Source: Geosiphon pyriformis (lineage: Eukaryota; Glomeromycota; Glomeromycetes; Archaeosporales; Geosiphonaceae). From it: DNA of 64,000 nucleotides. The notes under the pieces are model-generated. The model had not been told where the DNA came from, made no database searches, and worked only from the letters and a program-made list of their open reading frames with translations. Both the position numbers and the translations under genes were made by a program. Below, piece by piece: positions 1 to 64,000 of this stretch. Every line of letters starts with the position of its first letter. Positions within the stretch are counted from its first letter, which is position 1. The stretch covers positions 307,121 to 371,120 of the forward strand of contig JAAOMT010000786.1 in the NCBI GenBank assembly GCA_016748015.1. Reading direction: 5' to 3'.

Positions 1-564
1 AATAGATCCAATTTTATCCAACAAACTCCACTTTAAATCATACTTTCAAATTAAATATTCCAAGAAACTTTTAAAATCAAAAAGAAATGAAAAAAATATT
101 TAAAACTGAACTATCACAACCCAAAGTATTAAGAAACTTACTTGTATTATTTATTGAATGAAACTATCATTCATCAACTGAATCCCTTGGAAGAATAATC
201 CTTGATCAAGATTATTCATGTTGTTACTAATTGATAAAAGCTTTATTGTGAGAATTAGAAAAGCGCTAAAGACCATTAACATTCTGTGTTTCTAGATTAG
301 AGAAACACATCAAGCAATTGCAAGGATAGCCTCAGAGAAGACCCCAGACAGTGGGTAGATTTCAGTTCAGCCTCTGAGAAGGAGTACATAAACACACACA
401 ACAATCAAGAATTAAAGAATAACTTACATCGCAACAGTAAAAAAAAAGCCTTCAGTGTAACAGTGACATTATCACACAAATAGAACTGAGGAACTCACGA
501 AAGACTGATTGTAATTAAAGCGGGATATCAGCAATTAAATATAACAAGAAAACCATCCCATAAC
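1..564. other. AT-rich DNA, no gene seen
   Basis: I see no convincing coding region here. Two related short strings (near 329 and 371, both of the form CCTC-GAGAAG) suggest a decayed repeat, but I cannot assign it to a family. The block ends where homology to the LINE tail begins at about 565. Confidence 0.4.
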
Positions 565-1285
565 ACTATGTGCAAGCGTTTATATAATAGGTGTTACCCC
601 AGTGTGGTTTGTCTGTTTTGTGGTGATGTTGAGATCTCGGATCATGTTTTTTCGTGTCCTCAGGATGCTGTTGGCCGTGCTCATTTATTGGGCACACATG
701 CTTCAACTTGGAAGGCTCTTTCTGGCCTTTCTTGCTCTTCTTCATGTGTCTTACAGGCCTTAGCTTCTTGTGTTTCTGAGGTTGGAGTTGGTGTTGTTCT
801 GTGTAAGAGTTTTGTTTTCGATGAATGGTTTTGTGAGTCTGTCTTGGTCTTTAAGGATTCTAGGGAGGGTGCTAAGAGGATTGTGAGCTTTGTGCGTGAG
901 TTTTGTCTAGCATTTCGGGATGATGTTTGGTTGGTCTGGACCAGACACTGAGTGTTTATGGAGAAGCATGGTTTGATTCCACGTAATGGCTCTGCTCCTG
1001 CTTCGGTTTCTGGTTTGCCTAAAGTGTTTTCGGCTGGTGTGGTCAGATTGCTGGGGGTGGCTGAGGCTTTTGGTGTTGGTTTCGGGTTTCGTAAGTTTTG
1101 TCCATTTTTTTTAGATATTGGAGATTTGGTTTTTGTGCATATAAGTGTATAGTGTAGTCCTGACTGGCCCGAGTGGCTGGTCACGTGTAGAAAGCACATG
1201 ATTCGCACCTAGTTTAGATCATTTGTATGATGTATAGCACTAGGTTGTGTTTGGATCTCACTCGTTAAAATAAATAAAAAAAATA
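565..1285 (+). mobile_element. 5'-truncated LINE tail (copy 1)
   Basis: This is the last ~700 bp of the same non-LTR retrotransposon seen at 54985-61735, with only scattered differences. It covers the C-terminal zinc finger of ORF2 (CX2CX7HX3C near 610-660), the C-terminal tail and the 3' UTR, and ends in an A/T-rich tail after the shared string CTCGTTAAAATAA. The coding frame runs from 568 to a TGA at 949-951; after that stop the same reading continues to the end of the ancestral protein at 1150-1152. The full copy has CGA at the equivalent codon, so the stop looks like a CpG transition. Abrupt 5' truncation is typical of LINE insertion by target-primed reverse transcription. I could not see a target-site duplication. 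Confidence 0.85.
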
Positions 1286-1689
1286 TATATATATATAAAT
1301 TTAAATTATAAAATTTTTCAATTTTTTTTATATAAAAAACATAATTTTATTAATTTAATGATTTTTAATACTTTTTTATGCAATAACAGATTTATTTTAA
1401 TATTTTTTATTTTTTTAATAAATTATTTAATTTTTTATGAATTTATGTATATGTTTATTTAAGTTAATTTTAAATAAATACATTTAAATATTAGATTTTT
1501 TGTTAATATAATTTAAAAAAAAACTATTATAGATAAATAATTTTTTATTTGGTTTTAATTATTTTGTAATCTATTATTAATTATAAAACTTAATTTAATT
1601 TTATGTTTAAGAGAATTTATAAAAAATAAAATAATTTAATTAAAATATAAAACAAAATTGTTTTTTTTTATTAATGTTTTATGAGTATA
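1286..1689. other. Very AT-rich spacer between LINE copies
   Basis: Almost pure A/T with no coding signal. It lies between the 3' tails of copy 1 (+) and copy 2 (-), which are arranged tail to tail. Confidence 0.6.
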
Positions 1690-4600
1690 ACCCAATTATT
1701 ATCTAGTATACAGAGTCAAAACTATGAATTCCAGCTAGATGTAATTCACATATTTACCACATGTGACCAGTTACTCAAACTAATCAAAGCAATACTAAGC
1801 CCTTATATAAACAGTAGTTTCATCACCTAAACCAGAAAAAAACAAGCAAGATTTGCAGAAACTAAAACCAATCCCAAATAAATTATCAATACTAATCAAT
1901 CTAGTTATACCATCTGATAGAACTGGCAATGAGCCAACAGACAACACTGACATCACTTCTGAATCACTAACTAAATTATTTCTCTCTATATTCACCCTAA
2001 ACCTAGACCTAAAAACCCACAACTCAGAATGATGTAGAACACCCAAACTGTACACAAAATCAACCAAAATCCAAGTAGTCTTTTTATAATCATTAAAAAT
2101 CTGCACTGTTTTTTCAAACTACTCTGCAAGCACAAAGTCTTTGCAGAGAAGAGCATACAGACCTACATCAGATAAACACAAGAGAAGAGATTCCACAACC
2201 ACAGAAAAGATAGAAAGACAAGAACCAGTTAGAGACTTCCAACAAAAAATACGCTCAAACAAAATCATCTTGTAAAAGCCAGACTCTTTACAACACATAA
2301 ACACATGATCAGAAAACTCAACCTCACCACAATGTAAACATAAAACACCAGGATAATGTCTGTTATAAAGTCTCTTCCTGACAGCAACAGACAACCTCTT
2401 ATAAACAGTCTTTATAAAATAAGTATGCAAGCCAGCAAAAGCTTTGCTCATAGAACCTGACAGCATGTGCAAATCAGGATGCCAAACAGCCATAGTATGA
2501 ATCTAATCAACATTACAAACTGAAAAACCACCTAAAACTCTAGAACCAGGATTAATTTTTCAATATACTTGATTTACCAATCTAAAAACGTCTCAAACAA
2601 AATAATAAATATTACCAGAAACTGGCAGACTATTAGCCACAATAAAGTGCTCACACACATTAGTTGACAATAACAAAAAAGAGTAAGCAACTCTCTCTGC
2701 TAAAACATCTGTACAAATATTACCTGGAACTTTTGAGTGGCCTTTGACTTTTAACCAGACTATAGAAATGTTCTTATTAGTAATTAAATTTGCAATATGT
2801 CTCCTTTCTATCCAACAACAATTGTAAAAATCAGAACCAGGTAATCTCAATTCCAAGACACATATATCCAAAGCAGCCTAACTGTTTAAACACACCATTA
2901 CTGAACAAAAAGAAAACATGTATTTCAAAGCCAAAGCAACAGTCTGTAATTCAATTATTGTAAAAGACAAATGTCCAACAACCTGAACCCCAATGTCCAT
3001 ATTAATCTTAGAAAAAAATGCAGCAGCATTTTCAGTTATATTAACAGAACTAAGTCTTTTTAAAAAACCATTTGTATATACAGTAAAAGTATTTGACCAG
3101 ATTTCAAGTAAGCTACTTTTAATATTAAAAAACTGATCAGATAACAATATATTATCAACATTCAACATAGAATTTCTGTTAAGAAATACAGGCATAAGTA
3201 CAGTATTATGCAAAAATTTTGACACCAAAACAAACCAAAAGGGCACAGGATCTTTAGAATCTAATATCTTTTAACATTAGAATGTCTTCCAATCCAGAAC
3301 CTTGCCATGTTTGTTTAAAAGTCTGTCACAGAAAGCTATACCAAATCTTTTTAAGGAACTAACACAATCATAATACAATGATGGTCCCAAGACTTTCAAA
3401 ACAGGAAACCTGCTAGAACAACAAAAAGCACAAGGCAGATTGTTGGTCATAGAGATACCATTGTCTAAAAAAACATGCACAATCTCAGCCAAAAAATTGT
3501 TTGAAGAACTAACATGTAACTACACAAAATATTGCAAAAAATTCAGAAAAGCTCAGCCCAAAATCTGCAAATCTAGAAATTTGTGCTCAAAAAGCTGACT
3601 AAAAATTCCAGAAGCATTAACAAAACCAACAATTGACACCAACTTCCCCTTAGCCTGAATCTGTTCAAATGTTTTCAGACTATACAACACCAGATAATAC
3701 AGTATTTTGCATAAAAAATCATGTAGCAGCCCAACTTTTAACTTAAAACCTTTTCTAACCAAAGCATCTCAATGCTAGTAAACAGCAGAAAAGATAAAAT
3801 TAAACTGGGTGCAATAGCCAACAATAGGTTGCAGAATCACCAAGACCAAATACAAAAACTGCTTATATAAAATTGTTTTTCTTAATACCATATTGGAAAA
3901 AAATTTAACATCAGATTGAGTCTTAGCCAAACTGGATTTGGACAAACTATCTGTAGACAAAAAGATATCTAAGTACCTATGAGGTACATCACACTTGGCA
4001 ATCAAAATAGGGGACTTATTAATCTTAAGAATGACATTTTTTACTCTTTTATTAATAAAAATAACAACTATTTTGTTATTGTTAATTGAAATATCATTAA
4101 TCAAGAAAAATTTACTGGCAATATTCAATATAAACTGAGTGGCAGATTGGCTATTTCCAATCTAGATAGTATTATCCACAAAAGTCCCAGCTGTGAAAAA
4201 AGAGGTCATCTCATTCATATTATCAATCCTCCCTATCTTGGCCACAAACTTGGTATTAATCTGATAACTATATACACACTCTTGTCTTTTGACTTCACAC
4301 AAAAAGGGATCATAAAAAATATGCCAAAGAAAAGAAGAGAACACTTCACCCTGATCAAGACTATCAAAAACTTAATACTTATCTAAAAGACCAAAATCTG
4401 TTATAACTCTGTTCAAATTATCCTCATGAATTTCACCAAAAAACTCAATGAATCTCTCACATATTTTGATATGCTGCAAATTAACTCTCAAGTAATGCCA
4501 ACTAACTGAATTATATATCTTACACATATTCTGTAAAACCAACCAAACCTCTTTGCTTTTTTCCAAAGTATCTTTGACCACTAAACTAACTGCAAATATA

Positions 4601-6625
4601 AGAAATTGCATTGAAGTACCCTTTAAGACTGAAAAATTATCCCCATGGAAAATGCTGAACTTACTGTAAACAAAAGAGATCTAATCCAAAAAAATTTTAG
4701 AAAGAACTTTACAAGCAGTTTCAACTAGTGCAATAGGACAAATATTTGTCAAGACATTATCCTATTCATAAGATTTGAGTATTATAAAAACTCATGCTCT
4801 TTTCCACAAAAGTAGAACAGCTTCCAACCTTAAACACAAATTCAAAAGGTCCAAAAAATCCTTGAGAATATTATCACTGTAATGTTTTTACAATTTATTA
4901 GGAATACTACTGAGACCAGCAGCTTTTTCATTTGATAAATATTTGACAATTTGACTCAACTCACTAAAACTAATAACATCCATAATACAAAAAAAGGCAC
5001 TGTTATTTACATAATGCAAAAGAGCATATTGGCAGGCCCAAAGATCAAGCAAAAACCCAGAGACTGAATGCTTCTTGGTTCTTTTTTCCATTATAACATC
5101 TACTTTGGATTTAATTTCATCAGGGTCTAACACCAACTTGTCATCAACAATCAAATAGTTAAAGACCACTTTACAAAATGGTTTATCTAAAATACTCTTG
5201 ATCATATGGCCTTTATCTAAGCAAAAATTCTCTATCCTTTTATTAATAGCATATCTAATAGCAGCAGATTGAGTAGCCTTAGATTCATGTATTTTGGAAC
5301 AATGGTAACTTTTTTTAATTCTAAACAAACAGCTAAAAGTGTTCACTCTGTTGGTGCCATTATTTAACATGTTCCAAACTTCAAGAGCTCTAATTTTATC
5401 AGCAATTAACCAAACATTAAACAGTAAGACAGTTCTAAAAAAGTTACCAGATTGAAGAGACTTAACCACTTTGGCAACCAGCAGTTTCAGTTTAAAAAAC
5501 TTAGAAGAATGTTTATTGAAAGAACAATTGACATCATGAAATTAATATTTAGAGAAAACCTCATCAGTCAAATCTACCATCACTCTCTTTAGCAAATTCT
5601 ACATATTCTTAAGATCTCTACCAGTATTTGTAGATGAAAACTTACCAAATATAGAAAAAAACTTAACAGAAATACACTCTTTAAAACAAGCTTATTTGGG
5701 GGCATTTACACCAGCAATTTTAAACTTCCAATAATCTCTATTAGCTTGTTTGTATAAACCATTTAAATGAAAATCCAAAAATCCATCCAGACCAACTGAT
5801 ATCATAACAGCCTTGTAATCAGTATTAAAGAAGTCAGAAGCAGAGGCAACCTCATAATCAGCAATTGCTGACAATAAACACTTACTGACAAAAATGTAGT
5901 CAATAACTTTTTTGACCCTTCTCGAATTGCTTTATGTAAAAGCTTTGGCCAAATAATGATTCTCAAGTATATTGATCAAATCCAAATTCAAACAGAATCG
6001 AAAGCTCGCATTTTTCTTAGAATTATTCTCATTAAAATTCTCATCCAAAACCACAAAAATACTAGCATTAATTGCTCTTGCAATAAAAGAATTAACTTTA
6101 ATCACCTGGCCAAACCTAGTTTTAGTAGAGACATCAGCATACAAGTCTAAAACTGTGACTAAAAGCTTGTCTCTAAAAAGAAACCACACAGAAATAACAT
6201 GACCAGACATCTCCTCAATCTTAAAAACATGTTGAACCAAAGAATTGTTCATGATAATTGCCATTTTAGCACCAAGAAAATCTTTATCCAAACCAAATAT
6301 AAACACCCACATACTATTAAATTTGTTCATAATTTAAGACTTAATACTAAATCTTAATTTCATTTCTGTAATTATAGAAATTATATTACCAGATTTCATG
6401 TGCCAATATACAATATTTTCTTGCTTAGTTGATATATTAATGCTATAAACATTGTACATAGCAACTTTTTATATCAAACTATTTATTAGGAAAGTAAAGG
6501 TACTTGGGAACTTAATCCAACATACAACTGATCTAACTTCACTAATATTGAACCAACAGAAACATTGAGAGCCACAAGCTTAGATTCTAAAAAGTCCACT
6601 TTGGTAGTTAACAATGTTTTTTGTT
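1690..6625 (-). mobile_element. Decayed LINE copy 2, 4.9 kb
   Basis: Read on the minus strand this block follows the best LINE copy from the end of ORF1 through all of ORF2. The apurinic-type endonuclease core lies at 5932-6330 (NFNEN motif), the linker at 4888-5469, the RT fragments at about 3775-4740, RNase H at 2593-3246 (including GHSKVPGN), the C-terminal zinc finger at 2119-2493 and the tail at 1795-2106. It is broken into short ORFs by many stops and indels, and much of it has drifted to A/T, so it is an old copy. The 5' end is lost within the coiled region at the ORF1 C-terminus near 6620. The 3' end at 1690-1760 matches the other tails. Confidence 0.85.
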
Positions 6626-7417
6626 TTTATAATAGTATTTTAATAATAAATATTTTAGAACAATTTAAGTACTTTAAAATTATTAAGTTTTTTAAATAAT
6701 TTGCAATTGCTTTTATTAATTAACTTTTAAACAATTATAAAAATATTTAAATTTTAAAAATTTAGTTATTTTAATAGATAATTTTATTAATAAAAAAGTG
6801 TTTATTATATTATTTTAATATATTATGTAATTAAAATAAAAAAATAAAATTTTTAAATTATAACTTTAAAATAAATTTGATTGTTTATTAAAAGTTGTTA
6901 AATAAATATTTTTTGTTTAATAATTTTTAATTAATACAAGTTTAAGTAATTTTTTTGTGTTTTAATTTTTGTTTTTAAATATTAACCATAATAATTTATA
7001 TATAACAATAAACAAAATTTTTTTATTAAAAATTAATTTGATAAAATATTATTGGTTTTTAATAATATAAAAATTTTAATAATAAGATTAATTGATTTTG
7101 TTTATAAATTAGTAATTAACTACAAAAAATGTATTTGGTTATTTAATTCTAAGCTTAAAGTCACTTTAGAAAAGTGTTATTTTACATATTAATAATTTTG
7201 TGTTTGTTGTTATTAATAGTCTTTTGCTGTGTTTTTTAGAAATATAATTCAAATACTAATAATAATACAAATTTTAATAAAATAAAACATATAAAAAATT
7301 AAAAGTTGATTTAAATATTTTTACTTAAACAATTGAATTTAATGGTATGTTTAATAAAAAACGAGTCATTTCGTTTCTTTACGTTGCGTGGATTTGTGAA
7401 AATCGAGTTTTTCAGAA
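6626..7417. other. AT-rich upstream region of galactokinase
   Basis: About 790 bp of nearly pure A/T sequence with homopolymer runs separates the decayed LINE from the galactokinase start codon. I see no gene. The last ~70 bp (7350-7417) are less AT-rich and presumably include the core promoter and 5' UTR. Confidence 0.5.
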
Positions 7418-9159
7418 ATGAACTCATCTCCTAACTTTGTTCCCACTTATTATCTCAGTCAGATCTCGAATATTTATCCTTCTCATCTTCAAGAAGTACA
7501 AATAGCTCGTTACAAGAAACTCATAAAAGCCTTTCAAGAGAAATATAATCTTCCTCCCACCTTTATCGCTCGTTCACCCGGGCGAGTAAACCTCATCGGA
7601 GAACACATTGATTATGCAGGCTTTGGTGTTTTGCCAATGGCCATAAGTCGTGACTTGCTTATAGCTGTTAATTGTGATGAAATAGCAAGTAATATTAACG
7701 AAGAAAGTTTTGTAGAGATCGCGAATGTCCAGAACATAAAATACCCAGATAGAAAGTGGAAGTTTGAAGGGAAGGAAGTTGTAAAGATTGAGGAGGGTAT
7801 TGTAGAATGGGGAAATTACTTTAAGTGTGGATATAAGGTATTCATGATAGTTTTTTGGATTTCACATTTTAATAATAATAATATACATTTAATCCCGAGC
7901 GAAGTAGGGTATTCTTCAACACCTTCAATTGTATAACCCCAAAGGAATGCGATGTCTGATTGATAGCGACATACCCGCTGGTGGCGGTTTATCTAGTTCA
8001 GCGGCATTTACATGCTCTGCAGCTTTAGCGACTAGTTATGCAAATAGCGCCCAGTTGACCAAAATAAAACTTGCTGAAATTGCGGCTTGTTGTGAAAGAT
8101 TCATAGGTCTTGGGTCGGGCAAGTAGGTTATTTTTATCAAGTTAACTTTTTTTGCCTTTGGGGCAATGCACTAATTTTTTAAAATATTAATTTTAGCATG
8201 GATCAAACGGCTTCAATCTGTTCCCTCCTCGATCACGCTCTTTATATTCAATTTCTCCCTATTACTATAGCCACTCCTACAAAATTTCCTCCTACCCAAC
8301 CGTCTCTGGCGTTTGTGATCGCCAATTCTTTAGTTGCAGCGGACAAAGTGGCTACAGCGCCAATAAATTATAATTTACGTGTGGTGGAAACTAAAATTGC
8401 GGCGTATCATTTAGGTCAGCAACTTTTTGGAAAAGAGTGTAAAAATTTGCGAGAAACCTTGGACTTATTCTCTGGCAGCACAGAGGTAACAATCGAGCAA
8501 CTAGCCATGCTATCAACACAGATCGAGCTTTTATTTAAAAAAAAAAAAGATGGTTATACACTATCTGAGCTTGGTACCCTTTTAAAACTTGAGGAGTCCG
8601 AGATTGTAAAAAGATTTATGAGTAAGTACCCAATTCGAACAGATACGTTTGATCTATACAAACGAGCAAAACACGTGATTGAAGAGAGTTCAAGAGTATT
8701 ACAATTTTATGAGGCTTGTTCGACCGGCAATGTTGAAAACAGTGATCAACTTTTCGAGAAGTTGGGGGAATTGATGAATCAAAGTCACTCTAGTTGCCGC
8801 GATTTATATAATTGTTCATGCAAAGAGCTTGATGAGCTTGTGAATATCTGTCTGGCTAGTGGTGCTAAGGGGAGTCGATTAACTGGGGCCGGTTGGGGTG
8901 GTAAGTATAAAGTCTGAAGCAAATTATAAATATCCAAAACTAAATTCATCTTTGCTCGTAAGGCTGTACTGTCTCGCTCGTACCTTTGCCATCTGTTCCC
9001 AATTTCATTCAAAAAGTTCGTGAAAAATATTATTCACCACATTTTCCAAATTTATCAGAGTTGGAATTGCAAGATGTGATTTTTGCGACAACTCCTGGGA
9101 GTGGCGCTGCTATAGTGGATTTGTCAGTTATGAAAAATAATTCTGATATAAAAGACTAA
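7418..9159 (+). CDS. GAL1: Galactokinase (GHMP kinase)
   Basis: Phosphorylates galactose at C1 with ATP, the entry step of the Leloir pathway in the cytosol. Four exons: 7418-7837, 7908-8122, 8197-8900 and 8963-9159, summing to 1,536 nt (511 aa), close to yeast Gal1. Three family motifs are visible: the galactokinase signature GRVNLIGEHIDY (residues 55-66), the ATP-binding IPAGGGLSSS loop (162-171) rebuilt across intron 1, and the C-terminal TGAGWGG motif split by intron 3. The MDQTAS element starts just after intron 2 (residue 213). All introns are GT-AG and 62-74 nt. The ATG at 7418 is chosen because it opens the exon and the upstream DNA is non-coding. The catalytic motifs are intact, so a true enzyme rather than a Gal3-like sensor is likely. 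Confidence 0.95.
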
Positions 9160-9719
9160 GTATCTGTTGATCTTTTTTGTTGCTAACACAATCTAGCAAC
9201 CAACACTTTTTATCTCAAGGTGAATGAATTAAAAGGAGGATTATTAGTTTATTCAATTTTCCTACTTTTGCCGAAAAATAATTCCGAAATTTCCAATTAT
9301 TACCGCTTGCTTCAAAAGTCATCTTGTATAAAAGGCTAAAAATAAAAATTATCACTATATAACGTCCACAAGAAAATCTAGACTCAAATGACATTCCTTT
9401 TATACATCTACACCACTCACCAAACAGTTTCGAATTTTATTAATCCTGCTCATGCAATATTTAATCCGAAGTTCGTTTCCTAAGAGATGATTAAAGCTAA
9501 ATGATTCTTCAAGGTGGCAAATGGTCCATGAGAAGCTTGGTTAAACTGAATCAATGGCATAAAGAAATAAAAAAATCATACAGAACAGGATCAATTTGGA
9601 CAAACCGGAAGGAGGACTATGGCTCTGAATGTATTTGGGTATGAAAGAAGATTAAAACAATTTAAGCTTCACAAATAAGATTTACCCTATTGAGGAGCGC
9701 CAAAAGGGATTTTTACCTA
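9160..9719. other. Convergent 3' intergenic region
   Basis: Lies between the 3' ends of galactokinase (+) and PHF5A (-). It holds AT-rich sequence with no supportable gene and presumably both 3' UTRs. Confidence 0.5.
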
Positions 9720-10353
9720 TTATCGTTTTTTGAAGCCATATTTTTTGCGTTCATAAAATAGATCAGTTTTTGACGAGCCCAAATTCACAATTTTTGGACA
9801 TCCGTCCCTCTAAAGCATGATATATGCTTATTCTTGTTAATAATGCAAAAATTGAAAATTCTACGAGAACCCATGTATCCATACATCTTTTTCCTGTAAA
9901 ACACACTCCTTGCAATAATAGGCATCGGAGACACCAGGAGCACCACATATAACACATCGACCTTGATATGACCCATAGTTGCATTCATCGCAAATTCTGA
10001 TATGAAATATCCATTTGAGTACGTAATCAAATTGGAGTTAAAGCTGTAGTTCTTAAACGATCCCTTACCGAACAAGTGTATCAGGTCGTACATAGCTAAA
10101 GAAAAAATTTTTCGATAAAATCAAAACAAAGAATCAGAGGTAAATTAAGCTAAAAATACGTACGAGTCACAGATCACACATTTGCCGTCACACTTTTCGC
10201 ATAAACGACCAATTGCTAGTTGGGTAAAAAGATTGGGAAAGAAAAACTCAGAGATATGGGAGGTTGAATAATTCGAGGGAAATCAATTTTGATCCTTCTA
10301 CCTATTCCAGGCTGCTTCCGACACATAATGAGATCAGGGTGGTGTTTTGCCAT
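9720..10353 (-). CDS. PHF5A: PHF5A/Rds3, SF3b splicing subunit
   Basis: Small zinc-knot protein of the SF3b complex of U2 snRNP, acting in branch-site recognition in the nucleus. Five exons on the minus strand: 10302-10353, 10164-10215, 10069-10095, 9885-9996 and 9720-9809. They sum to 333 nt, giving 110 aa, exactly the usual length of this very conserved family. The start [11 protein letters not shown], repeated CxxC pairs ([26 protein letters not shown]) and the basic end [12 protein letters not shown] are all recognisable. Exon 3 is only 27 nt. Four short introns in such a small gene are notable. It faces away from the small gene starting near 10519, so the two probably share a short divergent promoter. 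Confidence 0.97.
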
Positions 10354-10518
10354 GGTTGGATTGGCGAAAAAGGTATGTTGTTGGCTATCAATGACTAAAA
10401 AAAAACTGATGAATTTTTTATACTTTTAAGCGCCAATCCAAAATAAGACTGAACAATGTGTTTCTTCTTTAGGATAATAGTCTAACCACCAATATTTTCT
10501 GACAGCATCGTGGCGCAG

Positions 10519-11115
10519 TCTGTCGATTTTGCGCTGTTTATGAAATCTACAACTGGGGAACAAACCACGATGGATACAAACGCAGCTCAACAGTATACCA
10601 CAGTTCTGGACAAGCTTCTTAACGACTTGGATCATATCGAGCATGTTGGAACTAATATTTTTCAAAAAATGTCTGGGCTTTCAACATTTTTTGGGTATAA
10701 TCGATTGTCTTCATTTTAAACTAATGTTTTATATCTATCGTTTTTACAGAGAGAATTCGTTATCTACTGCATACCCTATTGCTACTGCTACAGGTTTCAG
10801 TATACTTTATATTTAACCGTTATCAGAGTAATCGTTTTTGGTACCTCACTGCGTGGTTAAAATTTATTCTACATAGCTGAAATGAACTCATTGATTTCAC
10901 TTCTTCAAGTTTTCGAGAGCAATGCAAAAACAAGTGGAGTCAGCAGCCTATCACTATTAAATAGCTCTCCTGATGGCAATATGACGGACAGCAGCGGAAA
11001 AATTTTGGGTTCTCTGATTGAAGAGAAATCAAGATCGGTACCCTTACTATTTCAACAAAAAGAGTGTATTAAATCCAACGCCCAAGCTGCCTTAGTAGCA
11101 TCGCGCCCAAATTAA
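10519..11115 (+). CDS. Hypothetical protein, three exons
   Basis: Not recognised. A consistent spliced frame runs through exons ending at 10694, then 10750-10793, then 10877-11115, joined by GT-AG introns of 55 and 83 nt. The product has a helical N-terminal part (VLDKLLNDLDHIEHVG) and a Ser/Asn-rich middle followed by a short basic end. The start is uncertain. The in-frame sequence from 10510 lacks an upstream ATG; the first in-frame ATG is at 10540. Alternatively a 21-nt exon starting at ATG 10352 with a GTATGT donor could join at 10519, but it would overlap the PHF5A start codon on the other strand. A small complex subunit (for example a Mediator-type helical protein) is possible but unsupported. 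Confidence 0.55.
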
Positions 11116-11321
11116 AGAATCAAGTTTGATGAAGATGTCTAAGAATCTTATCCATGCAAGTATTTGGGATAATAATATTCCCGAGAAAAAATCTTGTTTA
11201 GTATAACCAATTTTCTTATCAACGTTGTTTTAATACTTTTCACAAAATTAATTAGACTTTCTTAACATCGATTAATCAATTAAGAAACTAGACTCCATGG
11301 TAACATAAATAAAAATATATT

Positions 11322-12527
11322 CTAAGAGATAAAGGTAGCTTCGTTGAATAATTTACCAGAGACAGAGATCGTTGGATTATTTCCAACAGTAATGTTAGCA
11401 GTCGCTTCATTGAACCACTGATAGATAAAAGGCTTCGCAACGAAAGCTATTTAGAGAAAGAAAAATATTAATTTGATTTGACTGGCTATAGTCGTAGCAA
11501 ATTAAAAGCAAAAAATAACTGACATTGAACGATCTTCTTCAAAACATAGGGAACTTCTTTAAGTACATCAATTTTATCCATGAGCACTTGCGGTCTGATT
11601 TTCAGACTAGCTTTAAACTCTTCTTTGGTGTCCAGAGTTATGCCATCCCATGTGTAATGAATTTCTTTTGGAATGTGATACCCAGTCTGGAGGTCTGGTT
11701 CAGTCTCCAAAAATTCAACCACATTTTTTACAGAGACGCCAATTAATTTATCGTTAATAATTAGACTGCCTTGATTTACTTTTTTACTTCCATAATGGGG
11801 AGTAGTTTCGAATTCGAGCATTGCCAGTGAAACGGTTGGTGATTGAAAATCGAGGAAGTTCCAGCGAGAGGCAATTAGATGTGGCCTCATACCTTGAATG
11901 GCATGTACAAATAATGCGGTTCCAGTAATATCAAAGGCTTTTCCATCAACCACAATATTTCCACTAGTTTTGCATTTAGGCCAAAATTTGTGTTCGACAA
12001 ATCCCGATGTCTTATCTTTTCCAAAAAAAGTCTTTCCTTCCCCAATTTTGAACCCACGATCGACCCTTTCTAGCTCAAAAGAGACAATGAGATCTTGGTT
12101 ATGTTTCAAAGTAACTTTATATTTGTTACATTCAGGATTAAGAGTAATTTCCATATTATCCGCAGTAGCTGATCGTCGATCGTCGGAAAGTTTAAAATTG
12201 GACATATTGACGGATTTAAACGTATTAATTCCAGCACCAAAAAATCTCGCGGTAAATTGGATTGTTGGTGACCAGAGACTTTGTAAGAGATGTAGATTTT
12301 AATGATGAACAAAGTTTGCTTAGAAATAATATATACGTAGACCCATACCCAATGCTGGAATGGATCATTTGTACAAAAGCAAAATGACCTTCATCAGTCG
12401 TCAAGTAAAAGGTTTGGGTTTCGGTGGAAGAGCCAGAAGCAAGTGTCCATTCAAGATCTTTAGGAGAGACATCAGAGTAAAGTTTGTCCTTTGCCAATGA
12501 ACTAGCGATATGAAGATTAGTAGCCAT
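11322..12527 (-). CDS. SVF1: Svf1-like oxidative stress survival protein
   Basis: Member of the Svf1 family, lipocalin-like proteins needed for survival under oxidative and cold stress in yeast and implicated in ceramide handling. Three exons: 12349-12527, 11524-12278 and 11322-11446, summing to 1,059 nt (352 aa). Family features are the start region with DLEWTLASGSSTETQTFY, the segment SSIGLWSPTIQFTARFF rebuilt exactly across intron 1, the conserved block GMRPHLIASRWNFLDFQSP in the middle, and the C-terminal LFNEATFIS. I chose ATG 12527 because the sequence from it matches the family N-terminus; an upstream in-frame ATG at 12581 would add 18 unrelated residues. A downstream ORF in the same exon set is closed by the alternative acceptor, which supports this splicing. 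Confidence 0.92.
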
Positions 12528-12967
12528 GGTACTGATATTCAAGTCCCGTGGAAAGGTAACAGTAAAGAAAAAAACTGGCAACTTTAAATTTTCTCTGTGC
12601 GAGGGTCGACTTTAAAATTTCGAACACAATTATTTTAATCATTATGCTAACTTCAGTTTATCACGCTACGAGGCTTGCAATGCTATGCCGATTGGCGAAA
12701 ATACTCAGACAAACAGCTTTACTGGTATTGTCTGATTTTGGAAATGATCATTTTCAGACGCAGTCACATAATAAGAATGACTAAATAGAAACTCACCCCT
12801 CTTTCTTTCAAAGAAAAAAGGCGAAAAATCAATTTCTCACCTTTGTAGTATTTACTCGATTATTGGAAATAAAACAATTGCTGGGTGCATTCTGAAACTT
12901 TGAATTTTTGGCAGCTTGAAGAAAACAATACTTCGCTTTTTTTAATAATTCGAGAAAAACCCTAAAG
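12528..12967. other. Divergent promoter region
   Basis: 440 bp between the start of the Svf1-like gene (-) and the start of the Asn-rich hypothetical gene (+). It should hold both promoters. No gene or recognisable element is seen. Confidence 0.5.
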
Positions 12968-14072
12968 ATGGGTCTTCCTATGTACGTTTCCCCTCCTCTG
13001 GCCAAAAGACAGCTATCATTAAAACAACCACAAACACCCACAGACCAGCCTTCAGACGTTTCAAGTGATGCTAGTCAAAATTCTCGAACAAGCGCTTTTG
13101 GTAATCGTTTTTTTCTCGATAGGAATCTATCTAGCTCACCAATCTCATTCAGCCAAAATAGTGAGATGAATGCTTTTCTTCCTTCTTTGGACAACAATCT
13201 CACTGACCAACAACCAATATTAGAGATTCCAGAGTGGCTACCTGTTAGAAATGACCAGCAACGGCATGAAGAACGACGTAGAAGAAGATCCCTTCCATAT
13301 AATCTTGTCCACAACATTCAACGACTTCATCAACTGCATCATCTACACCGTACACGTGAACAAATGGTTTCTACTTCTAGCCTCGCGGCTAGACGTGGTC
13401 TACAAGCTGCACATCTAATGAATCTTCAAGCTGAGCAAAGTTCACAAGTTAGGTCAAATCCTCTTCCTCCTCTTCGAAGTCCAGTGAGAATTCGCCCCAC
13501 TGATGATCACCATCGTTCGCACCATCGTAATCATCGCTCTCAGTACGACCGCAATCACCCTCAAAGCCACCGCACTCACGATGATATTATATCCTCAACT
13601 CCATCTCAAACAAACAATTCGACATCAAGCACACAACCTTCATCTACAGCATTAGATGAAGTGATTAGACGAGTAAATCTGTTACGCCAAATGGCTCAGC
13701 AGCAGGAAAGATTATTAAGACCAAGATACCGACCATCAAATGGATCCAGCCGGTCATCATCTTCAACAATTTCGCCTTCAATAGCAAGTTCAGCTGGGAC
13801 AATCAGAGAAAGTCTACTCGAAAATACGAGGTTGCCACCGATGTCGGTTGACAATCCAACCCTCGTCCCCACACAAAATCTCGCACGCCTGTTACCACTA
13901 CCAGCTTCTCAATCCAACAATTATCGTTATCATAGACATTATGCTCTTGCTTTAGAGCCTACTATTAATAATGGGAGTTTTGAGGGAGATCCTTCTGTCC
14001 CATTTATTTTCCTTAGCGATGATTCAGGTTCAAATCAACAGACACGTATCTTATCTCCCATACCAAGGCGAC

Positions 14073-14152
<80 letters not shown>

Positions 14153-14362
14153 CATAATACATATTCGGCTGCATTAGCTGCTGTATCTGTCAATTCTATT
14201 GACCTTGAGGGGGAGGAGAGGGATGGCTATGAAGTGGATGGAAATAGGGTGGTAGTTGGAATTAGAGACCAATCCCCAGCAAATTTTGGTGCCTCTAATA
14301 ATGATGAAATCACTGAAATAATTCCGGAACAGAGAGGTTCAGCTTTTGGAGGGTGTTGCTAG
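12968..14362 (+). CDS. Intronless low-complexity protein with poly-Asn tract
   Basis: A single uninterrupted frame of 464 codons. I recognise no domain. The product is largely disordered: Ser/Pro/Gln-rich N-terminus, an Arg-rich patch (EERRRRRS) near residue 100, a His/Arg-rich stretch around residues 178-200, Ser-rich regions, a run of about 25 Asn (from residue 371), and an acidic end rich in Glu/Asp. The lack of introns is unusual among its neighbours. The Asn run is coded by a pure AAT microsatellite. A regulatory or RNA-binding role would fit the composition, but nothing in the sequence proves it. Confidence 0.75.
14078..14152 (+). repeat. (AAT)25 microsatellite inside coding sequence
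   Basis: A perfect trinucleotide run of about 25 units encoding polyasparagine in frame in the preceding gene. Length changes in whole units would keep the frame, so the protein is expected to be length-polymorphic between strains. Confidence 0.95.
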
Positions 14363-14904
14363 TGGACAAGTCTTCAAAAAATTTCATTTTTTATTAATAA
14401 GGTATTTTCATTGGATTTTCCTTATATAAAGATTGGATTTTTTACTTTAAAATTTGCTCATGATGTTTTTATCATCCGTGAACATTTAGGGTACAATTGT
14501 TTCGATTATGTACGCATATGATCAAATAAATTTTCTGCTACGTTTTCTTTAAAGTTTGGGAAACGTGGAAGAAAAAAAGAGATAAATGTAGATATATGGA
14601 TGAAAATCAAAAAATAGCATGTGCCTATATGATACGGCAAGAAAAATTTTTTTCACTCGGTTTTTCGTAAATTTGTTACTTCTGATTTCCTACTCTTAGA
14701 TAAATTACCAAGCAAAATAAAACTCAAAAAAAAGCTGTAAAAAATTATGCTTTTATCCGATAAAAATCGAGAGATATGTGATCTGTTCATTAGCCGAAAC
14801 AAGAAATTTCTGTATTTGGAGATTTTCAATTGCAACAAATTCACATAAGGTTGCGTATTCGATTTTTTTCCTGTGAAGAAATCAAACTTTCAAGCGGTTC
14901 TTCA
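14363..14904. other. Intergenic region before the amidohydrolase
   Basis: AT-rich DNA without a supportable gene. It contains the 3' end of the Asn-rich gene and the promoter of the amidohydrolase. The frame of the next gene stays open upstream to 14830 without an ATG, so 14905 is its first usable start. Confidence 0.5.
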
Positions 14905-17900
14905 ATGTCAAAACATTACGAGTATTTCGAGTCCGAAATTAATGGACGTGCTATTTACTTGAATTCCACAACCAATTTGAAAAAACCTTTAGCTAGTCTT
15001 TTAGTATTACTCTTTTTTTCAACACTTTGGACTGCATATCATATTAGTTCTAATACTCTTCGAACTGTGCAAGTTCCTTCTGGTATTTCTTTTGAAGCAT
15101 TTCGAGAAGGACTTGAGAAATGCGCTGCATTTAAAAGACGACCAACAGATTTCACAAATAGAACGCGTGTCAATAATCCCAGACGTGATACCAATTCTGA
15201 AACCATAATTTTCAAGAATGGTAACATACTTGATGGTTTGGGGAACAAAATTGGAAAGGATGTGGCTATTAAAGATGGTCTTATCCTCTCAATCGGAGAA
15301 AATCTGGAGGTTGAAGGGGCCAAAGTGATTGATTTAAAAAAGAAATATATGTCGCCTGGACTTGTGGATATGCATAGGTCTGTGTGTGATAAATAATCAC
15401 GTCGCGTTGATTGATGATCTACCTTTGAAATGTGGCTTATTTGTCCGCTATTCCAAAAGTCATCTTGGTGTTAATTCTTGGCCAGAGTTATTCGGAACTG
15501 ATGATACTAATGAATCAACTGACCCAATTACTCCTTATGTTTGTATTAGTTCAGATAAAGATTTTGACCTGAAATATATCAAAGAATTGGTTCCAGAGAA
15601 AATCGTATTTTTTTTTGGTTTATTTACATTGGATCTTGATCTTTTTTGATAATGACAACCAGTTTTTTGATGTATTTCTAGTTCTTTAAAAGAAATATAT
15701 TCTTTAAAAAGCTTATAATAATATACCTCACGCTAGAGTTTAAATGAATTACTAGGTACGCGCTATTGATGGTCTCAATCCAAGTGATCCTGGTAAGTTA
15801 AATCTTGATTCACGTTGATATACTCTGTGGGATATTTATTGATCCTGAATTTTATTTTCAAGCTCTTCGCATAATTGCTTCGGGTGGAATCACTACTTCG
15901 TTAGGTAAGAGAACTAGTAAAAAATTCACCTCACCACCCTTTGACCAATTTTTTACCTTTATAAGTGTTGTTCAAGATAGCTAAAATGACCAAGACATTT
16001 CCTCCCATGAATTGGGTGCCGTCACAAATTGTTTTTGTTTGCGTTTCAGATTCATTTGAAATGATAAAATCCGGCCTTTGTAGTTAAGCATGCGATCCAC
16101 TTTGAGATTATAATTAATAAATAGAAAACCATACTCAAATTCCAAGTTAATTTCTTTTGAATTACTTTTAATCTCAACCAGAATTAAAATTTAATTCAAA
16201 CCTGATTTCAATAGCGATCTGTGACGGCGCCCAAAGGGCTAGAATTTTATTTATAATTTAATGCATCATTTCGCCTGATCAACAAGGGTCTCAAAAAATA
16301 TGTACAAAGATAAGTTTCATACTTTTAATTCATCTATAGTTCTACCGGGGAGTGCCAATTTAATGGGTGGTGAGGGTTATGTAATCAAGTTGCGTCCTGT
16401 TGATACACTATCAGTTGAGGATATGGATATCAATGCTCATATAAGTTTTACTGAACAAAAGCCTTGGAAATGGATGAAGATGGCTTGTGGTGAAAATCCA
16501 AAGGTAATTTCAATATAAAAATATTTCACAGGTAGTTTTTTATTAAGAATAATAAAAATATAAAATTCTCTAATTTTTATGTGCTAAAAAGGGAGTATAT
16601 GGTCGACGTCTCAAAAAGATGCCCAAAACTAGATTGGGCGAAGCTTGGCTTTTCAGAAAAAGATTTGCTGAAGCACAAGTTTTAAAGCAGAAACAAGATG
16701 ATTGGTGTGATAGTGCTGAAAAACTGGGTAATAATGAACAATTGAATACAAGATTTCCTGAAGATTTATCCAATGAACTTTTGGTGGCTTTGTTGAGGGG
16801 AGATGTGAAATTAAATGTTCATTGTTATGAGGTTATTCAGTTTTTACAATTAATTATTGAAATCAATTATCTATCTTTATTAATTTTACTAATTCTTGCT
16901 GATATAATTGATTAAAAGACTCATGATATTGAAGCGTTCATTAGGCATTCTATCGAGTTCAAATTTAATATTGCCGCAATTCATCATGCTTTAGATGCTT
17001 ATCGAATTCCTAGTATCATAAAAAGAACATCAAATGAGATTACTGTCGCCATTTTTTCAGATTTATGGGGTTATAAGAAAGAAGCTTTTCAGGCTAGTAC
17101 CAAAGCACCACTTATACTTTCGGAAGCGAATATTCCCGTTGCTTTAAAAAGTGATCACCCAGTGACCAATGCAGTAATTATTTTCAATTTTATTTTAAAC
17201 GAATTTTAAACGTAATTATTCAAAATTTTCAAAATTTTTGATACTTTTAATTTCAGCAAAATTTGGTTTACGAAGCTGCCAAAGCACACCATTATGGTCT
17301 TAGTGAAGGTCTTGCATTAGCGGCTGTAACCTCTATCCCTGCAAAAGCTCTTGGTCTTGAATATCGTATTGGTAGAATCGCTGAAGGATATGATGCTGAT
17401 CTTGTGGTGAATAAGAAATTTTTGCACACAAATGGTTTTTTTGGAGCTCAATATAAAATATCCCTTATTTAGATATGGAATTCTCATCCGCTTTCACTCG
17501 GTGCTACTCCTCTGGAAGTTTATATTGATGGAATACCTCAATTCAGAGCATCAATGTCTGTCCTCGCTCAGGCACCCAAAAAGCCCATCTCATTAAATAA
17601 TTCAATGTCACCTGATAGGAAATCAGGGGATCAACGTAAAATGCGAATTTCCTCCTCCGTTCTCATAACAAATGTGGGAAAGATCTTTGTGAATGAAAAT
17701 TCAATTATGAACGCTTTATCAAGGCCGGAAAATGAAAGGATGAAAATTTTAGTTCAAGGAGGAATTGTGAAATGCTTAGGATATTCATGTGACAAAATTG
17801 AATCAATTGTGGCTGATCATGTAGTTGATTTGGAGGGCGGTTATGTATTACCGGTGAGTTTTATAAATACTACTTAATGCTCATCAAACTGTTCTGCGAG

Positions 17901-20900
17901 CAAAAAAACATAAAACTCTTTGAAAAACCCTGTAGGGGATTGTAGCCGTTGGAACTGATCTTGGTCTTTCAGAAATTGAGCAAGAACCTCGTACACGTGA
18001 TGGGATCGTTGCATCTCTTTCAAGTCCTAACGATACTCATCATATAATACACGCGTTAGATGGATTAAAATTAGGTGGTAAACATTTGGATGTTGCCTAT
18101 AAAGCTGGCATTCTCACTGCTGTAACTGCTCCATTGTCTCGATTTGGAGTGGTGATTGGAGTTTCTACTGCGTTTAAAACTGGTGGGATAACTAGTGAGT
18201 CATTAAAATTTTTAAATCTCTTTATCACCAATTTTTATCATGATAATAACATTAGCTTAATTTTGAAATGTATAAGTCATTGATGATGAAAATGACGAAA
18301 TTGTCAAAGAAGCAGTTGCTTTACATTTTCATATAGGAACATCATTCTTGGATGGTATGTTCATAAGTTTGAATTTCTCGTAATTAAAAAACATTTTCAT
18401 TTTTTAATTTGATAACTAAATATAAATCAATTTCGTGAAATTCAGAAAAAACCCCTACAGTTTCATCTCAGATTAATTTCCTACGGCAAGCATTAATACA
18501 AAATATCGAGCCATCTTTCACTAATGTTTACGGGCGTGCCGCTCGGGGTGAAATTCCAGTTGCTGTCTATACTCATAGTAAAGATGAGATCGCGTCACTT
18601 ATTCGGCTTAAAAAACAAGTCAATTTGAAAAATGGTAAATTAAGATTGGTGATTATTGGTGGTGCTGAAGCACATTTTTTAGCCGAGAAATTAGCCANNN
18701 NNNNNNNNNNNNNNNNNTTCACAGGTAGTTTTTTATTAAGAATAATAAAAATATAAAATTCTCTAATTTTTATGTGCTAAAAAGGGAGTATATGGTCGAC
18801 GTCTCAAAAAGATGCCCAAAACTAGATTGGGCGAAGCTTGGCTTTTCAGAAAAAGATTTGCTGAAGCACAAGTTTTAAAGCAGAAACAAGATGATTGGTG
18901 TGATAGTGCTGAAAAACTGGGTAATAATGAACAATTGAATACAAGATTTCCTGAAGATTTATCCAATGAACTTTTGGTGGCTTTGTTGAGGGGAGATGTG
19001 AAATTAAATGTTCATTGTTATGAGGTTATTCAGTTTTTACAATTAATTATTGAAATCAATTATCTATCTTTATTAATTTTACTAATTCTTGCTGATATAA
19101 TTGATTAAAAGACTCATGATATTGAAGCGTTCATTAGGCATTCTATCGAGTTCAAATTTAATATTGCCGCAATTCATCATGCTTTAGATGCTTATCGAAT
19201 TCCTAGTATCATAAAAAGAACATCAAATGAGATTACTGTCGCCATTTTTTCAGATTTATGGGGTTATAAGAAAGAAGCTTTTCAGGCTAGTACCAAAGCA
19301 CCACTTATACTTTCGGAAGCGAATATTCCCGTTGCTTTAAAAAGTGATCACCCAGTGACCAATGCAGTAATTATTTTCAATTTTATTTTAAACGAATTTT
19401 AAACGTAATTATTCAAAATTTTCAAAATTTTTGATACTTTTAATTTCAGCAAAATTTGGTTTACGAAGCTGCCAAAGCACACCATTATGGTCTTAGTGAA
19501 GGTCTTGCATTAGCGGCTGTAACCTCTATCCCTGCAAAAGCTCTTGGTCTTGAATATCGTATTGGTAGAATCGCTGAAGGATATGATGCTGATCTTGTGG
19601 TGAATAAGAAATTTTTGCACACAAATGGTTTTTTTGGAGCTCAATATAAAATATCCCTTATTTAGATATGGAATTCTCATCCGCTTTCACTCGGTGCTAC
19701 TCCTCTGGAAGTTTATATTGATGGAATACCTCAATTCAGAGCATCAATGTCTGTCCTCGCTCAGGCACCCAAAAAGCCCATCTCATTAAATAATTCAATG
19801 TCACCTGATAGGAAATCAGGGGATCAACGTAAAATGCGAATTTCCTCCTCCGTTCTCATAACAAATGTGGGAAAGATCTTTGTGAATGAAAATTCAATTA
19901 TGAACGCTTTATCAAGGCCGGAAAATGAAAGGATGAAAATTTTAGTTCAAGGAGGAATTGTGAAATGCTTAGGATATTCATGTGACAAAATTGAATCAAT
20001 TGTGGCTGATCATGTAGTTGATTTGGAGGGCGGTTATGTATTACCGGTGAGTTTTATAAATACTACTTAATGCTCATCAAACTGTTCTGCGAGCAAAAAA
20101 ACATAAAACTCTTTGAAAAACCCTGTAGGGGATTGTAGCCGTTGGAACTGATCTTGGTCTTTCAGAAATTGAGCAAGAACCTCGTACACGTGATGGGATC
20201 GTTGCATCTCTTTCAAGTCCTAACGATACTCATCATATAATACACGCGTTAGATGGATTAAAATTAGGTGGTAAACATTTGGATGTTGCCTATAAAGCTG
20301 GCATTCTCACTGCTGTAACTGCTCCATTGTCTCGATTTGGAGTGGTGATTGGAGTTTCTACTGCGTTTAAAACTGGTGGGATAACTAGTGAGTCATTAAA
20401 ATTTTTAAATCTCTTTATCACCAATTTTTATCATGATAATAACATTAGCTTAATTTTGAAATGTATAAGTCATTGATGATGAAAATGACGAAATTGTCAA
20501 AGAAGCAGTTGCTTTACATTTTCATATAGGAACATCATTCTTGGATGGTATGTTCATAAGTTTGAATTTCTCGTAATTAAAAAACATTTTCATTTTTTAA
20601 TTTGATAACTAAATATAAATCAATTTCGTGAAATTCAGAAAAAACCCCTACAGTTTCATCTCAGATTAATTTCCTACGGCAAGCATTAATACAAAATATC
20701 GAGCCATCTTTCACTAATGTTTACGGGCGTGCCGCTCGGGGTGAAATTCCAGTTGCTGTCTATACTCATAGTAAAGATGAGATCGCGTCACTTATTCGGC
20801 TTAAAAAACAAGTCAATTTGAAAAATGGTAAATTAAGATTGGTGATTATTGGTGGTGCTGAAGCACATTTTTTAGCCGAGAAATTAGCCAAGCATAAAAT

Positions 20901-21318
20901 CGCCGTCGTGCTGGTACCATCTAGACCAACTCCAACTTTATGGACAGCTCAAAATGTTCTCACCGGACCACCTCTAACAAATAACACAGGAATTGATATC
21001 CTTAATGCTCACAAGGTACTTTTGGGAATTGGAATTGAAGATTCTGGACTCGCAAGAAACTTAGTTTGGGATGCTGGTTGGGTTTTTCAGAATTCAGGAG
21101 GAGAAATTTCTGAAAAAGAAGCTGTCGGATTCATTACTTGGAATTTAGAGAAAATTTTTGGTTTAAAACAAAAATCGGAAGAAATTAAAGGATTAAAAGA
21201 AGGCAGCATCGCGGATTTCGTTGCTTATGATGGCAATCCGTTTGATCTGAAAACAAATGTTCGTATTGTAGCAGGTGGTGGACGAAAGAATGTCCTGATC
21301 AATCCTGAACAGGATTAG
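14905..21318 (+). CDS. Membrane-anchored two-module amidohydrolase (gap inside)
   Basis: Amidohydrolase-superfamily protein of a large type; its substrate is unknown. After removing one duplicated block, twelve exons join cleanly: 14905-15377, 15460-15538, 15756-15792, 15863-15904, 16340-16503, 16592-16831, 16919-17173, 17257-17406, 17473-17853, 17936-18194, 18277-18354, then 20639-21318 from the right copy. They sum to 2,838 nt (945 aa). Residues 28-46 form one membrane segment, so a type II anchor is likely. Module 1 has the metal motif DMHSH (residues 155-159, split by intron 1), a later NVHCYE and IHHALD, and the SDHP acid motif. Module 2 (from about residue 570) repeats the composite beta-sandwich and LPG turn but has VAVGTD where HxH is expected. 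The annotated span is inflated by a scaffold artefact. Confidence 0.85.
16525..18697 (+). repeat. Left copy of an identical 2,173-bp block at a gap
   Basis: This block recurs at 18718-20890 with a constant offset of 2,193. All open reading frames inside it are identical between copies. It ends exactly where the N run begins and its twin starts exactly where the N run ends, the signature of two contig ends that overlap but were not merged. Confidence 0.95.
18698..18717. other. Assembly gap of 20 N
   Basis: Twenty undetermined bases. The round number suggests a placeholder rather than a measured gap size. It interrupts an exon of the amidohydrolase in the middle of a codon run that continues without a break at 20891. 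Confidence 0.99.
18718..20890 (+). repeat. Right copy of the 2,173-bp block
   Basis: Identical to 16525-18697 as far as I can see by eye. It begins inside an intron (after exon 5), which would make no sense as a tandem gene duplication, and its last base is followed by the missing continuation of the interrupted exon. Confidence 0.95.
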
Positions 21319-22199
21319 AAATTATTTGACCATGAAAATTTATTTTAAATACTACACTTATAAAGTTTTCTTTTTTATTATTATTCACGGTAGGGAGTTG
21401 TCACCATATCAGCATAGTTTATCTCCATCACAAACAAATCATTATTAAATATATTCCTCTTTCATCTTAGTTCCATTGTCACTTGAAATAGAAATATATT
21501 AATTGATGTCAGCTGCACATTCTGTTCCTTTTTTTCTACATTTTCATCATATGGACTTTTTTCCCTTTTTACGATCAATAGTGGTGAGTTTATTACTAAT
21601 GTTCTTATGGAATTCCACTACTATGGCTGTATGCTCTTGCAGATTTCTCGACTGCATCAAAGAATATAGGTTAGTAAATTTCAAAAATACAAACATCAAT
21701 TAATAAGAAATGGTACCTTCATCTCCATCAGTTGAAGATTCCTCTCATTTTTTAATTATTTCAAACCCTGCAAATAGTTAAAATAATCATTCTCATTTTT
21801 GAACAATTTCGAAATTTAACATCGAGATTTTTTTTAGTAAAACAAATTTCAAGAATGATTATTCATCTGAGGATCTGTAGTGAACTAATAGTTTAACACT
21901 CCAGTTCCGAAATGTGCCACAGAAGACCAAAGACATTCCCGAAGTTAAACGAACTAATAGTTCAACACCTCAGACAACTAATAGTCCTGAAGTGTGCCAC
22001 AGTTCAACACCAAGGATGCTTTTTATAAACCTTATTTCTCATGTCTCTTTCTCACATGTAATATTAAGAGGGCACCATTCAGTCAGGCCAACTTTTAGGA
22101 CTATTGTATGAATGAATTGAATGTTTGTCACGTGTTATGATAATATTATTCATTAATTCAGGATTATTATAATCAAAAAACAATTCTTGTAAAAGAAAA
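21319..22199. other. Intergenic region with short direct repeat
   Basis: 880 bp of AT-rich DNA with no supportable gene. A hydrophobic 66-codon frame at 21503-21703 has no family resemblance and is probably chance. An imperfect direct repeat with a 69-bp period lies at about 21882-22015: each unit begins with GAACTAATAGTT and contains GTGCCACAG. Confidence 0.5.
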
Positions 22200-23449
22200 A
22201 TGTTTCACGAAGACGAAGATGATATTCCCACGTAAAATCTTCTATCGACCAACTTTTCGTTTTTTTTATCTCGACAGAAATTAATTCATATTAACCAACC
22301 AACAGTTTATCATTAGATACTTTGTCAGCTCTACAAGAATTTTTAACTGATCAAGAAAAAGCAAATAAAATTTTTGAAAGACTACGTGCACGTTCTGAGG
22401 CACGATTTATCTCTGAGAAAGGAGATTTAAAAGATGACGAGGAGGTACTTGACGACTTAGAAATTAAAGATCAATTGATAATGGAGGATGATATGAATTT
22501 GTTCAAGGAGGATTGGCAGGTTAATGATGGTTCTCAAAGAATTTGCTTCCTTGTTTATCTAATAATTTTAATTACTCTTCTTGTTTTTTATCTAGTTAAG
22601 CCAATTTTGGGTATATGATATAATTATTATGACTTGCTTTTTTTTGGTGGAAAATAAAATTAAAGGTCACGGGCGATGAAGAAACTTATATAATCATTTC
22701 TTTAAACAAAATGTCACTAACAGTACGATGATACAACGTCGCAAACGATCGCAACAGAAATATTAAAAAATTTTGTCGCTTACGCCGGTGATCAAGATAA
22801 ACTAAAACATCAGTCAAATAATGATTATCGAATTGCATGTATTAGCACTCCAACAATATTTGTTAAGTTGAAGGTAATCAACATGAAAATTCTATTTTTT
22901 AGAGATTTGACTTTTTCAATTAGATCAAATTCTAATTTTATTATCCAAATTAGGGTTTGATACAGTCATCAACTTATAATGGATGTATACCACAACCATA
23001 TCTATTTGAGTTCGATAAGAGATTTGACATTTACGGCAAAAATTTCATTCATTATGATTACAAAAAGCCTATAAAGTTTCACGATGCTGACCGTCTGAAA
23101 GGAGCTTTTGACTATATCGTTATCGATCCGCCATTTTTGAGCGAAGAATGTTTTACAAAGACCATGATTACTACACGATGGTTGGCAAATCAAGGTTGCA
23201 AAATCTTGGTGTGCACGGGTAATTAATTCCGAAATTATATATATATATATATATATTTTCTTTGAATCATATAAAATTATGTGTTCTATTCTGATATTTT
23301 CAGGAAAGGTAATGGCAGATCTGGTAAAGCGGTTAATCGATGCTCGCATGACAAACTTTATTCCTCAACATAAAGGTGGTTTAGCAAACGAGTTTCGTTG
23401 TTTTACTAACTACAAAAGTGATCAATTAGAGTGGGTTGTTGATAATTGA
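22200..23449 (+). CDS. EFM5: EFM5-type protein-lysine N-methyltransferase
   Basis: Homologue of eEF1A lysine methyltransferase 1 (yeast Efm5, human EEF1AKMT1, once called N6AMT2), which methylates elongation factor 1A using S-adenosylmethionine. Five exons: 22200-22231, 22306-22519, 22724-22873, 22954-23218 and 23304-23449, summing to 807 nt (268 aa), slightly longer than yeast Efm5. Exon 1 gives MFHEDEDDIPT, which joins to LDTLSALQEF, the usual start region. The catalytic DPPF motif sits at residues 190-193 in the context YIVIDPPFLSEECF. The C-terminal block GGLANEFRCFTNY is also typical. Substrate assignment rests on family membership only. Confidence 0.92.
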
Positions 23450-24075
23450 AGGGTTGAGTTTCTTTCCTTGAAAAAATTTATTCGTATATCTCCTTCAAAG
23501 GTTACATTTTAGAACTCGACTTTTTTTTATTAAAATGTATCATTTCAATGTAACCGTCCGGAGCCTTTTCAATCAAGATATTATTAGGAATCAATTTTAA
23601 TCATATTTAATGGTTAAAAAAATGATGTTATTCAAGCTTCATCTTGATTTGACAATTGTTGTATAGCCTATCTCACTTTCACTATTCTCCAAATTCGAAC
23701 AGATCTATGCCTATCATTAAGGATGTACAAGTTCATTGAGCTTTTTAGATTGATCAGATCACATGAACTTTATTCCCAAAAAATTATTTTGAAGGTTTAA
23801 TACCCTTTCTCAAAGCCAGAGTTTTCAAAATGCAAAACACTTTTCTCAAAAGGCACGTTTTTTCACCCACTTTCAGGCCAAATTTTATCGCTTCACAGCT
23901 CGTAAAGGTATTTTTGCTTAAGAACTTTTGAACTTCCATAGCTTGAAATTCATATTTTATTCTTCCTTTCAGCGGCATTATGTTTCCTCCATAGCTCAAA
24001 AAGAAGTAAGTTAACATAAAATAAAATTTGTAAGCGGTTTTTCTTGAGCCAGTTGTATTTAACCTCCTAAATATA
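23450..24075. other. Intergenic region, possible minus-strand relic
   Basis: About 625 bp between two plus-strand genes. A 77-codon minus-strand frame (23784-24017) has no recognisable domain. Short strings of the form CCATAGCT recur in it, which suggests a decayed dispersed repeat rather than a gene. Nothing else is supported. Confidence 0.4.
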
Positions 24076-26198
24076 ATGAACCCTCATCTTAAGTACCTAA
24101 ACAAACCATTAGTGGAAACTGATATTGAAATATTCGACATAATAGAAAGGGAAAAAAAACGTCAACGTGAAAGTATCGTTCTTATACCCTCCGAGGTTGG
24201 TTAATGAACCCATTTAAGTTTTCTCCGAATTTTATTGATGAAATCTTTTGTAGAATTTTACATCTCGTGCTGTGATGGAAGCCCTTGGCTCTGTCATGCA
24301 AAACAAATATTCGGAAGGATATCCTGGAGCAAGGTATTTTGGCGAGCTCCATTATTTTACTTTCGTATTATTAGGTGAAGTTTGTTGAATTTCTTTCTGC
24401 AGTGCTTTTCAAATCTTTTGCCTGGGGAGATTCGAAGAATATCTATAGAAATATTTTTATTTATTACTTATTTATTTTATTTAAAACTGACTTCTATCTT
24501 AACTTTTCAAAGATATTATGGTGGCAACGAATATATTGATCAGGCTGAAAGTCTTTGCCAAAAACGTGCTTTAGAAGCATTCAACTTGGACCCATCTAAA
24601 TGGGGAGTCAATGTACAGGCTTTATCCGGTAAAGTTTTATTCTACTAGAAAAATCTAATCATAATTTATTGAAATTCCTCTCAAATTTTATCTTCAGGGG
24701 CTCCGGCTAACTTATACGTATATAGCGCAATCTTAAAACCCCATGAAAGGTTGATGGGGCTCGATTTGCCACATGGTGGACAGTAAATATTAAACAATCC
24801 AGATTTTTTTCTGTGGTTCAACCCCAAAGGGATACCTCTGACAATTATCATTTTGAGCTCATTTAAGATAGTCTCTCTCATGGCTATCAAACAGACACAA
24901 GGAAAGTTTCTGCCATATCAGCATATTTTGAAACACTTCCTTATCGTTTGAACGAGCAAAAGGGGATCATTGATTATGATGCTCTTGAGTCGACAGCCAT
25001 CTTATATCGGCCAAAGGTGATTATTGCGGGCGCTAGCGCCTATCCTCGAAAAATTGATTACCAGCGAATGAAACAAATCACTGATAAAATCAACGCATAC
25101 TTAATGGCGGACATTGCTCATATAAGTGGTAGGAGAGATTTCACTTGAGCTTACGTTAAAACGAGTCTGATCATGCATTTAACACCCGTTTTAATATGGT
25201 ACGTCTTCAGGTTTAATAGCTGCGGGTGTTTTGCCTTCACCTTTTCAATATGCTGATATTGTTACTACCACAACGCATAAATCTTTACGGGGTCCTCGTG
25301 GGGCTCTGATATTTTTCAGAAAGGGATTTAGGAAAGTCGATAAGAAAGGCAAAGGTGAACTTATTTTTTAATTTTCAAATTTAAGATTAATATTTCTAAC
25401 TTTTTAATTTGACTGTATTTAAGAAACTTCTTACGATCTTGAGAATGCCATCAACCAATCAGTATTTCCAGGACACCAAGGTGGACCTCACAATCACACA
25501 ATTACTGCTCTGGCGGTTGCGTTGAAGCAAGCTAAATCTACCATCTTTAAAGAATACCAGGAGCAAGTATTAAAAAATAGCTTGGCATTTGCAGAAGCTT
25601 TTAAAAACAAAGGGTATAAATTGGTCTCTGATGGTACAGATACACATTTGTTGCTGTTGGATTTGAAACCGAAGGTGAGACGGTCCAATTTTTATTTCAA
25701 AATTCAAAGATAAAACACATATAATACGGAAGTTCATTTTCATTTATGTGAAAAATATTTAGGGAATTGATGGGGCTCGGGTAGAACGTATTCTGGAATT
25801 GTCTAACATCGCTGCTAACAAAAACACGGTTCCCGGAGATATTAGTGCCATGATTCCTGGTGGTGTTCGTTTAGGAACTCCCGCAATGACAACGCGTGGT
25901 CTCTCTGAATCGGATTTTGTAAAAGTTGCAGACTTTATTCATCGTGGAGTGGAAATTGCAATAGATTCTAAATCAAAAGTCAAAGGTAAAGTATAATGAA
26001 CCGGCAATTCCCTGTTTTATTTAGTCTCTTAATTAACCATTTCTACCAGGTTCCAAGTTTAAGGATTTCAAAGAATACATTGGGGATCATGGAGAATCTG
26101 ACCCTAGAATTGCGGATTTGAAGAAGGAAGTGATTGAATTTGCAAGTGGTTTTCCTACAATCGGATTTGAAGAAAGTGAAATGAAATTTGGATTGTGA
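24076..26198 (+). CDS. SHMT: Serine hydroxymethyltransferase
   Basis: PLP enzyme converting serine and tetrahydrofolate to glycine and 5,10-methylene-tetrahydrofolate, the main source of one-carbon units. Nine exons: 24076-24195, 24254-24333, 24513-24628, 24698-24782, 24872-25128, 25211-25354, 25424-25674, 25763-25985 and 26050-26198, summing to 1,425 nt (474 aa), the usual length of a cytosolic form. Visible motifs are [17 protein letters not shown], the folate/PLP region LPHGGHLSHGY rebuilt across an intron, and the PLP lysine in [13 protein letters not shown] (Lys243). No presequence precedes [12 protein letters not shown], so I infer the cytosolic isoform. All introns are GT-AG. Confidence 0.97.
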
Positions 26199-27014
26199 AT
26201 CATTGCCTGTGACAATATCTCCAATTCAGGTAACAAGATCTCTTATTGAAAGATTTCATGAGGCTTAGATATGGTTTTGAAGCCGTGAACATGTTTTGAG
26301 AATAACAACCCTTGCATATGGAAATAGAACTTTTTTTTGACATAAATCGGGGATTTAATATCACCTATCTTCAGCTTATTGATATTAATTACACTTTCAG
26401 AACATCGATGTTTGTTTTTGTTTTTGTATTCGAAGGTTCAAAATTAGAAACTTTATACAAAGGTCTGCTACACGAAATGAAAAGTAACTAATGATATATA
26501 AAATAGGTATTCATTGTATATATTTTCCTATTTTAGTATTATATTTTGTGAGTAAATGACTTTGATTAGTAATATTGGGGATAAGGGTCCTTATATCACT
26601 GTAAAACCAAGCAATGCCCGGAGAAAGATTTCCCGAGCGCCATTTTCATCTTTATCTATCACAATCACACAATTTCGGCAATTGTACACTTTGAACCTTC
26701 CGATTCTTTGGATGTTGCCACATTTGAAGTGTAAGGTTTGCATTTTATATATTCAAACAAAATTATTTAGTTACTTATTATTATATGAAAACAATATAAA
26801 ATATGTAATAAAATACCCAAGTTTCTTAAATTTTTAATACATAAAAAATTGTTATTACAAAATAAATAAATGACAAAAAAAAACAAAATTAAAAATGCGT
26901 CATGATTAACCAATTCTTTTATCAAAAGTGATGATATCATATGCTAAAGTCTCGAGTTCATTTACTTAATAAAGCGTATTGCATGGTTTCCAAATACAAA
27001 ATTACCTCAAAATA
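26199..27014. other. Intergenic region with an ambiguous coding-like patch
   Basis: Mostly AT-rich. The stretch 26556-26760 is less AT-rich and is open in two overlapping frames. One gives a 93-codon ORF starting MTLISNIGDKGPYITV; the other gives HFEPSDSLDVATFEV ending at a good GTAAGG donor near 26735. I cannot build a full gene from either, so this may be a gene fragment or pseudogene. Confidence 0.35.
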
Positions 27015-27627
27015 ATGTCTTTTATATACGATACCATTAAATTTTTACCAATTTTCTTCCTATGTTTATTGATAGTTGGCATAATGATCCTGTTTGGTAA
27101 GCAAAAAAAGGTGTTTGGCAGTCTATCACTCAAAATATACAAATATTCTGTTCAACTTCCTCTTACTTTTGACCTCAACAGCCTATTTGATCTTGTGGAA
27201 ATTAATACTATGCGAAAATAACTTCTTCCGAGAGCTTGTAGGGTTGCCTAAATTCACAAAACGGCAACAATATCTAAATGAACATCAGTCGGTGGCAAAG
27301 ACTAATAGACTTCAACAGCATTCAAGAAAAAATTCTCATGCTTCAAAACATTTGAAGCACTCAAAAGCTGCTTCGACGTCTATCACCCAAGGAACAAATA
27401 CTTCGCTTTCTCAACACAGAGCTTCTAATAGTTTGGGGAGTGGTGTGGATATTCCAATCATGCGGCATCGAAAAGATTCTTCTGCTCATATAACAAGTTC
27501 CAAATCACGGGAAGACATCATTTTAGCTCAGCGTGCTCGAGATTCCAATAGTGTAAATTTGGCTAGAGTTGCAGCTGCCAAACCAAACGACAATTCGCTG
27601 AAATTTGAGGAGGGCTATATTTCTTGA
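27015..27627 (+). CDS. Small membrane-anchored protein of unknown function
   Basis: Not recognised. Two exons, 27015-27096 and 27182-27627, joined by an 85-nt intron with GTAAGC donor and pyrimidine-rich TCAACAG acceptor, sum to 528 nt (175 aa). The N-terminus is strongly hydrophobic (residues about 9-37, IKFLPIFFLCLLIVG and onward), giving one or two membrane segments. It is followed by CENNFFRELVGLPKFTKRQQY and then a Ser/His/Lys-rich disordered tail. This looks like a single-pass organelle or ER membrane protein with a soluble tail. The unspliced second frame lacks an ATG, which supports the intron. Confidence 0.7.
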
Positions 27628-28025
27628 AATAGTACAAGCGATAATAATTCAGGTCAATCAATACCCGTACGCTACTTTAAATCTTGAACAATTACGGTAA
27701 CTTTCTGAATAGAATTCAGAAAGTAATTTTTGAGATCATTGGAATTACCTAAAAGCGGCTCATTTTCTTTGGTAAGTAAATTTCCATATTCATCATTAGC
27801 TCTGAATCATGGAATTTAAAATTTTGTATTTTTGATGATAATTCCATTGAATTTTTTAGTAACTTATCCCCTTTATTACATCTTATGAAGGTTTATTTAC
27901 TATTCAAAGCACAAGTTTTTTATTTTCAATTACGGTTATATTGAAATATCCTTTCTTTTTAACTGTCACCCAATAATATAAATAAAAGTAATATCAAACA
28001 AAAACAAAAATTCTTTTAATAACAT
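27628..28025. other. Convergent 3' intergenic region
   Basis: About 400 bp between the 3' ends of the small membrane protein gene (+) and gamma-adaptin (-). AT-rich, with no gene seen. Confidence 0.5.
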
Positions 28026-31000
28026 TCACCAGACGTCTTCTGGAAAGCCATTAAATTCCCAGATCTCGTCTACTTTTGCATCAGTTGGTGTTTGATAGAC
28101 AACCCTAAGTCTTAGTCGAACATTGGTCTTTAAGGATAATTAAAAAAAAGTTAAAATTGACTGCAAGTCCTCGAATTATAAAGAAATGTTAATTACCTTT
28201 TGAGGGTTAGCGACGCGAATAAGCTGGGTCGCAGTCGCTCCAGGTGGAATAATCGTTGATGATGGAGTCTGCATTTGCAATTTTTGAGTCTGTGGAATCA
28301 TGAAAGTGGGAAGAGTGATTAGAAGAAGTATAAATGCAGTTGAAAGTTCAAATAAAAACCTTGTGAACCGCCGCCTGGAATAATAAATTTTGTATAGTTG
28401 TTCCAAGTCCAATATTATGGAATGTGACGTTAATATTTAAAACGTTAGGAGTCGTCGGGTCTTTAGATGGATCAAGTGTTATTTTGAATCCATCCTTGTC
28501 ATATGCCGTATAATTACCTGTACGAAAAGAAGGTTTAGGAATTTACTTCGTGATGCATTAGATCAAAGAAAATATCAACTTGCTTTGAGGAATAGTAGTA
28601 GGAGACGGAATAGGGGATGGTTGTCGCATCGGAGTTTGTGGCAACCCAGAACTCTGAGGAAGAGTCGATGGTTGCGAAGGGATGGAAGGTTGATGAGAAT
28701 TGGTCAATCCTAGAAGACCAAGACTCTCTAACGGATTTTGCAGTGGAGGTTGTTTTGAAGCAGTTGCAGCAGGATTAATAGACGTAGCAGATGTGGTACT
28801 AGTGGGATTATCAAATAAACTCATTATATCATTTTTAGTGGAAGTTACAGGCTTTGAAGTCGTAGAAGCAGCATTTCCAAAAATATCAGCCAAAAGATCA
28901 GCTGTATTTTGCTCGGGGGCTGCTTTTTTAGAATCAGAAACAAGATTTCCATCATCCAAATCTAAAAGACCCTAGTGTGAGAAAGAATTGTAATAATTTC
29001 ATAAGACATTGGCGTCAGTGATAAATCCATGATTGAACAAGTAGAGATACTTACGCCTCCTTCATCGTTACCCTCACTTTTGATTCCAACCATATCTTGG
29101 GCTATATCAAATAATTGTTAACAAGGGGTTTCTATCGATAATAAAATATCTACAAATAATATTTACAAGATTTATTTTGTTCCTCTTTGATTTCTGGTAT
29201 GGGCATTCGTTCCAAGATAGCAGGTCGAATATTTTCAAATTTGAACAAATTTTTATATTCCACTGCTCGTTGTTGTATTTCAACTTCAATGCTTGTACTG
29301 TATTTTTCAAGATTAGCCTGTATACGCTGAACCACTGACGAGTTGGTGAATCTCGAAGTGAGTTTCATCAAAGCTGTCAAACCATATTCTCGGACAATTT
29401 GGTTAGCGTAAGGTCCTGCCAATATGGATTCCAAAAGGTCAACAACATCTGATTCATTCACCTTTAAAATAGTCGAGGTATTAAAAAAAGAGCCTAATAA
29501 CATTTGGGACGAGAATAGATTTTTTGCTCTTTATTACCTCTCTTACGAGTTCCTCTTCTTCGAAACTACCTCCTTTTATCAAAATATCACCATATTCTCC
29601 AATTACCCATATTCCACCTAAAGTGAGGGATTCCTAAAGATCAAGCTTATGTTATTAATGAAAAGAAATTTGAGAAATGAATTATAACCCATCTTCGTCT
29701 AAAATTTTACCTGTGAGATGTCTGCTTTCAATGCAGAATATAGCTTTTGCACTGTATAAGCGTTCAAATCCGGTGTTTGAGCCACTAGACGAATAAAGTT
29801 TGACAAAATTTCTTCCCGAACATAATTGCCGGCCTATTAAAATAGAGAGAATCAATGGGATTATTACGAAAGCAAATAATATGAATGAATAATGTCCTCA
29901 CCAACTTCAACACGCGTAACACAGTGTCAATGTGCCATCGTTTATTAGGAGCAAAACTAATATAGAGTGATTAAAAGTTTTGGTTGCTTCTGTAACTCGG
30001 AAAAATTCCTGCCAAAAAAATCTTACCGGTCTGCGGCTAAACATATTTTGGTGGTCATCCCTTGTTTGAATTCATTATCAGCAACTTCCAGAAAGGCTAA
30101 TAATTCACGAGTCAATACACGAACGTTGGATTCGTTGATTAATGCAAAGGCCAATTCTAATGCTCTTCGTCTTATTGAGATATCACCATCGCGTAGACAA
30201 TCAAGTATAATATTTCGATGTCGTTGTACAGCATTAGTGTCCAATGAAACCGTTTTATTCAGAGTTGTAAGCGCGACATATCTAACAAAATGTTAATATT
30301 AATAAGAAATTAATAAGCAAAAAAATCGAATATGCGCATTATAATACCTGATATTGTTGTCTCGATTCGTTAAAAACTTGCCTAAAATATTGATAGCTAA
30401 TACGCGAAGTCCGGAATCAGATTGAATCTCCATAATTGTTTGAACCGTTTCGTAAAGTATTGAATTTCCAACATTTTTAGTTGATTCTGTGTTTGTTGCA
30501 ACCTTTGAAGATAGATAATGATTTTATTCATCAAATATATTTAATTTGTGATATGAGAATAAATGGCTTGTACAAAAAAAAAGACAGACCTGTGCAAGTA
30601 CATCGTTCATTGCTTCACTGGCCTCTTTATCACCTTTTCCTAAAATTCTCAAAAGTCTCAATATTTTGACTTGAAGGAAAGGATCAGTCACACCAGTGAC
30701 ATCATGTTCAGGAGAGAATCCTGCAGTGACAAGACTTTTTAAATGACGGACTAGTAATGGAACGTCCTGTAGAAAAATTGAAAGCTTGATTTTGATTTTG
30801 ATTTTGATATAAAACAAAATTTTCGAGCTAAACCTTCTGAAATGCTTTTAATGCTTCGTTGCTTTCGTAGCACATTTCCGTTATAAGTGTAGTGCCAGTG
30901 AGCAAGACACCATGATTTCTATCACTTAGAAGAGATCTTGCTCGGCTTAAGAAATTCTCCTGAAGTTCAGGAACTTTTCGGATGATTCGCATGGCACATA

Positions 31001-31762
31001 AAGCGGCCTAAAAAATTCGTGCCAATTTCTATTACGATCAAAATATTGACAAGTAGTGAGTTGTGTTAAGCATCAATATATAGCAATTATTAACGATTTA
31101 CCTTCTTGCGAATATATGTATTTGAACTACCAAGCAACTTTTCTACTTCAGAGCATAAATCGCGTGCCATTTCCGGAGAAGATATGTTCCCCAAGGTACA
31201 TAAGCCCAAACCTACAATATACATATTTGAGTGATTCATGTCCCTACAGAAATATTTATTGTAGTTATATTTATGCTAAAACTTTAATCGAGATTTTTTG
31301 ATGAAAAAAATCAATTTTTAAAAAATATTTAAATTTGAAGGATACTTTTTCAATGAATTCGTTACCAGAGTTAACACTTCTTGATTTTCGTCAAGCAACA
31401 GCATTATTCCCAGGTATCCCAATCGTTTGTCAGCAAAACGATTAGATGCGACCAATTTTAAGCATTCGATTTGTCCAAAATGGGCCGGGTATCCCAGCAT
31501 GTGTATATAGAGCAACTTCGCCACGTTTGCATGTCGAGCATCATTGTTTTCTTCCCTAAAGCTTGTCCGAATTGCAGCGGATTCTTTTTGAATTACTGCT
31601 CTTTCATCAGCCGCCGTCTTACAGGCGCGAATCGCTTTTATTAGGTCTTCAATAATAATAAAAATGAAAGTTTTGATTGGTTTGGATGTGCAAAATTAAA
31701 TTCTTTTAGAGTTCATTCGACGAAAGTGAAAGGGGATTACCTTTCAATCTATAGTATGGCAT
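28026..31762 (-). CDS. APL4: AP-1 complex gamma-adaptin
   Basis: Large subunit of the AP-1 clathrin adaptor, acting at the trans-Golgi and endosomes. The minus-strand gene starts at ATG 31762 with a 22-nt first exon (MPYYRLK), joins at 31646 to [20 protein letters not shown], and is split by many short introns. The armadillo-like trunk is clear ([80 protein letters not shown]). The hinge (28558-28980) is Pro/Ser/Gln-rich and carries a clathrin-box-like LLDLD near 28955-28970. The C-terminal ear (28026-28530) ends at [12 protein letters not shown] did not resolve every exon edge, so the exact length is not stated. Confidence 0.95.
28950..28975 (-). other. Clathrin-box motif LLDLD in adaptin hinge
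   Basis: On the minus strand the exon following the intron near 28976 begins with GLLDLDD. LLDLD fits the clathrin box consensus (L-hydrophobic-x-hydrophobic-D/E) found in adaptin hinges. Confidence 0.75.
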
Positions 31763-32038
31763 TTTTTGAGTTTCAGTTGAAAGGTTGCTACGAACTTTAT
31801 ATTTACATCTAATGAGAAAAAGATGATTGGTTGCTTGGTGATAACTGATAATTGGTTGATCACATCAGCCGTTTTTCTTCAGTAAACTGGTTTTATTCCA
31901 ACAGGGATATTATTTAATTCGCTAAGAAAAAAGATACCAAAAATCGTAACGAAGTATTTCTTTGATTTTGGATGTGTTCAAAACCAAAAATCAAAATCTC
32001 AATATTATCAAAGTGATATCTATATTCTTATCAAAATT

Positions 32039-32809
32039 CTATTTAAGTTTTTTTAATCGTTTATCCTTTCTATAGAGGCCAGTTAATAAAAGGTTATATT
32101 TCGCAATTTTTTCTTGATCCCATCCATGCTCTCTGAACCAATTGAATTGGTTTTCCTTTACGCTCACTTTCAAATGTAAATGTGCAAGATTTCGCGCATT
32201 TCCATGATTCAATGTCATTTTTTCGAATTCTAATCTTTCCCATGGTGCTTTTGAATTTATCGTTTCTTCTTCTAAAACTTTACAAGCCAAGTAAAACATT
32301 TGAAAAATTTCATCATCGGTACATTCCGAAAGCCTTTCGATATGTCGAATTGGAGTGATAATAAACATCGGTCTCGCTTTTGCATCGAGCCAAATTTGAT
32401 GTAACATATTGCACTCTTGATTTTTTGTAAAAGAATATTCTAAACGGGAGGTCCTATTAGTTTCCGATTCTGTGTCACATGCTAAACAATTCTGAACTTT
32501 CCTTGGGGGTTGTCGGTGAACTTCGACGACATTTACCAAAAAACCAGTTTCAGGAGTTTCGTTCACAAATAACTTAAAATGCTCCTTGTGGTTTTCAACT
32601 TCAATTTCGTTTAAAATATTTCGAAAGAAATTCACAGCACGTTTAAAGGTTGCAGAATCATCTTCCAATTTAATGTAATTTGCGTCGCCTAGATAGTCAA
32701 TCAATCGACAGGGTACTTCAGGTGAAAAGCGAAACTTTTTGGCGGAAGTAAAAGCTTTTCTGAAATTTCTAAAGCCCGATCCATTTGGAGCTTTTCCATC
32801 AGTTTCCAT
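32039..32809 (-). CDS. HIT-like domain protein
   Basis: One uninterrupted exon; the first ATG is at 32809 (METDGKAPNGSG), giving 256 codons. The frame is open to 32821 via a GTG. Features that suggest the histidine-triad fold are NCLACDTE (a CxxC as in many HIT proteins), MFIITPIRHIERLSECTDDEI (typical strand then helix) and NHGNARNLAHLHLKV near the C-terminus, which resembles the HxHxHxx active-site strand. The third position reads Lys rather than His, so catalysis may differ or be lost. The protein ends in a basic tail (YRKDKRLKKLK). The substrate is unknown. Confidence 0.65.
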   Translation of the reverse strand: METDGKAPNGSGFRNFRKAFTSAKKFRFSPEVPCRLIDYLGDANYIKLEDDSATFKRAVNFFRNILNEIEVENHKEHFKLFVNETPETGFLVNVVEVHRQPPRKVQNCLACDTESETNRTSRLEYSFTKNQECNMLHQIWLDAKARPMFIITPIRHIERLSECTDDEIFQMFYLACKVLEEETINSKAPWERLEFEKMTLNHGNARNLAHLHLKVSVKENQFNWFREHGWDQEKIAKYNLLLTGLYRKDKRLKKLK

Positions 32810-34347
32810 ACCAGACAACACACTTTGGTTTCAATAAGTGGTGCCCGAGAATATGCAGATAGGGCTTATCATCCAAAATTTTGCATCACCATCACCCCAT
32901 CATTATAATAATAATAATAATAATGATAATAATGATAATAATAATCATCATCATCATCATGAAACTTTAAATGATAGTTAACCATAATAAGCAACGAATA
33001 AAGGTTAATAATATAAGTTAAAAATGAGTTATTGAGAACAATTTAAATTAATTAAAAATATATTTTGAATAAAAAAAATATTATTATTCAAATTTCATTT
33101 TTTTATAAATGCCATTATTTTAATTAAAAATATTAAATCATTATTTTTTTATTTCAGTTTTTGTATACAAAAATTTTGAAAATATTAAATTAAATAAAAA
33201 TAAATTATAAATACATACACAAAAAAATATTTAACCCAAAAATATAATAGAATCAAACTGATCTTGTGATTGTATGCTATCCTTTATAAAATCTTTTACC
33301 ATGTGAATTATATGACCATATAATGTGCTTATGACATCACTTTCGAATTGCTTTTAAAATTTAGATTTTTTCCCAAGTTTGTTATCATTTTAATAAAAAA
33401 CCCCAATTATTTGTAATCACCAAATTGCGGGCGTTATTTTTGTCCTGACAAAAAAATGCGCCTTTGGACACTGTCGAAAATTATTAATATTATTTATCAA
33501 AGTCCTCATTCAATAATTTATTGTGTGATACCTAAAATAAGTTATGGTTCTATAACAACGATTCTAATACCCACACGCGTCATCATTTTTTTATCTGTAG
33601 ATTGAACACGAACGTGCACATTTAAACATTCTATCCCAAAAAGGAAATCCAAGATACCACCCAAATTATCTCCGCTACTTTGACCTTTAATATATTTACA
33701 GAAAGGAACAAGGAAATATTCTTCCCTCTTGTTCGTTTGCCCATCCTGGTTTAACAAACAATTGTCGCTTCTATTCACTTGTGATATTAAGTTTTCCTTT
33801 TAAATTACTCTTTTCATGCTTCCATGTTGCTTTGTTTTGAAAAAATAAGACCAAAAAACTTGATACCCAGTTTTCGGCTCGTTCTTCTTTAAAATCTAGT
33901 ATATTTTCACGATTCACTTTTATCTTAGTAGAAGTAAAATCTCAAGTTTATTTTCACTTATATTAATTCTTTTTAAACCTTGTTTTTATGAAATATAAAA
34001 ATAACCAGCGAAACCTAACACTTCGAACAAAAGGACGCTGGACGATTCCGATTTCACTTTAAAGCCAACAAAAAAATTAACAATATTTCACCCCACTCTC
34101 AGTTACTACTTGATTTTGCCCTCTTTTCCTGGAGAAAATTTGGTTTTTAAATTACTCCATTGAACTGGTATTGATATAGAGAAACGTCGGTTACCTTTTG
34201 TTTTTAAAGGTGGACATCCTTCATTGCATACACCACATTTTTTAGCATCTTGTACTTGTCACAAGCGGCTACAAGTAAAATACCTTGCCGATATATCATT
34301 GCTATTTGCTCTCACCTTGACTACGGCCATTTATAGTACTATTTTTA
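32810..34347. other. Long AT-rich intergenic region with microsatellite
   Basis: About 1.5 kb. It includes an imperfect ATA/ATC/ATG trinucleotide microsatellite (about 32880-32965) and a long A/T-rich stretch (33000-33240). A 78-codon minus-strand frame at 33542-33778 (ending VGIRIVVIEP) has no recognisable family and could be a fragment or chance. The last part should hold the promoter of the DIL/ankyrin gene. Confidence 0.5.
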
Positions 34348-37300
34348 TTGTTTATTACGATGGCGGAGGCTCAGTTTGACCAAAGACCTCAACAACAGCT
34401 TCATCAAAAATACTATCATGAAAAATCTCATCAAGGATCCTATGTTAGAGATAGCGGTTTTCAGGAGTCGCCACTAGATATTGCTGCCACCGTGGATGGT
34501 CATATCGATACTGCGAAATTTTTAGGAAAAAAATTGATGAATGACGAAAAAACAACACAAAATTCTAGTGTATTAGATCCTTGGGGAACCACAATTGATC
34601 AAGAAGAATTTACCAAATCAATTAAATTCAACAAATCGTTACCACCAACTCCATCCGCTTCTTCTGATGAGGATACAATCGAGGATAATTTTAATCAATT
34701 TTCAGAAATGCTCAAAGTTAACAAAACTACAACTAACGATATTATTATGATTGATGGTCTTGGTGACGAGAAAACAATCATGTTGAACGTAGAATTATCA
34801 GAAGAACAAAAAAAAGAAAAGATCAATAACATCTTTTCATTGGCAGCCAGCAGTGGTAATGTTGAAAGAGTATCAAAAATGTTGGAGAATTCCAGAAAAT
34901 ATATTGATATTGATGCTCAGGATGAAAATGGCACAACTCCATTGATTTATGCATCATGCTTTGGTCATGAAAGTATCGTGTTTACACTTTTAGAAGCGGG
35001 AGCTAAAGTGGATGCCCATGATCGAAGTAAGTGACCAATAGCACGAAATAAAGGTGAAAATCGAATCAAAATGAGAGCCATGAAAATTTAACCAACATCC
35101 CTCAAGTGGGAGGATGTGTGAATCATGTTTCAAAATTTGGCAAAAACTCTTAACATCCTACACATAAATTTCGAAAATTACTCATTTTTCATAAATGCAT
35201 TAGAGAAATACAGAAAATTAAAGAGAATTTTGAAAATTCCTTTATTCAAAAGACCTTTTTCATTAATCTTCATAATATCAGATGGTTGGACACCTTTGAT
35301 GTGGGCAACAAATAACAATCATAGCTCTACTATTCGGCTCCTTTTGGATCATGGGGCGGATGCTGGTGCTAAATCAGTAAAAGGACATACCGTGTTTAAC
35401 TTTGTTCCCCCGGATAATCACAAAATTGCCGAGATATTTATACGTAACCCACAACGGGATAGTTGGTCAAGTAATGGAAGTCTTGGAAGATGGTCATTTA
35501 AAATGGATGACGAAAATGGATGGTATCTTATTGGAGACGCTGAAAACCGCCTTGAAGAGTCCCTGGCGGAGGCAGAAATGAAAAGAAGAATGATGATGGA
35601 AAGTGCTATTAATCTTGATGTTGATTTGGAAGGCTTAGGCTTGGATGAACTAGAAGTAAATATATAGATCTTGAACGTTTTATTGGTTCTCAACTCTTAA
35701 TGACAATATGAGTTTTTTATCATGAAATAGAGCCTCGAAGAAGAGCTACCATCAAAATTTGTATGGGAGCACTGTCTGCCTCATCAAATGTTTGTTTTCT
35801 CTTCAGAAGATATTCCACATATAATTCACACGGTGATCACCAATATGCAACCTATCCGTTCCAAAGCCCAAAAACCGGTACCAGCAAATGTTTTATTTCT
35901 AAGTGCAAGATTTGCACATTATTTCAGTAGTCCTGAATTATTAGAAGAACTTCTTTACGCAATATTTGACACAATTGATATGGTCGTCCGGGTATGTTTT
36001 CTTGTTTTTTTAAAATACAAATTCCTTCCTTCGCTCACCTTGTTTTTTCCCAAATTTAGTCAAAACCGGATGACATGACTCTTCAATCATTTTGGATTTC
36101 GAATTGCACACTTTTTTTATATTATTTGAAGAAGGATGCTGGCCTCTCAGAGGCCACTTTAGAATACCAAATTCGCTTTGCTGAACTTATTCACGACATA
36201 TTTGTATTATTGGTTCGTGATGCTGAAAGAAGATTTGACAAAATTTTGGAAGCATCTATGCTAGACTTTGAAACAATTCCACTCGATGATGTTCGCTTTG
36301 AAGGTGAATGGCGTGTCTTCAGAAGTCTGACACGTAGATCACACAGCCCATCATCAACAGTGGCAACTTCAAACCCAATAGCCACAACTAGTAGTACCAC
36401 AATACCAACAGGATGTTCGGTAAAATCAAGCCCAAATTTGAGAAGAAGTGCTTCGACTTCTGGTGTACCATCATCAACTCGACCTACACCACCTTCTCCT
36501 CGACAAAGAAGTCAACCATCACCACGAAATATTACTTCTCTTCTTTCTTCTACACTTTTTATTTTGCAAACTTATGAACTCCATCCAAGCATCGTTGAAC
36601 AAATAATCTCACAAATTTATCATTATATATCGAGCGAGCTCTTCAACGGGATTTTGTCAAAGAAAAAATATTTATGTCGTTCAAAAGCAATGCAAATTCG
36701 ACTCAATGTCTCCATCCTTGAGGATTGGATACGTACAAACAATCTTCTGCCTAATGCTATATCTCATTTTCAACCATTGATTCAACTCTTACAACTACTT
36801 CAATGTTGGTCTCAAATGGCCGACTTCACAATCATGGTTCAAACTACCAAAGAATTGCATTTGATCAATCCCGCTCAATTAAAACGAGTGATGAAAAATT
36901 ATCGGTATGAAATTAAAGAAACTCGATTACCTGAAGAATGTCAGCAATATATTTTACAACTTGAAGAAGATCATGAGCGACGGAAAAAACGTCATTCTGG
37001 TGAAAGCCTTAGAAGTGTACGAAGTGAGTCGAGCCTTTACCTTATTGGTAACATAAGTCCAACCAACGCTAATGGTGGAACTGGATGGGAAGAAGAAGAA
37101 GATTTAATGGAGACAAAAGATAGTAAAATGTTACTTCCCTTTGCCATTCCTACAAGCACCGAAATGCTGGCGAAATACGGTCGAAAAGAGAAAGCGTCTG
37201 ACTTTATTCCGGTTGTCCCTGATGAATGGATGGAAAAATTGGATGTAGGAATGCGGCATGGTACTAGCAGTGTCGTAGAGGAACTCACCTCACAATGGGA

Positions 37301-37409
37301 AGCAGATTATAATGAGGATGAGGATGATGATGAGGATGACGAAGAATTGGATCAAACCATTGTTAGTCTAGAACAAACGCAACATTCAGAAAATTTTGGC
37401 GAGGCCTAA
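34348..37409 (+). CDS. Ankyrin-repeat and DIL (dilute) domain protein
   Basis: Combines ankyrin repeats with the dilute domain first known from the myosin V cargo tail; fungal proteins of this layout are not motors. Four exons: 34348-35026, 35282-35655, 35731-35991 and 36060-37409, summing to 2,664 nt (887 aa). An acidic N-terminus precedes ankyrin repeats (FSLAASSGNVERVSKML; GTTPLIYASCFGHESIVFTLLEAGAKVDAHDR; GWTPLMWATNNNHSSTIRLLLDHGAD), the third being rebuilt across intron 1. The DIL region runs from VWEHCLPHQMFVF through LQSFWISNCTLFLYYLKKD to LLQCWSQMADF and INPAQLKRVMKNY. A Ser/Pro-rich insert (about 36330-36530) interrupts it and the C-terminus is acidic. The start could also be ATG 34360 (MAEAQ). 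A role in cargo or vesicle tethering is inference. Confidence 0.9.
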
Positions 37410-38537
37410 CATAAATTGTTGGTCATCCCAGGTGAAGGAATTTCAATTCTGATTATAAAATTAGTGATTAATCGTTTTCGCTGATTTGGACTACAAGAAG
37501 TTCTTCCAACTTTTTGAAATTTTTAAGTTACTACCATTATCAGCAATTGCATCATTTTTATCTTCCTTTTTCACTACTTAATAGAAGTAAATATAGTGTT
37601 AGAAATTTAGGGAATAGGGGTTTCATGACTCCCTTTCTCCTTTGTCTTCTCCTGTCTTGATGGCAAAATGAGGATTTGGGTTTTCTTTTTTGACTTGATT
37701 GGTTTCTTGGCGTTGGATACCGTTTGTTCTGTGTTCTGTTCTGTTCTTGTTCTGTTTTTTTTTTTGAATCTTAATGGACGCGAGAAACTTTCATAGTTTT
37801 AAAAACAAAAACCTGCTCCCATTAGTATATGGGTAGAATTTATGTGACTAGCAAACGTGACATATTTGCCCATTTTTTAGTTTAAATATAGTATATTTGT
37901 TGTTGCTCGAGGTCGGTCGGTCGGTCGATTTTTATGAGGATCATGTCCTCAGTATAGTATATTGAAGGATTGATTGTAAAAAACCATATCACCATTTTTT
38001 GTATAAACAATGAATCATTGAAATTACGAAAAAAATTGAATATATTACAAAATTTATTTATTTGTTGACAAAAAAACACTCGTAAGTCGTGGTTTCTTGC
38101 ATTGGCAAATCCCAGTTAAAATGCAAATAAATCGATTTTGACAATTCTGGCAAAAAGATGATGATTAAACATGAGATAGAAACGGTCAAAAAATTCCCAA
38201 CATCTCAAATTTGATATAAAGTAATTAAAATCTATATTTGATATATATAATATCCATAAAAAACTGAAGATTCTTCATTAATTGGAAGTAAATACAATAT
38301 CTATCATCTAACATGACTACCTAAAAAATGGTTCCGAAACAATAACAGATTGTAATTTTGGAGAAACTTGCAATCTTATTTACTATACACTTTCTTTATA
38401 TGGCGATAAGAATATTTCAAAATAAGAAAGACAAGTCATTGATCAACGACATTAAGATACATAAATTGAATGCATTATTTGTGGTTGGTTGATTGATGGA
38501 AAATTGAAAAACTGGAAGTTTTACCCACTTTTTGGTT
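37410..38537. other. Convergent intergenic region
   Basis: About 1.1 kb between the 3' ends of the DIL/ankyrin gene (+) and PP2A (-). It contains T-rich runs (around 37750) and a short GGTC tetranucleotide run (37912-37928). A 65-codon minus-strand frame at 37882-38079 has no support. I see no gene. Confidence 0.5.
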
Positions 38538-39920
<1,383 letters not shown>

Positions 39921-42286
39921 TTATAAATCAACGGTATTAAGCTTAAAGATAAAAGTCCTTTAAAAACTAAAGGAAACTAATTAAATCGGTATAAATCTAA
40001 GAGACGCGGAATTGATCGTTAAAAGACAAATATAATAACTAGCAGTCTAAGCCGAGGTGACTCCCTATAACACTGACCAGAACTCTTTATGGTATTACTT
40101 TGTCTGGAATGATTTTTGATTCGCGAGACTGACGCACTATAGTAATACCAATCTATTCACGTGGGGTTTAGTGATATGCCATCATAATGATGATACCAAT
40201 GGCCTGAGTCGAAATTTGCAGATTATCATAACAGGTAAATTCGCAATTATTATGAAAATATATATTGGTTAAATATTTCAAAAAAAAAATGAACTTGCTA
40301 TATTGGAGTTAAAAATAATGATGACAATATTTATTTTAAAATGAAAATTTACGAACATAAAATATTCCATAGTAAAAATACATAAACTTAAATTTTTATA
40401 ATGAAAAGATACTATTAATTTAAATTACCAAAAAATAAAAAAAGTTTTTATTAAAAAAATACTGTCAATCACGTGTACTGGCTTCACGCGTCTAAGCACG
40501 CACAGAAAATGACGCGTGCTTCTCAGCTAGAAATCAGGGGCTGATTTAATGGGAGCCATCCTTTGGACATAAGATGCTGTTCGGCTCTGTTTGTGAGGAA
40601 TAACCCCTATGGACTTGGGAAGTGCACTATGATTTCTGGCTCCAGCGATTTTTCCCTGAATTAAGATTTCAGCAAGAGATAGCGCTTTAGTAGTCTTGTC
40701 CCGAAGTGCGAGCTGTCCTGCGGAGGAAGTCTGTTAGTTGCTGTTCGGCTCTAATTTGTGCGGTGCTTGTGAGGAACAACACCCACAAGTATGATGGTGT
40801 TTTCACGATGCTAGGGAAGTTTTAGTTTAGATCATATTATTATAGAGCGTTGTGAGAACCACTATTTTTTGCTTGTGGTAGCGGTGAGATTTGCAGGAGA
40901 GCTTCTTGAGAACAAAGCAAAACATGGTAAATGACCTTCGTTCCATTATTCGGTTTAATCCTGCGATTTTCGACAAGTCCGAACTCACGCTCCCATTTCA
41001 TGCTAAGCACCAATTACTTACACAAAAGAGCCAATTAACTTTACTGCTGTCGTAATGAACTTTTAAAAGGGGATTTAACTTGCGTGACATGATCAAAACG
41101 CTTTCGCTGAAAAGAGTTTCACCGGCAATCGACGACGCAACAGGAGAATTTGTTTATAGAGCTATCAAATTTTAGTAATGTCGCTCTTCGATAATTTTTG
41201 GGTTGATGTGGTGGAAATGGATCATTTAAAATTCCAACCAAATTTGAAAAGTTCCCCTATCCCATTGATTGCTCCTGGTCCAAATTAAGATACGTCCGTT
41301 TGGTATTAAATATTTGCAGAACCATGCTCCAAATTTACATCGTGTTTCTGGTACCGTTTAACATATGTAGAGTATTCTGCGATCAACCATGTCTATATTC
41401 GGTTTCTTGATTGAACATGTAGCATCAAATCGAACATGGACTATGGAGGCGGGCGCAAGCAAGGAGAAAGGGAAAGACAAAGCATTAAGCCCCCCTCAGG
41501 CGATTGTTGGGAGGAGGTTAAACAAGTAAATTTGAAAATGCACTTTCTTATATTTGATACAAAGTAATATTAGAAGTGCTAATAATTGAAATATTTAACA
41601 ACTTATTCTTTTTCATGTGCTGAATTTAATTTTTGATTTCGCCCTTTTTATCTCCCCCTAATATCTTTTCCACCGAGTTTCTAATAAGTGAATTCTTCCT
41701 TCGGCCGCGAATAATGAGCAATTTATTTAAAACTTTTAACCAACTTGACCATAGACAATATTTTGCCGAATATTTGTCATTGAAATAAATTCAAATCTTT
41801 GACTGGGAAAGATTAATTTAATACCGATTTATTTCTTATCATGAATAGACTAAAATTATTTAATTGTGACATAAAGGAAATTACTTTTAATAAGCATTCA
41901 TCCGAGTCATATACCACCGCAAAACTCAATAAATTACCCTGACAATTAAAGATGGCATTGCAGCTAGTTGTAAATCTTATGAAGCCTTTTTTATCAAAAA
42001 ATCATAACTTAAGTTCCAACTGATTAGAAATTTTGGTCACAATCAATCAACAATAAAAATTTTATTAGGCCAATCAAAAACTCAATTTTTATGATAATCA
42101 AACTGAATTTGAATCAATTCGAATTCCTTTGAAGCAGAATTGATATAAATAGATCTAAATAACTGTACAAGGTTAAAAATATGTTCATGGAATTGAAATC
42201 AAACCATATATTAAAACTCCCTAGAAAACAGAAAAATTAAATTAGATATTTCCAAATTTTTAAACCGTTTTTTAAATCATTGTCAC
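39921..42286. other. 2.4-kb intergenic region with unexplained GC-richer core
   Basis: The largest gene-poor stretch of the island. 40470-41530 is clearly less AT-rich than normal intergenic DNA here. It contains a direct repeat of TGCTGTTCGGCTCT (40575 and 40739), each followed by TGTGAGGAA. Short open frames on the plus strand include 40924-41055 (43 codons), about 41071-41175 and 41389-41529 (46 codons, basic end GRRLNK), plus a frame starting MSLFDNFWVDVV near 41178. I could not join them into a gene. The rest (41530-42286) is AT-rich with nothing seen. Confidence 0.45.
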
Positions 42287-44507
42287 TCACCAAGCATTTG
42301 TCATGTACTTTTGCACCGCCAACAAAGCTTGATACCTCACATCAGAATCTTCGTGAGTCATGAGTTCCATAATACGTTGTTTCGCACCAATGTCCTGGAG
42401 AAATCTAAGTGATGATACACCATAAATTTAGCTCCATTTATTTTATAGAGTACTATATTCTTCCTTACTTTTTTCCACTTGGACAATATTTTACATATTG
42501 CCCTAAATCATGAGCTGCCACTGCCAAAACTAACTTGTCGTTAGAGGTACTTAGTAGCCGAGCGAGAATTCTACAAAAACACAATTTTATTTATCCAAGT
42601 GAAAAGAAACACCATAGAGACATAAGAAATATACTTTAATAATTCATGGTCTTGTTCGTTTAATTTCGCAGCATTCTGTTTCCAGAATTGTTCAGATTCA
42701 TGTGGCGGCGACCATTGTAACCTCCCTGACCCAATTTCAGAAGCGTATTCATCAAACGTTCTGGAAAATTCGAAACAAATTAATATACGTATATAAGAGC
42801 AAAATGTGTGAGCCATTCGATTGAAACATACGTAAGACTCTGAAAATTTTCTTGAAGTTCTACTTTCAAAAAATCAATATCTTCCACTATTTCTGCGTCA
42901 GACCATTTTCTAGCTGATAAATTTTCCAGAAAATTCAAGAGCTTGGCCACAAGCATAGAAGGAAGGTTTGCCTCTGGTGCCTTTTCAACCATGTTCTGCA
43001 AATGGATAAGGGATCATACATGTATCATTCTTGAGTTTATAAAGGACACATCTATTTATTTAAATAAGTACCCTGAAAGTTCCAATAATCACTCGAATAA
43101 TCTTTTCCTTAATTGCACTCTTTGCAATATCAATTAACGTAGGAATAATATCATATTTTCTAAGGAGATAATCAAAGATATAATTTTAACATTTAGTTAG
43201 TATTTGATAATAAAAATTTTAATTCGAAACAAATGTATACACCATAATTACTTATTGAATTGGGCGGCAATTTCTTTGATGAAGGTCAAAAGCCAAAAGC
43301 AGAACATGACCTGATACTGCATTTGCGGCGTGGGACTTTTGTCTTTTAATATATTGACCAATCTAAAAGAATAATTGGATTCATCACGATACTCAATGAT
43401 TAAAATATTATATAATCAAGCTGACAGCAAAATCCTCACGCGTCAACTGCTTGAGGGGTATTCCAAAATTTCATCCGATATTCCGAAACTCTTAATATGG
43501 ATCCCAAAATTTGTACTGCCAGATCGGATACATGCTGATTGTTACTCTTGATCCTCAATACAATCCACTGAAGAAATTCAGAAAGATCAAACGGTGGAGG
43601 CTTTGGCGCGTAACTTGTTAAAATATGATCATAATCTCATTGAGTAACATTAAATGATTTCATTAAAAGCTCGAATATCAAATTAAATAACAAAAAATAA
43701 ATCCAAAACCAACCATATTAGTAATGTGAGTATCTTCGCAGCAGCCAATCTAATAAATTCGTCATCTTTTTGTAAAAGCCTACTCACAATACGCATATTG
43801 TTTATGATATTATCATTTTATTATTATGAATGAGAATTGAAAAAAAAAAGTGAATACTTGAGAAATGGACGATATGGAAGTTCTGGATCTCTGGAAGAGG
43901 TTTTATGGAAATAAACAACTGGTTGCTCAGTTTCTAATCAAAATAATAAAAAAAAAGAAATTTTTATTTTGCAAATACATGCAAGTCTGAATATTAGATA
44001 AGGATTAAAATAAGAGGCTTATACCAGAAAACATATCACCGATCAAGACCAAGATATACTGAACGGTATCAATACGCACGGATTTTTCTAAAAGACTTAT
44101 GTACAAATTGGCATATTTTTCTCCTTCCTAGTGATAATAATTCTTTTGTATTTGAATTTTTGATGAGTAAGAATAGTGTTGAAATTTCGTTAAACGACCT
44201 TGTCCAAAAGATTCTGTAGTTGATCTCGACTAAGCTTTTCAACAGTCATAATCAGATCACACTCTTCCTGAGTGATGATATCTGCGCGTAAATAGCCCTT
44301 AAAAATTGAAAGTAAAATAATAAAAGGAATAAGCTCTAAAGTTCCACCCCTTTGACTTTTAACAAAACTCTGGAATCATTTGATGCCAAGCACCTCCCAA
44401 GGAATTGAACGTCGCAAGTTCTCCCCAAGTTCATCAAAGTAACGATTTGAAACAAACACAGTTGGGACATCGGCCTTATGATTATCTTCACTGAGGATAT
44501 TTGACAT
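42287..44507 (-). CDS. VMA13: V-type ATPase subunit H
   Basis: Regulatory subunit of the V1 sector of the vacuolar proton pump, coupling and silencing ATP hydrolysis. The minus-strand gene starts MSNILSEDNHKADVPTVFVS (ATG at 44505-44507) and is split by about nine short introns. The N-terminal exons read YFDELGENLRRSIPW and ITQEECDLIMTVEKL. The C-terminal part is highly conserved: ASEIGSGRLQWSPPHESEQF (42700-42760), ILARLLSTSNDKLVLAVAAHD, DLGQYVKYCPSGKK and QRIMELMTHEDSDVRYQALL, ending AVQKYMTNAW with the stop at 42287-42289. Exon edges in the middle were not all resolved. Confidence 0.95.
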
Positions 44508-45048
44508 GATTGAAACTAACAATTAAATTGAAAAAATATTTTTGTGGATTTAGATGACCAACATCATTGTTTGAGAATCATGTGATATCTGTATTTACCA
44601 AAACTGTTACGATTATATAGTTTTTATAAATATGAAAACTTATATATTATAATATTAATTATTTAAATTAAAAACTTATATTAAAATTTTATTATAATAA
44701 TAATAACACATTATAAAAATAACTATTATTGTAAATATATTAATAATAAAGTTTTTTTTTTAAGAAAACAATTTAAAAATAATTGAAATTGTTTGTTTAA
44801 ACGAAGCAAGAAATCATGTGTTAAGTCTTACATGATTGTTTAAATTGAAATTTTTAGCCAATAAATTATTATTCAAAACTTTAGAGGTTCAGATTCAAGA
44901 TTTTTTGATTATTAAAGCTTTCACCTTTGAAAAACCATTATGTGAAGAAGTAAATATTAGCATCGCTTTGTACAGAAATTTCCAGGTCTTTTCATTAAAT
45001 GTTTAGCTATTAAGAGCGAATAAGTGAAAAACCTTACTTTCGGATTAA
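44508..45048. other. AT-rich intergenic region
   Basis: 540 bp between the V-ATPase H promoter side and the 3' end of cystathionine beta-synthase, both minus-strand genes. It contains a nearly pure A/T stretch (44620-44800). No gene seen. Confidence 0.5.
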
Positions 45049-47212
45049 CTAAACCCTCCACCGCTTGTATAGATCATATTTAGTCACTACCCCTAAACAA
45101 AATTTTCGCTCTGAATCGGTCACAACGGCAAAACTATGATTTTCCTATCAATTGCAGAGGGTTTTTTAATTTTATATTCACAAAAGTGCCTCAGAAATAT
45201 ATAAACTCGACTCACAAAAAATTTTGCCAATTCAGATAATGGTGTATCTGGGGTGATGATTTGGTAGGGAGCTCTTCTACCCTCGCCTTTGCCAAATGAG
45301 AACATCCAGTCTGAAACTGGATCATCTGGTTGAGCGTGGACAGCATCCAAGTGTGCCTGAAGAGATGACAAAGACACATAGCCAAGAAGCTTCTTATGCG
45401 AATCAATTACAGGAATTTGTGAAAAATCCCTCGATAGCATAATATCTAGTGCCTGGGAAATCTTTGCATTAGGCAATATTGTGACCGCGGCGGGCAATTG
45501 CAAATCTTCCACACTGGCCTATTGGGTAATCTGAAATTGAATTAGAAATGCCTCAAAAATTCTATTAATCGATCTCAAAACTTAAATTCATACCCCTCTA
45601 TATTTTTCGATTCTATTGTATTCAAGTTTTTTCATAATTGATTCCTCCATAAGATCATTTTCTAAAAGCCAGTCATCTGATAACAAAGTACTACCATAAT
45701 TGCGTGCTGTATCGTTCAAAATTGTCAAAATACGAGCCTCCCTTTGTTCTTTTATAATTGTTTCGGCATATGATATAGCAGCACTAACAACTGAACCCGA
45801 AGATGGCCCTATTATTTATCATAAAATATTTGCCTCATCACTTGAAGAGAGATTAATACTTTCTAGTTCTGAGCTTTAATTCCTTGATTTTTGAATAAGA
45901 GAGATGAAATATAAAAAGTATATTACCAGCTAATACACCTTCTCCAATCAGCCTTCGAGCTGTAGCAAATGAATCTTTGTCGCTGACTTTAAACCAAATA
46001 TCAATAAGAGATTTGTCCAAAATTGATGGGGTAAAATTGTTGCCAATATCTTCCACCTTCCAGCTCTTTCAATGAAGGTATTTTAAGTTAGGTTAAAGCA
46101 AAAATAATGGGATCATTTTACAATGTACCTTCAGAGTGCTTAGATTGGCAGATTTTCCCTCTTCTATCCTTGAATACTCAGGTTCTACTGCAACAACCTG
46201 TAGTAAAAGCAAAAGGTATTAGAATATTCGAGGCTTTTAAAATTGGAAAATGATTGAAATCTGCGGGAACTAATGAAAAAGTTTAAAGACCTTCAAGTTT
46301 GGAATTTTTGATTTTAATTTTTTGGCGAGACCAGTGATTGTTCCTTAAAAATATTATTCTTTAACTTTTGCTCGTAATTGTGGATTTTCTAAATCATAAT
46401 ATTTACACACGTACCACCAGATTCTACAGCAACCACAAGAACATCAAGCTTTCCTCCGACTTGTGCAAAGATTTCCTCGGCTGTCTCTTCATAATGAACT
46501 TGGACATTGCTTTGACTAGTGAACTTAAAGAAACTCATCAAAAGTTGAGACATCTACACGGGATAAAGTGAGCAGATCTATTGACAAAGATTACCTCGTT
46601 GATAATTATGGAATTAGGAATTTCTGACAAAAGCTTTTCGGCCAATTTAAAACTACTTTCTGAAGCACCAGGATGCACTTCGCTTGGGGTTCTTACAATG
46701 TCGACCCCCATACTTTGTAGCATTCGAATTCGATCGACTGTTGTCCGTTCAGGTACAAAGACAATTGTTCGATAACCTTTTTTGTTAGCCATAAGCGCGA
46801 TGCTAATACCTATTGAATCACTATTGAGTATTTAAGCAAATTGAAAATGCCTCAAACTCACTTTTTTCTTACTCACCGAGATTTCCACTAGTTGGTACTA
46901 ACAAAGTCGTGTCCTGCCCTAGGTTATGAGCCTTTTCAGCATCTATTATTAATTCATAGATTGGTTAAAAGATCTGAAATATAATTATCCCCGAAACTCA
47001 GCCCGCACCAAAATCAAACCTTGTATAAGTCTGTAAGCAACACGATCTTTGATGCTCCCGGAGACGGGATTTAAAAATTCCAATTTAGCTAACAACTCGA
47101 TTCCTGGTAGACTAAATTTCTCTGCTAACTTAAGCCTAACAATAGGTGTATTGCCAACTAAGGCTAAAGGATCATCAACGATAGGGATGGGTGTGAGTTG
47201 AATTCGAGACAT
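45049..47212 (-). CDS. CYS4: Cystathionine beta-synthase
   Basis: PLP enzyme condensing serine and homocysteine to cystathionine in transsulfuration. It starts at ATG 47212 (MSRIQLTPIPIVDDPLALVG) without the N-terminal heme-binding extension of animal enzymes, as in yeast. The PLP lysine is in GSIKDR (Lys55). Further conserved blocks are GYRTIVFVPERTTVDRIRML, HPGASESSF, the glycine loop VESGGTGTITGLAKKLK split by an intron, and a Ser/Gly turn after LAG near 45800. The C-terminus (45049-45520) is a CBS-domain pair: LSRDFSQIPVIDSHKKLLGY and ENHSFAVVTDSERKFCLGVV, ending YKRWRV. The last junction is fixed by reading frame: the acceptor upstream of GAAAATCAT gives the correct phase, the nearer AG does not. 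SHMT, also in this window, uses serine too; I draw no regulatory link. Confidence 0.95.
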
Positions 47213-47418
47213 ATTAATAAACGAGGGAATTTGACCAGGAAATTATTTAAGATTAAAATTATGACATGTTATAGGTTCGTTGGATCCCTGAATTTGGAGG
47301 ATCATTTTCCTAATTAGTTAATACAGTAGAGTATATATCGTAATGAAGTTATACAAATTCACTTTGTTACTCTCTTTGAACTCTCTTTCTATTGCATACA
47401 TTCATTTCTTTGGATAAG

Positions 47419-48261
47419 ATGGTAAAGTCACTACTTTTTCCATGTATTTGGTTTGAAAACGTTTTAATTTCTTTGAAATATCAATTCTATGATTGATCTT
47501 GAATTCGAAAATTTTGAACCTTTTTCTTGTAGTCTACTCCTGAACAGCTTCATGGTAAGAAAGAATTCCAAAGTAAAAGTTTCAAGTTAACTTATTAACA
47601 ATTTACTTTTTTTCTATTCCAGAATACAAAGAAGCCTTTTCACTTTTTGATAAAAAAGGTAATGGAACTATATCTTCAGAAGCATTAGGAGATTTGCTAC
47701 GTGCTTTAGGTCAAAATCCTACCCAAGCTGAGGTAATCCAACTTACGAAAGGTGCTGGCTCTGAAAGTATGTAAAAAACTAAGCTATCTTGGACTAAAGC
47801 TTTGCTAAAAAATATACTTAATGGATATTATTTCCTTAAAGTCAAATTTGAAGGATTTGTGAAAATTCTCAATCGTCCTGGCGGATTTTCACCCATTGGC
47901 ACTTATGAAGATTTAGCCGAAGGATTTCAAATATTTGATAAAGATCGAACTGGGTATATGACTGCCTCTGAACTAAGATATGGTATATATAAATGGATGC
48001 TTTGAGAAATTAATTGAATTTTTCAATGTATATAAAACTAATAGTTAAATATTTGTTCCAAGTTCTAACAAGTTTGGGAGAAAAATTAAAGGATGAAGAA
48101 GTTGATCAACTTTTCAAGAGTATTCAAGTGGATAATAAAGGAAATATTAAATATGAAGGTGAATATTCAAACCACATACAACTGCAAAATTTGATTTTTT
48201 TGCTAAAATTAATAAAAAAAATTTTTGCACAGATTTTATCCGACAACTCTTATCTCCCTAA
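47419..48261 (+). CDS. EF-hand myosin light chain (Cdc4/Mlc1-like)
   Basis: Small calmodulin-related light chain, probably for a myosin in cytokinesis or transport. Six exons: 47419-47421, 47533-47554, 47623-47766, 47842-47982, 48063-48158 and 48233-48261, summing to 435 nt (144 aa), the usual length of fungal Cdc4/Mlc1. Exon 1 is only the ATG, followed directly by a GTAAAG donor. The protein reads [20 protein letters not shown], then EF-hand loop [12 protein letters not shown], whose last position is not Glu and so is degenerate, and a better loop [12 protein letters not shown] in the second half. It ends DFIRQLLSP. Weak loops are usual for light chains. Calmodulin and troponin C are less likely because only one loop is canonical. 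Confidence 0.9.
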
Positions 48262-48430
48262 AGAAATTTTGTCATTCGAATCTAGTCACCTTTATTTAAT
48301 TCTATATAGGCAGTGATTCGAACATAATTGAGCTCAAAAATGAAATTAAAATTATCTGAATTTTATTATTACATAAAATATTACAAATAATGTGACTTGT
48401 AACAAGTAGATACCAGTTGGTAATTTTAAC

Positions 48431-49761
48431 ATGAACATTCTTCCGCACAAGAGGTTAGCTTTTAAAGAGTATCTTGTAACTTGAATATGGGAGTCTTTAA
48501 ACTGATTTTTTGTATACAGCTATCACGTCTACAACATAAAAAACCGCGAAAAAGTTCGCAAAGATGAGGAAAAGGCAAAACTACAAGAAGAAGCCAAAAG
48601 TGAAAGGGCTCTAACGGCCGTAAGGAAATCAAAGTAGTAATAAGCCAAGTCTTTATGAAACTCTAATAATAAACTTGCTAACTAGTAAATTTAGGAACGG
48701 GAACATCGTCTGTCCCTTCTCAGACAACGTGCGCAACAACGACAAGAGTGTCCTAAAACTTCTCTCACAGGGGGATCCCCAGTTTTGTCTCCAACTTTAG
48801 GCTTTATCGTCACGGAAAATGATAAACAGACATTAGAAGTTAGATCAAAAATGGCTATTGAGGAGAGCAAAAGTGGCCACATTAATTTTTGGGCTGAATT
48901 AGAGGAAAATGTATGATATGTTTCCATCTTTTTAACTATTGATCAATCGGGAAATTTTGCTAAAAATTGATTTAGAATTTGTTGATTTAGAATTTGAAAA
49001 ATGCCGTTTCAACTAATCCGGAATACGAAGCCGAAAAAAAGGCCAAAGAGGATAAATGGGAAAGGAAGATCACTATGTATTTGGATGATGTGTCAAAAGG
49101 TGAGTAAACAAGGCTTTTTGATTCCAAGGTTTATGGTGTTTTCTTTATATTTGTATTATAGATTTAAAGCCGTGGTATGGGACGTTATCCGTTGATTCAA
49201 AAAAGTTGAATGAAGAAAAAGAAAAGTGGATCAAGTAAGTTTAGAATATTTCACGTTAATAATAAAAAAGCAAAATTCATATAAAACTCAATCTATTTAG
49301 GAACAAAGAAGATAAAAGTAAATTACGGAATGATCCCTTAACAACAATGAGCCGTTACCTAGACAAGAAGGCACAAAAAAAAGAGAAAAAGATTGTCAAC
49401 AGCTCACATAATACAAATATGAAGGTCATTATACAATAATTGGCCAAGGGGTGCACTTACTCATCAATTAAAAACATATTTGCTTTTACATTAGGAAACG
49501 AGCGTCATTTCTGCACATCCAGATAATACGGGAAAATCAATAGAATTGCTTCGCCGTGAAAGAATTGAAAGAGAGCGTGAAGAAAGGCTACGCGTTCAAA
49601 AGTTGCTCAATCCCAATTTAAGAGTCGAAGAGAGAAAAGGATATAATTCACAATACAATCCTGATGCCACGAATGCAGCTCATCATCTCCATGGGCGCCG
49701 TGGTAGTGACAGACATTATGATCACCGGCGCTCTAATAGATATCAGCCGAATCCTTATTGA
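48431..49761 (+). CDS. LENG1/CIR N-terminal domain protein
   Basis: Homologue of leukocyte receptor cluster member 1, a nuclear protein with the CIR N-terminal domain found in several splicing-associated factors. Seven exons: 48431-48453, 48520-48619, 48695-48910, 48991-49099, 49162-49234, 49301-49424 and 49495-49761, summing to 912 nt (303 aa). The domain is clear at the N-terminus: MNILPHKSYHVYNIKNREKV followed by RKDEEKAKLQEEAKSERAL and REHRLSLLRQRAQQ. The rest is highly charged, with WYGTLSVDS, KWIKNKEDKSK and a basic, His/Arg-rich end (GRRGSDRHYDHRRSNRY). It starts about 170 bp after the light chain gene on the same strand. A splicing role is inferred from family context. Confidence 0.88.
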
Positions 49762-49964
49762 TTCGAATACAAAAGAAATAGTAGTAAATTCTTCTTGTTT
49801 TATTTCTCTAAAATCATTCTGAAGTCGACTTAATAATTTGAGACTTTGTTTTGGACAGTAAATTAGTAGGGGAATTATTCTAGTGCGTTTATTGAAGCAA
49901 AATTCATCTATACTATTTATTAATTACTTGTTACATATTATGTTATCAATTGTTTACCATTACT

Positions 49965-52902
49965 TTATGATGACCCATCAAATAAGCGGCTCACCATCCC
50001 TTCCAATTGTACATGATCATATCGAATATATTTTGTGGGATTCTTCGAGAATTCTGATTGTTGGTATCTTTAATTTCAAAAAATTAGGGACATATATTTT
50101 AAACTTGCAACAATAGACAAAGTGTTAGTTATCGTTCATGCTTACCTATCGAGAAATCTATTATACATTGGCACCAGAACGACCTTTATATCCTTGATGA
50201 CCTGATTGCGCAAATCGATATCGGGAATTGCGTAGGCCTTATGAACTTTGTATAATTCATCAAATTCATTGTTAAAATTCTAAAAATGAGGAAAAGAGAC
50301 ATAAGAATATGATATTTGTCGACAAACCCATGAAAACTCAATTTGACCCATCAGGTTACCTTGAATCTTTCCTTGACCGATTGTTTATCTGTGCTTCCCA
50401 AGGTGGTCTTTAAAGTACCACCTCGAACATAAGTGTAATCCATTAGATGACTGAAACAAGGTTTCCACCTTAAATTTGGCAAATAAAACAGTTAGCGTTT
50501 ACTGAATCACGTCGAAAACAATAATTTCATCTACAAAAAAATCCTAAACATACGTGTCTTGATACGCATCGTTATACTTCTTCACTAATCGTTCGTACTT
50601 GTTTTCAATCTCTTTGTCCACGAGCAAAACAAATTGTGACTTTATCGTTTTCAAAATATATTGATAATTATTAAGCAAAAATATACAAGTGAGAGCAGGC
50701 TTTTTATAGGTCCGAGCTTTACTGTCCAAACTATTTGATAGAGCTTCAAGGCAATCGGCTAGTAATGAAATTGAGAAAAAATTTAAATTGATCTGGTTCA
50801 ACTTCAAATCTAATTTTATAATTAGCAACAAGGTAAGGAATCTTGCAATTACCAAAATAATGACGAACAATAGCATTTCCTAATATTGGAGCACGACCAA
50901 CTCTTTCACGAGAAAAGTTTGGCTCTTTTTCAGAAGTATTCCAATTTCCATCACCCAATGTTTGAAGCATAGTCTCCACTGTTTCTTGGTAATCAGTCAT
51001 GCGTTTCATATGCTGTAATGTCTAGATAATTATGAAAAAAAAGTAGTTCAAACGAACAAATTGTAAGTAAATGTATAAACCTCTAAAATTCATAATTCTC
51101 ATACCGTTATTGTTAACTCATGCACAGTGCCATCGTTTGGCAAAGCAGAATTTTTAGAAGGGTGCGCCTGTATGATAACATGAGAAAATATTTAGTATGA
51201 GATTAATTCTGAGTTAAAGTAGCACTTTTAAACCTTAATATCTTCCAAAAATTCTGGGAAAGAGCGCATAGCAACATTACGAAGTGAATGCATTAATTCA
51301 CCATATCCAGTATCCTTGTTGCCGGCAAACTTTTCGTGTTTAATATAAAAATACCATAAGTGTTATTTATGAAAATGAATATTTTTCTTGTTTAGGAAAT
51401 TCATTACAACTTAAACCACTTACACGGAAAAACTCATCAAATGCCTGTGAATTTTTGTTCAAGCCTTCAAGCATATCAAAAGCCAAAAAAACATCAGTCT
51501 GGATGCTTCGCTTCACGCGGGTATTTAATGACTTGCCAGTCTCTACAAAAGTTTCTAGAGATTGTTGTGTGACCTCTCTAAAAGCATCCGTAATGTAATC
51601 TTTGGGTAGAATTTTTGAAGCTACCTCATGCTCAGTCTAATCGATTCAGAGAATCAAGGAATGTGAATTCTTCATGTTGAGAATCTCAAAATTTAAAGTC
51701 ATCGACAATTGGAAAAGAAAAAATGAGGACCTCAAACATCCGTAACATGGCATCAACGTACGATATAAATCCACACGTTCCCTTCTCGTAAACAAGGGTG
51801 TTTCTCTTCTCAGCAGTTGCAATAGATGCTTGGGATAGCATTGTTAAGGATTTCAGGAGATAGGGTGACCGTACCTCAATATAAACCTTAACAAAATCAC
51901 TGGCATATCCAAGTTCCATATCGGAAGTTGCAAGGTAGGATGACAGTATTTCTAAATTTTGCAACGGGGTTTGGGGAATCCCAGGAATCTCCAAATCTAA
52001 ATTTGCATGATTAATAAAAATTAATCTCAAAAAGACACGATTTTAAGAAACATTTTATACTTTTGGCTGTGTAAGCGAGCGGTTGGATTGGAACACTCCA
52101 TTTTACTAGCCATATACGAAACAATTCTTCCAATTGTAGCATTGCTGCTTTTAGCAATTGTTTCTGCAGATCAAAACAGAATTTTAAGAAAATCGTGAAA
52201 TTAATGATTTGAATTACTTTTCTTGCTGCTTTTGGAAAGCACCCACTTACTAGTTGTGACATCACCCTCTCAGTACTCCGTAGACGCGATTCGCCCAGGA
52301 CTTCCATAGCTTTCTTGCATTTTCCAATTGAATTCAAATAAGGTTCAAGGTCGTTTTCTGTTGGGCTAAAAATAAAAAAGATGTGTCTTTAATTGTTTTC
52401 TCAAAGTTTTACCATCACCAAATGATTAAATTGAAATAATAATTACCCGTGCTGTATGATTTCTGCCTCTCTTTCTACCAAATCAAAATAACTAATTATC
52501 TCATAGACAGTGTTACGAGTGCGGTCGATATCTGTTAGATTTATCGAATTCTTTAATATCGCAGGAAAAATATATTTTAAGTAGACGACCCAAAATTGAA
52601 AGTGACGTGTGCAATTTATTGGCGTAAGAATTATAAAGGATACTATCTGCCAGCCTAGTGAGGGTTTGAGTTGCTTTGTGAATTGGCAAAATTGAAGCTT
52701 CTAACCGTACAAGTCGGTCATCAAATACGTTGAGCATATTAGTCTATACATTAGAATTATGTATGAAATGCGATTAATTTGTTGAAATTTTTTGCTTTTT
52801 ATTAATAAAAAATATAACCATTTTCTCGGTCAAAACATTAGTTTTTTTGAGGTTTTCTTCGAGAAACTCCAAATCCGCGCTTTCTTCGTCCAACCGTTCC
52901 AT
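49965..52902 (-). CDS. EXO70: Exocyst complex component Exo70
   Basis: Exocyst subunit that binds PI(4,5)P2 and Rho-type GTPases and helps tether secretory vesicles to the plasma membrane. The minus-strand gene starts at ATG 52902 (MERLDEESADLEFLEENLKK). Conserved stretches follow: MLNVFDDRLVRLEASILPIH with TQTLTRLADSI, ESRLRSTERVMSQL, VKVYIEVRSPYLLKSL with a basic neighbourhood, ENKYERLVKKYNDAYQDT and EFDELYKVHKAYAIPD. The C-terminal exon gives QQSEFSKNPTKYIRYDHVQL and ends MVSRLFDGSS, with the stop at 49965-49967. More than ten short introns are present and I did not fix each edge. It is convergent with the LENG1 gene; 203 bp separate the stops. Confidence 0.93.
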
Positions 52903-53270
52903 AGTGACCTTGGGAGTGTTCGCTGAGGAGTCGGAGATTTATAGGTAGAAGTATCCACATTCTTTCAAGTTCAAATCAAGCCAATCACACTATTACTCTT
53001 CCATTGAATTTTAAGTTGATCAATACACAGAGATAATATTTCAATATTTTCCGCGATCAAAGACAATTTTGATACATCAGATATTTTATTTAACGCCAAT
53101 TCTCTCTCGAGTTAAAATACATATTTTAGTATTCGCTCGGTATGATTTATTTTACTGCATATATTTCAGTTCTCCTTCTGGGAGCGATAATAATTTGAAA
53201 AAAAAGCCAGCACTATTGCTGAAATATTGTTAATTAGTTCGATTGATCAGTTCTAATATCAAACTGGTTT
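52903..53270. other. Exo70 promoter and eL13 3' region
   Basis: 368 bp between two minus-strand genes. It should hold the Exo70 promoter and the eL13 3' UTR. No gene or clear element is seen. Confidence 0.45.
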
Positions 53271-54145
53271 TTATTTTTTCTTGTTTGCCTCCTCTTCAGC
53301 CTTGGCTTTAAGACGTGCATCGCGTACACCAACCAGGCGAGCATCAGATTGTGCTTTACGAAGAGTAGCGTATGCACTAGAATTCTTTTCTTCTTGAGTA
53401 ATTGCGCGAGCCGGTTCTTCAGTCCAGGTTTGTGTGATGGGCAATACAGGTCCCTTGAACTGTGCAGCATTCCCAATTTCAGGGGCCTTCAGTGAATTCA
53501 GGGATGTACCATAGTTGATATTAGATTTTTTTTTAAAAATAAAAATGAGAATTTTTCACACGTCAATTACCTCAGAAGTACTCTTCCTAGACTTGCGAGA
53601 TCTTTTTGGGAAAATAATCAACTTGCTCTGGTATGTTTTCAAACGTGCCACGTTAAGCTGAAGAGATTCTAAAGATCGATTCTTGCGACGATGATCCACA
53701 GGGATGCCTATACCAAGTGCTTCCTTACGACGGATTCCAGCTTCCTTAAATTTAAAAATTCAGGTTGTATTGGTAAAATTTCAATTAGTTAAGTTTACTC
53801 TCATTCATTAAAATGCTTTGCCCAATGTTCTTTTCATTATTGTACTGAATTACACATGCATTCAATTTCTAACCAATCCCACGAAAACACTGGACAAATT
53901 AATCAAACCTTGAGCTCATCGAGCGTGAATCCACGTCCAGCCCTTAACTTGTTATTATATTTGACAGTGGGGCATCTAATTGCCGGCCTCAAGAGTTCGA
54001 CAGGACGTGGAGCAATTCGGACAGCCTTTTTAATACGATTTAGTCTTCTACGCTTCTTGCGTCCAGGCTGATCGAACCAGGTCTTTACACGCAACTGCCA
54101 GTCCTTGTGAAAATGGCCATTCGGAAGGATATTGTTATGCTTCAT
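53271..54145 (-). CDS. RPL13: 60S ribosomal protein eL13
   Basis: Protein of the large cytosolic ribosomal subunit. Three exons: 53909-54145, 53571-53744 and 53271-53486 give 208 aa (human form 211). The N-terminus [20 protein letters not shown], followed by [16 protein letters not shown] and [17 protein letters not shown], is diagnostic. The middle exon gives [20 protein letters not shown] and the end is a Lys-rich EEEANKKK. Introns are phase 0 at both positions. Confidence 0.97.
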
Positions 54146-54654
54146 GACTACTTTTATGAAAGATCAAGAAACTAGACATGAGTATCACTAGTCAGGAACC
54201 TCCTTCATAAGAAAATTTATGAGGAGTAAAAAGTAACCCGGAATTCAATGAACTAGAAACTATTCACATTCGTCTAACTTTCATAAACCAATGTTAAACA
54301 AGGTGAACCAACAGAAGCACTCTCTATTTAACAACCTTAGAAAATAAGCAGAGGATTCGAAGGTTTAAAAGGAAAAGCTTGACAATAATTTTGTTATAAA
54401 AGGAATGCTGAAATCAACTCGACTTTACCCTACTCACCCCTTAATTCTACAAGGAACAAGATAACGAGAAAAACTTTTCTACATTATTTCCTAATAGAAA
54501 TCTGTGACGCAACAAAAATATAATTGGTTAAAAAATCACAACCTTGAATGAAAAATTTAAAAAATTTATGATTGGATACTGATAATTAATTTTGACAAAA
54601 TCTAAATAGTTTTATTTTTATTAATAATTTTTTATTTAAATATTAAATTAAATG
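54146..54654. other. Promoter region of eL13
   Basis: About 500 bp upstream of the ribosomal protein gene, ending at the first LINE relic of the right flank. No gene seen; it marks the edge of the gene island. Confidence 0.5.
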
Positions 54655-54960
54655 GTTTTTTTTATTTATTTAACAAGTGCAGTTCAACCACTACCTATTA
54701 TTATACAATTATTACAAAATCTATTAGACAATAAAAATAATAAAACTTTAAAACCAAATTTAACCAAAATTTTATAATTAAACCCAAACTACAAATATTT
54801 ATAACAGAATTATCTAATAATAAGCTATTAATATTTAATAATATTAATTTATTATAAATATAATATTATTTAAATTAATACTTATTTTAAAAATTAAAAT
54901 TAGAATGGTTATATTTAATATATATATATTTAAAAAAACTTAACTATTTAAATTAACCAA
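54655..54960 (-). mobile_element. Short decayed LINE 3' relic
   Basis: The string at 54676-54720 (AACAAGTGCAGTTCAACCAC followed by a TATTATTATACA-like stretch) aligns base by base with the reverse complement of the full element's 3' end (AACGAGTAAGGTCCAAACGC, then CCTAGTGCTATACATC) and with the tails at 1690 and 61930. The rest is too A/T-rich to align by eye. I read it as the 3' stub of an old minus-strand copy next to the insertion of the full element. Confidence 0.55.
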
Positions 54961-55126
54961 AATTATATACAAAAAAATTGAAAAAAAAAACTTCTTTCTC
55001 TTCTTCGTCCAAAAATTCCCAAAAAAGAGTCAAAAGTTTTTTTGAAAGAAGTTTTTTACCATTCAGTACGATAAATCAAAACTGTTTTTCAATTATAAGG
55101 CCACTGTTGGCTCTGTTATTGCTGTT

Positions 55127-56910
55127 ATGAAAAAGACTGCTAAAGTTTCTGGTTCTGAGAGTGGTTTTAAAGCAGTTACATCAAGGAAAAAGAGGAAGGG
55201 AGGTGTGTTGGCAAAGGGTGTTGATAATAGAAGGGTTGCTGCTAAAGTTCCTGGTGTTTGTTCATGGGGTTTGGAGACTGGGGACACTACTGAGTTTGAA
55301 AGTGTTGATATGGAAGAGAAGTGTTTGGTGAAGGAAACCAGTTTTGATTATGGTGAAAGTGGAGCTCTGGTTGGTGGAGATTATGATCAGACACCCACAA
55401 GTTCAAAGGTTAAAACCAAAAAGACATTGGGCAAGCCATTGGGAAAGATTGACTTCTCAAAAGATGGTAGTAATGATGGTGTTCTCTCGGATGCTCCTCT
55501 TGAGCTCCCTCCTTCTGTGAAAAATTTGGTCAATGTTCCAGTCAGGAAATCATTCGCATTGGATATTGGCTTGGATAAAGTGGCCGGCAAATCTTCTCAG
55601 GAAAAACTTGTGGTGGTGAGGAAGTTGTTTTCTGGAATCAATGGTTTTGGGGGGGCATTTACCCCCTCAGGATCATCAGGGTGACATTCACTTCTGAATT
55701 AAGTCTAATAAAAGCTACTGATAAAGCTGTGGATGCGAAGATCTTAGTAAATGCCAATCTCAAAAAAGCATCTGGGTGATCAGATCGGGCTGTGGTCGTA
55801 AAAGAAATTCCAGTTAGAACATTGGCTGAGGCTGTGCGTGCTGCGTTATCCGAGTTTGGAGTTATTAGGGTGATCAAAATGCAGTTAATCGGGCTGTGGC
55901 AGAAGGCGGTGGTGGAATTCAAACGATCAGATCAGGCTGATTTGGTCACAGCTGAGTGGTCCATCTTAATCGGGAAAGATGCTGTACATGTGGCTAAGGC
56001 TAATTCAGACAAGAAGGCATGGAATGTAAAGGACCAACATAGGGCGCTGCTCTATACATTGCTGATGGGAACCAATGCTCATGATATCTGGGACTTTGTT
56101 AGATCTGTGGGTGAGAAAACGTGCGTCATTGATCGTCATTCTGTTACATATGTTCAGGCCAGGTGTGCTGTTGTTTGTTTCGACTCTGCTGAATCATTGG
56201 ATGCTGCTGTGGGAACCACGCTAGTACTCAGGAATACCAATCTCCGCTGGTCTTGTCTCATTTCTGCTAGATGCGCCAAGTGTGAGAAATTGGGTCACAC
56301 GTCATTGGATTGTGCAGTTAGTGGGAAATTGTCTTCTAGTAGTTCATTGCGTAGGGTTTTCTCGGATATGGATAAAAGCAGGCTGGCAACCATCTATGCC
56401 AAACGTTCGGCTCCAGTTGCCCGTCCAGTCTCTTTTGGTGGTCTTTCTTGGGCAAAGGTTGCTCGTGGGTTTTTTTCGCTCTCCCTTTCTGGTCAGAATG
56501 TTGTGGTGACAAATGACTCCTCTTCAGAGATGAAGCCATCCCAACCGGTTATGATAGAAGTCAACAATAGGTTCGCCGCTCTTGAGCACAGTTTCGCCAG
56601 CCTCGCGGAGCAAGTTGGTAAGCTGGCTAAGAGGTTGGATGCACTCGGGCCAATGGTTTTCCAGCCTAGCCCTGGATGTCAGCCGTTGGTGACCCCTTCA
56701 TTACAGGATCAAGGGGTGGATATAGTGATGAGTGAGGGTTCAAGTGTGTCCACTAGTGGTGGGAATGTCGCGGGAGTGGTGTCTTTTGATATGTCTTCGG
56801 TGTCTAAGCTGGAAGACAGCATGAAGTGTCTAATGGAAACGGTTCTGGGCCTTTTGGCCAAAGTGGACAGTTTAGATGTGCTTTCGGTATTTCTACCTCT
56901 TATTCAATGA
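55127..56910 (+). pseudogene. LINE ORF1, frameshifted
   Basis: Nucleic-acid-binding ORF1 product of the element, about 595 codons if read through. It starts at ATG 55127. The frame shifts by one base between 55647 and 55666, where a G run and a C run lie next to each other, and a TGA at 55777-55779 interrupts the second frame. From 55792 the frame is open to 56910. The segment from 55800 (IPVRTLAEAVRAALSEFGVI) resembles an RRM fold, and a zinc knuckle CX2CX4HX4C lies at 56272-56313 (CAKCEKLGHTSLDC). A heptad-like region (56560-56640) precedes the C-terminus. The stop TGA overlaps the ORF2 ATG. Confidence 0.85.
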
Positions 56911-59900
56911 GCAGTTTAGTCTGGAAAGTTGCTACATGCAATGTCAGGGGCATGAACAATCCTGCTAAGCAAGAAGACATTATTAGGTGGCATAAGAAAA
57001 TGAACAATTTAGTCTCTATCATTACTGAAATGAAATTAAAGAGTAGGGTTCGTCCGTGGATTGCAGACAAGTTTGATGGTGTCCGAGTGTTCTCTTCTGG
57101 TTTGGACTCTGGTTATTTGGGTGCGGGTGTTGCTGTTATCATGGACGTTTCTTTGGCTCGTCATGTGTACAAGGTTTCTGAGGTGCCTGGTTAGCTCCTT
57201 TCCATTAAATTACTTTTTAAGGATAAACTTTCTGTGTCAATTTTGGGGCTTTATGCTGGTGCTTCTTCGATGGTTTGGTTCTCTCAGGCTGGTGAAATCA
57301 ATTCTCTCATTGCAAAGGTTGTTAACGAATCTTCTTTCATCATTCTCGGTGGCAATTTTAATGAAAACAGCTCTTATAAAAGTGCAAGTTTCAAAAAATG
57401 CTTTGATTTGGGTCTGGTCAATTCTTTAGTTGGTAGCTCGGCTGCAAAAATGCTCACTTGGAAAAATTCTAGGGGTGTTAAGAAAACAATTGATTACGTG
57501 TTTGTCTCCTCAAGTCTTGTCAATGCGATAGTGCGTTGTGAAGTTTTGAATGTCAGTGAGCATTTTGACACGGACTATCAAGCTGTTTCAATGGATTTGG
57601 GTTTGGGCGGGCTCTTGGATACGCGTTTGAATTCTCTTCGCAAGCAAGCGAATAAAGATCATTGGAAGTTTGATGTCAAAAGTGTCAATGAAGCTAAGTG
57701 GTTGGAGTTCAGGAAGGCCTCAGCTGCTAATGTCTCTATGTTCTCGGATGCTTTTGGTGTGGCAGTGAGATTTTCAGATGTGGATGCTATGTGAGACATT
57801 GTTCGCAAGATTATGGTTCTTTTAGCGGATAGTACATTTAAGAAAAAATGGTTCAAAAGTTTTGATGACGTGTTCACCAAAACTTCTTTTAGGTTTCACA
57901 AGCTGGAGCTGCTGGTTTCTAAGTTGGTCAAGGCTTTGCGTTTGGCTTCTGGTGATGGTTTTGCTTCTTTGTTGAAGGTGTGGCACAGTCTCAACTCCCC
58001 TGGTGCATCAGTGGTTAAGTCTCTTTTTCTTTCAGGTTCTAATTTTGATCTTATTCGTTCTGCGCTGGCCAAAGCAAGAAAATCATACCACTCCTCCAAA
58101 TTAGTGGAATCCAAGCGCGCTGAGGAATCCTCGATCAAACAGGCTATTGGTAAAAGGATGGAGAGTTTTGAGCTGAACAAGGGTCACACCATTAGGAGTG
58201 TTTTGGAGCGTCCTTTTCGCAAGGTAGTCCTGGATCATTTGGTTGTAGAAGATGAGTTGATTTTAGAGCCTGATTTGGTTAAGTCTAAGGTGGACAAAAT
58301 TATGGAGGGATGGACCAGAAAACATGAGGTGGTGTCTGACCTATTTGAGAAGTGGGCTCGTTAATATCAGCCTCTAGACTACGTGTTTGATAGTGCTTTC
58401 TCTGATGTCATGTGTTCAATTAGTTTTGATGAGTTGTCAGCTGTTGTTAAGGATCTTTCTGATGAAAAGGCGACTGGGCTTTCTGGTATCTCCAATGAAT
58501 TATGGAAACATTGTGACAAATCTGTTTTGGATATGCTTTTGGTGCTCTTAAATTTCTGTTTAGTTGGCGAGTTGGTCCCTGGGCCTTGGAGAGAAGCTTG
58601 GGTTTCGATGATTCCTAAACCATATGAATGGGAGGGAGTTTTCATAAACATCTGTCCTATAGCTTTAATTGAAATGGTCCGCAAGATTCTCTCCAAGATC
58701 CTTTCGGATAGGATCTTTCTGGCTTGCAGCACTTTTGATGTTTTTCGTGGGGACAATTTTTCAGTTTTGAAGGGTATGACGACTCAATCTCCCATTTTTG
58801 CTATTGGTTTTGTGGTTGAGAATGCCTTGGAAAAGAACCGTAAACTTTGGCTGGTTTTACAGGACATGTACAAGGCTTATGACTCAGTTGGTTGGGAACA
58901 TCTTAGGAGGAGTCTAGTCAGGATCAAAATGTGTAACAGGTTTATTAGATTTTTTGGCAGTATTCACAATGGTCGCGTCAACAGAGTAATGACCGACTTT
59001 GGCTTGACTGATGGGTATTGTGTCCATGATGGGCTAGATCAGGGAGAAGTTTTCTCGTCTCTTCTCTGGCATATTTTTTATGATTCACTTTTGTGCGAGG
59101 TCAAGAGACAGGATAGTGTGTATGGCTACAGGTTGAATTCTCATTTCATATCAAGAACTGGCCGGGTGGATCCTCAAGCTGGGCTGTTTTTATTTCTTGC
59201 TGCTGGCACTTTTGTCGATGATATTATCTGGGTTGGTAGCAGCCAGGCTGCTACACGATGCATCCTTGATGTTGCTAGTGAGTTTTTTAGGTTTAATGAT
59301 ATTTCTGTAAACAATGACAAAACAGTGGCCATCCCCATCAATTGCCAGGTGCTGGATCCTTATTTGACTATTAGTGGTGCACCTATTTCCATTGCCAAGA
59401 GAAGGGAATCTCATCGCTATTTGGGTATTTTTTTGTCTTCTGAGGGTCTTTCGAAGCCTAGCTTGGCTAAGGCCCAGGCTGATGTATGGTTTTTTGTAAA
59501 TCTTGTTTTGAGAAAAGCGATTTCGGACAAACAGTGTACATATTTGGTGTCTGCAGTTCTCTTTCCTATCATCAGCTACAGGACTCAGTTCAGTTTCGTT
59601 TCTGTTAGTGTTTGTAGTAAATGGGATGCTTTGGTTCGCAAGGTTTTAAAGTCCAAGTTTGGATTGCCATGTGATTTCCCCAGTGATGCATTTCATCACC
59701 CCTTTTTGTACAATTTAAAAACTTTCGAACAGATACAGGCTGAGAGTAAATCGGCCTCCATTGTTGCTTTTGCGAATTCTACTGGTGTCTTGGGTTGCTT
59801 GTTTTCTCATAGGTCTCATGACCTCCAGGTTCTCAGTTGGCATCCTCGTCATTCTTTGCTGTTTCCAGCTTGTGTTAGTATCAGTCTCTTGGATAATTTT

Positions 59901-61594
59901 TTGGCGGATGTGGTTCGCATTTTTTTTGGATGTGATTTGTCTTTGAGAGGCCCTCTGAATTGTGCTTTTCGTTGTCGGTGTGGTACTCCTATGTCTTTGG
60001 TTCTTGGTGAATCCTGTTTTTTCAAGTGCATCTTTTCACTCAGGTGTTATGGAATTGCTTTCGTGGAACAGCTTTGTGACTATAATAGTGATGTTTTCAG
60101 TTGGGGGACCTTCAAGCGCTGGAAGAGGCTGGACCTTTGTGGCCTAGTCCCTTTCTGGTTTGATCTTTCCATTCGCTTTCTTGGTGGTGTTGTTCCTCTC
60201 TCCTCAAGTTCTTCTTTGGTAGATGGTTATGCTGTGTCTGATATTTGTCTTTCTCATAATTTTGGTGTAATTTGTGACACTTTGCCGACCATTGATGCTG
60301 CCTGCTTTTCTGTGTATATGGATGGGTCTCTTTCTGGTCTGAGCACTGTTGACATGAGAGCAGGTGCTGCCGTTTTTTTTGAGGACATTAACTTGGGTTT
60401 GGGTGTTGGGGTGTCTGGTTTGGTTTCTTCTACTCTGACAGAACTGCAGGCCATAGCTTTGGCCCTTGAGTGTGTTCCTTTTTCTCATTCGATTGACTTA
60501 TTCTCGGATAGCCAGGCTGCTTTAGATGCATGTAGGTCGGAGTCTTTGCTGGTTTGTCTGGATTTTAGGAACTGCTGTTGGATCGAGTGTCGTCACATTG
60601 CCACCGTCATTTGTCAAAAAAATTTGGATGTGAATTGGATTAAGGTAAAAGGTCATTCAGGTGTTTCAGGCAACGAGCATGCTGATGCATTTGCCAAGGG
60701 TGCTGCTTTCTCTGCTTGGCGCCTACCTCATTTAGTCAGTAAATGTTTTCTATGTGCTGGTGGTACAGCAGTTTCTGGTAATTCTAGGCACTTTGTTCGT
60801 GATATTTTCCAGTTAGTTCATCGAGCTCGTTGGGAGATTGGAATGAGTTCTCGTTTTGTGGATGATAGTTTGCGTGCTAATGTCAACTGGTCTAAGTCTT
60901 CTATGATGTGGCACCCCGATTCTCACTTGGCATCCAGTTTTACCAGCATGCACATGGCGGGATGTCGTACTTACTTTATGAAGGCTCTCCATCATCGGCT
61001 TCCTGTTGCTGTGCACAAGCATTTATATGATAGGTGTTATCCCAGTGTGGTCTGTCTGTTTTGTGGTGATGTTGAGACCTCGGATCATGTCTTTTCGTGT
61101 CTTCAGGATGCTGTTGGCCATGCTCGTTTGTTGGGCGCACATGCTTCAACTTGGGAGACTCTTTCTGGCCTTTCTTATTCTTCTTCATGTGTCTTACAGG
61201 CCTTAGCTTCTTGTGTTTCTGAGGTTGGAGTTGGTGTTGCTCTGTGTAAGGGTTTTGTTTTCGATGAATGGTTTCGTGAGTCTGTTTCGGTCTTTAAAAA
61301 TTCTAGGGAGGGTGCTAAGAGGATTGTGAGCTTTGGTGTGAGTTTTGTCCAGCATTTTAGGATGATGTTTGGTTGGTCTGGGCCAGACACCGAGCATTTA
61401 TGGAGAAGCACGGTTTGATTCCACATGATGGCTCCATTCCTGCTTTGGTTTCTGGTTTGCCTAAGGTGTTTTTGACTGGTGTGGTCAGATTGCTGGGGGT
61501 GGCTAAGGTTTTTGGTGTTGGTTTCAGGTTTCATAAGTTTTGTCCATTTTTTTTAGGTATTGGAGATTTGGTTTCTGTGCATATAAGTGTATAG
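56907..61594 (+). pseudogene. LINE ORF2, broken (EN-RT-RNase H-Zn)
   Basis: Polyprotein for target-primed reverse transcription. It starts at ATG 56907 (MSSLVWKVATCNVRG). A single frame runs to about 61335 with three in-frame stops: TAG 57192-57194, TGA 57792-57794 and TAA 58362-58364. Endonuclease motifs: TEMK, GGNFNEN and the SEHFDTDYQ region. RT catalytic motif FVDD at 59211-59222 (about codon 769), followed by NNDKT and HRYLGIF. RNase H has the DEDD set: MDGS (Asp at 60321), TELQAIALALE, FSDSQAALDA and GHSGVSGNEHAD. The C-terminal finger is CX2CX7HX3C near 61050-61100. A 1-nt loss near 61334-61340, shown by comparison with copy 1, shifts the last ~80 codons to another frame that ends at 61594. 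Confidence 0.9.
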
Positions 61595-61735
61595 TGTAGT
61601 CCTGACTGGCCCGAATGGCTGGTCACGTGTAGAAAGCACATGATTCGCACCTAGTTTAGATCATTTGTATGATGTATAGCACTAGGTTGCGTTTGGACCT
61701 TACTCGTTAAAATAATAAAAAAATAAAAATAAAAA

Positions 61736-61914
61736 AATTATATTAGATATAAAAATACATCTTAAAATTAAAATAATTATTTATAATTTAACTAAAATTA
61801 ATAATAATAAATCATAAATATTATATTTATATTAAAGTTAAAATTTAAAAAAGAAACAAAAATATTATTTATAAATTAAAAATACTTAATATTTTTATTT
61901 TTTTTATTTATTTA
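61736..61914. other. AT-rich junction between two LINE tails
   Basis: Nearly pure A/T sequence between the A-rich tail of copy 4 (+) and the 3' end of copy 3 (-). No feature is visible. Confidence 0.5.
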
Positions 61915-64000
61915 TTTTTTTTATTAGTTTTACAAATACAGTCCAACTATTATCTAATATACAAAAACAAACTAAGTATATTAAACTAAATTAGTTTATG
62001 TATTTACGATATGTAATTAGCTATTCAAGCCAATTAAAATCATATTATATACTTATATTAACTTCCAACTTATTATTCAAATCTAAAAAAAACAGACAAG
62101 CTTTATATAATCCAAAGTTAACAGCAAATAATTTAATAATTTTAAGCAGACAAACCATCTTAATTGAAAAAAAACTAGACAGGTCATCATATGTCTTAAG
62201 CAAAATTTCCATCTCCTTTACCAAATTTTTTTTTCTATATTAATCTTATACTTTGACCTAAAATTTCACAATTTATTATAATATACATTAGCCAAATACT
62301 AAATAAAATTAGTTAATATTACTATAGTTTTTTTTTATTCTTAAATTTAAAAGCAGCTTTGCTAATCCAATTCCTAAAACAAATCTTTTACATAAGATCT
62401 TATAAACACTAATATTTAATGTTCTTAATAAAAAAATACACAATATTAAAGAAGTTATTAAAGAACAAGATCTCATTAAAGATATTTACAATTTAGAATA
62501 ATTTAACAAAATCTCAAATCACACAGAAACATTTTTTGAATAAGTAAAAACATAATCAAGCAATTTAACATTACTATAAAACAGACACAACATATTTGGG
62601 TATTTCTTATTATAAAGTTTCTTTCTAATTGCAATTAATAATTTTTTATAAACTGTTTTTATTAAATATGTGTAAAAAGCTGTTAAATATCTGTTAGTAT
62701 AACCAAAAAACATATGAAAATTAGAATATTATACTAAAGCAATATAGTGCTAATTAATAATTTAAATAAAAAAATCTTACAAATTTTTATATTTGGATCT
62801 GTTTCCTATTAAACATAATTAACTGTCTAATATATATTGTGAATAAAATATTGAAAATTGCCTAAAATAATTGAATTATCTGTTGATATAAATTTTTTAT
62901 GCATATCAGTAGGTAAAAAAATACAAAACTGAGTTACAACATTCACAAACCTATTAATTTTGTCATTGTTAGTATCTTCTAAATGATTTTTAATCTTTAT
63001 CTACTTAACAAAAATGTTTTTGAATCTAATTAAGTTAGCTATATACTGTCTTTCAATTCAGCATTTATTTCGAAAATTAGATACAAACAGCACAAGCTCT
63101 AATATATATACAACTATAGTAGCTTGGCTGTCAGTATGCAAAACTACTAAACAAAAAAAGTAAATGTATTTTAAAACTAAAATAATAGTCTGCAATTCTA
63201 ACAAAGTCAATAACAGCAAACCAGAAATTCTTACACTTAAACTTACTTTAACTTTAGAAAAATTTGCTGCTGTTTTATTTGTCATATTAATAATATTCAA
63301 ATTATGTAAAAAATTATCAATGTAAACATTTATCTTTCATGTTCAAAGTTTATGTAAATGCTTTCAAACATCCAAAAATTCACTCAAATTATAAAAATCT
63401 AAACAGTTAGAGTTAAAACCACACTTTACAAGTTTAACAAAAAATTTTTTTATATAAACAGCAGTCTTTACAAATCATGCTAATATTAGGCTTTTTGTAC
63501 TCAGTCTTTTTCAATAACAAAAGATCTTCTAATTCATAATTAAACCATATTTGTCTAGTAATCTATTACTAAAACAATGCCAAGTTGCTTTAAAAAATGA
63601 ATTATATCAAAGTAATATAAGCCATCTAAAATCTTTGACATAAAAAAACAACTAAAAAAACAAAAAACACAAAGTAACTCATTTGTTAAAAAAATATTGT
63701 TATTCAAAAAAATCTGTATTATGTATGCCAAAAAATTGTTTACAAAATTAACTTTTAGCTTAACAGAAGATTGTAATAAATTTTTTAGTACTTAATTTAT
63801 AATCTGTAAATTCAGAAACCAGTATACAAATAGACAGCTAAAAATTTCTACTGTATTAAAAAACCAAATCAATAAAGCTACTTTGTTTTCTATTTGTAAT
63901 TGCTTGAAAGATTTTAGTCTATACAATAATAGATAATATAAAGTCTTATTAGGAAAACCTCTTGGCAAATTAGTTATTAACCTAAATTCTTTTCTAATTA
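61915..64000 (-). mobile_element. Decayed LINE copy 3, cut by the window end
   Basis: Minus-strand copy of the same family, in worse condition than copy 2. The 3' end at 61930-61960 matches the shared tail. 62519-62713 corresponds to the C-terminal zinc-finger region (IKTVYKKLLIAIRKKLYNKK against the related run in copy 2). 63058-63300 corresponds to RNase H (LLTLLELQTIILVLKYIYFF and HTDSQA). Many stops and A/T drift are present. The 5' part continues beyond 64000. Confidence 0.75.

Follow-up and report, generated by a model that had tools for sequence, protein, structure and literature searches.

False segmental duplications and false exon gains caused by assembly errors have been described in genome sequences (Kelley and Salzberg 2010, PMC2864568; Ko et al. 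2022, PMC9516828). Their hallmarks are copies that lie next to each other, an assembly gap between the copies, and several exons of one gene being hit (PMC9516828). A repeat of this appearance is found in a 64,000-nucleotide stretch of the Geosiphon pyriformis genome (positions 307,121 to 371,120 of contig JAAOMT010000786.1, assembly GCA_016748015.1; hereafter the window), where it lies within a gene for a putative amidohydrolase and very probably has its origin in the assembly.

The repeat consists of two copies of a 2,173-bp block, located at 16525-18697 (copy 1) and 18718-20890 (copy 2). Between them is a run of 20 N (18698-18717), the sole N run within the window. Direct comparison revealed 2173 equal positions out of 2173 (0 mismatches) at an offset of 2193, and this identity spans introns and exons alike. 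Copy 1 forms the right end of the left contig and copy 2 the left end of the right contig; both are flush with the N run, and both extend from the rest of intron 5 of the gene described below to a part of its exon 12. The match cannot be extended, as copy 1 rightward and copy 2 leftward both run into N. No mismatch boundary between two real sequences was seen at either block edge, the N run alone ending the match. The earlier note had reported identical blocks of this length and offset that both end at the N run, which proved to be correct to the base.

In the self-comparison of the window, the block is the only perfect repeat, and the two other matches of at least 150 bases have identities of 91% (over 741 bp) and 65% (over 1667 bp). 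No 31-mers of the block were found elsewhere in the window. Furthermore, a genome-wide search (124.7 Mb, 406 contigs) gave two matches, both at this locus, and no third copy. A chance repeat is excluded by 2173 identical bases, and the possibility that the block is a dispersed repeat situated at contig ends was rejected, because the genome contains just the two copies. Another dispersed repeat does occur in the window, with 91%-identical copies at 573-1313 and 61016-61754 and many genome copies at 89-93%.

The block lies within a gene (14905-21318, plus strand) for a predicted two-domain protein of the amidohydrolase superfamily, identified through spliced translation, Pfam and PDB 3ooq. If one block copy and the Ns are removed, this gene comprises 12 exons and 945 codons followed by a single terminal stop, without any internal stop; every intron has GT-AG borders, and intron lengths are 66-435 bp. 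The twelve-exon, 945-codon gene that the earlier note had expected from collapsing the repeat was thus recovered. Exons 1-5 (14905-15377, 15460-15538, 15756-15792, 15863-15904 and 16340-16503, plus strand) are single in the assembly. Exons 6-11 (in copy 1: 16592-16831, 16919-17173, 17257-17406, 17473-17853, 17936-18194 and 18277-18354, plus strand) are repeated at +2193 in copy 2. Exon 12 (20639-21318, plus strand) is doubled at its start, its first 252 bp being present also at 18446-18697, and single in its 3' part. The left edge of the block falls within intron 5 (16504-16591), and its right edge cuts exon 12 behind the first base of codon 804; the earlier description of a block reaching from an intron into an exon holds. 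A paralogue of the 945-residue protein was not detected by protein search in the organism's own genome.

The predicted protein matches the Amidohydro_1/Amidohydro_3 profiles PF07969 (2.5e-20, 73.9 bits versus a curated cut-off of 29.7) and PF01979 (4.2e-16, 59.6 bits versus a curated cut-off of 25), which assigns it to the amidohydrolase superfamily. Its N-terminus carries a hydrophobic stretch, and its residues 99-506 match PDB 3ooq with an E value of 1.1e-67. A tblastn search of plasmids revealed two adjacent ORFs on plasmid pSA1 (L038) of Novosphingobium resinovorum that match the protein: the first (domain A) aligns with residues 92-500 (33% over 421 columns, E 5e-62) and the second (domain B) with residues 597-945 (25% over 366 columns, E 2e-18). 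When prokaryote genomes were scanned with the merged protein, the only match was weak and partial.

These homologues span both seams of the collapsed gene. Seam 1, from the left flank to the block, corresponds to residues 265/266 ('MACGENPK-GVYGRR') and is covered by PDB 3ooq as well as by Novosphingobium domain A. Seam 2, from the block to the right flank, corresponds to residues 803/804 and is covered by Novosphingobium domain B, with the conserved run 'LVIIGGAEAHFLAEKLA-KHKIAVVLVP' versus 'VVIVGGAEAWRAADLLAKAHIPVVLDP'. The two adjacencies that the collapsed gene requires (left flank to block, and block to right flank) both sit in gap-free assembly. The collapsed order thus fits the homologues, and the proposed contig join conflicts with no assembled sequence.

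The arrangement would be explained if the left contig, stopping at 18697, and the right contig, starting at 18718, shared a 2,173-base overlap at their ends which the scaffolder left unmerged. The contigs would have been ordered by linking information, and a default 20-N gap would have been written between them. The true locus would then possess a single block copy and a single amidohydrolase gene of 12 exons and 945 codons. We strongly infer, short of proof, that the duplicated block is a false duplication of this kind, and consider it highly probable that no biology stands behind it. The identical copies are adjacent on one scaffold, a gap lies between them, both end at contig ends, and the collapsed version agrees with the homologues; the analysis demonstrates that the overlap is a perfect dovetail, that there is a single locus, that the gene is intact once collapsed and that homology extends over both seams. 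The earlier note had also considered the repeat a false duplication, which is supported by the identity including introns, the gap-flush edges, the restriction to one locus, the intact gene and the colinear homologues.

Perfect identity would equally follow from one collapsed repeat consensus being placed twice. This could be the case if a real, very recent tandem duplication of ~2.2 kb had occurred inside the gene and its true junction were hidden in the 20 N. The sequence itself leaves room for such an event, as assemblers may break contigs at repeat edges, and contig ends elsewhere on the scaffold do fall in repeats. We nevertheless regard it as quite improbable: the block is absent everywhere else in the genome, both of its ends are arbitrary within the gene, and the copies lack a single difference in 2,173 bp. 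Furthermore, the putative breakpoints display no bases in common if a junction of zero length is assumed, but this carries little weight, as the true junction would sit inside the Ns. The coding capacity of the unmerged sequence bears on the same question. Direct read-through of the cut exon 12 would run into a stop codon around residues 806 to 822 (the position varies with the length of the gap), which speaks against a real duplication, but open-frame transcripts would still be possible. If the splice sites are kept as they are, 29 open-frame models are possible in the unmerged sequence, seven of which arrive at a protein of 945 residues through a ~2.28-kb intron that removes the equivalent of one copy (compared to 66-435 bp in the collapsed gene); another possible model encodes a 1287-residue protein with exons 6-9 repeated. 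That a duplication would destroy the gene is therefore a weak counter-argument, because the 945-residue frame survives if one copy is spliced over. This also makes the statement of the earlier note that any automatic annotation would report a duplicated or broken gene too strong: one copy can serve as a ~2.28-kb intron, and annotation need not break. A real duplication of this kind would be recent, would cover exons 6 to 11 and a part of exon 12 in the family's only gene found in the genome, and would be tolerated since splicing can skip one copy in frame, but we think it quite unlikely to have happened.

The two contigs could also represent two haplotypes or nuclei whose alleles are alike here (heterotype false duplication). 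Separate assembly of haplotypes is a common source of false duplication (PMC2864568, PMC9516828), but 0 differences over 2,173 bp including introns give no sign of two alleles, and we attach least credence of all to this explanation. As it would still be a false duplication, the practical conclusion would not change.

Seven N runs (of 20, 56, 6505, 20, 5000, 5329 and 948 bases) were counted over 324 kb of this scaffold, and a perfect dovetail is present at the gap described here and at none of the other six. Because two of these gaps have exactly 20 N, we infer that 20 N is the minimum gap size, apparently written by default. The second 20-N gap (G000:C398:248648-248667) is without such an overlap and thus gives no sign that the fault is systematic; a fault at every gap of the assembly is unsupported, the other six sampled gaps being without a perfect dovetail. 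The 6505-N gap (G000:C398:300616-307120) immediately precedes position 1 of the window. The window opens with 558 bp that show 97% identity, in the same orientation, to the 559 bp left of the gap, and the sequence at these edges (window 1-565) is part of a dispersed repeat family of which the genome has many copies; the contigs at that gap thus simply end in a repeat. This arrangement would fit a long-terminal-repeat element with an unassembled interior. Note also that G000:C398:385838-390837 consists of exactly 5000 N, a round number among irregular gaps, which may reflect either a default gap length or sequence that was withheld.

The neighbors of the amidohydrolase gene encode a Svf1-like protein (11486-12298, minus strand), an N6-adenine methyltransferase-like protein (22954-23226, plus strand) and serine hydroxymethyltransferase (24867-25996, plus strand). 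The Svf1-like protein, the short introns and the GC content of 34% are suggestive of a fungus. An ORF at 12920-14362 (480 residues from stop to stop, without Pfam match) contains a run of ~25 asparagines at 14070-14160, formed by an AAT-type repeat. No RNA families were matched in the window.

An unmerged overlap of this kind adds a false tandem duplication of 2.2 kb to the genome and may lead to a false gain of exons, to an intron of artificial length or to splitting of the gene. The importance of the locus is limited to annotation quality: it would be an ordinary artefact, although a clean case of an unmerged overlap at a gap of apparently minimum size, and of use to curators.

Compared with known systems, the locus shares with the false duplications described previously (PMC2864568, PMC9516828) the neighboring copies on one scaffold, the gap separating them and the involvement of several exons of one gene. 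It differs from cases of divergent alleles in its 100% identity, and because of this identity it resembles the homotype or unmerged-overlap kind. The predicted protein resembles PDB 3ooq in that its residues 99-506 align across most of the 3ooq chain, and differs from it by two additions, a hydrophobic segment at the N-terminus and a second amidohydrolase-like domain, which is diverged. The two ORFs of N. resinovorum pSA1 match the protein in the same order; they are, however, neighboring ORFs, whereas the window encodes one fused protein. As they match residues 92-500 and 597-945, respectively, the protein of G. pyriformis appears to have both of these domains fused.
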